From positions 1-49,089 of the forward strand of contig QCND01000002.1 of assembly GCA_003213355.1 (NCBI GenBank): a stretch of 49,089 bases of DNA, written 5' to 3'. The translations under genes were made by a program, and so were the position numbers. This DNA is from Prochlorococcus sp. AG-424-E20 (GTDB lineage: Bacteria; Cyanobacteriota; Cyanobacteriia; PCC-6307; Cyanobiaceae). A model generated the notes under the pieces. It was not told the DNA's origin. It did no database searches and saw only the letters and a program-made list of their open reading frames with translations. Positions 1-49,089 of this stretch are shown in pieces (within the stretch, counting starts at the first letter, position 1; each line of letters opens with the position of its first letter).

Positions 1-1
1 G

Positions 2-1165
2 CTGGAACTATTAGATGAGATTGAGTCTGAATTAGAATTATCAACTTTTGCAGTCAATTGGCCTATAGGAAGTGGTGAGCTTTTTAGAGGAGTTGTTGAG
101 CGTGCAACCAAAGAAGTTGTTTTATTTTCTAGAGCGGAAAGAGGGAAGCAATCTAATGAAATAAGGTTGAAAATCAATGATCCGGAACTTAAAAACTTAG
201 TAGAGGAAGAGCTATTGACAAAAGCGCTTGAAGAGATTGAGATCCTAGATGAGGCTGGTTGTGATTTAAATCAAGAATTAATTTTATCTGGCGAATTAAC
301 TCCAGTGTTTTTTGGATCTGCAATGACCAACTTCGGGGTTAAGCCATTTTTAGATAATTTTCTTGAGTTATCTCAGGGACCTGTAGCTCGAAATAGCTTT
401 GATGGGCCAATAGTGCCTACAAGAGAATCTTTTAGTGGATTTGTATTTAAATTACAAGCAAATATGGATCCAAAACATAGGGATAGAGTTGCCTTCGTGC
501 GTGTATGTAGTGGGAGGTTTAAAAAAGATATGACAGTTCAACATGCTAGGACAGGTAAACAAATCAGACTCTCAAGACCTCAAAAGATTTTCGGTCAAGA
601 TAGGGCTGTTGTTGATGATGCTTATCCTGGTGATGTTATTGGTTTGAATAATCCGGGGATGTTTTCTATTGGAGATACTTTATTTATAGGACCGAGAGTC
701 GAATTCGAGGGGATTCCATGTTTTAGCCCAGAGATATTTAGTTGGTTAAGAAATCCAAATCCTTCAGCTTTTAAAAACTTTAGGAAAGGAGTCAATGAAT
801 TAAGAGAGGAGGGAGCAGTCCAAATCCTTTACGATAAAGATCAAAGCAAAAGAGATCCAATTCTGGCCGCGGTTGGTCAGCTTCAGCTTGAAGTGGTACA
901 GCATCGACTTGCTAGTGAATATGGTGTGGAAACTAGGCTTGAACCAATGGGTTATCAAGTCGCCAGATGGGTAAAAGGGGGATGGCCTGTTTTAGAAGAG
1001 GTTGGAAGAATTTTTAATTGCAAAACGGTTCAAGATGCTTGGCTTAGACCAGTACTGCTTTTTAAAAATGAATGGAATCTTAATCAGTTAAAGGAAGATC
1101 ATCCTGAATTGGAATTAAACTCAGTTGCTCCTGTTGTTAGTGGTGTTGATCCTGTTTCTCTCTAA
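2..1165 (+). CDS. prfC: peptide chain release factor 3 (RF-3), C-terminal part, truncated by window start
   Basis: Frame is open from base 2 ([39 protein letters not shown]...), with RF3 motifs such as [22 protein letters not shown] and [20 protein letters not shown]. Confidence 0.95.
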
Positions 1166-1219
1166 AGTAGATTAAAATCTAATATTAAAGAGAGTTCATA
1201 AATCTTTTTCGAAAAATCT

Positions 1220-1909
1220 ATGGATCTTGGTAGCAATTCACAATCAAATTCAAACTCACAAGATCCATATTTGATACTTGGAATAAATGAGGCTGCAAGT
1301 TTTGATGCTATTCAAGAAGCAAGAGATAAAAAATTAAAAGAGGTTGGTGATGACCAAATTACTAAAGCAAAAATAGAAGCTGCTTATGATGCATTACTGA
1401 TGGTAAGTCTTAAGTCAAGACAACTTGGTAATGCAAGTAACGAGGCAATAAATGCGTCAAAGAAAGAAAATGAAGCTAAGAAAGTTGGTGATATGGGACC
1501 TGGTTCGCTTCTCACTAGGTTGCAAAATTTAAATCTTCCTAAATACGAGGCTTCAACATCTAACTTTTTACCAAGTTTAGAGTTGCCCTCTGGACAAGAA
1601 TTAAATATACGGATATCTCTTGGAATATTGGCTTTTTTACTAGTTTTAATTGTGCCTTCTGAAAGTGTTGAATTAATACTTTCATTTTCAACAATAGGCT
1701 TATTCATTAGTCAGTCTCGTAGAGGTAGGCCTTTCTTTTCTTCTATCATCTGGTGCATTCTTCTGCTTAGCATTGGACTTTTATCTGGTGCATTACTTTT
1801 GGGCGGTGCCCAATCATTTATTGATAACTCTGGATCATTATCTTCAGACAAATTTGAGGCAATACCAGCAGTATTTTTGCTTTGGTTAGGAGTGATTTTC
1901 CTTGATTAA
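1220..1909 (+). CDS. CPP1-like / J-domain-like membrane protein with C-terminal TM helices
   Basis: N-terminal DPYLILGINEAASFDAIQEARDKKLKE...AYDALLM J-like segment followed by hydrophobic helices. Confidence 0.75.
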   Translation: MDLGSNSQSNSNSQDPYLILGINEAASFDAIQEARDKKLKEVGDDQITKAKIEAAYDALLMVSLKSRQLGNASNEAINASKKENEAKKVGDMGPGSLLTRLQNLNLPKYEASTSNFLPSLELPSGQELNIRISLGILAFLLVLIVPSESVELILSFSTIGLFISQSRRGRPFFSSIIWCILLLSIGLLSGALLLGGAQSFIDNSGSLSSDKFEAIPAVFLLWLGVIFLD

Positions 1910-1913
1910 TCGT

Positions 1914-2813
1914 TTAATCGATTAAAGATATCAGTTCGTCCTCTTTAACATGATAAACATTTTTGCAGAATTGACATGTTAGTTCTGCTTTCCCATCCTC
2001 CTTTATCATTTTCTGAAGTTCATCTTTCCCCAAAATCTTTAATGCTGATAGGCTTCTTTCTCTTGAACATCTACATTTAAAACGAACTTCCTGAGATGTA
2101 TTAATAATATCTGAAGGTGATTGATCAAGATCAGGAAAAATCTCTTCAATAAGAGAAATAAGGTTATTCCCTTTTTTGTTTAATAACTCACTAAAAGAGT
2201 TAATCTCTTTACATCGATCTTCAAGTAGGTCTATCAATGAATGGTCTCGTTCTGCTTTAGGTAGTATTTGTGCTAAAAGGCCTCCGCTACAAACTATCCC
2301 ATCCTGATTAATTCTTTCTCCAACAAATACAGCTGAGGGCGTTTGTTCGGAATGTAATAAATAGGAAGCTATGTCTTCACCTATCCCTCCATTAATTAAT
2401 TCAACTGTGCTGTTGTGTGGCTCACCTTTCCCGTCATCTCTAATAACGTGAAGATAGCCAATACCTGTAGCTTTTTTAAAATCAAATGTATAGTGATTGC
2501 TTTTATTTTTAATTAGGTCTAATTCAAGACTTGGATCACCTACGTAACCTCTCACACTTCCATCTCTACCCGCATCAATAGTTAATCCTTTTAGGGGGCC
2601 ATTCGAGCTTATCCTCAAAGTCACCCTTCCATGATTTACCTTCATTGAACTTGCTAGCAAGAGGCTTGCACTCATTGCCCTACCTACAATTGCAGAAGTT
2701 AAATAAGAAAGAGAATGTCTCTCTTTTGCTTCTTTTGTGGATTCAGTTGTTGATACTGCGATTAGTCTGATCCCCCCTTTGGCAGCAGTAGCTCTAACTA
2801 GTGAATCTGTCAT
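1914..2813 (-). CDS. hslO: Hsp33 redox-regulated chaperone
   Basis: Hsp33 fold sequence; C-terminal CxC (FKCRCSRER) and CxxC (LTCQFCKN) zinc cysteines present. Confidence 0.95.
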
Positions 2814-2829
2814 TGATTAGTTGAATTGT

Positions 2830-3456
2830 TTATTCAGGGATAAGTTGACCATTATGCAACTCGTAATTGTCGGTATTCATATTTTTAAAAAGTTCGGGTT
2901 CATGAGTCACTATTAGAATAGTTTGTTTGTCTTTAATCTTTGCGAGTAATTCTATAATTCCGTTTCTCACTGACCAATCTAAACCTGCTGTTGGCTCGTC
3001 CAATAAAAGTACTTTTGGACTCCTTAACAGTTGAACAGCAATAGCTAGTCGTCGTTGTTGTCCTCCACTAAGAGATTCTGGCGACTTCTTTAAATCTAAG
3101 TTGATTAACCCCACTTTTGTAAGAGTGGAAATTTGTTCTTCAGTCGTTAACCTCTTGTGCCCAAGACGTAATTCTTGTGTTACGGATAATCCAAGAAAAT
3201 ATCTTTCTGGAAATTGAAAAACTAATCCACATAACCACCTGCGCTGCCGTGCATTTAGAGTTTTGTTAAACCAACTTATCTCTCCTTTCTGATATCCCGA
3301 TAGACCGCTAATGATTTCTATTAATGTGGTTTTTCCACTTCCACTGGGTCCTCTAACTATTGTGATTTTCCCTGTCTTGGTTTTTAAAGACAAATCTCTA
3401 AGGATTGGTTTCTCTGCTGTCGAGGGATGGTAATAAATATTTTTTAAACTAAGCAT
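2830..3456 (-). CDS. ABC transporter ATP-binding protein, EcfA/CbiO-like
   Basis: Walker A GPSGSGKTT, signature LSGGQQRR, Walker B VLLLDEP; VFQFPE Q-loop resembles ECF ATPases. Confidence 0.85.
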   Translation of the reverse strand: MLSLKNIYYHPSTAEKPILRDLSLKTKTGKITIVRGPSGSGKTTLIEIISGLSGYQKGEISWFNKTLNARQRRWLCGLVFQFPERYFLGLSVTQELRLGHKRLTTEEQISTLTKVGLINLDLKKSPESLSGGQQRRLAIAVQLLRSPKVLLLDEPTAGLDWSVRNGIIELLAKIKDKQTILIVTHEPELFKNMNTDNYELHNGQLIPE

Positions 3457-3570
3457 TCTTTTTTATTGAGGCTTTGATCAAATAAATAATGATTTTTCTA
3501 TTTCCTTTAATCAATTTACATTAGATTATGTTTGATATCTTTAGTTTTTCTTTTTCAAGATCTATTGTTT

Positions 3571-4020
3571 ATGGAAGTTAGATTTCGTGAAGTTGATCCT
3601 TTCAATTGTTGGATATGGCTTAGATATTCAGGTGTTCCAAGTAAAGGAGAAAAAGATTACATTGATGGTATTTTTGATTCTTGGTATGTGCTAGGCCGAC
3701 TTGGGGGATTTAATTCTGAAAATTTACAAACGCATGAAATGGGTGCTGATGTCAGTTGGATGAGCTATGAAAATGACGATACTGCTTCTAGCATGCCATC
3801 GTTAATGCATAATCTTGGAGAATTTGAATTTAATGAGTGTTGGGCTCGATGCTGGGTCGATTTAGGCACTTCTGACCTCATCGCAATTGATATTTTGATA
3901 AATGTACTAAAACAAATGGATGTTGATGTTATGAAAATAGAGGAACTAATTATTGGAGGAGTCAATGAAGATTGGCCAGTAGAGGAACATCCAGATGCAA
4001 TTTTTTCTTCAAAAGATTAA
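3571..4020 (+). CDS. DUF3531 family cyanobacterial/plastid protein
   Basis: MEVRFREVDPFNCWIWLRY...; start trimmed to the internal ATG of ORF 3532..4020. Confidence 0.75.
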   Translation: MEVRFREVDPFNCWIWLRYSGVPSKGEKDYIDGIFDSWYVLGRLGGFNSENLQTHEMGADVSWMSYENDDTASSMPSLMHNLGEFEFNECWARCWVDLGTSDLIAIDILINVLKQMDVDVMKIEELIIGGVNEDWPVEEHPDAIFSSKD

Positions 4021-4026
4021 TTTTCT

Positions 4027-4791
4027 ATGGCTGAGAAAAGAAGATTATTTATAAATCCAAATCGATTAAGTGATGAAATCGATTCAAATGGAGAGTTGAT
4101 TTTGACCTCTAATGAATCACATTATTTATCTAGGGTTATGAGGATGAGATCTGAAGATCTTTTAGAGGTTATTGATGGAAAAGGTCATCTTTGGAACGCA
4201 AAAATTGTTGAAAAAAAAACTATAAAACTTACCAATGGTTTTGGTAAACCTCTTCAAGTGGTTTCAAGAGAGAGACCATTAATAGGAATTGCTGTAGTTA
4301 TTCCTAAAAAGGGGTTTGAAAACTTTTTGCAAATGAGTTGTGAGATAGGAGTTGACATTATTCAACCATTGATTTCAAAACGATCAGTAGTTAAAGAATG
4401 CAATAAAGAAAAAATTATTAGATATCAAAAAATTATTCATGAAGCCGTTGAGCAATCTGAAAGACTCTGGAGTCCAGAACTACTTAAGACCTTGACATTT
4501 CCCAATTGGTTAAATGATTTACCCTCCGAAGCTCAAATAGGATTTGCTGCAACACGCATTCAAAACTTGCAAGATTGTGTGAATTGGTTAAAAGAAACAC
4601 CACATAAAGTCGATCAGGTTTGGGTGGTAGTTGGCCCAGAGGGAGGTTGGAATAAAGATGAAGAGGCATTAGCTTTTGACTCTGGCTTGTCTGGGGTATC
4701 TCTGGGAGAAACTATTTTGAGGACATCAACAGCTGCCGTAAGTGCCTGTCAGCTAATGACTTCATGGAGAAGACTTAAATTATCCCTTTAA
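4027..4791 (+). CDS. rsmE: 16S rRNA (uracil(1498)-N(3))-methyltransferase
   Basis: RsmE motifs HYLSRVMRMR, VVVGPEGGW, LGETILRTSTAA. Confidence 0.93.
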   Translation: MAEKRRLFINPNRLSDEIDSNGELILTSNESHYLSRVMRMRSEDLLEVIDGKGHLWNAKIVEKKTIKLTNGFGKPLQVVSRERPLIGIAVVIPKKGFENFLQMSCEIGVDIIQPLISKRSVVKECNKEKIIRYQKIIHEAVEQSERLWSPELLKTLTFPNWLNDLPSEAQIGFAATRIQNLQDCVNWLKETPHKVDQVWVVVGPEGGWNKDEEALAFDSGLSGVSLGETILRTSTAAVSACQLMTSWRRLKLSL

Positions 4792-4854
4792 GATTAAATA
4801 TTTTTGATCATAAAACCCTCTATTGTTTAGAAAAAGGTATCCTGATTGGGAACG

Positions 4855-5598
4855 ATGGCTAACTTATCTTTTATTGGCGGTATTTGGATTAATGCTTTTT
4901 TGATTAATTTCTTGTTGATATTTTTGGGACATAGGCTTCCATTTTTAACTAAGAAAGGTTGGATTCATGCCGGAATACTTGGAACGCTTTTATTAGGATC
5001 TATTGGTTGGAATGGTTGGATATCAGTTTGTGTATATCTCTTGTTGGGAACTTTAGTTACAAAAATAGGATATAAAAATAAGGCTTCCCGAGGGATTGCC
5101 GAATCCAGAGGTGGTCAACGTGGCCCTGAAAATGTATGGGGGTCTGCAGCAACAGGTTGCTCACTCGCCTTATTAAGTTGTCTTTGGCCAAATTTTTTAA
5201 GTTTATTCATGGTAGGTTTTGCTTCTAGTTTCAGTGCGAAACTTTCCGATACTTTTTCAAGTGAAATTGGCAAGAGATTTGGTAAAAGAACTTATCTAAT
5301 TACGACTTTAAAGCCAGTATCACCAGGAACAGAAGGGGCAGTAAGCATCGAAGGTTCAATAGCTGGGTTGTTAGGAAGTCTTATTATGACTATGTTTATG
5401 CTGAATCTATCGATCATTTCCGGACTGTCTGTTGCTTTTATAGTCTTCTTATCTGGCTATTTGGCAACTTTTTTGGAAAGTTATCTTGGAGCAGTAGTTC
5501 AAAATAAGATTGATTGGATGACTAATGAATTAGTTAACTCTATCCAGACATCTATAGCCGCTATTATTTCTATGTTTTTATATTTGAAGTTTGTTTGA
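4855..5598 (+). CDS. DUF92 family membrane protein
   Basis: Hydrophobic; RGIAESRGGQRGPENVWGSAATG, DTFSSEIGKRFGK, VSPGTEGAVSIEGSIAGLLGS; ATG inside ORF 4846. Confidence 0.88.
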   Translation: MANLSFIGGIWINAFLINFLLIFLGHRLPFLTKKGWIHAGILGTLLLGSIGWNGWISVCVYLLLGTLVTKIGYKNKASRGIAESRGGQRGPENVWGSAATGCSLALLSCLWPNFLSLFMVGFASSFSAKLSDTFSSEIGKRFGKRTYLITTLKPVSPGTEGAVSIEGSIAGLLGSLIMTMFMLNLSIISGLSVAFIVFLSGYLATFLESYLGAVVQNKIDWMTNELVNSIQTSIAAIISMFLYLKFV

Positions 5599-5602
5599 AA
5601 TT

Positions 5603-6250
5603 TTATTTTAAATCAGCCCAATTCTTTAGTGCTGGCCATGCAGTAATTTGTTCATAAATCCATTTATGACCCTTACTATTCAGATGTATTCCATCTGATG
5701 AGAGTAATTCTTTAAATGATAATAAGTTGATCATTTTCTCATGGATAGATAAAAACGGGACATTTAATTCTAAGCAAGTTTCTTCAATTTTATTTTCATA
5801 TTTTGAACAAGCTTGATTTGAATACCAAAGACATTCTGCAAAAGGCATTGAATCTTCATTTACAGGTGTTAATCCAAGAAGCATTATATGTACTTCATTC
5901 TTAATTTCTTTCACTAATTGTTTTAAGCCAAATTTAAAAGCATCTTCGGAAAGTTGTGGTCTGCCATCTTTTCTTCCAATTTTAGCTGTATCATTTAAAC
6001 CAATTGATAGCAAAATACCTTCAGGAACTTTTCTCCTTAATTCTCCCCTTGTTTCCCACTCATTCTTATATCTTATAGCAACTTTCTCTAATCCATCTCC
6101 TCTTACTCCAAGGGAATAAATGATAGGGGCATTATCTATGTTTAACCAGTTTTGTCTTAATCTTTCAGACCATCCGCCTCCTTCTAGATCTCCCCATCCG
6201 TAAACCCCACTATCTCCAATTATGATTAACTTTTTCTGATATTTATTCAT
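5603..6250 (-). CDS. SGNH/GDSL-type hydrolase
   Basis: Block I IIGDSGVYGWG, LLSIGLNDT, C-terminal SSDGIHLNSKGH. Confidence 0.85.
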   Translation of the reverse strand: MNKYQKKLIIIGDSGVYGWGDLEGGGWSERLRQNWLNIDNAPIIYSLGVRGDGLEKVAIRYKNEWETRGELRRKVPEGILLSIGLNDTAKIGRKDGRPQLSEDAFKFGLKQLVKEIKNEVHIMLLGLTPVNEDSMPFAECLWYSNQACSKYENKIEETCLELNVPFLSIHEKMINLLSFKELLSSDGIHLNSKGHKWIYEQITAWPALKNWADLK

Positions 6251-6274
6251 AAGTCGATATGTTGAATAAAATAA

Positions 6275-7825
6275 CTAACTAATGAAATTGTTGGTTGAAT
6301 TCTTTAACCAATAATTTTGAGAAGTGTTAAATAAAAATTCTCCTGAAATTGTTAATAAAGAGAAAGTAGTAGTTATTATCATGACTTGTGCCCAATCGAA
6401 TGAGCTTAGTGATTCCTGTAATTGCCACCCTAATCCTACTCCTCCGACTGCGCCTATAATTGCTGTTTCCTTTAGGATTACGTCACTTCTGTATGCTCCA
6501 TAAGCTAAGTAACTATTACTTTGGGGGGCTAATATTCCGTAAAGCGTTGCTGATTGCTTGCTTGAACCATTGTTTTTAAGCGCTCGATAAATACTTTTTT
6601 CTTGATTTAGTATGTTATCTGTAAGTAACCTTCCCATGACGCCCATATGTGTAATTCCTAGTGATAATGCGGCTACAGATATATTAGGATTCGTAAAAAG
6701 AAGAATAAGTATAGTGGTCAATGGAGGAGGTATTAATCTAAAGAAGATCCAAATAAGATTTTGAACTTTTAGAGGGAATTTTCCTGGGAATAATACTAGT
6801 AAAAGTGGAGGTGTCCCTATTGCAATACCAGACGCGAAAACAGTTATTACAATTGTTGTAATGATTAGTTTCAACAGAGGTAAGGTGTTAAATCCATTTT
6901 TTATCTCTACGAATGAAGGTAAATTTAAATACGAAAAGCTTAATGGAGTAAATAACTCAAAATTTAGATTATAAAGCCAACTAATACCTAATGATAGTGA
7001 TAGTGTAAATATTGAGATTGAAATTAAGAAAGAATTTTTCAAACTAATATTTTCAGAGAAATAACTTCTTAAAAATCTTATAAATTTCTCTAATAAAATC
7101 ATTACTAACCAAAGCATCCACAAACAAGTCCACATTTCATTGAACTCAAAGGATTTTAAAGTTAAATATAGTTCTGTTCCTATACCTCCTAATCCAAATA
7201 TTCCAAGTAATGTTACACCCCTAATTGCACATTCAAATCTGTAACTTCCATATGAAGATACTATAGGTATTAACTTTGGTAGCATAATAGTTATAAATGA
7301 GCTCATAATATTAGATCCAGTTTGCTTAATTTCTATCAGAGGTTGTATGTCAAAACTATCTAGTTGCTCTGAAATTACTCTTGCTGTTAAGGCTGAATAG
7401 GGAATGACTATAGACATAATTGCCACCCAAAGATTCAAACCTAAGATTTGAATGAATAGCAAGCCCCAAACTACTTCATGTATTGATCTTGGAATTGCTA
7501 ATGAGTATTTTATGAATTTACCTAAATAAGAAAATTTAGGAATAAATTTCCAAAATAAATCTGTAGATAGTACACCTAAAATAATTCCAATAAGCATACT
7601 TAAAACCCAGCTAGTTATAGCAGTAGCAATTGTTATTTGAAGTCCTTCCCATGCGCTTTTAACTACTTCTTGATTGAATGATGGTTTTATTGCTGAGCTT
7701 ATGAATAGAAATATGATATTTAGACCCCCAATATGAAATCCTTTGATGATTTCTATTAGAATGGGAATGTAGGCTATTGATGGGATTAATGTTAGTAAAG
7801 TTGATACTGGTTTTATTAATTTCAT
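6275..7825 (-). CDS. phnE: phosphonate-type ABC transporter permease, two permease modules in one chain
   Basis: 516 aa with two EAA-type permease halves; directly follows phnC and phnD on the same strand. Confidence 0.85.
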   Translation of the reverse strand: MKLIKPVSTLLTLIPSIAYIPILIEIIKGFHIGGLNIIFLFISSAIKPSFNQEVVKSAWEGLQITIATAITSWVLSMLIGIILGVLSTDLFWKFIPKFSYLGKFIKYSLAIPRSIHEVVWGLLFIQILGLNLWVAIMSIVIPYSALTARVISEQLDSFDIQPLIEIKQTGSNIMSSFITIMLPKLIPIVSSYGSYRFECAIRGVTLLGIFGLGGIGTELYLTLKSFEFNEMWTCLWMLWLVMILLEKFIRFLRSYFSENISLKNSFLISISIFTLSLSLGISWLYNLNFELFTPLSFSYLNLPSFVEIKNGFNTLPLLKLIITTIVITVFASGIAIGTPPLLLVLFPGKFPLKVQNLIWIFFRLIPPPLTTILILLFTNPNISVAALSLGITHMGVMGRLLTDNILNQEKSIYRALKNNGSSKQSATLYGILAPQSNSYLAYGAYRSDVILKETAIIGAVGGVGLGWQLQESLSSFDWAQVMIITTTFSLLTISGEFLFNTSQNYWLKNSTNNFIS

Positions 7826-7831
7826 TATGAA

Positions 7832-8566
7832 TTAAAATAGCCAATCAAACTCTGATTGATTAACATTATGAATTTCTCTATCTATTACAATCTCTCCATC
7901 TTTTAACCCAATAACTCTATTGAAATTATTTATTAAATTTATTTGGTGAAGACTTATAAGCATGGTCTCAGGGATTTTAATTCTAAGATAATTTTTTTGA
8001 TTAATAAATATTTTTAAGATATTTTTTGATAATAGAGGGTCTAGATTTGAGAAAGGTTCGTCTGCCAGAACAATCTCTGGTTCTTGTCTTAAAAGACGTG
8101 CAATTGCGATTCTTTTTTTTTGCCCACCAGAAAGTTTATTTATATAGGAATAAATAGTTTTTTTTGGGAGTGAGACTGCTGTTAGGCAGTCTTGGCATAA
8201 ACCTTTATCTAAGACTCCTATAAGATTTTTTAAAGCCCATATGAAATTGTGTTTACCTAATGCACCGCAGTTTATATTCTGAGCGACATTTAGCTCTTCT
8301 ATCAAAGATAAATCCTGCCATATAGTTCCTATTTTTGACGACTCAATATTTGAGATATTATTAATGTTAGAACCTTTCCATATTACATCCCCTTCGTTTG
8401 GGATTAGTGATCCATTCGCGATCGAGATTAATGTACTTTTGCCAGAGCCACTCTTACCAATAAGCGCTATCTTCTCACCTTGATTTATTGTTAAATTAAT
8501 ATCTTTTACTCTAATATTTTCTTTACTGCTATGGCTTATATTTTTTAATTCTAGTAACTTAGTCAC
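7832..8566 (-). CDS. phnC: phosphonate-type ABC transporter ATP-binding protein
   Basis: GKSGSGKSTL, LSGGQKKRIAIARLL, EIVLADEPFSNLDP; 4-bp overlap with phnD. Confidence 0.85.
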   Translation of the reverse strand: MTKLLELKNISHSSKENIRVKDINLTINQGEKIALIGKSGSGKSTLISIANGSLIPNEGDVIWKGSNINNISNIESSKIGTIWQDLSLIEELNVAQNINCGALGKHNFIWALKNLIGVLDKGLCQDCLTAVSLPKKTIYSYINKLSGGQKKRIAIARLLRQEPEIVLADEPFSNLDPLLSKNILKIFINQKNYLRIKIPETMLISLHQINLINNFNRVIGLKDGEIVIDREIHNVNQSEFDWLF

Positions 8567-9462
8567 TTAATCTTTCCAATTTTTCTACCTACTTTTTCTA
8601 TTTTATTATAATTCTCGTTTTTTGATATTACAAATTTCTCTGCGCTAAATAATTCGAGAATCTGTTTTTGTTTTTTTGACTTTTCATTGAAACGTAAAAA
8701 TACATTTGTAAGCTCTTTCGTAAAACCTTTTTTGAACTTTTTATCTAGGTTTCCTTGAGCAAGCCAATGATAATTATGATAAGAGGGAGTCTTCCAAATC
8801 ACAAAGACTTTTGAGTGATCCACGCGTCCTCTCGCAAGATTTCTCTTCCATACTTCTTCGCTAAGAGCACCTGCCTCATATGAACCACTTTGCACAAGCA
8901 TTAACGTTGCATCGTGGCTACCACTAAAGCCTGGGCTTAGACCTTTGAAATCTTTAAGTTGAACACCTGCTTTGTTTAAAAAATATTGTGGCATCAATCT
9001 TCCTGATGTTGAACTTTCAGAGCCAAAAGTAAAACGCTTGCCTTTTAGTGTTTTTAAGTCATTTATGTTATTTATTTTTTGGATTGAACTTTTCTTGTTT
9101 GCAATAAAAATACTATGGAATTTTTCATCAATATCTCTTTGTGCTATTACCTTGGATCCTTTGCTTTGAAGTCTTGCTTGTACACCCGTTAAAGCACCGA
9201 ACCATACTAAATCTAAATTCCCGGTCCTAAAAGCTGTTACAGCTGCAGCATAATTAGTAACTGGTTTATATCGGACTTGAACATTGAGCTGCTCGCTTAA
9301 TTCAGAGGATAAAATCTTATATAAACGATTCAGGTGCTCTGGGTTTTGATCTGGTATTGCCCCAATGCGAAGGATCTCTTCTGCTTTTAATGACCCAATC
9401 ATAAATAAATTCAATATTGATAAACAAGCAAATGCTTTGTTTTTAATCTTTGTTAGTCGCAT
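8563..9462 (-). CDS. phnD: phosphonate/phosphite-type ABC transporter substrate-binding protein
   Basis: Signal peptide, LRIGAIPDQNPEHLNRLYK, NLDLVWFGALTGVQAR, GSESSTSGRLMPQYF. Confidence 0.87.
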   Translation of the reverse strand: MRLTKIKNKAFACLSILNLFMIGSLKAEEILRIGAIPDQNPEHLNRLYKILSSELSEQLNVQVRYKPVTNYAAAVTAFRTGNLDLVWFGALTGVQARLQSKGSKVIAQRDIDEKFHSIFIANKKSSIQKINNINDLKTLKGKRFTFGSESSTSGRLMPQYFLNKAGVQLKDFKGLSPGFSGSHDATLMLVQSGSYEAGALSEEVWKRNLARGRVDHSKVFVIWKTPSYHNYHWLAQGNLDKKFKKGFTKELTNVFLRFNEKSKKQKQILELFSAEKFVISKNENYNKIEKVGRKIGKIK

Positions 9463-9477
9463 CTGGTTCGGAAATCT

Positions 9478-10656
9478 TTAAAAATAATTTAATAGCTTAT
9501 CTAGCCTATCAATTCCATCATTGATCATTTCATTTGAAGCTGCATATGAGATTCTGATACATTTATCATCTCCGAAAGCAATCCCTGGAACTATTGCAAG
9601 ACCAACTTTTTCTAGTGCCAATTTGCAGAAACTTATTGAATCTATCTCCTCTAGATTAATTTCTGGGAAAACATAGAAAGCTCCATTGGGAGGGACAAAA
9701 GAAATATGTTTTATTTTTTTTAGTCTGTCTGTTATTAATAACCTCCTTTTGTTGTAAATTTCTGCCATTTCATGAACGCAATCTTTTGAGCCTTGAAGTG
9801 CTGCAATAGCTCCTTTTTGAGCAAAACTACATACATTGCTTGTACTTTGACTTTGCAAAGCAATTGCTTTCTTTATTGCCTCTGCGTTTCCTGTTAAGTA
9901 TCCAATCCTCCAACCGGTCATTGCCCACGCCTTGGCAAAACCGTTGACAGTGAAAATTCTATTTTTTAAGTCTGGTGAGATTTTCGCGAAACTATGATGA
10001 ACTTGATTTGGAGAAATAAGAAATTCATAAATTTCATCACTCATTAATAAAATTCTTGGATGCCTTCTTAAAAAATCGGAAATATTTTTCATCTCTTTCT
10101 CAGTTAAAACACAGCCAGTTGGATTACTTGGAGAATTAATAATTAATAACCTAGTTTTTTCAGTTACGTTTTCTTCTAGAGAATTGATATCAATTTTAAA
10201 ATTATCTTTAGTTGAAGATTTAATTTTAATTGGCTTTGCACCAGCTAAAAGAGTTATCTCTGGATAACTAAGCCAGTAGGGTGAAGGGATCAGGACTTCA
10301 TCTCCAGGGTTTAAAACTACTTGAAATAAATTGTATATTGCTTGTTTCCCTCCATTAGTTACTAAAACATTGTCTATTTTTGTTGGAACTTTATTTATAT
10401 AGGATTGTTTTTGCGCAATGGCTTCTCTTAAATCAGGATCTCCAGCTGCAGGCCCATAACGAGTTTTTCCATCTTTTAATGCTTTTAAAGTTGCATCGAC
10501 AATAAATTCAGGGGTATCGAAGTCAGGTTCCCCTGCGCTTAAACTACAAATATTTTTACCTTCAGCCTTTAAAGCTTTAGCTTTTGCGCTGATCTCAAGA
10601 GTTAAAGAAGGTTTTATGGAGAGAGCTCTTAAAGATATCTGTGATTTGTCAGTCAT
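9478..10656 (-). CDS. class I pyridoxal-phosphate aminotransferase (aspartate aminotransferase-like)
   Basis: GEPDFDTPEFI, NSPSNPTGCV, SDEIYE, NGFAKAWAMTGWRIGY. Confidence 0.93.
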   Translation of the reverse strand: MTDKSQISLRALSIKPSLTLEISAKAKALKAEGKNICSLSAGEPDFDTPEFIVDATLKALKDGKTRYGPAAGDPDLREAIAQKQSYINKVPTKIDNVLVTNGGKQAIYNLFQVVLNPGDEVLIPSPYWLSYPEITLLAGAKPIKIKSSTKDNFKIDINSLEENVTEKTRLLIINSPSNPTGCVLTEKEMKNISDFLRRHPRILLMSDEIYEFLISPNQVHHSFAKISPDLKNRIFTVNGFAKAWAMTGWRIGYLTGNAEAIKKAIALQSQSTSNVCSFAQKGAIAALQGSKDCVHEMAEIYNKRRLLITDRLKKIKHISFVPPNGAFYVFPEINLEEIDSISFCKLALEKVGLAIVPGIAFGDDKCIRISYAASNEMINDGIDRLDKLLNYF

Positions 10657-10747
10657 CTTCGAAGTATAACTTCAAAATGTTTTTATTAGATTCACTTTTA
10701 AAGTGAATTCATCTATTTATAAACTTACTACTTAATCAGATACTTGC

Positions 10748-11161
10748 ATGCCTTTGATGAAAATAAACTTTGTAATTGCTTCTAAAAACCCTAAAGAATT
10801 GTCAGGATTTTATGCCAAGATCAACTCTGACAAGGTGAATAAAGGTTTTAATGCAACTCATTATTTTATTTCATTAAGTAATCGATCCAAAATACATTTT
10901 TATAGACCTAATAAAAATCACGAATGGCAAAGGAAAGGAAACTCAACCTCATTGTGTTTTCAACGTGAGCCTTGCGAAGATCCATCAAAAATCATAGAGA
11001 GCTGGAAATCTGAGATATTGACAATAGGAGGTAGTGCAATGGGAATTCCAAATTTGGCAAAGTTTGGATGTGAGCAATGGATGCTTGACCCAGAAGGTAA
11101 TCAATTTTTAATTTTGGTGCCCTATCTTTTAAAAGGATCAGATAAGGAAGCTTTAATGTGA
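10748..11161 (+). CDS. glyoxalase/VOC-like domain protein
   Basis: INFVIASKNPKELSGFYAKI... CEQWMLDPEGNQFLILVP. Confidence 0.72.
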   Translation: MPLMKINFVIASKNPKELSGFYAKINSDKVNKGFNATHYFISLSNRSKIHFYRPNKNHEWQRKGNSTSLCFQREPCEDPSKIIESWKSEILTIGGSAMGIPNLAKFGCEQWMLDPEGNQFLILVPYLLKGSDKEALM

Positions 11162-11721
11162 CCAAAAACAACTCTTCTGATAAAAACGTTTCTAAAGTTT
11201 CTTATTTAAACAACTCCATAAGCAAAATCGTTGTATCTAGGGGGAACCCTTTTGCTAAGTTAATGATTATTGGAGAAGCTCCAGGAGCAAAGGAGGAGGA
11301 GATAGGAGAGCCTTTTGTAGGAAGGTCTGGAAAATTACTTGATAAATTGCTTCAAAATGCTGGGATTGATATTAACCAGGATGTTTATTTTTGCAACGTG
11401 GTCAAATGTAGACCGCCCCAAAATAGACGCCCAACAAAGATTGAAATACATGAAAATCTTCCCTGGTTGTATCAACAAATAAAACTTGTAAACCCTAGAG
11501 TAATAGTTCTAGTTGGAGCAACAGCATTAGATGCCATTTTGAAAGTTAAGTCTCGTATTAGCATCCTCAGGGGTGAATGGATTGATTGGGAGGGCAAACT
11601 TGTAATGCCTGTCTTCCATCCATCTTATTTACTTAGGAATCCATCTAAAGAGGAAGGAAAACCAATGAGTCTGACTAAATCTGATTTTTTAAAAATTAAG
11701 GAAAAAATTGATTTTTTATAA
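11158..11721 (+). CDS. uracil-DNA glycosylase family 4/5-like protein
   Basis: IIGEAPGAKEEEIGEPFVGRSGKLLD, NVVKCRPPQNR, PVFHPSYLLRNPS; GTG start overlapping the upstream stop. Confidence 0.87.
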   Translation: MTKNNSSDKNVSKVSYLNNSISKIVVSRGNPFAKLMIIGEAPGAKEEEIGEPFVGRSGKLLDKLLQNAGIDINQDVYFCNVVKCRPPQNRRPTKIEIHENLPWLYQQIKLVNPRVIVLVGATALDAILKVKSRISILRGEWIDWEGKLVMPVFHPSYLLRNPSKEEGKPMSLTKSDFLKIKEKIDFL

Positions 11722-11773
11722 TAGCCCTTGAATATGTCATTCTTATTTATTAAAGAGGCTCAATTGTTAACCC

Positions 11774-12997
11774 ATGATTGCGACCCTGGAAAAGAATATG
11801 GAAGGAAATAATCTCTCTCAGCGATATAGCACCAGAATTATTCGTAGAGATACTAGACCAGTAATGGTCGGTGATATTGGCATCGGTGGAGATAATCCAG
11901 TGCGTGTTCAATCAATGATTAATGAAGACACGATGGATATCGAGGGCTCAACGGCCGCAATAAGGAGATTACATGAAGTTGGATGTGAGATTGTCAGATT
12001 AACCGTTCCAACTCTTGCAAGTGCAAAAGCTGTGGGGGAAATAAAGAAACTTTTAGCTAGCACTTATCAACCAGTTCCTTTAGTAGCGGATGTTCACCAT
12101 AATGGAATGAAAATAGCTTTAGAAGTAGCTAAGCATGTAGATAAAGTTCGTATCAACCCTGGATTATTCGTTTTTGAAAAACCTGATCCTAATAGAACTG
12201 AATTTACTAAAGATGAAATTGATGTAATTAAAGAGAAGATTATACAAAAATTCCAACCAATTGTTAATACTCTTAAAGAGCAAAATAAGGCCCTCAGAAT
12301 AGGCGTTAACCATGGCTCTTTGTCTGAAAGAATGTTATTTGCTTATGGAGATACTCCATTTGGAATGGTTGAATCAGCTATGGAATTTATTCGAATATGT
12401 CATTCATTAGATTTTCATAATATTGTAATTTCGATGAAGGCTTCTCGAGCTCCCGTGATGCTTGCAGCTTATAGAATGATGGCTGACACTATGGATAAAG
12501 AGGGGTTTAATTATCCTCTGCATTTGGGTGTAACGGAAGCGGGAGATGGGGATTATGGAAGAATTAAAAGTACGGTAGGGATAGGAACATTATTATCAGA
12601 AGGTATTGGAGATACCATAAGAGTTTCTTTAACAGAGGCGCCTGAAAAGGAAATACCAGTTGCATATTCAATTTTACAAGCGGTTGGCTTGAGAAAAACT
12701 ATGGTTGAATATATTAGTTGTCCTAGTTGTGGTAGAACATTATTTAATTTAGAGGAAGTTGTAGCAAGAGTTAGAGACGCTACTCAACATTTAACGGGTT
12801 TGGATATTGCTGTAATGGGTTGCATAGTTAATGGGCCTGGAGAGATGGCAGATGCTGATTATGGTTATGTAGGAAAAGGTGTTGGAACCATTGCTCTTTA
12901 TAGGAATAGAGATGAAATCAAGAGGGTACCTGAGGATGAAGGTGTTCAGGCATTGGTTGACTTAATTAAAGAGGATGGAAAATGGGTAGATCCTTAA
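11774..12997 (+). CDS. ispG: 4-hydroxy-3-methylbut-2-enyl diphosphate synthase
   Basis: GcpE family throughout: [56 protein letters not shown]. Confidence 0.97.
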
Positions 12998-13050
12998 AAA
13001 TAGAATATATCTTTTTATTGTTTTAGTATTAGAAAAATTATTTGATAATT

Positions 13051-14355
13051 ATGTTGAAGAGATTTTTAAAAATATGTTTAGTTATAGCTATTTGCCCTTC
13101 ACCTTCTTTCTCTTTCCAGGCTAATTCCTCTACTTTGATTACTAACAATCCAAAGGAGATTATTGATCAGGTATGGCAAATTATATATCGCGACTTTTTG
13201 GACTATTCAGGGAAATATAAGGCAGAAGATTGGATTAAATTAAGAAAGGAAATATTATCAACCAAATATTTTGATAATGACGAAGCATACATTGCAATTA
13301 AAGACATGTTGACAGAATTAGATGATCCTTATACCAGATTTCTAGACCCTAAAGAATTCAATGAAATGAGAATAGATACAACGGGTGAATTGATGGGAGT
13401 AGGTATTCAAATTTCTCTAGATGAAGTTACTAATCAAATTGTTGTTGTATCACCAATAGAGGGAACTCCGGCCTTTCTAGCAGGAATCAAACCAAAGGAT
13501 ATAATTGTATCTATAGATGGTAAGCCTGTCGAAGGCTTGAGTATAGATAGTACCGTTAAACTTATTCGAGGTAAAAAAGGAACGAAGGTTGATCTAGGTA
13601 TTATTAGAGATGATGAGTTATTAAAAGTCTCGCTAATACGAGATAGAATTGAAATTAATGTAGTTGATAGTCGAATAAACAATACAGGTTCAGGTGCGAA
13701 GATTGGTTATCTAAGGTTAAAACAATTCAATGCAAAATCTCCGAAAGAAATGAGTCTATCGATTAATAAATTAGAAAAACAACAACCTTTTGGTTATGTA
13801 TTAGACCTTAGAAGTAATCCTGGTGGTTTGCTTGAAGCAAGCATTGAAATAGCTAGACAATGGATAAATACTGGAATTATTGTTAGTACTAAAACTAAAG
13901 ACGGTATTACTGATATTAGAAAGGCAAAAAGTAGAGCCTTAACTAACAGACCAGTTGTAGTTTTAATAGATGAAGGATCTGCGAGTGCTAGCGAGATTCT
14001 CTCTGGAGCAATTAAAGATAATAAAAGAGGAGTATTGGTTGGGAAAAAGACTTTTGGGAAAGGACTAGTTCAGTCTGTCAGATCTCTTTCTGATGGCTCA
14101 GGCTTAACAGTTACGGTAGCTAAATATTTAACACCAAGTGGTAAAGATATTAATAAAAATGGAATAGAGCCAGATATTAGAGCAGATCTTTTGTTAAATG
14201 ATAAAAATAAATTAACAAATTCTGATCTAGGAACCTTAAAAGATAGTCAATATGTTGCAGCTGAAAATATTTTACTTAGAAAGTTTAGAGTTGAAGTTAA
14301 TAAAAATTCTTATAACCCCTTGAAATCAAACTTGGGCTATGCCCTAAAAAAGTAG
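13051..14355 (+). CDS. ctpA: carboxyl-terminal processing protease (S41 family)
   Basis: Signal-like N-terminus, PDZ domain, DLRSNPGGLLEASIEIA, DEGSASASEILSGA, GKKTFGKGLVQ. Confidence 0.93.
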   Translation: MLKRFLKICLVIAICPSPSFSFQANSSTLITNNPKEIIDQVWQIIYRDFLDYSGKYKAEDWIKLRKEILSTKYFDNDEAYIAIKDMLTELDDPYTRFLDPKEFNEMRIDTTGELMGVGIQISLDEVTNQIVVVSPIEGTPAFLAGIKPKDIIVSIDGKPVEGLSIDSTVKLIRGKKGTKVDLGIIRDDELLKVSLIRDRIEINVVDSRINNTGSGAKIGYLRLKQFNAKSPKEMSLSINKLEKQQPFGYVLDLRSNPGGLLEASIEIARQWINTGIIVSTKTKDGITDIRKAKSRALTNRPVVVLIDEGSASASEILSGAIKDNKRGVLVGKKTFGKGLVQSVRSLSDGSGLTVTVAKYLTPSGKDINKNGIEPDIRADLLLNDKNKLTNSDLGTLKDSQYVAAENILLRKFRVEVNKNSYNPLKSNLGYALKK

Positions 14356-14922
14356 TTAAAACTTGTCAATTCTCCTATATCCATACCAGTCAGGAACAAT
14401 TTTTTCGCTTCTTTCTTGAGCGTCTGGAATGAGATTTATTTCCCAGTTCTTTATTTTTATAGGATGCAAGTCGTCAACCTGTTCAAAATAATTTATACCT
14501 GAGTAGTCATCATTATGTTTGTTTTTTAAAGTTGTTTCCCAATTTTTTTTAGCTTTTTGCTTTGCCTCAATAGCTTTTTTTGCGACAACTAGTTTGAATT
14601 CATGCTCTTCATACATCTTTTTAGGATTGTACCCACCTAAATTAACAAACCAAAGTTTTGAGGCTTCTATTTTTGGACTAATTAAATTATCTTTATTCGG
14701 TTTGGAAATGACTATTTCGTATCCATCTACATATTTAATACACTTATAACTATCAATATGGAGCCCGCTTTTCTTCCCTAACCATTGTTTCCTAAGCTCA
14801 GGGAATGTATCCTCTATTGTTTTACCTAAAACCCATCTTACATCGTGTATTTCTATATTACTTTTTAAACTTCTTCCCCCTAAAACAACAATAAAAAGAG
14901 ATAAATTCACACTTGAAATCAA
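14356..14922 (-). CDS. DUF1543-like protein
   Basis: LFIVVLGGRSLKSNIEIHDVRWVLGKTIEDTFPELRKQWLGK. Confidence 0.7.
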   Translation of the reverse strand: MISSVNLSLFIVVLGGRSLKSNIEIHDVRWVLGKTIEDTFPELRKQWLGKKSGLHIDSYKCIKYVDGYEIVISKPNKDNLISPKIEASKLWFVNLGGYNPKKMYEEHEFKLVVAKKAIEAKQKAKKNWETTLKNKHNDDYSGINYFEQVDDLHPIKIKNWEINLIPDAQERSEKIVPDWYGYRRIDKF

Positions 14923-15905
14923 TTACTCATATCAAGCATTTTTTTCAATGGATTATAGGCCATTGATCTAATTTGTTCGTCCATTTGCAACTCTTGATTC
15001 ATTTCTTTTAGGCAATTTAACACTTTTTCTAAGGTATTCATTCTCATGTATGGGCATTCATTGCAACTACAACCATCTAGTCCAGGCACTTCTATATATG
15101 TCTTTAAAGGGTCTTTTAATCTCATTTGATGAATTATTCCTGGCTCAGTTAGCACGATAAATTTATCTTTATTACTATTTTGAGAATAATTCAGCAATTT
15201 GCTTGTTGAGCCAATGAAATCTGCTAAATCTAAAAGATTCTCTTGACATTCAGGATGGGCAAGAACTACAGCGGTTGGATTTTTGATTTTTAATTTTATA
15301 AGCGATTCTTCATTAAAAGTTTCATGAACAAGACATCTGCCTGGCCACAAGGTTAGTTTTCTGCCACTTTGACGTTCAACCCATCTGCCAAGATTCTTAT
15401 CTGGTGCAAATAAAATAGGTAAATCTTTGGGTAATTTGTTTACCAGATCAACTGCGTTACTACTAGTACAAATTAGGTCACTTTTTGCCTTGACCGCTGC
15501 ACTGCAATTTATATAGCTAATGGCAAAATGATCAGGATGCTTGTCTAAGAATTTTTGGAAGTCATCAGGCTGGCAATCATCTGCGAGAGTGCATCCAGCA
15601 TCAAAATCAGGAAGAAGAACAGTCTTATTTGGACTCAAGATCTTTGCTGTCTCAGCCATGAAATGAACGCCACAAAAAACAATGACGTCTGCATTTGTTT
15701 CAGAAGCTTTTCTGGATAATTCAAGTGAATCTCCAATAAAATCTGCAATATCCTGAATGGCAGGCTCTTGATAGTAATGAGCAAGAATTATAGCGTTTCT
15801 TTTTTTACGCAAAAAATTGATCTCATCAATGAGATTTTTGCTTTTATTTGAGACTGATATATCAGTCTTGTAATAGGAAACAGTAGTAATTAGTTTCCAA
15901 GTCAA
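14919..15905 (-). CDS. nadA: quinolinate synthase A (likely TTG start)
   Basis: AIILAHYYQEPAIQDIADFIGDSLELSRKA, FCGVHFMAETAKILSP, CSCNECPYMRMN. Confidence 0.96.
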   Translation of the reverse strand: MTWKLITTVSYYKTDISVSNKSKNLIDEINFLRKKRNAIILAHYYQEPAIQDIADFIGDSLELSRKASETNADVIVFCGVHFMAETAKILSPNKTVLLPDFDAGCTLADDCQPDDFQKFLDKHPDHFAISYINCSAAVKAKSDLICTSSNAVDLVNKLPKDLPILFAPDKNLGRWVERQSGRKLTLWPGRCLVHETFNEESLIKLKIKNPTAVVLAHPECQENLLDLADFIGSTSKLLNYSQNSNKDKFIVLTEPGIIHQMRLKDPLKTYIEVPGLDGCSCNECPYMRMNTLEKVLNCLKEMNQELQMDEQIRSMAYNPLKKMLDMSN

Positions 15906-16795
15906 TGTGTTGGGGCAGTATAGAGGGTAATTTCCAAAAAAATCTGACAGATATCCGAATTGCTATCGCTGGGGATTTACATGGCTCATGGAGTCAGGAT
16001 GATCTGGATCTGCTTTTGGAACTGAATCCTGATGGTGTTTTATTTGTTGGTGACTTGTCCGACGGTGATTTAAGAATTGTTCGGGGAATAAATAAAATTT
16101 CTATACCCACTTCAGTAATACTGGGAAATCATGATAGAGGTAGAGACGGATCTGGCAATGTTTTAAAAGCCCAGTTGGATTTGTTAGGCGAAAAGAATTG
16201 TTCATGGAATTTATCGAAATGGGGATTAAATGAACTTTCTGTCGTTGGAGCTAGACCTTGCAGTGGTGGGGGAGGGTTTTTCTTAACACCAGAAGTTAAG
16301 TCTGTATTTGGGGAGGTCAGCCTTGATGAGTCTGTCTTTAGGATTGTTTCTGCCGCCAAGTCTGCACCATTAGATTTTCCTCTATTACTACTTGCTCATT
16401 CGGGACCAGTTGGTCTTGGATCAGAAGCTTCTAGCCTTTGTGGCAGAGATTGGAAATTACCATCAATGGATTGGGGGGATAAAGATCTTGGTATAGCAAT
16501 TGATCAAATTCGTAAATTTAGGGTTCCAGAGTTAGTCGTTTTTGGTCATACTCATCATCAATTAAGAATTGGGGGGAATCGAACTAGAAAAACTTTTGCT
16601 CAAGATCTATGGGGAACTTCATATTTAAATGCAGCCTGTGTTCCAAGAAGAGGTATTGATTCTGCAGGTGAGAATTTGTGTCATTTTTCTTGGGTTGAGT
16701 TTTCTAAGAACAAGCTCGTTCATGTATCCCACAGATGGTTTAGAAATGATGCATCAATTGCATATAAAGAGATATTGTTAAACCAAGAAAACTAG
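15905..16795 (+). CDS. metallophosphoesterase, cyanobacterial/plastid TIGR04168-like
   Basis: IAIAGDLHGSW, VLFVGDLSDGD, ILGNHDRG, VVFGHTHHQL. Confidence 0.87.
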   Translation: MCWGSIEGNFQKNLTDIRIAIAGDLHGSWSQDDLDLLLELNPDGVLFVGDLSDGDLRIVRGINKISIPTSVILGNHDRGRDGSGNVLKAQLDLLGEKNCSWNLSKWGLNELSVVGARPCSGGGGFFLTPEVKSVFGEVSLDESVFRIVSAAKSAPLDFPLLLLAHSGPVGLGSEASSLCGRDWKLPSMDWGDKDLGIAIDQIRKFRVPELVVFGHTHHQLRIGGNRTRKTFAQDLWGTSYLNAACVPRRGIDSAGENLCHFSWVEFSKNKLVHVSHRWFRNDASIAYKEILLNQEN

Positions 16796-16833
16796 TCTTC
16801 ACTGTGTGTTTTTTTCTTGATACCCAATTGACT

Positions 16834-17637
16834 TTAACTTGGCTTATTTAAATCAGGATCCTTAAATTTTCTTTCAGCAATCAAATATGCACCAATTGCA
16901 GCGCCTATAAATCCCAAAATATTTCTCATTAAAGGCAAAATGTCATTAGTTCTAGTTACCACAGGAGCAATGCCGAAAATGCCAAATAGCATTATCCAAA
17001 GAGGAGAAAGGAGCAAAAGCCATCCTATTGAAAATGATTCATTTTCTTTTCTGGGCGAAGCTGCGAAACCTGCAATAATGCCTCCCAACAAAGAGGTCAA
17101 TAAAGTCCATTGCCATTGTTCCTGGGGTAAGCCGGGTACAACTTCACAGCCACCTCGGTCTAAGCAGGTCTCCACCGCTTGTATTGAAGCTAAGATTGCG
17201 CCATCCTCTCCATTGTCTCTTACATAAAATTGGTTGCCAAACCTAGTTTGTAATTCCACCCAAAATATTCTGGGCATGAGTGCAAAGTATGCATCTCCAA
17301 CATTAAAACTTAATAAATTCCCTCCTCTTGGATCAGCAATTATAAGTAAACTTGTTTCATCAAGATCCCAATAGTCCTTGACTGCTAAACCAGGGGTCTT
17401 TTCATATTGAGACAAAACCCTTATTTTCCACCCTGCTTCTTGTTCGTAAGAATTTAGTGAGTTCTCCAAGTCTAATCTTTGTTTCTCACTAAGAGTTCTT
17501 GCTAGATCGATTATGGGTGTTTGTTCTTTTGGTAATAGCTCAGGATTATCGTAAGCAAATGCCCTCGCGCCCATTGAAAACATAATTACTAATCCTAGGC
17601 AAAAAATTATGGCTCTTTTAAATGATTTCTTCAGCAT
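16834..17637 (-). CDS. psb32: TPM-domain photosystem II repair protein (Psb32/TLP18.3-like)
   Basis: Signal peptide, IIDLARTLSEKQRLDLENSLNSYEQEAGWKIRVLSQ TPM domain, C-terminal TM segments. Confidence 0.75.
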   Translation of the reverse strand: MLKKSFKRAIIFCLGLVIMFSMGARAFAYDNPELLPKEQTPIIDLARTLSEKQRLDLENSLNSYEQEAGWKIRVLSQYEKTPGLAVKDYWDLDETSLLIIADPRGGNLLSFNVGDAYFALMPRIFWVELQTRFGNQFYVRDNGEDGAILASIQAVETCLDRGGCEVVPGLPQEQWQWTLLTSLLGGIIAGFAASPRKENESFSIGWLLLLSPLWIMLFGIFGIAPVVTRTNDILPLMRNILGFIGAAIGAYLIAERKFKDPDLNKPS

Positions 17638-17669
17638 TTGCTTAATTTTCTCTAAAGCTATTCTCCATC

Positions 17670-18872
17670 ATGATTGATCCGACCGCGAGATGTCCTCAAT
17701 GGTTAATTAATCGCATCGTTAATAGCGGCGGTTCAATTAGTTTCTACAAATATATGGATTTAGTTTTAAACGACCCAGAAAATGGATTTTATTCAACTGG
17801 AAAATTAAATATTGGTAAGGATGGAGACTTTTGTACTTCACCGTCTTTGAGTAATGATTTTGCACGTTTATTGGCTATTCAAGTTGTTGATTGGCTTCTT
17901 GATCTGGAAAAATCAGGAATTGATTCTGAATTGTTTTCTATTGTTGAGATTGGGCCAGGAGAAGGGACTTTATCAAGAGATTTGATAGTGGCCGTTGCTG
18001 AAATTTCACCTGCTTTAATCAGTAAAATTGAGCTTATTCTCGTTGAATTAAATGTAGGAATGAGAAGACGACAAGAAAAAGTAGTTAATAGTTTGGATGG
18101 GGTTAATTATCGCTGGAGCAACATTGAGGATCTCATCTTAAGCCCAGTAACTGGAGTAGTTATTGCCAATGAAGTTTTAGATGCATTCCCCGTAGAGAGA
18201 TTGGTTTTTAGCGATAATAAGGTTTTTAGGCAGGGAGTTTCTTTAAAAAAAACAAATAATGAATATTTTTTGGAATTTATTGATCTCAAACCTACTTCTG
18301 AGATTATTAAATTTTTGCAAGAATCTGATAGTCTTTTAAAGATTGAGTTTCCACCAAAGGATATCTGTGATAGATGGGTCACCGAATGGCATTGTGACCT
18401 GCCGAGTTGGTTTGGAAAATTGTCTAAGGTTTTAATCAATGGCTCATTATTAGTTGTCGACTATGCGATGGAATCGAAGCGCTACTACAACGCAATGAGA
18501 AAAGACGGTACTCTTTTTTCCTATAGAAATCATGTAGCAAGCCCTAATGTTTTAAAGGATGCTGGCCTGTGTGATTTAACAGCACATTTGTGTATCGAAT
18601 CAACCATTAATTATGCTCTGTTTAACGGGTGGAAGTTTCTGGGTGAAACTAGGCAGGGACAAGCTCTGTTGGCATTAGGACTTTCAAATTTTCTTTATTC
18701 TCTTCAAAATACTTGTAATAATGATCTCTCAGCCGCATTAAATCGCAGAGAGTCATTATTAAGGCTTGTTGATCCAATGGGACTGGGTGACTTTAGGTGG
18801 TTGGCTTTTCAGAAGGATAATTGTGATGATTTGATTTTAGGAAATCGTTTTCTTGAAGAGCCAATTAGCTAA
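17670..18872 (+). CDS. SAM-dependent methyltransferase, MidA/NDUFAF7 (DUF185) family
   Basis: MDLVLNDPENGFYSTG, DFCTSPSLSNDFARLLA, VEIGPGEGTLSRDL, IANEVLDAFPVERLVF. Confidence 0.9.
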   Translation: MIDPTARCPQWLINRIVNSGGSISFYKYMDLVLNDPENGFYSTGKLNIGKDGDFCTSPSLSNDFARLLAIQVVDWLLDLEKSGIDSELFSIVEIGPGEGTLSRDLIVAVAEISPALISKIELILVELNVGMRRRQEKVVNSLDGVNYRWSNIEDLILSPVTGVVIANEVLDAFPVERLVFSDNKVFRQGVSLKKTNNEYFLEFIDLKPTSEIIKFLQESDSLLKIEFPPKDICDRWVTEWHCDLPSWFGKLSKVLINGSLLVVDYAMESKRYYNAMRKDGTLFSYRNHVASPNVLKDAGLCDLTAHLCIESTINYALFNGWKFLGETRQGQALLALGLSNFLYSLQNTCNNDLSAALNRRESLLRLVDPMGLGDFRWLAFQKDNCDDLILGNRFLEEPIS

Positions 18873-19971
18873 TTTTGTGCAAGCATTCACGTATTTCTTT
18901 ATTAGAAATATTATTAAATAATTTCACATCACCAATTTTCAAGGGCATAACGAAGCTCACCTTGCCATTTTTAACTTTCTTGTCTCCTTGAAGTGAGCTT
19001 AGAACACTTTCTATCTCAAGCTTGGGCCAATTAGTGGGTAAACCTGCTTTCTCTATTAATCGTTTCTGCCTTGTTGCGTCAACCTCTCTCCATAGTCCCA
19101 TCTGAACCGCTAACTGACCAACTGCAACCATACCCATTGCTACTGCCTCACCATGAAGCCATTTCCCATAACCACAAAGATTTTCTATCACATGGCCAAA
19201 AGTATGACCATAATTTAAAAATGCTCTAACTCCACTTTCCTTCTCATCTTTTATAACAATTTCTGCTTTAGATTTTGCAGAACGCTTAATTATTTCTATT
19301 AGTAGTTGTTCTTTTATGTTTGAAAGATCAGAAATATTTCCTTGCCTTTCTAGAAGATCAAATAATGCTAAGTCTGATATAACTCCGTACTTTATTATTT
19401 CAGCCATACCTGCTTTGAACTCTCGTGATGGGAGAGTTGATAATGTTTTAGGGTCTATTAAGACCAATTTTGGTTGATGAAAAGCACCTATAAGATTTTT
19501 ACCTTTCGAATGATTTATGCCTGTTTTACCCCCAATAGAAGCATCAACCATGGCAAGTAATGTTGTTGGGATTTGAACTACATTAATTCCACGTAACCAT
19601 GTAGCAGCGGCAAAGCCAGTCATGTCTCCAATAACACCACCTCCAAGGGCAATCATTAATGATCCTCTCTCTAACCTCGCTTCATATGCCGCATTGTGGA
19701 TTAAATCTATAGAAGATTGAATTTTTTGATCTTCTCCAGCTTTTATTATTAAAAGCTTTGGTTTGAATTTACTTTTAATCAGACTTTTAATTATGCAATC
19801 ACTATAGTGCTTTGAGACTTCCTTGTTAGATACGACTAATACTTTTAGTCCTTTCCTAAAACCTATATTAAATAGCTCATCTCCTATGCTTTCAAGACTA
19901 CTTTTTCCAATAACTATTTCATATGGGTTGTTAGTTAGAGAGACTTTAATATGGTGGTTGTCTTTATTCAC
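18865..19971 (-). CDS. aroB: 3-dehydroquinate synthase
   Basis: ALGGGVIGDMTGFAAATWLRGI, QIPTTLLAMVDASIGGKTGIN, FLNYGHTFGHVIE. Confidence 0.97.
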   Translation of the reverse strand: MNKDNHHIKVSLTNNPYEIVIGKSSLESIGDELFNIGFRKGLKVLVVSNKEVSKHYSDCIIKSLIKSKFKPKLLIIKAGEDQKIQSSIDLIHNAAYEARLERGSLMIALGGGVIGDMTGFAAATWLRGINVVQIPTTLLAMVDASIGGKTGINHSKGKNLIGAFHQPKLVLIDPKTLSTLPSREFKAGMAEIIKYGVISDLALFDLLERQGNISDLSNIKEQLLIEIIKRSAKSKAEIVIKDEKESGVRAFLNYGHTFGHVIENLCGYGKWLHGEAVAMGMVAVGQLAVQMGLWREVDATRQKRLIEKAGLPTNWPKLEIESVLSSLQGDKKVKNGKVSFVMPLKIGDVKLFNNISNKEIRECLHKIS

Positions 19972-20245
19972 AGTTGTGAGGGTATAAAATTTTTGATGGT
20001 TTATTATGTTAAATCATCAAAATATAGAAGTAATTATATTGTTGATGAACACATTTTATAAGCAAATGATATGTATTCATATACGTTCAGTATTTATTCT
20101 GGGATCACATGGTGGAATATTCTTTAAGTTGTGAATTAAGGATGTTTTTATTAAAATCATACTTCATCCATTATTTTATTTGATTGTTCGCGATTATCTT
20201 ATTTGCTTGCTAGTGCAAAGCTCTAAAAATGAGGTCTTTAACTAA

Positions 20246-21391
20246 ATGATTGGAGTCGTGGGTGGAGGACAGCTTGCAATGCTTTTGATTGAGGCTGGAA
20301 AGAAAAGAAATGTTGATGTCGTTGTTCAGACTGCATCTAAAAGTGATCCTGCAGCTAAAAAGACAAATCAACTCATTTTGCATGATCCTACGAATCCAGT
20401 GGGTACAAAACTTCTTGCAGAAAAGACCCGCTTGATTACTTTTGAGAATGAATGGGTTGATATCGCAAGTTTACTTTCTCTTGAAAATAAAGGAGTTTCT
20501 TTTGTCCCTAGCCTTCAATCAATTAGACCTTTAATTAATAAAATAACTCAAAGAGAGCTATTAAATACTCTTGATATTCCCTGCCCTGATTGGTTGGCTA
20601 TACCATTAAAAAAATCATCAGAAATTGAGCTTCCTGCAGATTGGGGATTTCCTTTGATGGCAAAAGCTGCCAAAGGTGGATATGACGGAAAAGGAACTAA
20701 AATTATTAAAAATCTAAAGCAACTTCAAGAATTTCTATTAGTTGAGAGAGAAGAACAATGGATGTTAGAGAAATGGATCTCTTTTGATAAGGAATTATCC
20801 ATTGTTTCTAGTAGGGATTCAAAAGGAATTGTCCGTAGCTTACCAATCGTAGAGACATATCAATCTAAACAAGTATGTGACTGGGTCCTTGCTCCAGCTG
20901 ATATCAATCATGACGTTGATCTTATGGTTAGAAATATCGCAGCTTCGTTGCTTGCAGAGTTGGAATATGTTGGAGTTATTGCTATCGAATTTTTCTATGG
21001 ACCTGAAGGATTACTTGTAAATGAAATAGCTCCAAGGACTCATAACTCAGGTCATTTTTCTATTGATGCTTGTAGCAGCAGTCAGTTTGATCAACAAATA
21101 TGTATCACCTCTGGTATTAATGTACCCATGCCTGAAATGCTTGTTAATGGTGCTTTAATGGCAAATTTGCTTGGTTTGCAAAGTAACTATCTAACATCAC
21201 TTACCAAAAGATTGGATGATTTGAGAGCTATTCCTGGATTGAAAGTGCATTGGTATGAAAAAGAGCAAGAAAAAAAGGGCAGGAAGCTCGGCCACGTTAC
21301 ATATCTCTTGAATAGTAAGGATGCTTTGTCTAGAAAAAAAGAAGCATTAGATGTTCTACAAACCATACGGTCAATTTGGCCGACATCTTGA
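20246..21391 (+). CDS. purK: N5-carboxyaminoimidazole ribonucleotide synthase
   Basis: IGVVGGGQLAMLL, MAKAAKGGYDGKGT, NEIAPRTHNSGHFSIDAC. Confidence 0.95.
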   Translation: MIGVVGGGQLAMLLIEAGKKRNVDVVVQTASKSDPAAKKTNQLILHDPTNPVGTKLLAEKTRLITFENEWVDIASLLSLENKGVSFVPSLQSIRPLINKITQRELLNTLDIPCPDWLAIPLKKSSEIELPADWGFPLMAKAAKGGYDGKGTKIIKNLKQLQEFLLVEREEQWMLEKWISFDKELSIVSSRDSKGIVRSLPIVETYQSKQVCDWVLAPADINHDVDLMVRNIAASLLAELEYVGVIAIEFFYGPEGLLVNEIAPRTHNSGHFSIDACSSSQFDQQICITSGINVPMPEMLVNGALMANLLGLQSNYLTSLTKRLDDLRAIPGLKVHWYEKEQEKKGRKLGHVTYLLNSKDALSRKKEALDVLQTIRSIWPTS

Positions 21392-21410
21392 TAATATTTC
21401 TTTAGATTGT

Positions 21411-21593
21411 TTAAGTACTGCTTTGTTGGTACTGGCCTTCTCAAGTGCTCTGATCTGACTCTCTTTCGATATGGGGAAGCTGTCGTGAAAGTGACGTATA
21501 CCAGCCTGTTCTGGAAACGAAGCTCCACTTTGTATCCCCCTCTGGTTCTTCCAGGTCGATGCTTCTTGGGCCTTACGGCAAAGCGGTACTTAC
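21411..21593 (+). ncRNA. ssrS: 6S RNA
   Basis: Higher-GC non-coding block just downstream of purK (known cyanobacterial location of 6S RNA); 13-bp closing stem AAGTACTGCTTTG (21413-21425) with CAAAGCGGTACTT (21579-21591), one G-U; about 180 nt. Confidence 0.8.
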
Positions 21594-21701
21594 TCTGAAT
21601 GAGTGGGTTTAAATAACAATCATTTTTTGAAAATTTAAATTTTTAATCCTAGTTTTAGTTGTTCTCAGTTCTTTTATTGTTTCCTGTAAAAACATTAGAG
21701 A

Positions 21702-22052
21702 TCAAGAGGTTAATCCTTTAGATTTCCGTACCTTTCTCAGTAGCTCGTGATCTTCTCTTGCTCTTTTATCTAGAATGGCTATGTCTTTTCTGGCTTTTTT
21801 ATCAACTTTTTGAATATCTTCTCTTGCTCTTTGGTCAAGCAATGCAACATCTTTTCTTGCTCTCTGATCTATGTTTTCAAGGTCTGCTCTAGCTCGTTGA
21901 TCAGCATTCTCTAAATCGATTTTTGCTCTTTCTACCATGCTTGTCATTGAGTCCACCATCATTGATAAAGCGGCAGGAACTTGTTTCCCAGAAGCTGAAA
22001 AAGAGGACTGCTCATTGAGACTAATACTAGTGTTTGCTTGATTCGAAGCCAT
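21702..22052 (-). CDS. hypothetical protein with six 11-residue repeats (DQRARxDLxxI)
   Basis: Translation shows VERAKIDLENA DQRARADLENI DQRARKDVALL DQRAREDIQKV DKKARKDIAIL DKRAREDHELL. Confidence 0.8.
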   Translation of the reverse strand: MASNQANTSISLNEQSSFSASGKQVPAALSMMVDSMTSMVERAKIDLENADQRARADLENIDQRARKDVALLDQRAREDIQKVDKKARKDIAILDKRAREDHELLRKVRKSKGLTS

Positions 22053-22288
22053 AGGTTTAATTAAAATAGGCTTGCATTAGTTAGAAGCCATTTTCTTTAT
22101 ATTTCTATTATCTCCTTTTATTAGCCCAATAAATCAAAATCTCCTGAACAAAAACGAGATGTAATAGAGAGAAAATGCTTTTGCTTGTAAAGGGTATTAA
22201 TATTTGATTTAATCTTTTTATAGACTTTGATGAAATCTAGTTTTTAGACCAATTTATTAACTTATCTAAAAAAACAAAATCATTAATA

Positions 22289-22504
22289 TTACCCCTTTGG
22301 ATAAAGTCTGGCTATCTTCTGCTTTTGAGTTTCTTTTTCTAGGTTTTTTCTTTTCCGATCCTTGTATGAATCATCATCTTCATTAAGATTAAAAAATACA
22401 AAATAGAACATAATACCTGTGAAACTAATGCCAATTAATAGCACCCAAAAACCAATTAAACCTGTAGGAGATAAGTAGTTAATGTCAAAAGAACTATTAT
22501 TCAT
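22289..22504 (-). CDS. small single-TM hypothetical protein
   Basis: 71 aa; GLIGFWVLLIGISFTGIMFYFVFF TM helix with charged C-terminus. Confidence 0.65.
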   Translation of the reverse strand: MNNSSFDINYLSPTGLIGFWVLLIGISFTGIMFYFVFFNLNEDDDSYKDRKRKNLEKETQKQKIARLYPKG

Positions 22505-22692
22505 TTGTTTGCTTAAAAATTTTCAATTCTATATTATCCACAATAAATAGGAAACGTAGGAGAAGCTTCGTTATCCATGAATTTAATTTAAGGCTTTGAA
22601 CAAAAAAGATTTATTTTCTTTTAATAAGAGTTTTTACGCATTAACACATAGTAAAAATTAATTAAGATAGTAGTTATTGTTTTTATGATGAA

Positions 22693-22827
22693 ATGGAAGG
22701 AACTCATAACTATGCTATGAACCTTATTGTTCCACTAATGGGAATTGCTCCGTTGCTAATGCTCTTTGTATTGAAAGGAGAGAAAAAATCAAAGGCTGCA
22801 AAGAGTTGGACAAGATCAACTAACTAG
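22693..22827 (+). CDS. small putative membrane protein (44 aa, not in supplied ORF track)
   Basis: MEGTHNYAMNLIVPLMGIAPLLMLFVLKGEKKSKAAKSWTRSTN*; one TM helix then a basic tail. Confidence 0.5.
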   Translation: MEGTHNYAMNLIVPLMGIAPLLMLFVLKGEKKSKAAKSWTRSTN

Positions 22828-23173
22828 ATATAAAAAGAATAAGACTTCACTTTTATTTTATCTCATAATAAATTTATAAAAAAATTAATTACGAAAAACT
22901 GTTTATAGGTAAATTTATATGTTTATTAAAATTTAATTTGTAACCTAAATATATTTTATCTTTAAGTACTTATTGATTTTTAATATTTTTTGATTGTGAA
23001 ACTTTTAATTGATCAGAAATCTTGAAAATAATAAGTAGATGAGTTAGTGATAGCTTTAAGATAGGTTTGTTCGGTTTTCACACACAGTATTGAATTCTTT
23101 TCGCTACTGTGTACAAATGTTTTTTTGAAAAAGAATTTAATCAACTCGATTAATTCTACACCTGTATTTACCG

Positions 23174-23296
23174 ATGCATAAAACCGAAACGCAGCAATTC
23201 GCTAAATTTTTTCTTAAAGATCTAAAAATTAAAAACACTAATTACAATAAAGAAAAGCCTTATAATGATAAGGTGAACTTATCTTCGTCTAGTTGA
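23174..23296 (+). CDS. possible 40-aa small ORF
   Basis: MHKTETQQFAKFFLKDLKIKNTNYNKEKPYNDKVNLSSSS*; ATG start, no independent support. Confidence 0.25.
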   Translation: MHKTETQQFAKFFLKDLKIKNTNYNKEKPYNDKVNLSSSS

Positions 23297-23773
23297 GTAA
23301 TCCTCCTTTATAGTTTTTTCTTTAGGGTCAATTGAGCATATTTATAAATTTTTTATATTAGAATTTTGATCTAATACAACATAAGATTCATGATTGCTAT
23401 GAATATGTATTGAATACAAAAGTTTTCTCATTCAACTTAAAGAAGCTTAAATAAATATAATGAAATTCAAGGCATGCGAAATATAGCTTGTTTTAATTTA
23501 GGGATATGAATAAATCTTTTCAAAGAAAAACTTCTCTTAAGGGGAGTTCCCGTGGAGAGCTGTCTTCCTTTGATATGGAAAGGATTCTTTAACTTCTTAC
23601 TATAAAGGATTTAACTAAATGTCTATCAGCATGTGACCAAAAGAATAACCTTTACAGATACTACTTTAATTTTTAAGACCATAGATAAGTGAATTTACCT
23701 AAAAAAGTTTTGTTAATTAATCAATGAATTTAATCATTTAATAGTATGTTTGAATACTACTAAAATTAAACAT

Positions 23774-23920
23774 ATGAAAACCGCACAAGATAGATATTTT
23801 GAATGTTTAGAAGTTTGTATTGAAGATGAGCAGGGAAAATCCTGTCGCCAAGTATGTGCGCCTATATTAAATGATGATCCTTCTGATCATCCTACAGTTC
23901 CAATAATTAAAAACCATTAA
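23774..23920 (+). CDS. small twin-CX3C protein (48 aa, not in supplied ORF track)
   Basis: MKTAQDRYFECLEVCIEDEQGKSCRQVCAPILNDDPSDHPTVPIIKNH*; C11-X3-C15-X8-C24-X3-C28. Confidence 0.6.
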   Translation: MKTAQDRYFECLEVCIEDEQGKSCRQVCAPILNDDPSDHPTVPIIKNH

Positions 23921-24102
23921 TTATTGAAACGGAGCATTTGAAATCTAAATATTTAAGAGTCAATTTTCACTCAAGTAGTAATTATAAATTTGAATATTCA
24001 ATTTTATAATTACTATTACTTTAGAAGTCAATGGCCACTTTAATAATTGGGAGTTCTTTAAAGTTAAGAAATTAGCTAGGATATCCGAAATTTTACATAA
24101 TC

Positions 24103-24261
24103 ATGGATACTCCTATCACGCACATTAATTTATTCAATGCAATGCTTGCTCTTTATGTGATTGGTTATCAAATATCTATATGCTCAGATTGGAGTTGGAT
24201 CCCAATGAATAAAGAGGATTATCAACTTCCTTATCAAGATAAATGGAGTCGAACTACTTAG
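24103..24261 (+). CDS. small hypothetical protein (52 aa, not in supplied ORF track)
   Basis: MDTPITHINLFNAMLALYVIGYQISICSDWSWIPMNKEDYQLPYQDKWSRTT*. Confidence 0.5.
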   Translation: MDTPITHINLFNAMLALYVIGYQISICSDWSWIPMNKEDYQLPYQDKWSRTT

Positions 24262-24446
24262 ATACATTATTAATTTTCAACAATGTAGGTATAAATACAA
24301 AGTCAAAATATTTGTTAATCATGCTTAGTAAACATATATCAGATATTTGAATATTGAATATGTTCCAAAATTATTTAAATGTACTTATTATTCCATAAGT
24401 AGACTAAATAATTTTAAATTTTTAAATCTAGTTTTGGCAGTTAAAA

Positions 24447-24623
24447 TTATATACTTTGAACGACATGAAATAAACCAAATGAATAACCACCAATAAGTAT
24501 CCAGCCCAAAATTGCTGAAATTATTGTAGATCTTCTGTTGTGTCTTCTTATTGCATTTTCGATCATTTCATTCACATCTTCTCTGTTTATTAGATTTGTT
24601 GATTTTGGATTTGTTGAAGTCAT
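24447..24623 (-). CDS. small single-TM protein (58 aa, not in supplied ORF track)
   Basis: MTSTNPKSTNLINREDVNEMIENAIRRHNRRSTIISAILGWILIGGYSFGLFHVVQSI*; charged helix then C-terminal TM. Confidence 0.6.
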   Translation of the reverse strand: MTSTNPKSTNLINREDVNEMIENAIRRHNRRSTIISAILGWILIGGYSFGLFHVVQSI

Positions 24624-25309
24624 TTGTTTTTATGAAGATTTGATGTTTGAGATTTAATAATCTCTTTTAAACAAATTCAATTTGAGATAGAAAGTGCTTA
24701 TGAAGTAGTGGATATCTATCTTTGTAGTTATCCTTGATCGAAGCTATAAATGAATCGCTGAAGGACAAAAGACCAATCCATGTGTAAACAATTGTTAACA
24801 CTATAGTGGATTTTCTTAAGAGTTGTGTAGGTAAAATCACTTTAATCTTTATTCAGGTCAATCTAATCACCAATTAAACTTGAGTAGAAATCTGGGATGC
24901 TTAAAATTACTGTTTTGCTAAAAACTGTGGTGCTACTTCCTTGTTTTTTTGAAGATTTATCTAAAGTTCAAATTTTTGCGATCGAATTTATTGTTTTACT
25001 ATTAATTAATCATGCTAGTAACTTCTTCTCCGCTGCAAACATCTGCCTCAGAGTTTGAAATCTAAGACTTTAAAAAAAAATTATTGCTAAAGCATCCCTA
25101 ATAGATATAGATCAGCAAATAGTAAAGCTAGAGTTTGATTTGGCGACATCTTAGTCTGTTTGTGACATGAACAGAACTAATCAGATCCGATCAAAGGTCA
25201 GATGAAAATAATGGGGTTTCAATATTAAGAGGCGATATATAATTTTTATTTTATTTCCTATTTGAGTTTTCATCCTAAGTAAAGTTTATTTTAGAAGAAT
25301 ACGTAAACG

Positions 25310-25765
25310 TTATGTATTCTTTTCGTTATTATCTGATTCATTCTTTTCTTGAAGCTTTCTTGTTAGAAAAGAATATGAAGCTTGATGTTTTTCCTTCCAT
25401 TCTTTATGTTCTTTTATCTGATCTTTTAACTTTTTTAAACTTTCTTTTTCTTCTGGATAAAACCTTTCTAAGTATTCAGGACTTAAATTTATATTACCTT
25501 CAAATTCATAAACCATTTCCTCAAAAGATTCACATAAGCCAAGGATATCTGCCATAAAATCTTCAAATTCATCAATATTTAATTCTTGAAGAACCTTTCT
25601 TAACTTACTTTGACTCGTTTTCTCTGGCGCCCATTCCTTTTTTAAAACGTGAAGAAGATTAAGCTGGCCAATCCTATCTATAAGATCCCACTTGGAGGCA
25701 TCATCGGCTGAGTAAAAATAGGAACCATCACCGGATTGATAAAACTTTCCTCTTTCTTTATCCAT
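25310..25765 (-). CDS. hypothetical charged helical protein
   Basis: 151-aa ORF with ATG start and soluble, helix-rich composition. Confidence 0.65.
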   Translation of the reverse strand: MDKERGKFYQSGDGSYFYSADDASKWDLIDRIGQLNLLHVLKKEWAPEKTSQSKLRKVLQELNIDEFEDFMADILGLCESFEEMVYEFEGNINLSPEYLERFYPEEKESLKKLKDQIKEHKEWKEKHQASYSFLTRKLQEKNESDNNEKNT

Positions 25766-25985
25766 TTATATTAAAGGAGAATATATTAAATCTTCTATAT
25801 TAAGTTTACAGTGGTAATTCATTAGATTCAATTTGCTTATGAATAAATTTTATTTTAGCAAGGTATAGAATTTTGACTTGGTTTATACATTAGAATAGCA
25901 TTCCATTTCACACCTTCTATTTTTTTATTTAATTTAAAATTTATTCAAAATATTATTCTTCGCTTCGGATCAATTAAATATTATT

Positions 25986-26387
25986 TTAATCAAAGAAATC
26001 TAATGGAAAGGGACCAATTGTTTTTGAGGTCAATGAATTATCATGATTTTGACAACAAATTAATATACCCTCACCTAAGCCAAATTCAACCCTAGCGTAA
26101 ATTTCACCTGTTTTTTGGTTGGCCTTTAAGAATATTGGACCATCAGAACTAGGTAATGAGATGCATTGCATTTCTTCGTATTCAAATCTTTCTTCTATTC
26201 TTCTAACTGCATTTATTCCTTTTTTATATGAAGGTGACATTACTCCTATCGTTATCCAATCTGATTTGTTAATCAGATGGATGACTTGATTCAAAAAAGT
26301 TTTTGATTGTTTTTTATTTAACTTAGGCGCAGATCTAAATTTATTAAGGTCTTCTAATTTGCAGATATTACTATTTTTCTCAGACAT
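25986..26387 (-). CDS. DUF1824-like cyanobacterial protein
   Basis: DWITIGVMSPSYKKGINAVRRIEERF ... GPIFLKANQKTGEIYARVEFGLGEGILICCQNHD. Confidence 0.7.
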   Translation of the reverse strand: MSEKNSNICKLEDLNKFRSAPKLNKKQSKTFLNQVIHLINKSDWITIGVMSPSYKKGINAVRRIEERFEYEEMQCISLPSSDGPIFLKANQKTGEIYARVEFGLGEGILICCQNHDNSLTSKTIGPFPLDFFD

Positions 26388-26630
26388 CTTGATAATAATT
26401 TTATTTATTTTATCAGTTTGAGCGTTTTTCTATGGTATTTATTTATATGATTAAAATCTTTATATATATTTGTAGGCTTCCTTTTTCATTTCTATATAAA
26501 AAATACATAAGAGATACTAAATATAGCTTACTATTAGGAACGTCAGAAAATATTAACTAACTAAGAATATCTATATATTATTATTTGTATAAGCGTACGC
26601 TTGATATTATTGGATTGCATTTGACCTCTA

Positions 26631-26822
26631 TTAATTAAGATTATTAGATTCTTCTATTCTTCTGGATTCATGAAGTTGTTCTAACTCGTTATAGATATTA
26701 CGTAATGTTTTCTGTATGTGATCTAAATTCTCTATAGATCCGAGTGAATTCATGGCTTTTAAAATGCTTTCTTTCGCCTCTATCAAAGCTCGACATTGTG
26801 TGCTTCCCGCTTCAGAGGACAT
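26631..26822 (-). CDS. small hypothetical helical protein
   Basis: 63 aa with ATG start, amphipathic helical composition. Confidence 0.55.
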   Translation of the reverse strand: MSSEAGSTQCRALIEAKESILKAMNSLGSIENLDHIQKTLRNIYNELEQLHESRRIEESNNLN

Positions 26823-26985
26823 TTTTGTATGTGCTGTTGGTATGCATTTATTATAACTATTCTTTTAAATGAGTAATTTTTTTTTCAACTTTTTAAATTA
26901 TTAGTTCTTTAACTTCACTTTAGATTTCTAGACTTGACGAAGCGTGCTTTTCTAATTAAAAACAAAAATAATACTATGTTTTTTG

Positions 26986-27255
26986 ATGGCAAAAGTAGAA
27001 AATCTAGAAGGTCCTATTGGTTGGCTCATGGATCCTCACAATAAATGGGCAATTAACTTTGATTTTAAGAAAGTAACTAATGATCAGAACTCTGTTGATT
27101 CAACTATTGATATGTGGGGAGTCGTACCAAATGGTAAACCCATGCAATTTAAAAGCAGAAGAAAGGTCACAAAGGAAGAGTCATTAAAAACTTGGAACCA
27201 ATTGCTGTCATCAAATTGGGTTGAATTCGATTTTAAAATAAATAAAAGTGCTTAA
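26986..27255 (+). CDS. hypothetical protein
   Basis: MAKVENLEGPIGWLMDPHNKWAINFDFKK...; ATG inside ORF 26983. Confidence 0.6.
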   Translation: MAKVENLEGPIGWLMDPHNKWAINFDFKKVTNDQNSVDSTIDMWGVVPNGKPMQFKSRRKVTKEESLKTWNQLLSSNWVEFDFKINKSA

Positions 27256-27269
27256 AAGGCTTTTTAAGC
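27250..27269 (+). terminator. hairpin overlapping the stop codon of the upstream ORF, possible terminator
   Basis: GCTTAAAA-GGCT-TTTTAAGC perfect 8-bp stem, 4-nt loop; T-run downstream is weak. Confidence 0.35.
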
Positions 27270-27328
27270 TAATGGGCATTCTCCTTTTTACTAGTTATCA
27301 TATAAGTATGTATTTATGATTTTTAAGA

Positions 27329-27589
27329 TTGCTAAATATTTTCCATAAACTTCTCAAATTAGCCTTTATATTCTCAGCTCTAATTACAGGATGGACTTCT
27401 GTTATTCTTTTATCAGGTACAACATTTAATATAGAGATTAAGGAATTAATAAATAAAATGTATTTTAATCAAAAGAATTTTATCTTTAATGTCAAGGATT
27501 TATCACTTTTATTAGTAAAAGATGCAAATGAGCGTTTTTCTGAAAAAAATCAAGGAATTATTCCATTAAATAATTCAAAATTAGATTAA
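27329..27589 (+). CDS. hypothetical protein with N-terminal TM helix
   Basis: LLKLAFIFSALITGWTSVILLSG TM segment; start codon uncertain. Confidence 0.45.
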   Translation: MLNIFHKLLKLAFIFSALITGWTSVILLSGTTFNIEIKELINKMYFNQKNFIFNVKDLSLLLVKDANERFSEKNQGIIPLNNSKLD

Positions 27590-27594
27590 TAAAA

Positions 27595-28059
27595 TTGGCA
27601 AACAAAACACTTTATCTGGCCTCTCCCTATGGCTTTTCTGAGCATTGGAGACTCAAGCTTTTACCTGAATTTGTTTCTAAATTGGAGTTTATGGGGGCGA
27701 CTGTTTTGGAACCTTTTGATCGTAATAGTCATATTGATGTTTCTGCGCCTGGTTGGGCTAATAAAGTTGCTAAATCAAACTTAAATGATTTGAGACAAGC
27801 TGATGGCTTATTCGCAATAGTTAATGGAACTCCACCTGATGAGGGAGTAATGGTTGAGCTTGGAGTCGCTATTGCTATGGGAAAATCTACATTTTTATTT
27901 AGAGATGATTTTCGCAAATGTTCTGATTCTAATGAATACCCCCTTAACTTAATGATTTTTCTTGGGGTTCCTTCTGATTCATGGAATGATTACTATTATT
28001 CTTCCTTGGATGAACTCTCTTGTAAAAAGAAAGCTATTTATAAATGGTTGAGAACTTAA
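27595..28059 (+). CDS. nucleoside 2-deoxyribosyltransferase-like protein
   Basis: LYLASPYGFSEHWRLKLLPEF, DLRQADGLFAIVNGTPPDEGVMVELGVAIAMGK; TTG start. Confidence 0.85.
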   Translation: MANKTLYLASPYGFSEHWRLKLLPEFVSKLEFMGATVLEPFDRNSHIDVSAPGWANKVAKSNLNDLRQADGLFAIVNGTPPDEGVMVELGVAIAMGKSTFLFRDDFRKCSDSNEYPLNLMIFLGVPSDSWNDYYYSSLDELSCKKKAIYKWLRT

Positions 28060-28159
28060 ATTTAAAGTATATAATTTCATCTAATTTATATACTATATAA
28101 AAAGAAATCTCTGTAATTACATGATATGATTTACAAAAAAAATTATTTTTATATTTTAA

Positions 28160-29005
28160 ATGAAGGATAATTTATTTAATGTTAATAAAATACGGATAGA
28201 AATATCTTTTAAATCTTTTGACGAACTTCGTAAGACGTTATCTTTTTATCAAAGAAATAAGCTTTATAAAATTAATATACCTTGTAAAAACAGCTTAAAA
28301 AAAGATTTTCTTTTAAAGTCGATTAAAATTGCAAAAAACGAATTTCCAATTATAGATATTATTCCTCACTTTAGTATCCTTCATGAATTTCAAAAAAACA
28401 GGATTAATACTCAGGATTCTTTTATTAACTTTATGAAGGCTGTTAAATATTATGGATGCAAGAAAGTACTTCTTGTCTCTGGTTCTCAAAAAAGGTCGAC
28501 ATTAGACTCTGTTTCGGCTTTATATCTGCTTAAAGACAATTCTTTGTTTTTTAACCAAGATATTTCAATTGGCGTAGCATTTAATCCTTATCTACCTCCC
28601 TATTTGTTTGATGAAGAGCTATTAAGATTACAAAAGAAACTTCAATCAGGTTTAGTTAGTTCTATCTGGCTTCAATTTGGTACCGATTATAAACTTCTCA
28701 GAAGCAGGATGGAAATACTATCTAATATGATATCCGTGATTAATAACAATAATCAAAAAATCTCAGAAATTAGTTTATTTGGTAGTATTTTAATTCCTTC
28801 AAAGCAATTTATAGCTAGATTTAAATATCGACCATGGAAAGGTGTTTATTGTTCTAATGAATTTTTACAATCAGAGGAATTTGCTCAAAAAATCATTAAA
28901 AATCTATTAAAGACTTATAAAAAAAATAAAATTTGCCCACTAATTGAGACAAATATTTCTACCGATGAACATTTGAAAAAATTAATAAATATCTTTAATT
29001 TATAG
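28160..29005 (+). CDS. divergent methylenetetrahydrofolate reductase-fold protein
   Basis: Collinear weak motifs: IRIEISF, IIPHFSI, GCKKVLLVSGS, ISIGVAFNPYLPP, LQKKLQSGLVSSIWLQFGTD, LFGSILIPSKQF. Confidence 0.6.
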   Translation: MKDNLFNVNKIRIEISFKSFDELRKTLSFYQRNKLYKINIPCKNSLKKDFLLKSIKIAKNEFPIIDIIPHFSILHEFQKNRINTQDSFINFMKAVKYYGCKKVLLVSGSQKRSTLDSVSALYLLKDNSLFFNQDISIGVAFNPYLPPYLFDEELLRLQKKLQSGLVSSIWLQFGTDYKLLRSRMEILSNMISVINNNNQKISEISLFGSILIPSKQFIARFKYRPWKGVYCSNEFLQSEEFAQKIIKNLLKTYKKNKICPLIETNISTDEHLKKLINIFNL

Positions 29006-29614
29006 ATATAATTTAAAGAGCTAAAAAATGTATTTGGAATAGATTTAAACTATATAAGGCTTCTACATAAAACATGCTTTAGAAGGTCATGAAGTTGTAT
29101 TGGCTAATAATTTTTAAATTAAAATTGTTCATAGAAGTTATGATATTGAGCTTTTTCTTGTAAAGCTCCTCACAGAACTGAACTAATGGTTTTCAAGGAT
29201 TCATTTCTATTTTTTAATATAAAAAATTAGTTTGAGATCGGATTAAGCTTTTTGCTGGTCGAGTTTGAACTTGCCAGGAAGCCGAACTCCTTTGATTAAT
29301 AAATGCAGAATTCTTAATTACGAACAAAAGTAAAGCATTTGTTATCTTTTGTAAACACTCCTCTTCGTTGGCCCTCTCTTCTATCCTTTTGCCGCTGGAG
29401 CAAAAGTTATTTGATTGGAATCTCTTTGTAGGTTTTTGGGCTTTAAATTATGTATATTCTCTTTTACTTTTTGAGCAGTCTTTAATTTGTTCCTGTCTTG
29501 TTTTGGTGTCACACCCTAGGCTTTTTTATATCGCCTTATGTTCGAGATAAGAGCATCTGTTCTTCGCGGTCTATGGAAAATTCCATTAATTTAATAGATA
29601 TGACCAATTAAAAA

Positions 29615-29818
29615 ATGTTTTCATCAAGGAAAAAAACACCTCAGAAGCAGATTCTTCAGGTAAATTCTTTTGCTGAGGATACTTTTTTGATTAGAAGAGG
29701 TTCTGAAGCTACTAGATACAAGCTTGCAGTTTTGATGATGTTTATAGCCGGCTTTGGTTTGCTAACTCTAGGTACGTGGGTCCTTAATGATTTCAATTTT
29801 CTAACTTTTACAAATTGA
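29615..29818 (+). CDS. small single-TM hypothetical protein
   Basis: 67 aa; LAVLMMFIAGFGLLTLGTWVL TM helix. Confidence 0.6.
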   Translation: MFSSRKKTPQKQILQVNSFAEDTFLIRRGSEATRYKLAVLMMFIAGFGLLTLGTWVLNDFNFLTFTN

Positions 29819-29961
29819 GTATTCCGATCTTTTAATTTGCAAGTAATTATTAGAAGTATTCAAAATCTTCTAAGATTTGAATATTAAATTCTCTTCTTTA
29901 TATTGTTTCAATCAAGAATTTTTTCTTTAGTGATCTAAAGTTAGATTGTAGCAACTATAAA

Positions 29962-30297
29962 ATGTCTAATTCTTGGGATCAATACTTTTCACATTATTCA
30001 GATTGGGATGATTCACATTGCTTTAACGTCAGAATTGAACTGAAATTCGAGGATGAAATTAACCAGCTTGGCTACATTGAATACATTAACTCTGAGGATA
30101 TTTACATAGACGCTAGATTCAATTCCGGCAGCATTTCCTCAATAAGTAAAACTTATACTAAAAATAAAAATGAGATCTTATTATCCTTCGATGTTCCTTA
30201 CGATTGGTCGATTGATACTGATTGGGAGGACAAAGCACTTGTTCTTCTAGGATTAAGCGATGAATGGGTCATAGACTCATCTGTTGTAGATAAATAA
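29962..30297 (+). CDS. hypothetical acidic protein
   Basis: 111-aa ORF with ATG start, soluble acidic composition. Confidence 0.6.
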   Translation: MSNSWDQYFSHYSDWDDSHCFNVRIELKFEDEINQLGYIEYINSEDIYIDARFNSGSISSISKTYTKNKNEILLSFDVPYDWSIDTDWEDKALVLLGLSDEWVIDSSVVDK

Positions 30298-30343
30298 ATT
30301 CTTGATTTATGTTTTTTAAACTACAATATATTTTTAACTATAA

Positions 30344-30610
30344 TTATGAGTAAAAAATAAGTGTAAGTCCTTTTTGAGTTAGGTGAAATTCTTTCTCTTC
30401 TCGACTTAAATCCATCGCTAATTCCTCACCTTCTTTAATTGCCTGTTCATAAGGAGGTTTTGCAGGGGAATTTCCTTTATAAATAGCTGCAATTCCTAGT
30501 GGAGTTGCGTTCCATGCGAAATTAGCTGTTTCTCCAATTAAAGGCTGGTTTAATGCTTCTTCAAGAAGATTTGATGTGTTTGATTTTGGACGAATTGTTG
30601 TTGATGTCAT
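30344..30610 (-). CDS. hypothetical protein
   Basis: 88-aa ORF MTSTTIRPKSNTSNLLEEALNQPLIGETANFAWNATPLGIAAIYKG... Confidence 0.6.
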   Translation of the reverse strand: MTSTTIRPKSNTSNLLEEALNQPLIGETANFAWNATPLGIAAIYKGNSPAKPPYEQAIKEGEELAMDLSREEKEFHLTQKGLTLIFYS

Positions 30611-30808
30611 GTTTATATTTACGATTTCTTATAAAAAGAACTTGTTTAGTTATCCTTAGAAGAACGTATACGATCACTTTCTAGTGCATTTGATTGTTTT
30701 ATGCGTCATTTTTGTTGATCTCTGGATCCTTTGGAATTCCTAGGCTTGTTTACAATCTCTTAGAGATAGATAGATCTTATTAAATCATTTGAAAATAAAT
30801 TATTATTA

Positions 30809-31204
30809 TTATTTATCTTGCATTATTTTCTGAAACAGAATAAATTGTTTAAACTGCTCAAATAACTCTTCGTTAAAATTCTCTTTTGTTTTAGATAAAA
30901 TATATTCTGAGTTATAGCTGTACTTTTTTTTGTCGTATGTTATTCCTTTATCCGAGATCAATTCGTCAAGATCATTGTAGTTGAAGGATGGTCTATCTAT
31001 ATTATTTTCTGTGCAATAAAGCTTCTCACCAATAAGATCATTAGAATTTTTAAGATCGAATCCAAATCTCGCCATTAGTGCTTCTTCTACTAATATACCT
31101 ACCACTTTTGATTGGCTTAGTTTTTCTTTATTTGCAATTTTGGTTATCGTCTTTTGAGCATTAATTGATGGAAGATAGCCAATCCTTTTCCTTACAGAGG
31201 GCAT
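30809..31204 (-). CDS. hypothetical protein with ribbon-helix-helix-like N-terminus
   Basis: RKRIGYLPSINAQKTITKIANKEKLSQSKVVGILVEEALMARFG resembles CopG/Arc-type RHH spacing. Confidence 0.6.
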   Translation of the reverse strand: MPSVRKRIGYLPSINAQKTITKIANKEKLSQSKVVGILVEEALMARFGFDLKNSNDLIGEKLYCTENNIDRPSFNYNDLDELISDKGITYDKKKYSYNSEYILSKTKENFNEELFEQFKQFILFQKIMQDK

Positions 31205-31287
31205 ACATATATACTTAGATTGAATTTAATTTACTTTACTTTTTGGTTGAATCTCAAATATTCTAAGTATTTCTTGACCTAATAACT

Positions 31288-31464
31288 TTAAAAATTCCAA
31301 TCAGCTAGCATTACTTTTGCTTTCTCCATCTCATTATTAGCCTTATGCTCATTTATCTTTTTTAGAGCATAATATGCTATTTCACCTTTTTCCCAAAAAC
31401 GAATGTGATTTTTAGGGCTTATAAGATTAGATTCACTACCAGAATTTGTGTTTTTTTTAGGCAT
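31288..31464 (-). CDS. small hypothetical protein (58 aa, not in supplied ORF track)
   Basis: MPKKNTNSGSESNLISPKNHIRFWEKGEIAYYALKKINEHKANNEMEKAKVMLADWNF*. Confidence 0.55.
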   Translation of the reverse strand: MPKKNTNSGSESNLISPKNHIRFWEKGEIAYYALKKINEHKANNEMEKAKVMLADWNF

Positions 31465-31630
31465 TAGTTTATTAGTAAAGAGTTATTTCTTGATTTGAAT
31501 TAAATAATTACCAACAATTCCAGAATAGACTATTGAATCACCTTTCTATGAAAAACTAAAAATAAAGTAAAATTCATTCTATAGGGATTTAGTACTACTA
31601 ATAATTGACTTTTTAAATATATTATTTGAT

Positions 31631-31846
31631 CTAGTGTTTCTTGTCTTCAGGGAATTCTGGCTTCTCTTTCTTTTTTCTCCTGCCGTCTGAAAGATCTAAT
31701 AAAGTTGAAAGTTGTTCATATACTGATCTGAGTGATGATAACTCAGGAAGTAAACCGTCGTTCCTGAGGTCTTCATCCATATATCTCAGCTCTTGTCTTA
31801 CATAGGAGAGAATTGATTTTGCTTCATCTCTTTTTGGGCCGGCCAT
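31631..31846 (-). CDS. small hypothetical protein, paralog of 34880..35083
   Basis: YVRQELRYMDEDLRNDGLLPELSSLRSVYEQLSTLL, basic tail KKKEKPEF. Confidence 0.75.
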   Translation of the reverse strand: MAGPKRDEAKSILSYVRQELRYMDEDLRNDGLLPELSSLRSVYEQLSTLLDLSDGRRKKKEKPEFPEDKKH

Positions 31847-31986
31847 ATTTTTTTAAATTTTTTGAAAGATACAACAAAAATGAACTGAATTAAGATTTAA
31901 ACTGCGAATCAAGACAATGCGTCTCTCCTCAATATCTTTTATCAATAATCTTTTTTGATTTTTTAAAATTAAGTTTTGACTCAATA

Positions 31987-32023
31987 AATAAAAGTAATAA
32001 ATTATTTATTTATTACTTTTATT
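31987..32023. repeat. 15-bp-arm inverted repeat in a divergent intergenic region
   Basis: AATAAAAGTAATAAA-ttattta-TTTATTACTTTTATT. Confidence 0.8.
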
Positions 32024-32053
32024 AAAATATAAATTATTAGTAATTATTGTTTA

Positions 32054-33274
32054 ATGACATCAGATCTTGTCATTATTGGAGGGGGTGCCTCTGGCTTTAT
32101 GGGAGCAATCACCGCGATTAGTAATGGAATTAGATCTGTTGTGATTCTAGAAGGCACCTCAAAAGTACTCGAAAAAGTTAGAATTAGTGGTGGTGGTAGA
32201 TGTAATTTAACCAATTCATGTTCCGAGATTTCTAATTTAGTAAATAACTATCCAAGAGGAGAAAAGCAACTATTAGGGTTGTTTAATCGATTTTCTACAA
32301 CTGACGCTTTTAATTGGTTTCAGAAGAAAGGTCTCAGTCTTAAAGTAGAGAAAGATGGCAGAGTATTTCCTTGCTCTGATTCTTCTGAAGAAGTTATAAG
32401 TTGTTTGACTTCTGCTGCGAAAAGCTCTGGTGTAAAAGTACTAACTAATTCTTATGTAATGCAAATAAGCAAAATAGAAAGCGGCTTTGACTTATTAGTT
32501 AAAGGAAACAATTCCTTTCAAGCAAAGAATATTTTAATTTGTACTGGTGGTCATTCCAGTGGACGTAGATTAGCAAAGAGTCTTGGTCACTCAATTATCC
32601 ATCCAGTGCCATCTCTTTTTTCTTTTTCTACGGCAGAAAGCTCATTAAGAGATTGTTCAGGTATTAATTTAGATGTTCAAATCCAACTCAATGTTAACAA
32701 AAAAAAATATTCTGGAAAAGGTCCAATCTTGATAACTCATAAAGGCTTTAGCGGCCCTGTCATACTTAGGATCTCTGCATTTAGTGCAAGAAATTTATAC
32801 GATAACAAATATAATGGTGAATTAAGAATAAATTGGCTTTGCATGAATGAGAACGAAGCTAGATTACAAATTGATTTATATAAATCAGAAAATGGTAAGA
32901 AAATATTATTCAATAATAAACCTTTTGATAAGCTTCCACGAAGCTTATGGAAATCTTTTCTCTTAAGCTTAAATATTGACCCACAATTGAAATGGGCGGA
33001 ACTATCTAAATCTAAAAAAGAGTCTTTAATTAAATGTTTAATAATGAAAACCTATCTTATAAAGGGACGTGGTCCTTTTGGTGAGGAATTTGTAACTGCT
33101 GGAGGAGTATCACTTAAGGAAATTAATTTTAAAACTATGGAAAGTAAGATAACTAAGGGGGTATTCTTCGCTGGAGAAGTATTAGATATTGATGGTGTTA
33201 CTGGTGGTTTTAATTTCCAGCATTGTTGGACTAGTGGTTGGGTGGCAGGAAAATCAATAGTTGTTAAATATTAA
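32054..33274 (+). CDS. NAD(P)/FAD-dependent oxidoreductase, HI0933/BaiN family
   Basis: VIIGGGASGFMGAI, KVRISGGGRCNLTNS, FVTAGGVSLKEI, FFAGEVLDIDGVTGGFNFQHCWTSGWVAG. Confidence 0.93.
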   Translation: MTSDLVIIGGGASGFMGAITAISNGIRSVVILEGTSKVLEKVRISGGGRCNLTNSCSEISNLVNNYPRGEKQLLGLFNRFSTTDAFNWFQKKGLSLKVEKDGRVFPCSDSSEEVISCLTSAAKSSGVKVLTNSYVMQISKIESGFDLLVKGNNSFQAKNILICTGGHSSGRRLAKSLGHSIIHPVPSLFSFSTAESSLRDCSGINLDVQIQLNVNKKKYSGKGPILITHKGFSGPVILRISAFSARNLYDNKYNGELRINWLCMNENEARLQIDLYKSENGKKILFNNKPFDKLPRSLWKSFLLSLNIDPQLKWAELSKSKKESLIKCLIMKTYLIKGRGPFGEEFVTAGGVSLKEINFKTMESKITKGVFFAGEVLDIDGVTGGFNFQHCWTSGWVAGKSIVVKY

Positions 33275-33346
33275 TGATTTGAGCAATCTTTACGAATTTC
33301 TAATATTAAATTCCCTAAGGAAACTATATATATATGTATGTTTGAT

Positions 33347-33430
33347 TTACCCAAGTGAAGCAATTAGTGCTGGTATAGCAACTGCTATAAGACCAATAGC
33401 TGCTGTAGCAGCAAGTAATGATGTGCTCAA
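33347..33430 (-). CDS. possible 27-aa hydrophobic mini-ORF (TTG start)
   Basis: (M)STSLLAATAAIGLIAVAIPALIASLG* type single-TM sequence; no ATG available. Confidence 0.2.
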   Translation of the reverse strand: MSTSLLAATAAIGLIAVAIPALIASLG

Positions 33431-33615
33431 AGTCTATTCAATATTTTTTTTATAGTACAGGCTGGGTTCGTTTGTTATTGTCAGTATTAATACTATTTAT
33501 GATAATTTTTATACACTCCTTTTTCTTGACTGAAGGAAATTATTGATTAATACTCTTTAAGTTTAATAATTATCATCCATTTAACGTCGGGTTTTCTCTA
33601 TGCCGAGAAACCACT

Positions 33616-33673
33616 AAAAAGACAAGGCAATTGGAGTGGGTATTATTACTCATCCTAATTTCCTTGTCTTTTT
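33616..33673 (+). terminator. long stem-loop with T-run, intrinsic terminator (possibly of a small RNA)
   Basis: AAAAAGACAAGGCAATT ... AATTTCCTTGTCTTTTT, one mismatch in 17. Confidence 0.6.
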
Positions 33674-33731
33674 GTATCCACGCTTTATGCACTTGCATAT
33701 CTAAAGTTCATTTCAATTGTTCTAGGTTAAA

Positions 33732-34289
33732 TTGCTTAATTCAATCTTCTACCAATCAGTATTTAAAGATTTTGCTTTTCTGATTTTGAGAGTATTTACA
33801 GGGGTGCTTTTAATCCACCATGGATTTGAAAAGTTAAATGACATCAACAATTTTGCTGATGCTTTTGTGCGTCCTCTTCACTTGCCATTTCCTGTCACGC
33901 TCTCATACATTGCCGCTGGATCTGAGATAGGCGGTAGTTGGTTATTGATACTTGGTCTTGGTACCAGACTTGGAGCATCCGCAATTCTTGGGACCATGAG
34001 TGTAGCTATCTATCATGCAATCGTAACTTCAGGTTTTAACATTTATCTTTTAGAACTCTTAGCACTTTATTTTAGTTCTGCCTTTTCAATTATTTTGTTG
34101 GGACCAGGTATGTTGTCTGCTGACTACCTAATCAAAGAGATTTTTGAATCTAATCCTGATCTTATTTTTTCATTTTTTAATCGACAACAAGTAAGTAATA
34201 CCAAACCACTCTCAAAAATTGATTCATCCAAATCTATCAAACAAAAGAGATCATTTGATTTTCCCTTTACCAATTTCTTATCTTCTTGA
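33732..34289 (+). CDS. DoxX family membrane protein
   Basis: LILRVFTGVLLIHHGFEKL ... SYIAAGSEIGGSWLLILGLGTRLGASAILGTMSVAIYHA. Confidence 0.8.
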   Translation: MLNSIFYQSVFKDFAFLILRVFTGVLLIHHGFEKLNDINNFADAFVRPLHLPFPVTLSYIAAGSEIGGSWLLILGLGTRLGASAILGTMSVAIYHAIVTSGFNIYLLELLALYFSSAFSIILLGPGMLSADYLIKEIFESNPDLIFSFFNRQQVSNTKPLSKIDSSKSIKQKRSFDFPFTNFLSS

Positions 34290-34300
34290 CCAGTATATGT

Positions 34301-34615
34301 TTATTTTTTATCAGTATTTTTTTTCTTAGTTGATAAGTAGAACCACATCCAAGTAGGTAAAGTAATAAAAAAACCAATTAGTACTATATAGCTTTTTGTT
34401 GTGTCCCAAGCTGCTTTGTCACAGTCTTCTTTGATTTTAATTGAAGGACTTACTTGACTGTTTAGGTTACTACAAATATTTAGCCCATGAATACTAAGAG
34501 TTCCATATGTTATGGCTGTTGGAACCGTAGCAAGTGATATTGCGAGTATTAAATTGCCTAGCCTCAGGTTGAGGTCTTTTCTCTTTTGTTTATCCATAGC
34601 TATATTTTTATGCAA
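34301..34615 (-). CDS. hypothetical protein with two TM helices
   Basis: LGNLILAISLATVPTAITYGTL and SYIVLIGFFITLPTWMWFYL. Confidence 0.6.
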   Translation of the reverse strand: MHKNIAMDKQKRKDLNLRLGNLILAISLATVPTAITYGTLSIHGLNICSNLNSQVSPSIKIKEDCDKAAWDTTKSYIVLIGFFITLPTWMWFYLSTKKKNTDKK

Positions 34616-34879
34616 ATATTTGATATAGCACTGTTTATTTCTTATTTTTTTACAAAGCAGTATGGTTTTTTAATGGGTCCTAAATTTCTTTCTCTGTATT
34701 TTTAGGGTCAAAATCGCTAGAATTTTTTTGTAATTATTAGTTTTATATATTCTTTGTGCTTTGCTTGCTTAAAAGTTTGGTAATAGCTTGTGGGTTTATA
34801 AATTTTGTAAATTTGTAGATGCTTTATATCCTAATCTTAGGCTAAAGTTAATTCCTTGTAGCAATTAATCTATTTTATA

Positions 34880-35083
34880 ATGTCCACAAGTAAGAGAGAA
34901 GAAGTTAGTTCGCATTTGCGTTATATCAGGCAAGAACTTCGTGACTTGGATCAAATGCTTGGCCAATATGGCTTATTACCTGAGCTGTCTGAGCTGAAAG
35001 AGGTGTATAACTCTTTAGATGCTCTTCATCAATTACTTTCAGGTAAAGTTAAAAAGAAACCTAAGCCCGAGTTTGATGATTGA
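34880..35083 (+). CDS. small hypothetical protein, paralog of 31631..31846
   Basis: YIRQELRDLDQMLGQYGLLPELSELKEVYNSLDALHQLL, basic tail KKKPKPEF. Confidence 0.75.
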   Translation: MSTSKREEVSSHLRYIRQELRDLDQMLGQYGLLPELSELKEVYNSLDALHQLLSGKVKKKPKPEFDD

Positions 35084-35442
35084 TATATTTGTTTTCTTTT
35101 TGAATAGAGATTTAAAACGCTTTCTTGATTTTAATTTTTTGTAGTGATCAGTTTTGACTGGGACTTTTAAAAAATAATATTCTCCAAGTATACGTAAGGA
35201 AATAACTAAACTTGTAAATTATAAAAATTGCAAAATTTATTTTTTTAATGTAAAAACTTAATATCCTATTAAATTAAGTAGAATAATCATCGAATTTAGG
35301 ATTATTTAAAACTCTCTATTAAATTTAATTTTAAGTTAAAGTAGGGAAATGGAAAGAATAAATTCATCTGAAATTTCTATAAATTCCATTTAGGCTTGGA
35401 CTGAATTGTTATTGAATAAAATTAATATTTGCCAAACCATCT

Positions 35443-36525
35443 CTACTTTACATTTTTGTTTAAAAAACTATTTTTTTCTAGTATGTCATTGATAATTATT
35501 TCTTTAACAAATACTTGTATTACTACTGCCATTGGAATTGCTAACAACAAACCTAATGGACCAAAAATAATAGTAAAAATAAATTGAGCAGTAATTGTCA
35601 ATCCTGGCAGTAATTTGACTTGTTTGTGCATTATTGAAGGAGTTATTACATAGCTCTCAATATTTTGAATTACTATATACAAGCCAAGAACAGCAAATGA
35701 TTTCCATGGGGTGTCTAGCAGTGCAACAGAAAGAGGAAAAATAGTGCTTATTGTTGGACCTACATTTGGGATAATATTTAAGACACCAGCTATTAAAGCA
35801 TTAGCTATTACAAGTTTTATTCCTAGTAAATACAGTCCAATCGCGGCAAGTATCGCTACACAAATTGAGCTCAGTAGAACTCCAGCCATCCAACTACTTA
35901 AGGCATTTCCGCATCGCAACAAAATTATTCTTGCACGCCTTCTATAAAATGATGGGACTAGTAATATAGCAACTTCTCTGTATGATTGAGGCTGTAAAGT
36001 TATCATTAAGCCAACTGATATTATGAAAATTAATTGCAGAATTCCTATTCCAACATTACTTACTAAACTAACTAACTTTGTAATGCTATCTGTTACTGCG
36101 CTGGCAAGACTCGCACCATCTGGAATCATATTAAGCTTATTTGTTAAGATTGTTTTATCGGCTAAATTAGGAGTATTGTCTTTATATACAAGCTCAGAAA
36201 AATTTAAAAACGTATTTATTGAGAGCTCCCATAGTTTGCTTGCTGCTGAAGGTATTTGATTGATTAACTCTTGAAACTCGCTGGTAAATTGCGGAATTAT
36301 TATTACTATTGAAATACTTGAAATAAGAAATATAGAAATTATTGTTATTATTAATGATCCCCATCTAGGAATTTGAAGAAAATCTCGTATTTTACCAGTA
36401 ATTGTACAAAGAGCCATAGCTATTATTATTGAGGCAAAAAATAGTATGACTATTTCTTTTAAACTCCATAAAATCAATACAGAAATAATTAAAGCTGTGA
36501 TTGATAGAAAGCTAGTATGTTTCAA
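35443..36525 (-). CDS. AI-2E/PerM family transporter
   Basis: Multiple TM helices; IIPNVGPTISTIFPLSVALL, IQNIESYVITPSIMHKQVKLLPGLTI, FGPLGLLLAIPMAVVIQV. Confidence 0.9.
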   Translation of the reverse strand: MKHTSFLSITALIISVLILWSLKEIVILFFASIIIAMALCTITGKIRDFLQIPRWGSLIITIISIFLISSISIVIIIPQFTSEFQELINQIPSAASKLWELSINTFLNFSELVYKDNTPNLADKTILTNKLNMIPDGASLASAVTDSITKLVSLVSNVGIGILQLIFIISVGLMITLQPQSYREVAILLVPSFYRRRARIILLRCGNALSSWMAGVLLSSICVAILAAIGLYLLGIKLVIANALIAGVLNIIPNVGPTISTIFPLSVALLDTPWKSFAVLGLYIVIQNIESYVITPSIMHKQVKLLPGLTITAQFIFTIIFGPLGLLLAIPMAVVIQVFVKEIIINDILEKNSFLNKNVK

Positions 36526-36534
36526 TTTAAATAA

Positions 36535-36876
36535 TTAATTCTTAGATAGAGAATTTGCATATCTTGAAGCGAAACGCATAAATCTCTCGAATTCTTCTTC
36601 TGAATTCCAATTATAAGTCGACTTAACTTCCTTAACATGATCTTCTGAAATAGATAAATCTATTTTTTTTGTTGAAAGTAAACCTTCGGAATCAATTAGA
36701 TACATTTTTTGCACAGATTTATAATTCATTTGTGTTATTGTTGTAGGTTTGTCAAATTTATAAACGGCTTTGCCTTTTTTGCCGTCGAGGTTTCTAAATA
36801 AACGTATTTCAGGATGAGCTTTTTCGTTTTTCCCTTTAATAAATTGAATTGCAACATCCTCATTGATTTTAGTCAT
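36535..36876 (-). CDS. psb28: photosystem II assembly protein Psb28
   Basis: VAIQFIKGKNEKAHPEIRLFRNLDGKKGKAVYKFDKP ... YNWNSEEEFERFMRFASRYA. Confidence 0.93.
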   Translation of the reverse strand: MTKINEDVAIQFIKGKNEKAHPEIRLFRNLDGKKGKAVYKFDKPTTITQMNYKSVQKMYLIDSEGLLSTKKIDLSISEDHVKEVKSTYNWNSEEEFERFMRFASRYANSLSKN

Positions 36877-36917
36877 CTTTTCTTTTAATTTAATTAATAG
36901 AAATATCTTTATGAAAA

Positions 36918-37970
36918 CTATAAGGGATTGAGCTTCTCATTTAAGATTTTATTTAATGATGATTTTAGGCTTAAACCACTAAGATCAATTGAATTTATAT
37001 TATTTGTTTTTTTAAGCTCATATTCATAGCACTTGTCATAATAATCAAGCATGGATTCGCAGGCCTTTGACCATTCTTTTCTTTTAATTGCCGTTAAGGC
37101 TTCTTTTGTTCTTTGTGGGCCTAACCTTTTACTTATTCTATTTACAGCATCATTTAATTCAGTTTGAGAGTTCTGACTATAAACATTGACTAAATTTTCT
37201 ACCCGTTCATTTTTGTCTTTAATTATTTCAATGATAGGTGCTTTCTTCATTTTTGTATACAAACTATTTGGTATGCGACATTTACCTAGATTAGAACTTT
37301 CAGCTTCAATCCATATCTCTATAGCGCTATTTTTTTGAAAGTTATCAAGAGATTCTGCGAGAATATTTTCAAATTGTTGAGTTGAGGGCTGATCCTTCAT
37401 ACCTAATGAACCAAAACTACTTCCTCTATGATTAGCAATTCCCTCTAGATCAATTACATGTATATTTTCTTCATTTATATAATTTAATAGGTCTGTTTTT
37501 CTTGTTCCAGTTTTACCTCCTAAAAGTCTTATTGGTAAATCAGCCTCGAATTGATTTAAAACCCATTTTCTATAGTTTTTATATCCACCTTTTAGTAAAT
37601 ATGTCCTAATACCAGTTGTTCGAGCAAGCCAGGCAAAAGCACTAGATCTCATACCACCTCTCCAACAATATATTCGTAATGATTTATTTTTGCCTTCTTT
37701 TTTTGTGGTGATCTGAAGGATTATTTCTAATAGATTTTTAGCGTTAGGAATGGTTACTTTTAACCCCTGAAGTATCGCTTTTAAGCGACTTTCTTTTTTA
37801 TAACTTTTACCAATTGTCTCTCTTTCGCTGTCCGAAAACAAAGGAATATTGACAGCACCCGGCCAATGACCTTGGTGAAATTCTTTGGGACTTCTTACAT
37901 CAATGATTGGGCTGGTTAAATTTCGAAAATCCGTAACGGGATAGCTCGAATTGGTAGGTTTCTCTGACAT
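36918..37970 (-). CDS. mnmH: tRNA 2-selenouridine synthase
   Basis: Rhodanese domain IDVRSPKEFHQGHWPGAVNIPL, CWRGGMRS, LLGGKTGTRKTDLL, DLEGIANHRGSSFG. Confidence 0.93.
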   Translation of the reverse strand: MSEKPTNSSYPVTDFRNLTSPIIDVRSPKEFHQGHWPGAVNIPLFSDSERETIGKSYKKESRLKAILQGLKVTIPNAKNLLEIILQITTKKEGKNKSLRIYCWRGGMRSSAFAWLARTTGIRTYLLKGGYKNYRKWVLNQFEADLPIRLLGGKTGTRKTDLLNYINEENIHVIDLEGIANHRGSSFGSLGMKDQPSTQQFENILAESLDNFQKNSAIEIWIEAESSNLGKCRIPNSLYTKMKKAPIIEIIKDKNERVENLVNVYSQNSQTELNDAVNRISKRLGPQRTKEALTAIKRKEWSKACESMLDYYDKCYEYELKKTNNINSIDLSGLSLKSSLNKILNEKLNPL

Positions 37971-38010
37971 AGTATTAGTGCTTAGGTCATTTTAAGGCCT
38001 GCAGTTGATC

Positions 38011-38727
38011 ATGACTGAAGAAAAATCACATCCAAGCAAAGAGAGCATAGAGGAGTTCTTGGGGGCTTTTAAGATGGCTTCAGAAAGGAAACGACTCGGA
38101 TTGTTGAATGGTTTAGAGGGAAGGGTTGATGAGCTTCTAGGCCTTGGATCTGCCTTATTGTCTGATTTTGATCCTGATGCTTGTGACTGGGCCCCTGGTT
38201 TTATTTTGCAACTCATTCATAAGACTGATAAAGATTTCATAAGAAATACTCTCAATTGTGATGACCTTTCTTGGTTTGATTCCCCATCAGATGTTGGTTT
38301 TGATTATTCACCTCTTCAGCAATTTTTGTTAAACGAAAGCTATGAGGATGCTGACCGCTTTACAAGCTCGAAACTTAGAGAGCTTGCAGGTGAAAAGGCA
38401 GTAAAAAGAGGGTATGTTTATTTCTCTGAGGTTGAATCAATACCTTCGATTGATTTATCAACTTTGGATAAACTTTGGGTTGTTTATTCCAGAGGAAAAT
38501 TTGGCTTTACAGTTCAAGCGAAAATATTAGATTCATTAGGGGGAAGATATGACAAGCTTTGGCCTCGAATAGGTTGGAAAAAAGATGGTATATGGACTAG
38601 ATATCCAAAAGCATTTAATTGGTCAATTGATGCACCTAATGGTCACATGCCGTTGGTTAATCAACTGAGAGGAGTTCGTTTGATGGATGCGTTGCTAAAG
38701 CATCAAGGATTTAAAGTTAAATGCTAA
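38011..38727 (+). CDS. GUN4 domain protein
   Basis: LDKLWVVYSRGKFGFTVQAKILDSLGGRYDKLWPRIGWKKDGIWTRYPKAFNWSIDAPNGHMP. Confidence 0.9.
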   Translation: MTEEKSHPSKESIEEFLGAFKMASERKRLGLLNGLEGRVDELLGLGSALLSDFDPDACDWAPGFILQLIHKTDKDFIRNTLNCDDLSWFDSPSDVGFDYSPLQQFLLNESYEDADRFTSSKLRELAGEKAVKRGYVYFSEVESIPSIDLSTLDKLWVVYSRGKFGFTVQAKILDSLGGRYDKLWPRIGWKKDGIWTRYPKAFNWSIDAPNGHMPLVNQLRGVRLMDALLKHQGFKVKC

Positions 38728-38857
38728 CGATTTGATTATTTATGCTTAATTTTTTCTTGTAGAACACTTTTTATGACTTAAGTTGAAAATATGTTTTTAA
38801 CTTTCAGACTGATTTTTCGATCAGAAGATTAATTTACAAAGAATGTTTTAATTAATT

Positions 38858-39250
38858 GTGGATCCTTCTAAAAATTGGGCCGTATTTATTCATCCCTCTA
38901 CATTAAAACTAGCATCATTTGTTGAAACTCTTTTAGAGCCTGTAATTTGTAGAGAAACTGCAAAAAAGATTGAATTGGGATTGCATGAGGCTCTGGTTAA
39001 CGCAGTGGTTCATGGCAACTTGTCTAATCCTAATAAAGTTATTCGTGTTAGAAGAATTCTTACTCCCAACTGGATTATTTGGCAAATACAAGATGAAGGT
39101 TTAGGTATAGTTGAACATAAAAGGATAGGTTGTTTACCTTTAAAGATTGATGTTAATGGTGGAAGAGGAATTTATTTAATTTATAAGTGTTTTGACGATG
39201 TCAGATGGAGCAGGAAAGGGAATAGACTTCAGTTGTCAGTTAAGAAATAA
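38858..39250 (+). CDS. anti-sigma regulatory factor-like HATPase_c protein
   Basis: KIELGLHEALVNAVVHGNLSNPNKVIRV, QIQDEGLGI, GGRGIYLIYKCFDDVRW; GTG start. Confidence 0.85.
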   Translation: MDPSKNWAVFIHPSTLKLASFVETLLEPVICRETAKKIELGLHEALVNAVVHGNLSNPNKVIRVRRILTPNWIIWQIQDEGLGIVEHKRIGCLPLKIDVNGGRGIYLIYKCFDDVRWSRKGNRLQLSVKK

Positions 39251-39254
39251 GTCT

Positions 39255-39512
39255 TTAATGACTTTTACAACCCGTATCTTTTATTTCTTCTTTTATCCAC
39301 AATATTGCTTGATTCAGTAAGTCTTCTATTTCTGCATCATCTCCATCATTAATTAATTGTGAAATTGCCGAAATAATTAATTCAGCACTTCTTCTTTGTT
39401 TGTTTCCCCTGAATTTATGCCAGTTGTAATTATCAATGCTGATTTCATTATGGAGCTCTTTTGCAAGTAAGTGAATTTTTTCTGGCCAAATGTAGGTATT
39501 TTTTTTTAGCAT
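39255..39512 (-). CDS. conserved-looking small hypothetical protein
   Basis: 85-aa ORF with ATG start, acidic C-terminal helix. Confidence 0.6.
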   Translation of the reverse strand: MLKKNTYIWPEKIHLLAKELHNEISIDNYNWHKFRGNKQRRSAELIISAISQLINDGDDAEIEDLLNQAILWIKEEIKDTGCKSH

Positions 39513-39560
39513 AATAAGAAGAGTATGTGTGATTTTTTTGACATGATTTTTTCTATAAAA

Positions 39561-40622
39561 TTAAATTGGCTTGTTTGCTTTCCATACTTTAGTCATGAAG
39601 TGAGATTCAGAAGTTATAGATGAAAATCCACATTCTTCTAATCTTAAGTTTATGTTATCGACTATATAATCTCTGTAGTAAGGTTCATGAAATATTTTGT
39701 GAAAGTTTTCCATTATTGGAGTGAACTTTGGAGAATCTTCTATTTGAATAGAGTCTGCAAGAACAAGTGTTCCGCCAGGTTCTAACAATCTGAAGCATTC
39801 GTTCAAAACATTTTGGCGTGCATCTCTGGGAAGTTCGTGAAATAGGAAAACACAAGTTAATGCTTGAAAACTCGCTGATGCATAGGGCATTTTTTCTGCG
39901 TTTCCTTTGGTCAGTTGAACAAGATCACCACTTCTGGAACTTAGATATTTGCTTGCTTGCTTCAGGTATGAGCCTGATAAATCAAGACCATAAAGTTCAA
40001 CTTGTGGCAATGCACTTTGTATTTGCTGTAATGTTCTTCCCGTTCCTGTAGCGACGTCTAAAACCTTTACTTTCTTCGAGCCTTCAGATAAATACTTTTT
40101 CAGACCTCTTTTTAAAGGAGATAAAACTCTTCTTCTCATAGAATCGGCAGTCCCATTGAAAAGAATTTCAACTTGTAAGTCATAAATTTCAGCAGAATGA
40201 TCACTTAGGTAACCATCTGTTTGGTGATGGAAATTCTGTAAATAGTAGTCAGGGTAATCTTCTTCATTTACAATTTTTGGGATTTCTCTGGTTTTATTTT
40301 TTCTTCGCCTCTGCCAAGTTTGTGGCATGTCTAGCCAAACCAAGGGGTATTTCTTTGCCCATTCAAACCATGGAGCTTCGAAAAGTTGTGATTTAGGGTA
40401 AACGCCTGACTCTGCTTCTCTCCAATCAATATTCTCTAGATTTTCCATTGATCTTCTAACTTCTTTAATTAGATCTTGATTGATTGGAAAATTTTCCGGG
40501 ACGGCTCCAGGTGCAAACACCTCCATTAACTTTGTACTCAACTCTTTATGCGCTAACCCAGCAAGCGTTTTACCTTGTTGAAGAGTATGATACGCAATTT
40601 TTTTAAGGTTTGGCGCTGCCAT
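39561..40622 (-). CDS. class I SAM-dependent methyltransferase
   Basis: VKVLDVATGTGRTLQQIQ, LYGLDLSGSYL, GNAEKMPYASASFQALTCVFLFHELP. Confidence 0.88.
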   Translation of the reverse strand: MAAPNLKKIAYHTLQQGKTLAGLAHKELSTKLMEVFAPGAVPENFPINQDLIKEVRRSMENLENIDWREAESGVYPKSQLFEAPWFEWAKKYPLVWLDMPQTWQRRRKNKTREIPKIVNEEDYPDYYLQNFHHQTDGYLSDHSAEIYDLQVEILFNGTADSMRRRVLSPLKRGLKKYLSEGSKKVKVLDVATGTGRTLQQIQSALPQVELYGLDLSGSYLKQASKYLSSRSGDLVQLTKGNAEKMPYASASFQALTCVFLFHELPRDARQNVLNECFRLLEPGGTLVLADSIQIEDSPKFTPIMENFHKIFHEPYYRDYIVDNINLRLEECGFSSITSESHFMTKVWKANKPI

Positions 40623-40690
40623 GAACCAAGTTACTTATTCCTCTATTATCTAACAGATTTGATTGATTAGTGACGAGTTAGCTAAAAAAA

Positions 40691-40727
40691 AATTAAGGTC
40701 TATGCATATTTTGCATAGACCTTAATT
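40691..40727 (-). terminator. glnA intrinsic terminator
   Basis: Perfect 16-bp stem AATTAAGGTCTATGCA-tattt-TGCATAGACCTTAATT; T-rich run on the minus strand (plus-strand aaaaaaaaa just before it). Confidence 0.8.
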
Positions 40728-40759
40728 CTGTATCCTTAAAATTATTAGAGGAATTTATT

Positions 40760-42181
40760 TTAAGCGTCGTAGTACATGGTGAATTCATGAGGATGAGGCC
40801 TTTGTCTTAGCTGTTGAACTTCTTCGTATTTAAGTTCTATCCAGTTATTAATGAAATCTTCTGTAAATACTCCCCCTTCAGTTAAATATTTGCTGTCACT
40901 TTTTAATGCCTCTAATGCATCGTTCAATGAAGAGGGGACAGTATCTATTTTTGATAATTCCTCTGAAGGAAGCTCAAAAAGGTCAACGTCAACTCCATCT
41001 CCAGGATCAATTTGATTTTTGATTCCATCGATACCTGCCATCATCATTGCTGAAAAAGCGATGTAAGGGTTAGCTAATGCGTCACCTGATCTAAATTCAA
41101 GTCTCTTTGCTTTTGGACTTGGTCCAGTCAAAGGTATTCTTACAGCAGCTGATCGATTACCCTGTGAATAAACAAGATTAACAGGTGCCTCGAATCCTGG
41201 TACCAATCTTTTGTAACTATTGGTAGTTGGATTTGTAAAAGCAAGGAAGGATGGTGCATGTTTGAGTATTCCACCGATATACCATTTAGCCGTTTGAGAT
41301 AAATTAGCGTAAGTACCTTCTCCATAAAATAAAGGTTGACCGCCTTTCCAAAGACTTTGATGAACATGCATTCCTGTTCCATTATCATTGAAGACTGGCT
41401 TGGGCATGAAAGTTGCAGTTTTCCCATATTTCTTTGCTACGTTTCTGACGATGTATTTGTAAATCATTACATTGTCAGCTGCGTTGATTAGGGGAGCAAA
41501 TTTCATCCCTAATTCATGTTGACCAGCTCCTGCTACTTCATGGTGATGTTTCTCAATGGGTATTCCTAACTCACCCATCAGTAGGAGCATCTCTGACCTC
41601 ATGTCTTGGGCTGTGTCATTAGGTGAAACAGGGAAATATCCTTCTTTTAGTTGAATTTTGTACCCAAGGTTTCCTCCTTCTTCTTCTCTCCCTGTATTCC
41701 AGGGGGCTTCTATGGTGTCAACACTATAAAAGCTACTACCTTCTCCTGAATTGTAACGGACATCATCAAAAATAAAGAATTCTGGTTCAGGACCAAAAAA
41801 TGCAGCATCTGCAACACTAGTGCTTCCTAAATAATCCAAAGCCTTTTGTGCCAAAGCTCTTGGACATCTGGCATACGGCTCTCCACTCCTTGGCTCCTGA
41901 ATTGAGCAAATCAAACTAAGAGTTTTGTGATGGTAAAAAGGGTCTATCCAGCTCGTTGATGGATCTGGAACCATTGCCATATCAGATTCGTTTATGGCTT
42001 TCCAACCGCGAATAGAAGAACCATCAAAGGCAAGCCCTTCTGTAAAAGAGCTTTCTTCAATTAGATCTGAAGCTACCGTTAAATGTTGCCACTTACCATG
42101 CAAGTCAGCGAATTTTAAATCTATTAGCTGAATGCCCTCATCCTTAATTTGACGAAGAACATCTTGAGAGGTCTTGCTCAT
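40760..42181 (-). CDS. glnA: type I glutamine synthetase
   Basis: [60 protein letters not shown]. Confidence 0.98.
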
Positions 42182-42406
42182 GATGAATTTGATTTACAAC
42201 AGATATACTTAATTATGAACGTAATAAGCGATCGTATCTCTTTTTGTATTAAGAAGCACTTTTTTTAGACTTTTAACGGAAAACTTTGATTACTTTTTCT
42301 CTTTTTTGGCAAATCTAGCAAATTCCTATTGCAATCCCTAAAAAAAACACCCCGACTTTGCCTATCGCCTTTTAGGCTCGTAATAGATATAAACTGATCT
42401 GTTTTC

Positions 42407-43567
42407 TTGGCCACTCAAATTCTTCCTTCTGTTGATAATCAACATCGTAAAGATTTTGGTCCAACTGTTTCTCCTGAAAGGTTATTGCTTGGGCCAGGCC
42501 CATCTAATGCAGATCCTGCTGTTTTGAAAGCGCTCTCTCAGCCTCCCATTGGACATTTAGATCCTTTTTATGTGGACTTGATGAGTGAGGTTCAAGAGTT
42601 GCTTAGATATGCTTGGCAAACTAGCAATCGATTAACACTTCCAATGAGTGGAACAGGAAGTGCCGCAATGGAGGCAACATTAGCAAATGTCGTTGAGCCA
42701 GAAGATACGGTTTTAGTTGCTATCAAAGGATATTTTGGACATCGACTTGCGGATATGGCCGGTCGATATAAGGCAAATGTTGAAAGCATTCAGAAAGAAT
42801 GGGGTAATGCATTTTCACTTGAGGAAATCGAAGATGCTCTGAAAAAATATAACCCAGCTGTTTTAGCTATTGTTCATGCCGAAACCTCAACTGGTGTATG
42901 TCAACCCATGGATGGGATTGGTGATTTATGCAGAAAATATAATTGTTTACTTCTTGTAGACACAGTAACTTCTTTGGGTGGCGTTCCTCTTTATTTGGAT
43001 GAATGGAAAATTGATTTAGCTTACAGTTGCAGTCAGAAAGGATTAAGTTGCCCTCCAGGGCTAGGTCCTTTTTCAATGAATGAAAGAGCCGAAAATAAAA
43101 TGTCTAATAGAAAAGATAAAGTTCCCAATTGGTATTTAGATGTCTCTTTGCTTAATAAATATTGGGGAAGTGATCGTGTATATCATCATACGGCTCCCGT
43201 AAATATGAATTTTGGTATTCGTGAAGCGCTTAGATTATTAGCGGAAGAAGGATTAGAAGACTCTTGGGATAGACACAGTAAAAATGCAAAATTGCTTTGG
43301 AATTCGTTAGAAAACATTGGTTTAGAATTACATGTTAAAGAAGAATTACGCTTACCTACCCTAACAACAGTGAAAATACCTGAGGATGTTGATGGTAAGG
43401 CATTTACTAAGCATTTGCTAAATAATTTTGGAGTTGAGATAGGTGGAGGCTTAGGCGATCTGGCTGGAAAAGTATGGAGAATTGGTTTGATGGGATATAA
43501 CTCCACCTCTGCAAATGTAGATAAGATAATAAATATTTTTGAAACTGAATTACCTAAGTTTAGATAA
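42407..43567 (+). CDS. alanine-glyoxylate / serine-pyruvate aminotransferase family
   Basis: LLLGPGPSNADPAVLKAL, GTGSAAMEATLANV, VDTVTSLGGVPL, SCSQKGLSCPPGLGPF. Confidence 0.9.
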   Translation: MATQILPSVDNQHRKDFGPTVSPERLLLGPGPSNADPAVLKALSQPPIGHLDPFYVDLMSEVQELLRYAWQTSNRLTLPMSGTGSAAMEATLANVVEPEDTVLVAIKGYFGHRLADMAGRYKANVESIQKEWGNAFSLEEIEDALKKYNPAVLAIVHAETSTGVCQPMDGIGDLCRKYNCLLLVDTVTSLGGVPLYLDEWKIDLAYSCSQKGLSCPPGLGPFSMNERAENKMSNRKDKVPNWYLDVSLLNKYWGSDRVYHHTAPVNMNFGIREALRLLAEEGLEDSWDRHSKNAKLLWNSLENIGLELHVKEELRLPTLTTVKIPEDVDGKAFTKHLLNNFGVEIGGGLGDLAGKVWRIGLMGYNSTSANVDKIINIFETELPKFR

Positions 43568-44089
43568 CAAATTTTCTCTAGCTAGTAATCTTTTATCTTT
43601 AAACCAATCAACGATAATCTTCCTAGATTCTTCTTCCATTATTCCTCTTTCAATTAACATGTTGTGATGGGCACTTTTATGTTCCGCTAGATTTATAGTT
43701 CCACCTAGCGCGCCTCTCTTTGGATCTGCAGATCCATAGATAATCTTACCCATCCTTGCTTGTATTAATGCCCCTGCGCACATGGGACATGGCTCTAGAT
43801 TTACTATCAAAGTACAGTCATTAAATCTCCAATCATTTTTAATCCAAGAAGCTTGGCGAAGCGCTACTAACTCGGCATGACCTAAAGGATCTTTCATTGA
43901 TTCTCTCCTATTACCCCCATAGCCAATACACCTCCCTTTTTTGTCGAGAATAACGGCAGCAATAGGAACCTCCCCTTTCTCGCCTACAAGTCTTGCTTTC
44001 GTTAGCAACCTTGTCATCCAATTTATTTTTTCTTTCTGGTTCAGACCGATTGGTTTTGACAATGTTTTAGATGTTTGGTGAACTATCAA
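43550..44089 (-). CDS. tadA: tRNA-specific adenosine deaminase
   Basis: GHAELVALRQA and NLEPCPMCAGALIQARMGKIIYGS zinc deaminase motifs; start codon uncertain. Confidence 0.9.
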   Translation of the reverse strand: MIVHQTSKTLSKPIGLNQKEKINWMTRLLTKARLVGEKGEVPIAAVILDKKGRCIGYGGNRRESMKDPLGHAELVALRQASWIKNDWRFNDCTLIVNLEPCPMCAGALIQARMGKIIYGSADPKRGALGGTINLAEHKSAHHNMLIERGIMEEESRKIIVDWFKDKRLLARENLLSKLR

Positions 44090-44168
44090 ATAAAATGTTT
44101 ATCTAGAGATTAATCATTTTTTGGTTTGAACTGGATCACCCAATACTACAAATAGAGTTTTCTTTTCT

Positions 44169-45539
44169 TTGGACCCTTTCGCATCGCCTCAAAATTTAGA
44201 TAAAGAACTGCGTTCTTTACTTGTTCAAGCCTCAAGTAATCTTTGTGATTGGTTTGCTGAATCAGCAAGTCAAGGTCCAATTCCTGATTCATTTAAGTTG
44301 CCAGAGGTCTATCCAGCAAAAGAGGGAGTTTCTAATGAAGTTTTACTGAGCGAACTTCAATTACTAATGGATGGTTCCTATCGACCATCGCATCCAGGAT
44401 CTCTTGCTCATTTGGACCCACCTCCTTTATCAGCTTCAATAGTAGGAGAACTAATTTGTGCAGGTTTAAATAATAATCTTTTAGCCCATGAGTTATCCCC
44501 AAGCTTGTCTTCCTTGGAAAGAAACCTATGTAAATGGTTTTGTAACAAGCTTGGTCTTGGTGATTTGTCTGGAGGTGTAGCGGCTAGCGGCGGAAGTTTG
44601 AGTAATTTAATGGCTTTAGTAATGGCAAGAAATATTTCTGGGCTAGAAACTGATCCTAAGGCTGTTTTTTTTGCAAGTCATGATTGTCATGTTTCATTCT
44701 CAAAAGCTTTTAGGATTATGGGGCTGAAACAGGAATCTCTACAAAAAGTTTCTACAGATGAAAATGGTGCATTGAATATTTCTAGTTTACGAAAAAGTTT
44801 AAGTAAAATAAAATCTCAGGGAAAGAAATGCTTTGCTGTCGTAGCAACAGCTGGAACTACTGTGAGAGGGGCTATTGATCCACTTTCTGAGATCGCTAGG
44901 TTTTGTAAAAAAGAGAATGTTTGGCTTCATGTTGATGGCGCAATTGGCGGCATTTATGGTTTATCAGAAATGACTTCAGAAATTGTTCAAGGCTTGGGTT
45001 TCGCTGACTCTTTAACTATTAATCCACAGAAATTATTAGGAATCCCAAAAACTTCTTCTTTATTACTCGTCGCCAATAAAAAGCATCTTTCTTCTACATT
45101 TTCAACGGGACTACCTTATGCCGAACCAATTACAGGAAATGACTTTCATGGAGGAGAACTTGGAATTCAAGGTACTAGATCCGCCGAGACATTGAAATTG
45201 TGGATTGGATTAAGACAATTAGGTGAAGAGGGTATTGAGAAAATACTTTTGGGCTCAATTAAAAGAAGATGTTATTTAGAATCAATAATTGATCAATCAA
45301 AATTTAAAATAATATCTGGGCCTCTTCATCTTTTAGCTTTTACACCTATTAATTATAATTCTTCTCAAGCATCCGATTGGTCTCTAAAAACAAGAAACTC
45401 ATTGTTAGCTAATAAGTTTATGCTCTCTAGGCCAATGTATGGAGATAGATATTATTTAAAAGCTGTTATGGGGAACCCTAATACTAAATTTGATGATTTA
45501 AAAATGTTGGCTAATCTTATTAATCATTCAATTAGTTGA
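44169..45539 (+). CDS. PLP-dependent group II decarboxylase
   Basis: GGVAASGGSLSNLMALVMAR, ATAGTTVRGAIDPLSEIA, HVDGAIGGIYGLS, NPQKLLGIPKTSSLLLV. Confidence 0.88.
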   Translation: MDPFASPQNLDKELRSLLVQASSNLCDWFAESASQGPIPDSFKLPEVYPAKEGVSNEVLLSELQLLMDGSYRPSHPGSLAHLDPPPLSASIVGELICAGLNNNLLAHELSPSLSSLERNLCKWFCNKLGLGDLSGGVAASGGSLSNLMALVMARNISGLETDPKAVFFASHDCHVSFSKAFRIMGLKQESLQKVSTDENGALNISSLRKSLSKIKSQGKKCFAVVATAGTTVRGAIDPLSEIARFCKKENVWLHVDGAIGGIYGLSEMTSEIVQGLGFADSLTINPQKLLGIPKTSSLLLVANKKHLSSTFSTGLPYAEPITGNDFHGGELGIQGTRSAETLKLWIGLRQLGEEGIEKILLGSIKRRCYLESIIDQSKFKIISGPLHLLAFTPINYNSSQASDWSLKTRNSLLANKFMLSRPMYGDRYYLKAVMGNPNTKFDDLKMLANLINHSIS

Positions 45540-45546
45540 ATCTAAT

Positions 45547-45738
45547 ATGAATAAGGATTTTTTTAATAAAAAAAATATATTGGCTTTAATAACAGCTTTA
45601 ATATCAATTTTGGTTGGCCTGATTTATTTAGCATTAGTTTTTGCTTTAGATTTTAGAGGACCGATGAGTCCCCCTCCTTCGGAGGCCTTGATCTCGGTGG
45701 TAGCTTTTTCAAATTCTTTTCAACTATCGGATCAATAA
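45547..45738 (+). CDS. small single-TM hypothetical protein
   Basis: ILALITALISILVGLIYLALVFALDFRGPMSPPPSEAL; overlaps the 3' end of the convergent GTPase gene. Confidence 0.55.
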   Translation: MNKDFFNKKNILALITALISILVGLIYLALVFALDFRGPMSPPPSEALISVVAFSNSFQLSDQ

Positions 45739-47206
45739 CTCTCTCATAAGCTCTCCGAATAAAACTTTTAAAATATTCCTCCCTTTTGTTTAAGTTGTAG
45801 TGATATTCAACAACTTCTTGTATTCCTCCATCTCCCCAGTCTTGATCTTGTTGGAAATAAGTAATGAAACTTGCTCCAGCAATCCTAGTAAGCCAAGATA
45901 CACTAATACCTTGAATTACTTTGCTAATAACTAATGTTGGTAGTGATAAACTTAATGTTGAACTTATTAGAGAAACTCCACCTTTAACTATACCCATAGT
46001 TGCAAGTATTTTTCCTACCGAAAGCGCTAAATTCTTTGCCCTTTCATTTGTAAGTTTAACTCCATGTATTTTAGCTATTTCTATTACCATTTGTGCATTT
46101 ACAGCCGCTGCAGCGATCATATCTAAGACAGGAACTGGAGTTAGTATTAATGCACCGCTGCTGAGCCACCCATACTTATCTATACATTTTTTAGCAGATT
46201 GAGTTCTTTGTTTGATTAATAAATTTTTCCCTTCTTTTCCAATATTGCTGCATTGAAGTAATATATTATCCGCAATTAATTCTTCACCTTCTTCATGAAG
46301 GATATTTGCTAATCTTCTAATTAAACTATTGATTTCAGGGGCTGGTTGATAAGGCTTTTTGCCAGGGATTGCAATTGTCTGAGGTGATGCTGATGTACAA
46401 ATAATGTCATTTGGACCAATAAAATCATTACATCTAGAATTTAGTATCTCAATTAATCTTTTTTCTTCACTTTCTCCCCTTAAATCTATTTTATTTAGTA
46501 CAAGTAAAAGTCTTTTTCCTAATTTTGACAAACTCCTAATTGTTCTTGTTTCTTCAGAACGTAAATCACCTTCAATTACTACCAACATTAAATCAGATTT
46601 ACGTGCTTCTATTAACGCACTTTTCTCCCTCTCTCTACCCCCTCTCCCAGCTTCTAGTATGCCGGGAGTGTCAATTATTCTTATTCCTCTTGTAAGTCCT
46701 TTAAGTTTCAGTCGGAAGGTTTCTTTCCCTCTCGTTGATCCCATCTCAGGACTAACTTTACCTACTATTTTTTTTAATAGGGCTCTTATTAATGATGTCT
46801 TACCGCTTGAGCCAATTCCAAAAACTACTAAAACAATATCTCCTCTATCTAACTCTAATGAAACCCTATCCTTTTCATCCTTTAAGGCCTTGGCCTTGAC
46901 TTTGTCATTGATTAATGTGATTAAATGATCAATACTTTTTAATGATTTATCTGCGGCTTCTTTTTTGCTAATTAGCGATAAATCTAATGATTTCTTCTCA
47001 TCCTTTATTTTAAATATTGATCTTAGACTATTTTGTAACCGGTCTATTTTTTTTGTATAACTTAAACCACCTATTATTAATACTGTAATTAATATGGCAG
47101 GTATATTTATCAATCTAATTATTGCTCCGACCAGACCTATAATTATCAAGCTAATAAAAATTATCAATACATAAAATATTATTTTCTTAGAGTTATGGAT
47201 TTTCAT
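45653..47206 (-). CDS. Era-like GTPase with C-terminal DUF697-type membrane domain
   Basis: VFGIGSSGKTSLI, RIIDTPGILEAGRGG, LVLNKIDLRG; later hydrophobic segment. Confidence 0.9.
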   Translation of the reverse strand: MKIHNSKKIIFYVLIIFISLIIIGLVGAIIRLINIPAILITVLIIGGLSYTKKIDRLQNSLRSIFKIKDEKKSLDLSLISKKEAADKSLKSIDHLITLINDKVKAKALKDEKDRVSLELDRGDIVLVVFGIGSSGKTSLIRALLKKIVGKVSPEMGSTRGKETFRLKLKGLTRGIRIIDTPGILEAGRGGREREKSALIEARKSDLMLVVIEGDLRSEETRTIRSLSKLGKRLLLVLNKIDLRGESEEKRLIEILNSRCNDFIGPNDIICTSASPQTIAIPGKKPYQPAPEINSLIRRLANILHEEGEELIADNILLQCSNIGKEGKNLLIKQRTQSAKKCIDKYGWLSSGALILTPVPVLDMIAAAAVNAQMVIEIAKIHGVKLTNERAKNLALSVGKILATMGIVKGGVSLISSTLSLSLPTLVISKVIQGISVSWLTRIAGASFITYFQQDQDWGDGGIQEVVEYHYNLNKREEYFKSFIRRAYERVIDPIVEKNLKKLPPRSRPPKEGDSSVL

Positions 47207-47224
47207 TTGTTAATTACCATCCAT

Positions 47225-47707
47225 TTAATACTTTAATTTTGATTTGTCTTTGGTTTTAATTATATCAATTATAAAACAAAATATAGCAATGTTTATTGCT
47301 ATATCTGCTACGTTAAAAATAGGGAAATTAATTGGAACAAGATCTAAAAAATCAAGAACATAACCTTTGAATAATCTATCAATTCCATTACCTAAAGTAC
47401 CACCTAAGAGATAGGCAAGTCCATTCAAATTCCAATAAGATCTTGGCGGAAATCTTATTATAACGGTGATTAATAATAATGAGGCCAGAATACTTATAAT
47501 AGTAAGAAGGCTTGTGGAATTGCTTAGAAGACTAAATGCAGCTCCTCTGTTTTTTACTAGGGTGAAATTTAATAAATTAGGAATAATATTTTGAGATCTT
47601 TCAAATCCTAATGTATTTAATATCAAGAACTTACTGACTTGATCTAATAAAACAATATAAAAAGAGTAAGTGATGACATTAATACTTTTTCTGTTAATTA
47701 AAGTCAT
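47225..47707 (-). CDS. lspA: lipoprotein signal peptidase (signal peptidase II)
   Basis: LLDQVSKFLI, VKNRGAAFSLLS, GTLGNGIDRLFKGYVLDFLDL, FNVADIAIN; start set at internal ATG overlapping bioY stop. Confidence 0.93.
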   Translation of the reverse strand: MTLINRKSINVITYSFYIVLLDQVSKFLILNTLGFERSQNIIPNLLNFTLVKNRGAAFSLLSNSTSLLTIISILASLLLITVIIRFPPRSYWNLNGLAYLLGGTLGNGIDRLFKGYVLDFLDLVPINFPIFNVADIAINIAIFCFIIDIIKTKDKSKLKY

Positions 47708-48276
47708 TTTATTATTAAGACTCTTCTTAAGAATATAGATAATAGACTTATTGGTATGCATAGTAATAGTTGAGTTGGGAAAGGTATAAAAGTATTTATT
47801 AAAATAAGATCGGATAAATTTTCTAACCAATTCCCAAATACTTTACCAATAATTAGATAAATTATACCTATGATATGCACAACACATAATGACATGCCAG
47901 TATAAAATGAATAATTAATTAAATTAGCTTTGGTATCTTTTTTAGCTAATAAACCACATAGCCATGCTGCAGGAATAAATCCTAACAAGTACCCAAATTC
48001 ATGAGTTAAGATATAACCAACACTACCTCCTCCATGAAAAACAGGTAAATAGAATAAACCTATAATTAGATAGGAAATTGCAGAAATTGTTCCTACTTGG
48101 GGTCCGCAAAGCAGTGAAGTCAAAAGAACCCCTTGGATTTGCCAATTGCTTTGTAGTGGAATAATTGAGAGAGACAGGTCTTCTTGGGGGTAAATTATTG
48201 ATGACGGTATCATTGAGCATATTATGATTAGCATTACGCCTGTTATTGCCTGTACCCAGCTTGTTAATTTGTGCAA
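47704..48276 (-). CDS. bioY: biotin transporter BioY (ECF S component)
   Basis: SNWQIQGVLLTSLLCGPQVGTISAISYLIIGLFYLPVFHGGGSVGYILTHEFGYLLGFIPAAWLCG. Confidence 0.9.
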   Translation of the reverse strand: MHKLTSWVQAITGVMLIIICSMIPSSIIYPQEDLSLSIIPLQSNWQIQGVLLTSLLCGPQVGTISAISYLIIGLFYLPVFHGGGSVGYILTHEFGYLLGFIPAAWLCGLLAKKDTKANLINYSFYTGMSLCVVHIIGIIYLIIGKVFGNWLENLSDLILINTFIPFPTQLLLCIPISLLSIFLRRVLIIK

Positions 48277-48360
48277 TTAATTTAATTAGCTGTTCTCATT
48301 CATTATTATTTACAAATTGACTGATATGTCAATATTATTATCTAGAACTATTTAGTCATA

Positions 48361-48582
48361 ATGAAATTATCAGTTGGAGAAAAAGTATCCTTACAAGTTC
48401 CTCTACCATATTTAAAGACAGCTGATCCAATATCAATGCTAAGACCTCCAGACTTAGTCTCTCTTGATGAAGTTGGAGTAATTATTGGAATAAGAGCTAA
48501 TGATTTATTAGAAGTTAAATTTAGAAGGGGTAATTTCTTGATTCCTTCTGAAAGACTTAAGATTTTGGGGGCAGATGACTAA
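48361..48582 (+). CDS. sipA: DUF3148 / SipA-like regulatory protein
   Basis: VGEKVSLQVPLPYLKTADPISMLRPPDLVSLDEVGVIIGIRANDLLEVKFRRGNFLIPSERL. Confidence 0.83.
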   Translation: MKLSVGEKVSLQVPLPYLKTADPISMLRPPDLVSLDEVGVIIGIRANDLLEVKFRRGNFLIPSERLKILGADD

Positions 48583-48600
48583 CTATTCAATCTTACTTGA

Positions 48601-49089
48601 TTAAGCTTTCCAGTCTTTAAAGATTTTCCGAATAACTTCTTTGTTACTGCATACGCTTAGCGATGGGTTCTTTAAATATCTATTTGCAGCATCCTTGATT
48701 TCTTTACTAGTTATACTTTCGAGTCTTTGCAGAATTTCTTTATCGTGATCCTTGGTTAGCCCAATTCCTAAAAGATGAGCTTTATGTTCAGCTCTTTGAC
48801 TAATACTCTGCAAAGAATGAGCCATTTGACCTCGATATTTTATTTTTACAAGATCTAATTCTTCAGGAGAGATTTCACTATTGATAACTTTCTCCCAACA
48901 CTCTTTAAGTAATTGAAGAGTAATGATCCCTTTTTCTTCACTTGTTGAAGCGTGCATAATAAAGGGTGTTTGCTGCTCTCTAATAGGATGATAAATGCCT
49001 GCTTCATAAACTACTCCATATTTTTCCCTGAGAACCTTAAATAATAAACTTGACATTCCATAACCTAAGTAACAAGATAATAATCTAAG
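48601..49089 (-). CDS. M16-family processing peptidase, C-terminal part truncated by window end
   Basis: Frame open to the window edge (LRLLSCYLGYGMSSLLFKVLREKYGVVYEAGIY...), typical of M16 C-terminal domains. Confidence 0.88.
   Translation of the reverse strand, partial: LRLLSCYLGYGMSSLLFKVLREKYGVVYEAGIYHPIREQQTPFIMHASTSEEKGIITLQLLKECWEKVINSEISPEELDLVKIKYRGQMAHSLQSISQRAEHKAHLLGIGLTKDHDKEILQRLESITSKEIKDAANRYLKNPSLSVCSNKEVIRKIFKDWKA

Follow-up and report, generated by a model that had tools for sequence, protein, structure and literature searches.

The window analyzed here is a stretch of 49,089 nt from Prochlorococcus sp. AG-424-E20 (contig QCND01000002.1). A preliminary description of this DNA had pointed to a small ORF with paired cysteines in a region of low coding density, and the segment from 22504 to 25310 indeed contains just four ORFs, all of them short and conserved. 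Translation of positions 23774 to 23920 of the forward strand yielded MKTAQDRYFECLEVCIEDEQGKSCRQVCAPILNDDPSDHPTVPIIKNH, followed by a stop codon. This 48-aa product matches exactly the protein described before: its cysteines, at positions 11, 15, 24, and 28, form a CX3C-X8-CX3C pattern, which was unique to this ORF among the 266 mechanically listed ORFs of 30 to 120 aa in the window (0.025 twin-CX3C ORFs expected from shuffling within these ORFs). The features of the locus are as follows:

21500 to 21593, forward strand: probable 6S RNA gene.
22289 to 22504, reverse strand: small membrane protein of 71 aa ('...RKRK..KIARLYPK'), with a homolog near twin-CX3C copies elsewhere.
23506 to 23676, forward strand: remnant of a partner gene (RKTTLKW/GEL/CX3C protein) with an in-frame TAA at 23590-23592.
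23685 to 23722, forward strand: near-invariant 38-nt element ATAAGTGNATTTACCTAAARAAGTTTTGTTAATTTATC between the partner end and the twin-CX3C gene.
23744 to 23757, forward strand: GTAN8TAC palindrome, NtcA-box-like, overlapping a possible -10 element (TAGTAT).
23774 to 23920, forward strand: twin-CX3C microprotein of 48 aa (CX3C-X8-CX3C, tail NDDPxDHPTVP), supported by orthologs, dN/dS, and conservation of the cysteines and the ATG.
24447 to 24623, reverse strand: small membrane protein of 58 aa of the cyanophage family PHROG 1096 (E = 3e-15).

The mechanical ORF list starts the gene at an upstream TTG, giving a 56-aa version. The ATG was kept in every ortholog and the in-frame extension 5' of it was not conserved, showing that 48 aa is the right length. 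Orthologs, which come from Prochlorococcus single-cell genomes among others, were detected in 28 of 36 other same-genus genomes of the first sample (the window's own copy not counted), with identities of 87 to 98%. All same-genus genomes that are at least 90% complete carry the gene; those without it are 51 to 87% complete. The four cysteines, whose conservation had been proposed as a check, were invariant in 33/33 orthologs. At all four cysteine codons, TGT and TGC were exchanged synonymously among these orthologs and the residue was never altered. For the 33 distinct ortholog sequences, dN/dS was about 0.03 at a dS of about 0.86, far below the value near 1 that the preliminary description had named as evidence against its reading; pN/pS was 0.054, and the variable sites were distributed over the three codon positions as 12/4/39 of 44. 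Positions 23774 to 23920 are a protein-coding gene under strong purifying selection, not a chance ORF.

Weak matches in other genera were assembled into an alignment (A1), whose profile was used for counting. The resulting family, of proteins of ~45 to 65 aa with the pattern xxYFECxxxC-X(6-10)-CxxxC, was defined here from alignments A1 and A3 by a Y-[FY]-x-C-x3-C-X(6-10)-C-x3-C core in a protein of ~45 to 110 aa. The window protein has this core and this length and is a divergent member. With the A1 profile, the family was detected in 386 of 400 Prochlorococcaceae genomes and in 250 of the 251 high-quality ones, usually in one to four copies per genome (range, 1 to 5). When genomes were drawn from the whole class, 28 of the 29 matching ones were Prochlorococcaceae, and the remaining one had a weak match with an internal stop. 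As far as this draw indicates, other cyanobacteria essentially lack the family. Among the models of Pfam and NCBIfam, none scored above its cut-off for the family proteins searched, and nothing on the family was found in literature searches. The window protein is not an isolated oddity. It belongs to a previously unnamed pan-picocyanobacterial and cyanophage family that has a genomic partner and is now traced through marine Prochlorococcus and Synechococcus and many of their viruses.

The family core reads D-x-[YF]-[FY]-E-C-x3-C, loop, C-x3-C. The loop varies in length (mostly 8 residues in Prochlorococcus, 6 in the phage family GC363 and in Synechococcus) and both CX3C pairs are retained. In 48 host and phage sequences with a mean column identity of 20%, Y8, C11, C15, C24, and C28 were invariant. 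Judged from these alignments, what stays constant is Y-F/Y-x-C-x3-C followed by a short acidic loop and C-x3-C. Subfamily I (DAIDxYFEC...EVHLK), subfamily II (...MERHLKxxYF), subfamily III (that of the window), subfamily IV (HL), and Synechococcus types were distinguished. A three-cysteine paralog was found in three same-genus genomes (for example, CLENCHSHEQHETPKKIC and similar). Three-cysteine variants at L078, L079, and L080 (Prochlorococcus) and at L124:2337-2552, reverse strand (phage), have proline in place of the third cysteine (ETPK or HTPK) and a histidine in the loop. Clues from the gene neighborhood (psbA, hli, aroB, and purK) were inconsistent between clades.

The partner is a small cysteine protein of the pattern QRKTTLKWxxxGELxxxDxxRILxxLxxxxLTxCxLxCD, with a CX3C at its own end. 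In most Prochlorococcus clades, another twin-CX3C copy is coupled to such an RKTTLKW protein, and in many clades the RKTTLKW gene lies directly downstream of subfamily I genes. Among the 77 partner matches checked, 31 were on the same strand as a twin-CX3C gene and downstream of it, with gaps of -24 to 14 nt (often overlapping) and a single exception of 139 nt; two fusions were also found. A longer form of the partner adds a GGSI-C...C..C domain, and in four Synechococcus-like genomes (G088, G129, G155, and G176) the GGSI domain and the twin-CX3C core are fused in one ORF. Adjacency together with fusion is good evidence, at the level of genome organization, that the twin-CX3C and partner modules act together. 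A GGSI/GGTI-C..GR-FR-CS..C..C domain shares one ORF with a twin-CX3C core at L305, L306, L307, and L308; it had no Pfam match above cut-off and possibly resembles a zinc-binding module. For the partner, matches to an ArsR-like HTH (E = 0.02 and 0.086) were not supported by its model, which was mixed beta/alpha and of low confidence.

At the locus studied here, the partner lies upstream of the window gene in same-genus genomes. It is an intact 59-aa ORF in about 19 orthologs and has decayed in about 14 of 33, including the window and G032. The lesions are differing stops and frameshifts, and decay apparently occurred independently. Judging by these genomes, the window subfamily does not need the partner in cis and has repeatedly lost it there, with partner genes still present at other sites of these genomes. 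The downstream twin-CX3C gene is intact in all 33 orthologs despite partner decay.

The 38-nt element between the two genes has a mean pairwise identity of 95%; the corresponding values are 56% for fourfold sites and 51% for the 38 nt directly preceding the ATG. Each genome has a single copy of the element, and the core of the element was found with three mismatches in another genus (G086). Because it is kept where the partner is dead, the element appears to serve the twin-CX3C gene, of which it is a probable activator or promoter site. The GTAN8TAC palindrome is present at about -30 in 25 of 34 orthologs, compared to 0.56 expected from shuffled sequences. In this subfamily it is at most a candidate NtcA site, since it overlaps the likely -10 element and is too near the start for a classical activated promoter. 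In the other subfamilies, the palindrome was not clearly enriched (8 of 117, versus 4.9 expected), and regulation of the whole family by NtcA was thus rejected.

Two small membrane protein genes of the locus recur near other family members. Homologs of the PHROG 1096 type are found close to twin-CX3C genes in phage S-SSM7 and in the phage contigs L124 and L134. Homologs of the KIARLYPK protein were found 0.9 kb from a subfamily II copy (G069) and 1.5 kb from a three-cysteine paralog (G033); with the window, this gene is near copies of three subfamilies. It is single-copy and is not linked to twin-CX3C genes in HL genomes. Farther upstream, positions 21500 to 21593 matched 6S RNA below the threshold (E = 0.0026), the match being truncated where the search began; this probable 6S RNA gene is just downstream of a purK-like gene.

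Relatives in isolate phages were detected only with profiles. The window protein weakly matched PHROG 665 (E = 0.0012, profile positions 30 to 55 of 56). PHROG 665 corresponds to T4-GC363, which is present in P-SSM2, P-SSM4, P-SSM7, P-RSM4, Syn9, and S-SSM7 (members include Syn9 gp134, PSSM4_045.1, and PSSM7_131, annotated as function unknown) and on viral contigs, at least 579 stretches of which carry it. In Syn9, P-SSM7, and P-RSM4, the phage gene is located between gp23 and gp3; in P-SSM2, P-SSM4, and S-SSM7, it is elsewhere. Both groups have a Y-[YF]-x-C-x3-C-X(6-9)-C-x3-C core, and the profile matches, weak as they were, were reciprocal. GC363 proteins have an N-terminal MHNxxSxNQMA segment and mostly a 6-residue loop and end right after the second CX3C, whereas the window protein begins directly at the core, lacks the MHNxxSxNQ N-terminus, and has a Pro/Asp-rich tail. 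By this comparison, the window protein is related to PHROG 665/T4-GC363 and is not a member of it. When phage isolates were searched by tblastn, no credible match was obtained for the window protein, for one window-type protein from phages, or for two members from hosts, and a search with the coiled-coil-fused phage type gave only short matches outside the cysteine core.

Closer relatives were found in viral contigs, where a search with the single window sequence gave no match and a search with the alignment gave 11 loci. Window-type phage proteins are 60% (L124) and 51 to 52% (L125 to L127) identical to the window protein, and their genes lie near nrdA, purN, purC, ferredoxin, and glutaredoxin (gene names read from sequence). 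Other viral contigs carry a coiled-coil-fused type, and one has a host-type copy together with psbA. Several twin-CX3C versions thus exist in phages, two of them on one contig. At L129 to L133, a 94-aa protein of T4-like phages consists of a coiled-coil segment (PHROG 23214-like) fused to the twin-CX3C core, and its gene directly follows purN wherever purN is in view. In a tree of 36 columns, window-type host proteins grouped with phage ones (support, 100/99), and the window type is the nearest to the versions of the family found in phages. The first tree nested host copies among phage copies. An alternative tree with the hosts together was not rejected (p-AU 0.32), and a direction of transfer from phage to host is therefore not claimed.

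AlphaFold, run with the 48-sequence alignment, predicted helices at residues 4 to 14, 22 to 28, and 30 to 33 and a flexible tail (pLDDT, 74.7; pTM, 0.49). With moderate confidence, the model is the two-helix hairpin that the preliminary description had proposed. In a PDB profile search, walnut vicilin alpha-hairpinins came first (7lvf, E = 0.008, 19 bits), with Tim8 and EcAMP1 lower. The sole Foldseek match was 7uv4, a vicilin leader hairpinin (E = 8.9, not significant). Sequence and fold searches thus both placed plant alpha-hairpinins first, neither with clear significance. These vicilin-buried and related peptides (Jug r 2, Pis v 3, and EcAMP1) share with the window protein the CX3C-Xn-CX3C pattern and, going by the model, the helix-loop-helix arrangement. 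However, they are secreted eukaryotic defense or seed peptides, and inspection by eye revealed no hydrophobic N-terminus, signal segment, or other sign of export in the window protein. The likeness is probably convergence on a cysteine-clamped helical hairpin.

The preliminary description had also invoked small Tims and CHCH proteins, and here, in contrast to the gene, its cysteines, and the hairpin, no support was obtained for kinship. Small Tims (Tim8/9/10/13) likewise close a helical hairpin with twin CX3C motifs, which the window protein has, but small Tims and CHCH proteins are mitochondrial intermembrane-space chaperones with longer spacing between the pairs. Pfam gave the window protein no match, PF02953 (zf-Tim10_DDP) included; one paralog alone matched PF02953, partially and below threshold (E = 0.059, 13.3 bits versus a cut-off of 22.3), and the profile match to Tim8 had an E value of 0.069. 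The spacing in the window protein is CX3C instead of the two CX9C motifs of CHCH proteins. The likeness to small Tims thus concerns the pattern and probably the fold, not membership. Among cyanobacterial proteins, CP12 is also tiny, has two cysteine pairs, and is carried by cyanophages (PMC7760959), but its pairs are at the two ends with other spacing and another core, and the window protein, with its CX3C pairs, had no CP12 match in Pfam. NblD/NsiR6 is another small cyanobacterial protein with two conserved cysteine pairs (PMC5126843). It differs in its first pair, CPVC (CX2C), and in its phylum-wide distribution; the window protein lacks such a pair, and the twin-CX3C family is limited to Prochlorococcaceae.

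We tentatively infer, at somewhat below even probability, that the window protein functions as a thiol- or disulfide-controlled hairpin adaptor or regulator. Three points favor this reading: the geometry, which resembles that of hairpinins; the redox genes that neighbor the family in phages; and the precedent of CP12 in cyanophages (PMC7760959). Two short antiparallel helices (residues 4 to 14 and 22 to 33) would bring the pairs Cys11/15 and Cys24/28, each one helical turn apart, into positions where they can face each other; such a cysteine geometry would follow from the helix positions in the moderately confident AlphaFold model. Closure of the hairpin could come from one bound metal or from a pair of disulfides, 11-28 and 15-24, the arrangement of plant alpha-hairpinins. 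It would be reduced and loose in the light and disulfide-closed when the cell is oxidized or in the dark. The closed form would then be able to hold a target protein by means of its exposed helix faces and of the tail, which is specific to the subfamily (here NDDPxDHPTVP). The likeliest direct partners would be the RKTTLKW protein and the GGSI-C domain, which are co-translated with or fused to other family copies. T4-like phages carry twin-CX3C versions of their own, as they do of the redox-switch microprotein CP12.

The three-cysteine variants (L078 to L080 and the phage copy) lose only Cys3 and keep Cys2. They fit paired disulfides poorly and would be read more easily as a metal site with histidine. 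This brings in the main rival, which is possible but rather unlikely: a small metal-binding protein in which four cysteines (or three and a histidine) hold Zn, Cu, or Fe-S between the helices, for metal buffering, metallochaperoning, or as a structural mini-zinc-finger. The invariance of all four cysteines would suit it, as would the cysteine-rich partner modules and the loop histidine of paralogs of the CLENCHSHEQHETPKKIC type and of the phage copy, which lack Cys3. However, the loop histidine is also present in four-cysteine members, so that the swap comes down to one or two events. In addition, no known metal-binding family was matched, and the best analogues, weak as they are, are disulfide hairpins.

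The closeness of the window subfamily to phage versions, the several versions in phages (two on one contig), and the decay of the partner in about 14 of the 33 orthologs, through lesions that differ, could also point to a phage-host conflict gene. The phage protein would then be an effector or inhibitor and the host copy a domesticated decoy or antidote, and the repeated loss of the RKTTLKW partner would look like a two-gene module losing one of its halves. We regard this as unlikely: the gene is near-universal in hosts and has a very low dN/dS, unlike arms-race genes; other loci of these genomes still carry partner genes; and the tree tests leave the direction of transfer unfixed.

Many tiny cyanobacterial proteins are photosystem subunits, and the window protein might similarly have a structural place in a larger photosynthetic, ribosomal, or virion complex, with the hairpin stabilizing the peptide and no switching. 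The phage gene between gp23 and gp3 in Syn9, P-SSM7, and P-RSM4 is compatible with such a role, which is nevertheless improbable given its other location in P-SSM2, P-SSM4, and S-SSM7, the absence of an apparent transmembrane segment in the window protein, and the several divergent copies per genome, which suit specialized adaptors better than one stoichiometric subunit. Finally, although the DNA immediately upstream includes 38 nt of strongly conserved noncoding sequence, a locus conserved solely as a small RNA or regulatory element, with no protein, is already contradicted and has a negligible probability, given the codon-position variation (12/4/39), the pN/pS of 0.054, the TGT/TGC exchange at four cysteines, the protein-level homology reaching phages, and the lack of a credible Rfam RNA at the ORF.

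Photosynthesis in the ocean is dominated by Prochlorococcus and marine Synechococcus, cells with very few regulators. Against this background, it is a striking gap that a family carried by 250 of the 251 high-quality genomes, often in several copies, and shared with phages matches no entry of Pfam or NCBIfam. A broader picture, which we consider fairly unlikely in its entirety, is that of a lineage-specific, thiol- or metal-controlled signaling module of picocyanobacteria. Hairpin adaptors would be paired with cysteine-containing RKTTLKW and GGSI proteins, T4-like cyanophages would have copied and diversified them to steer infected cells, and low-light Prochlorococcus would have kept one phage-type version, as a gene that looks essential and has a conserved promoter of its own. 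Helical hairpins with a twin CX3C, known elsewhere from eukaryotes, also have a bacterial example in this family. Should these hairpins act as redox or metal switches, they would offer the minimal cells and their viruses a compact, testable response to light and dark or to oxidative state. The family is a near-universal, uncharacterized component of the ocean's most abundant photosynthetic cells and is open to experiment.
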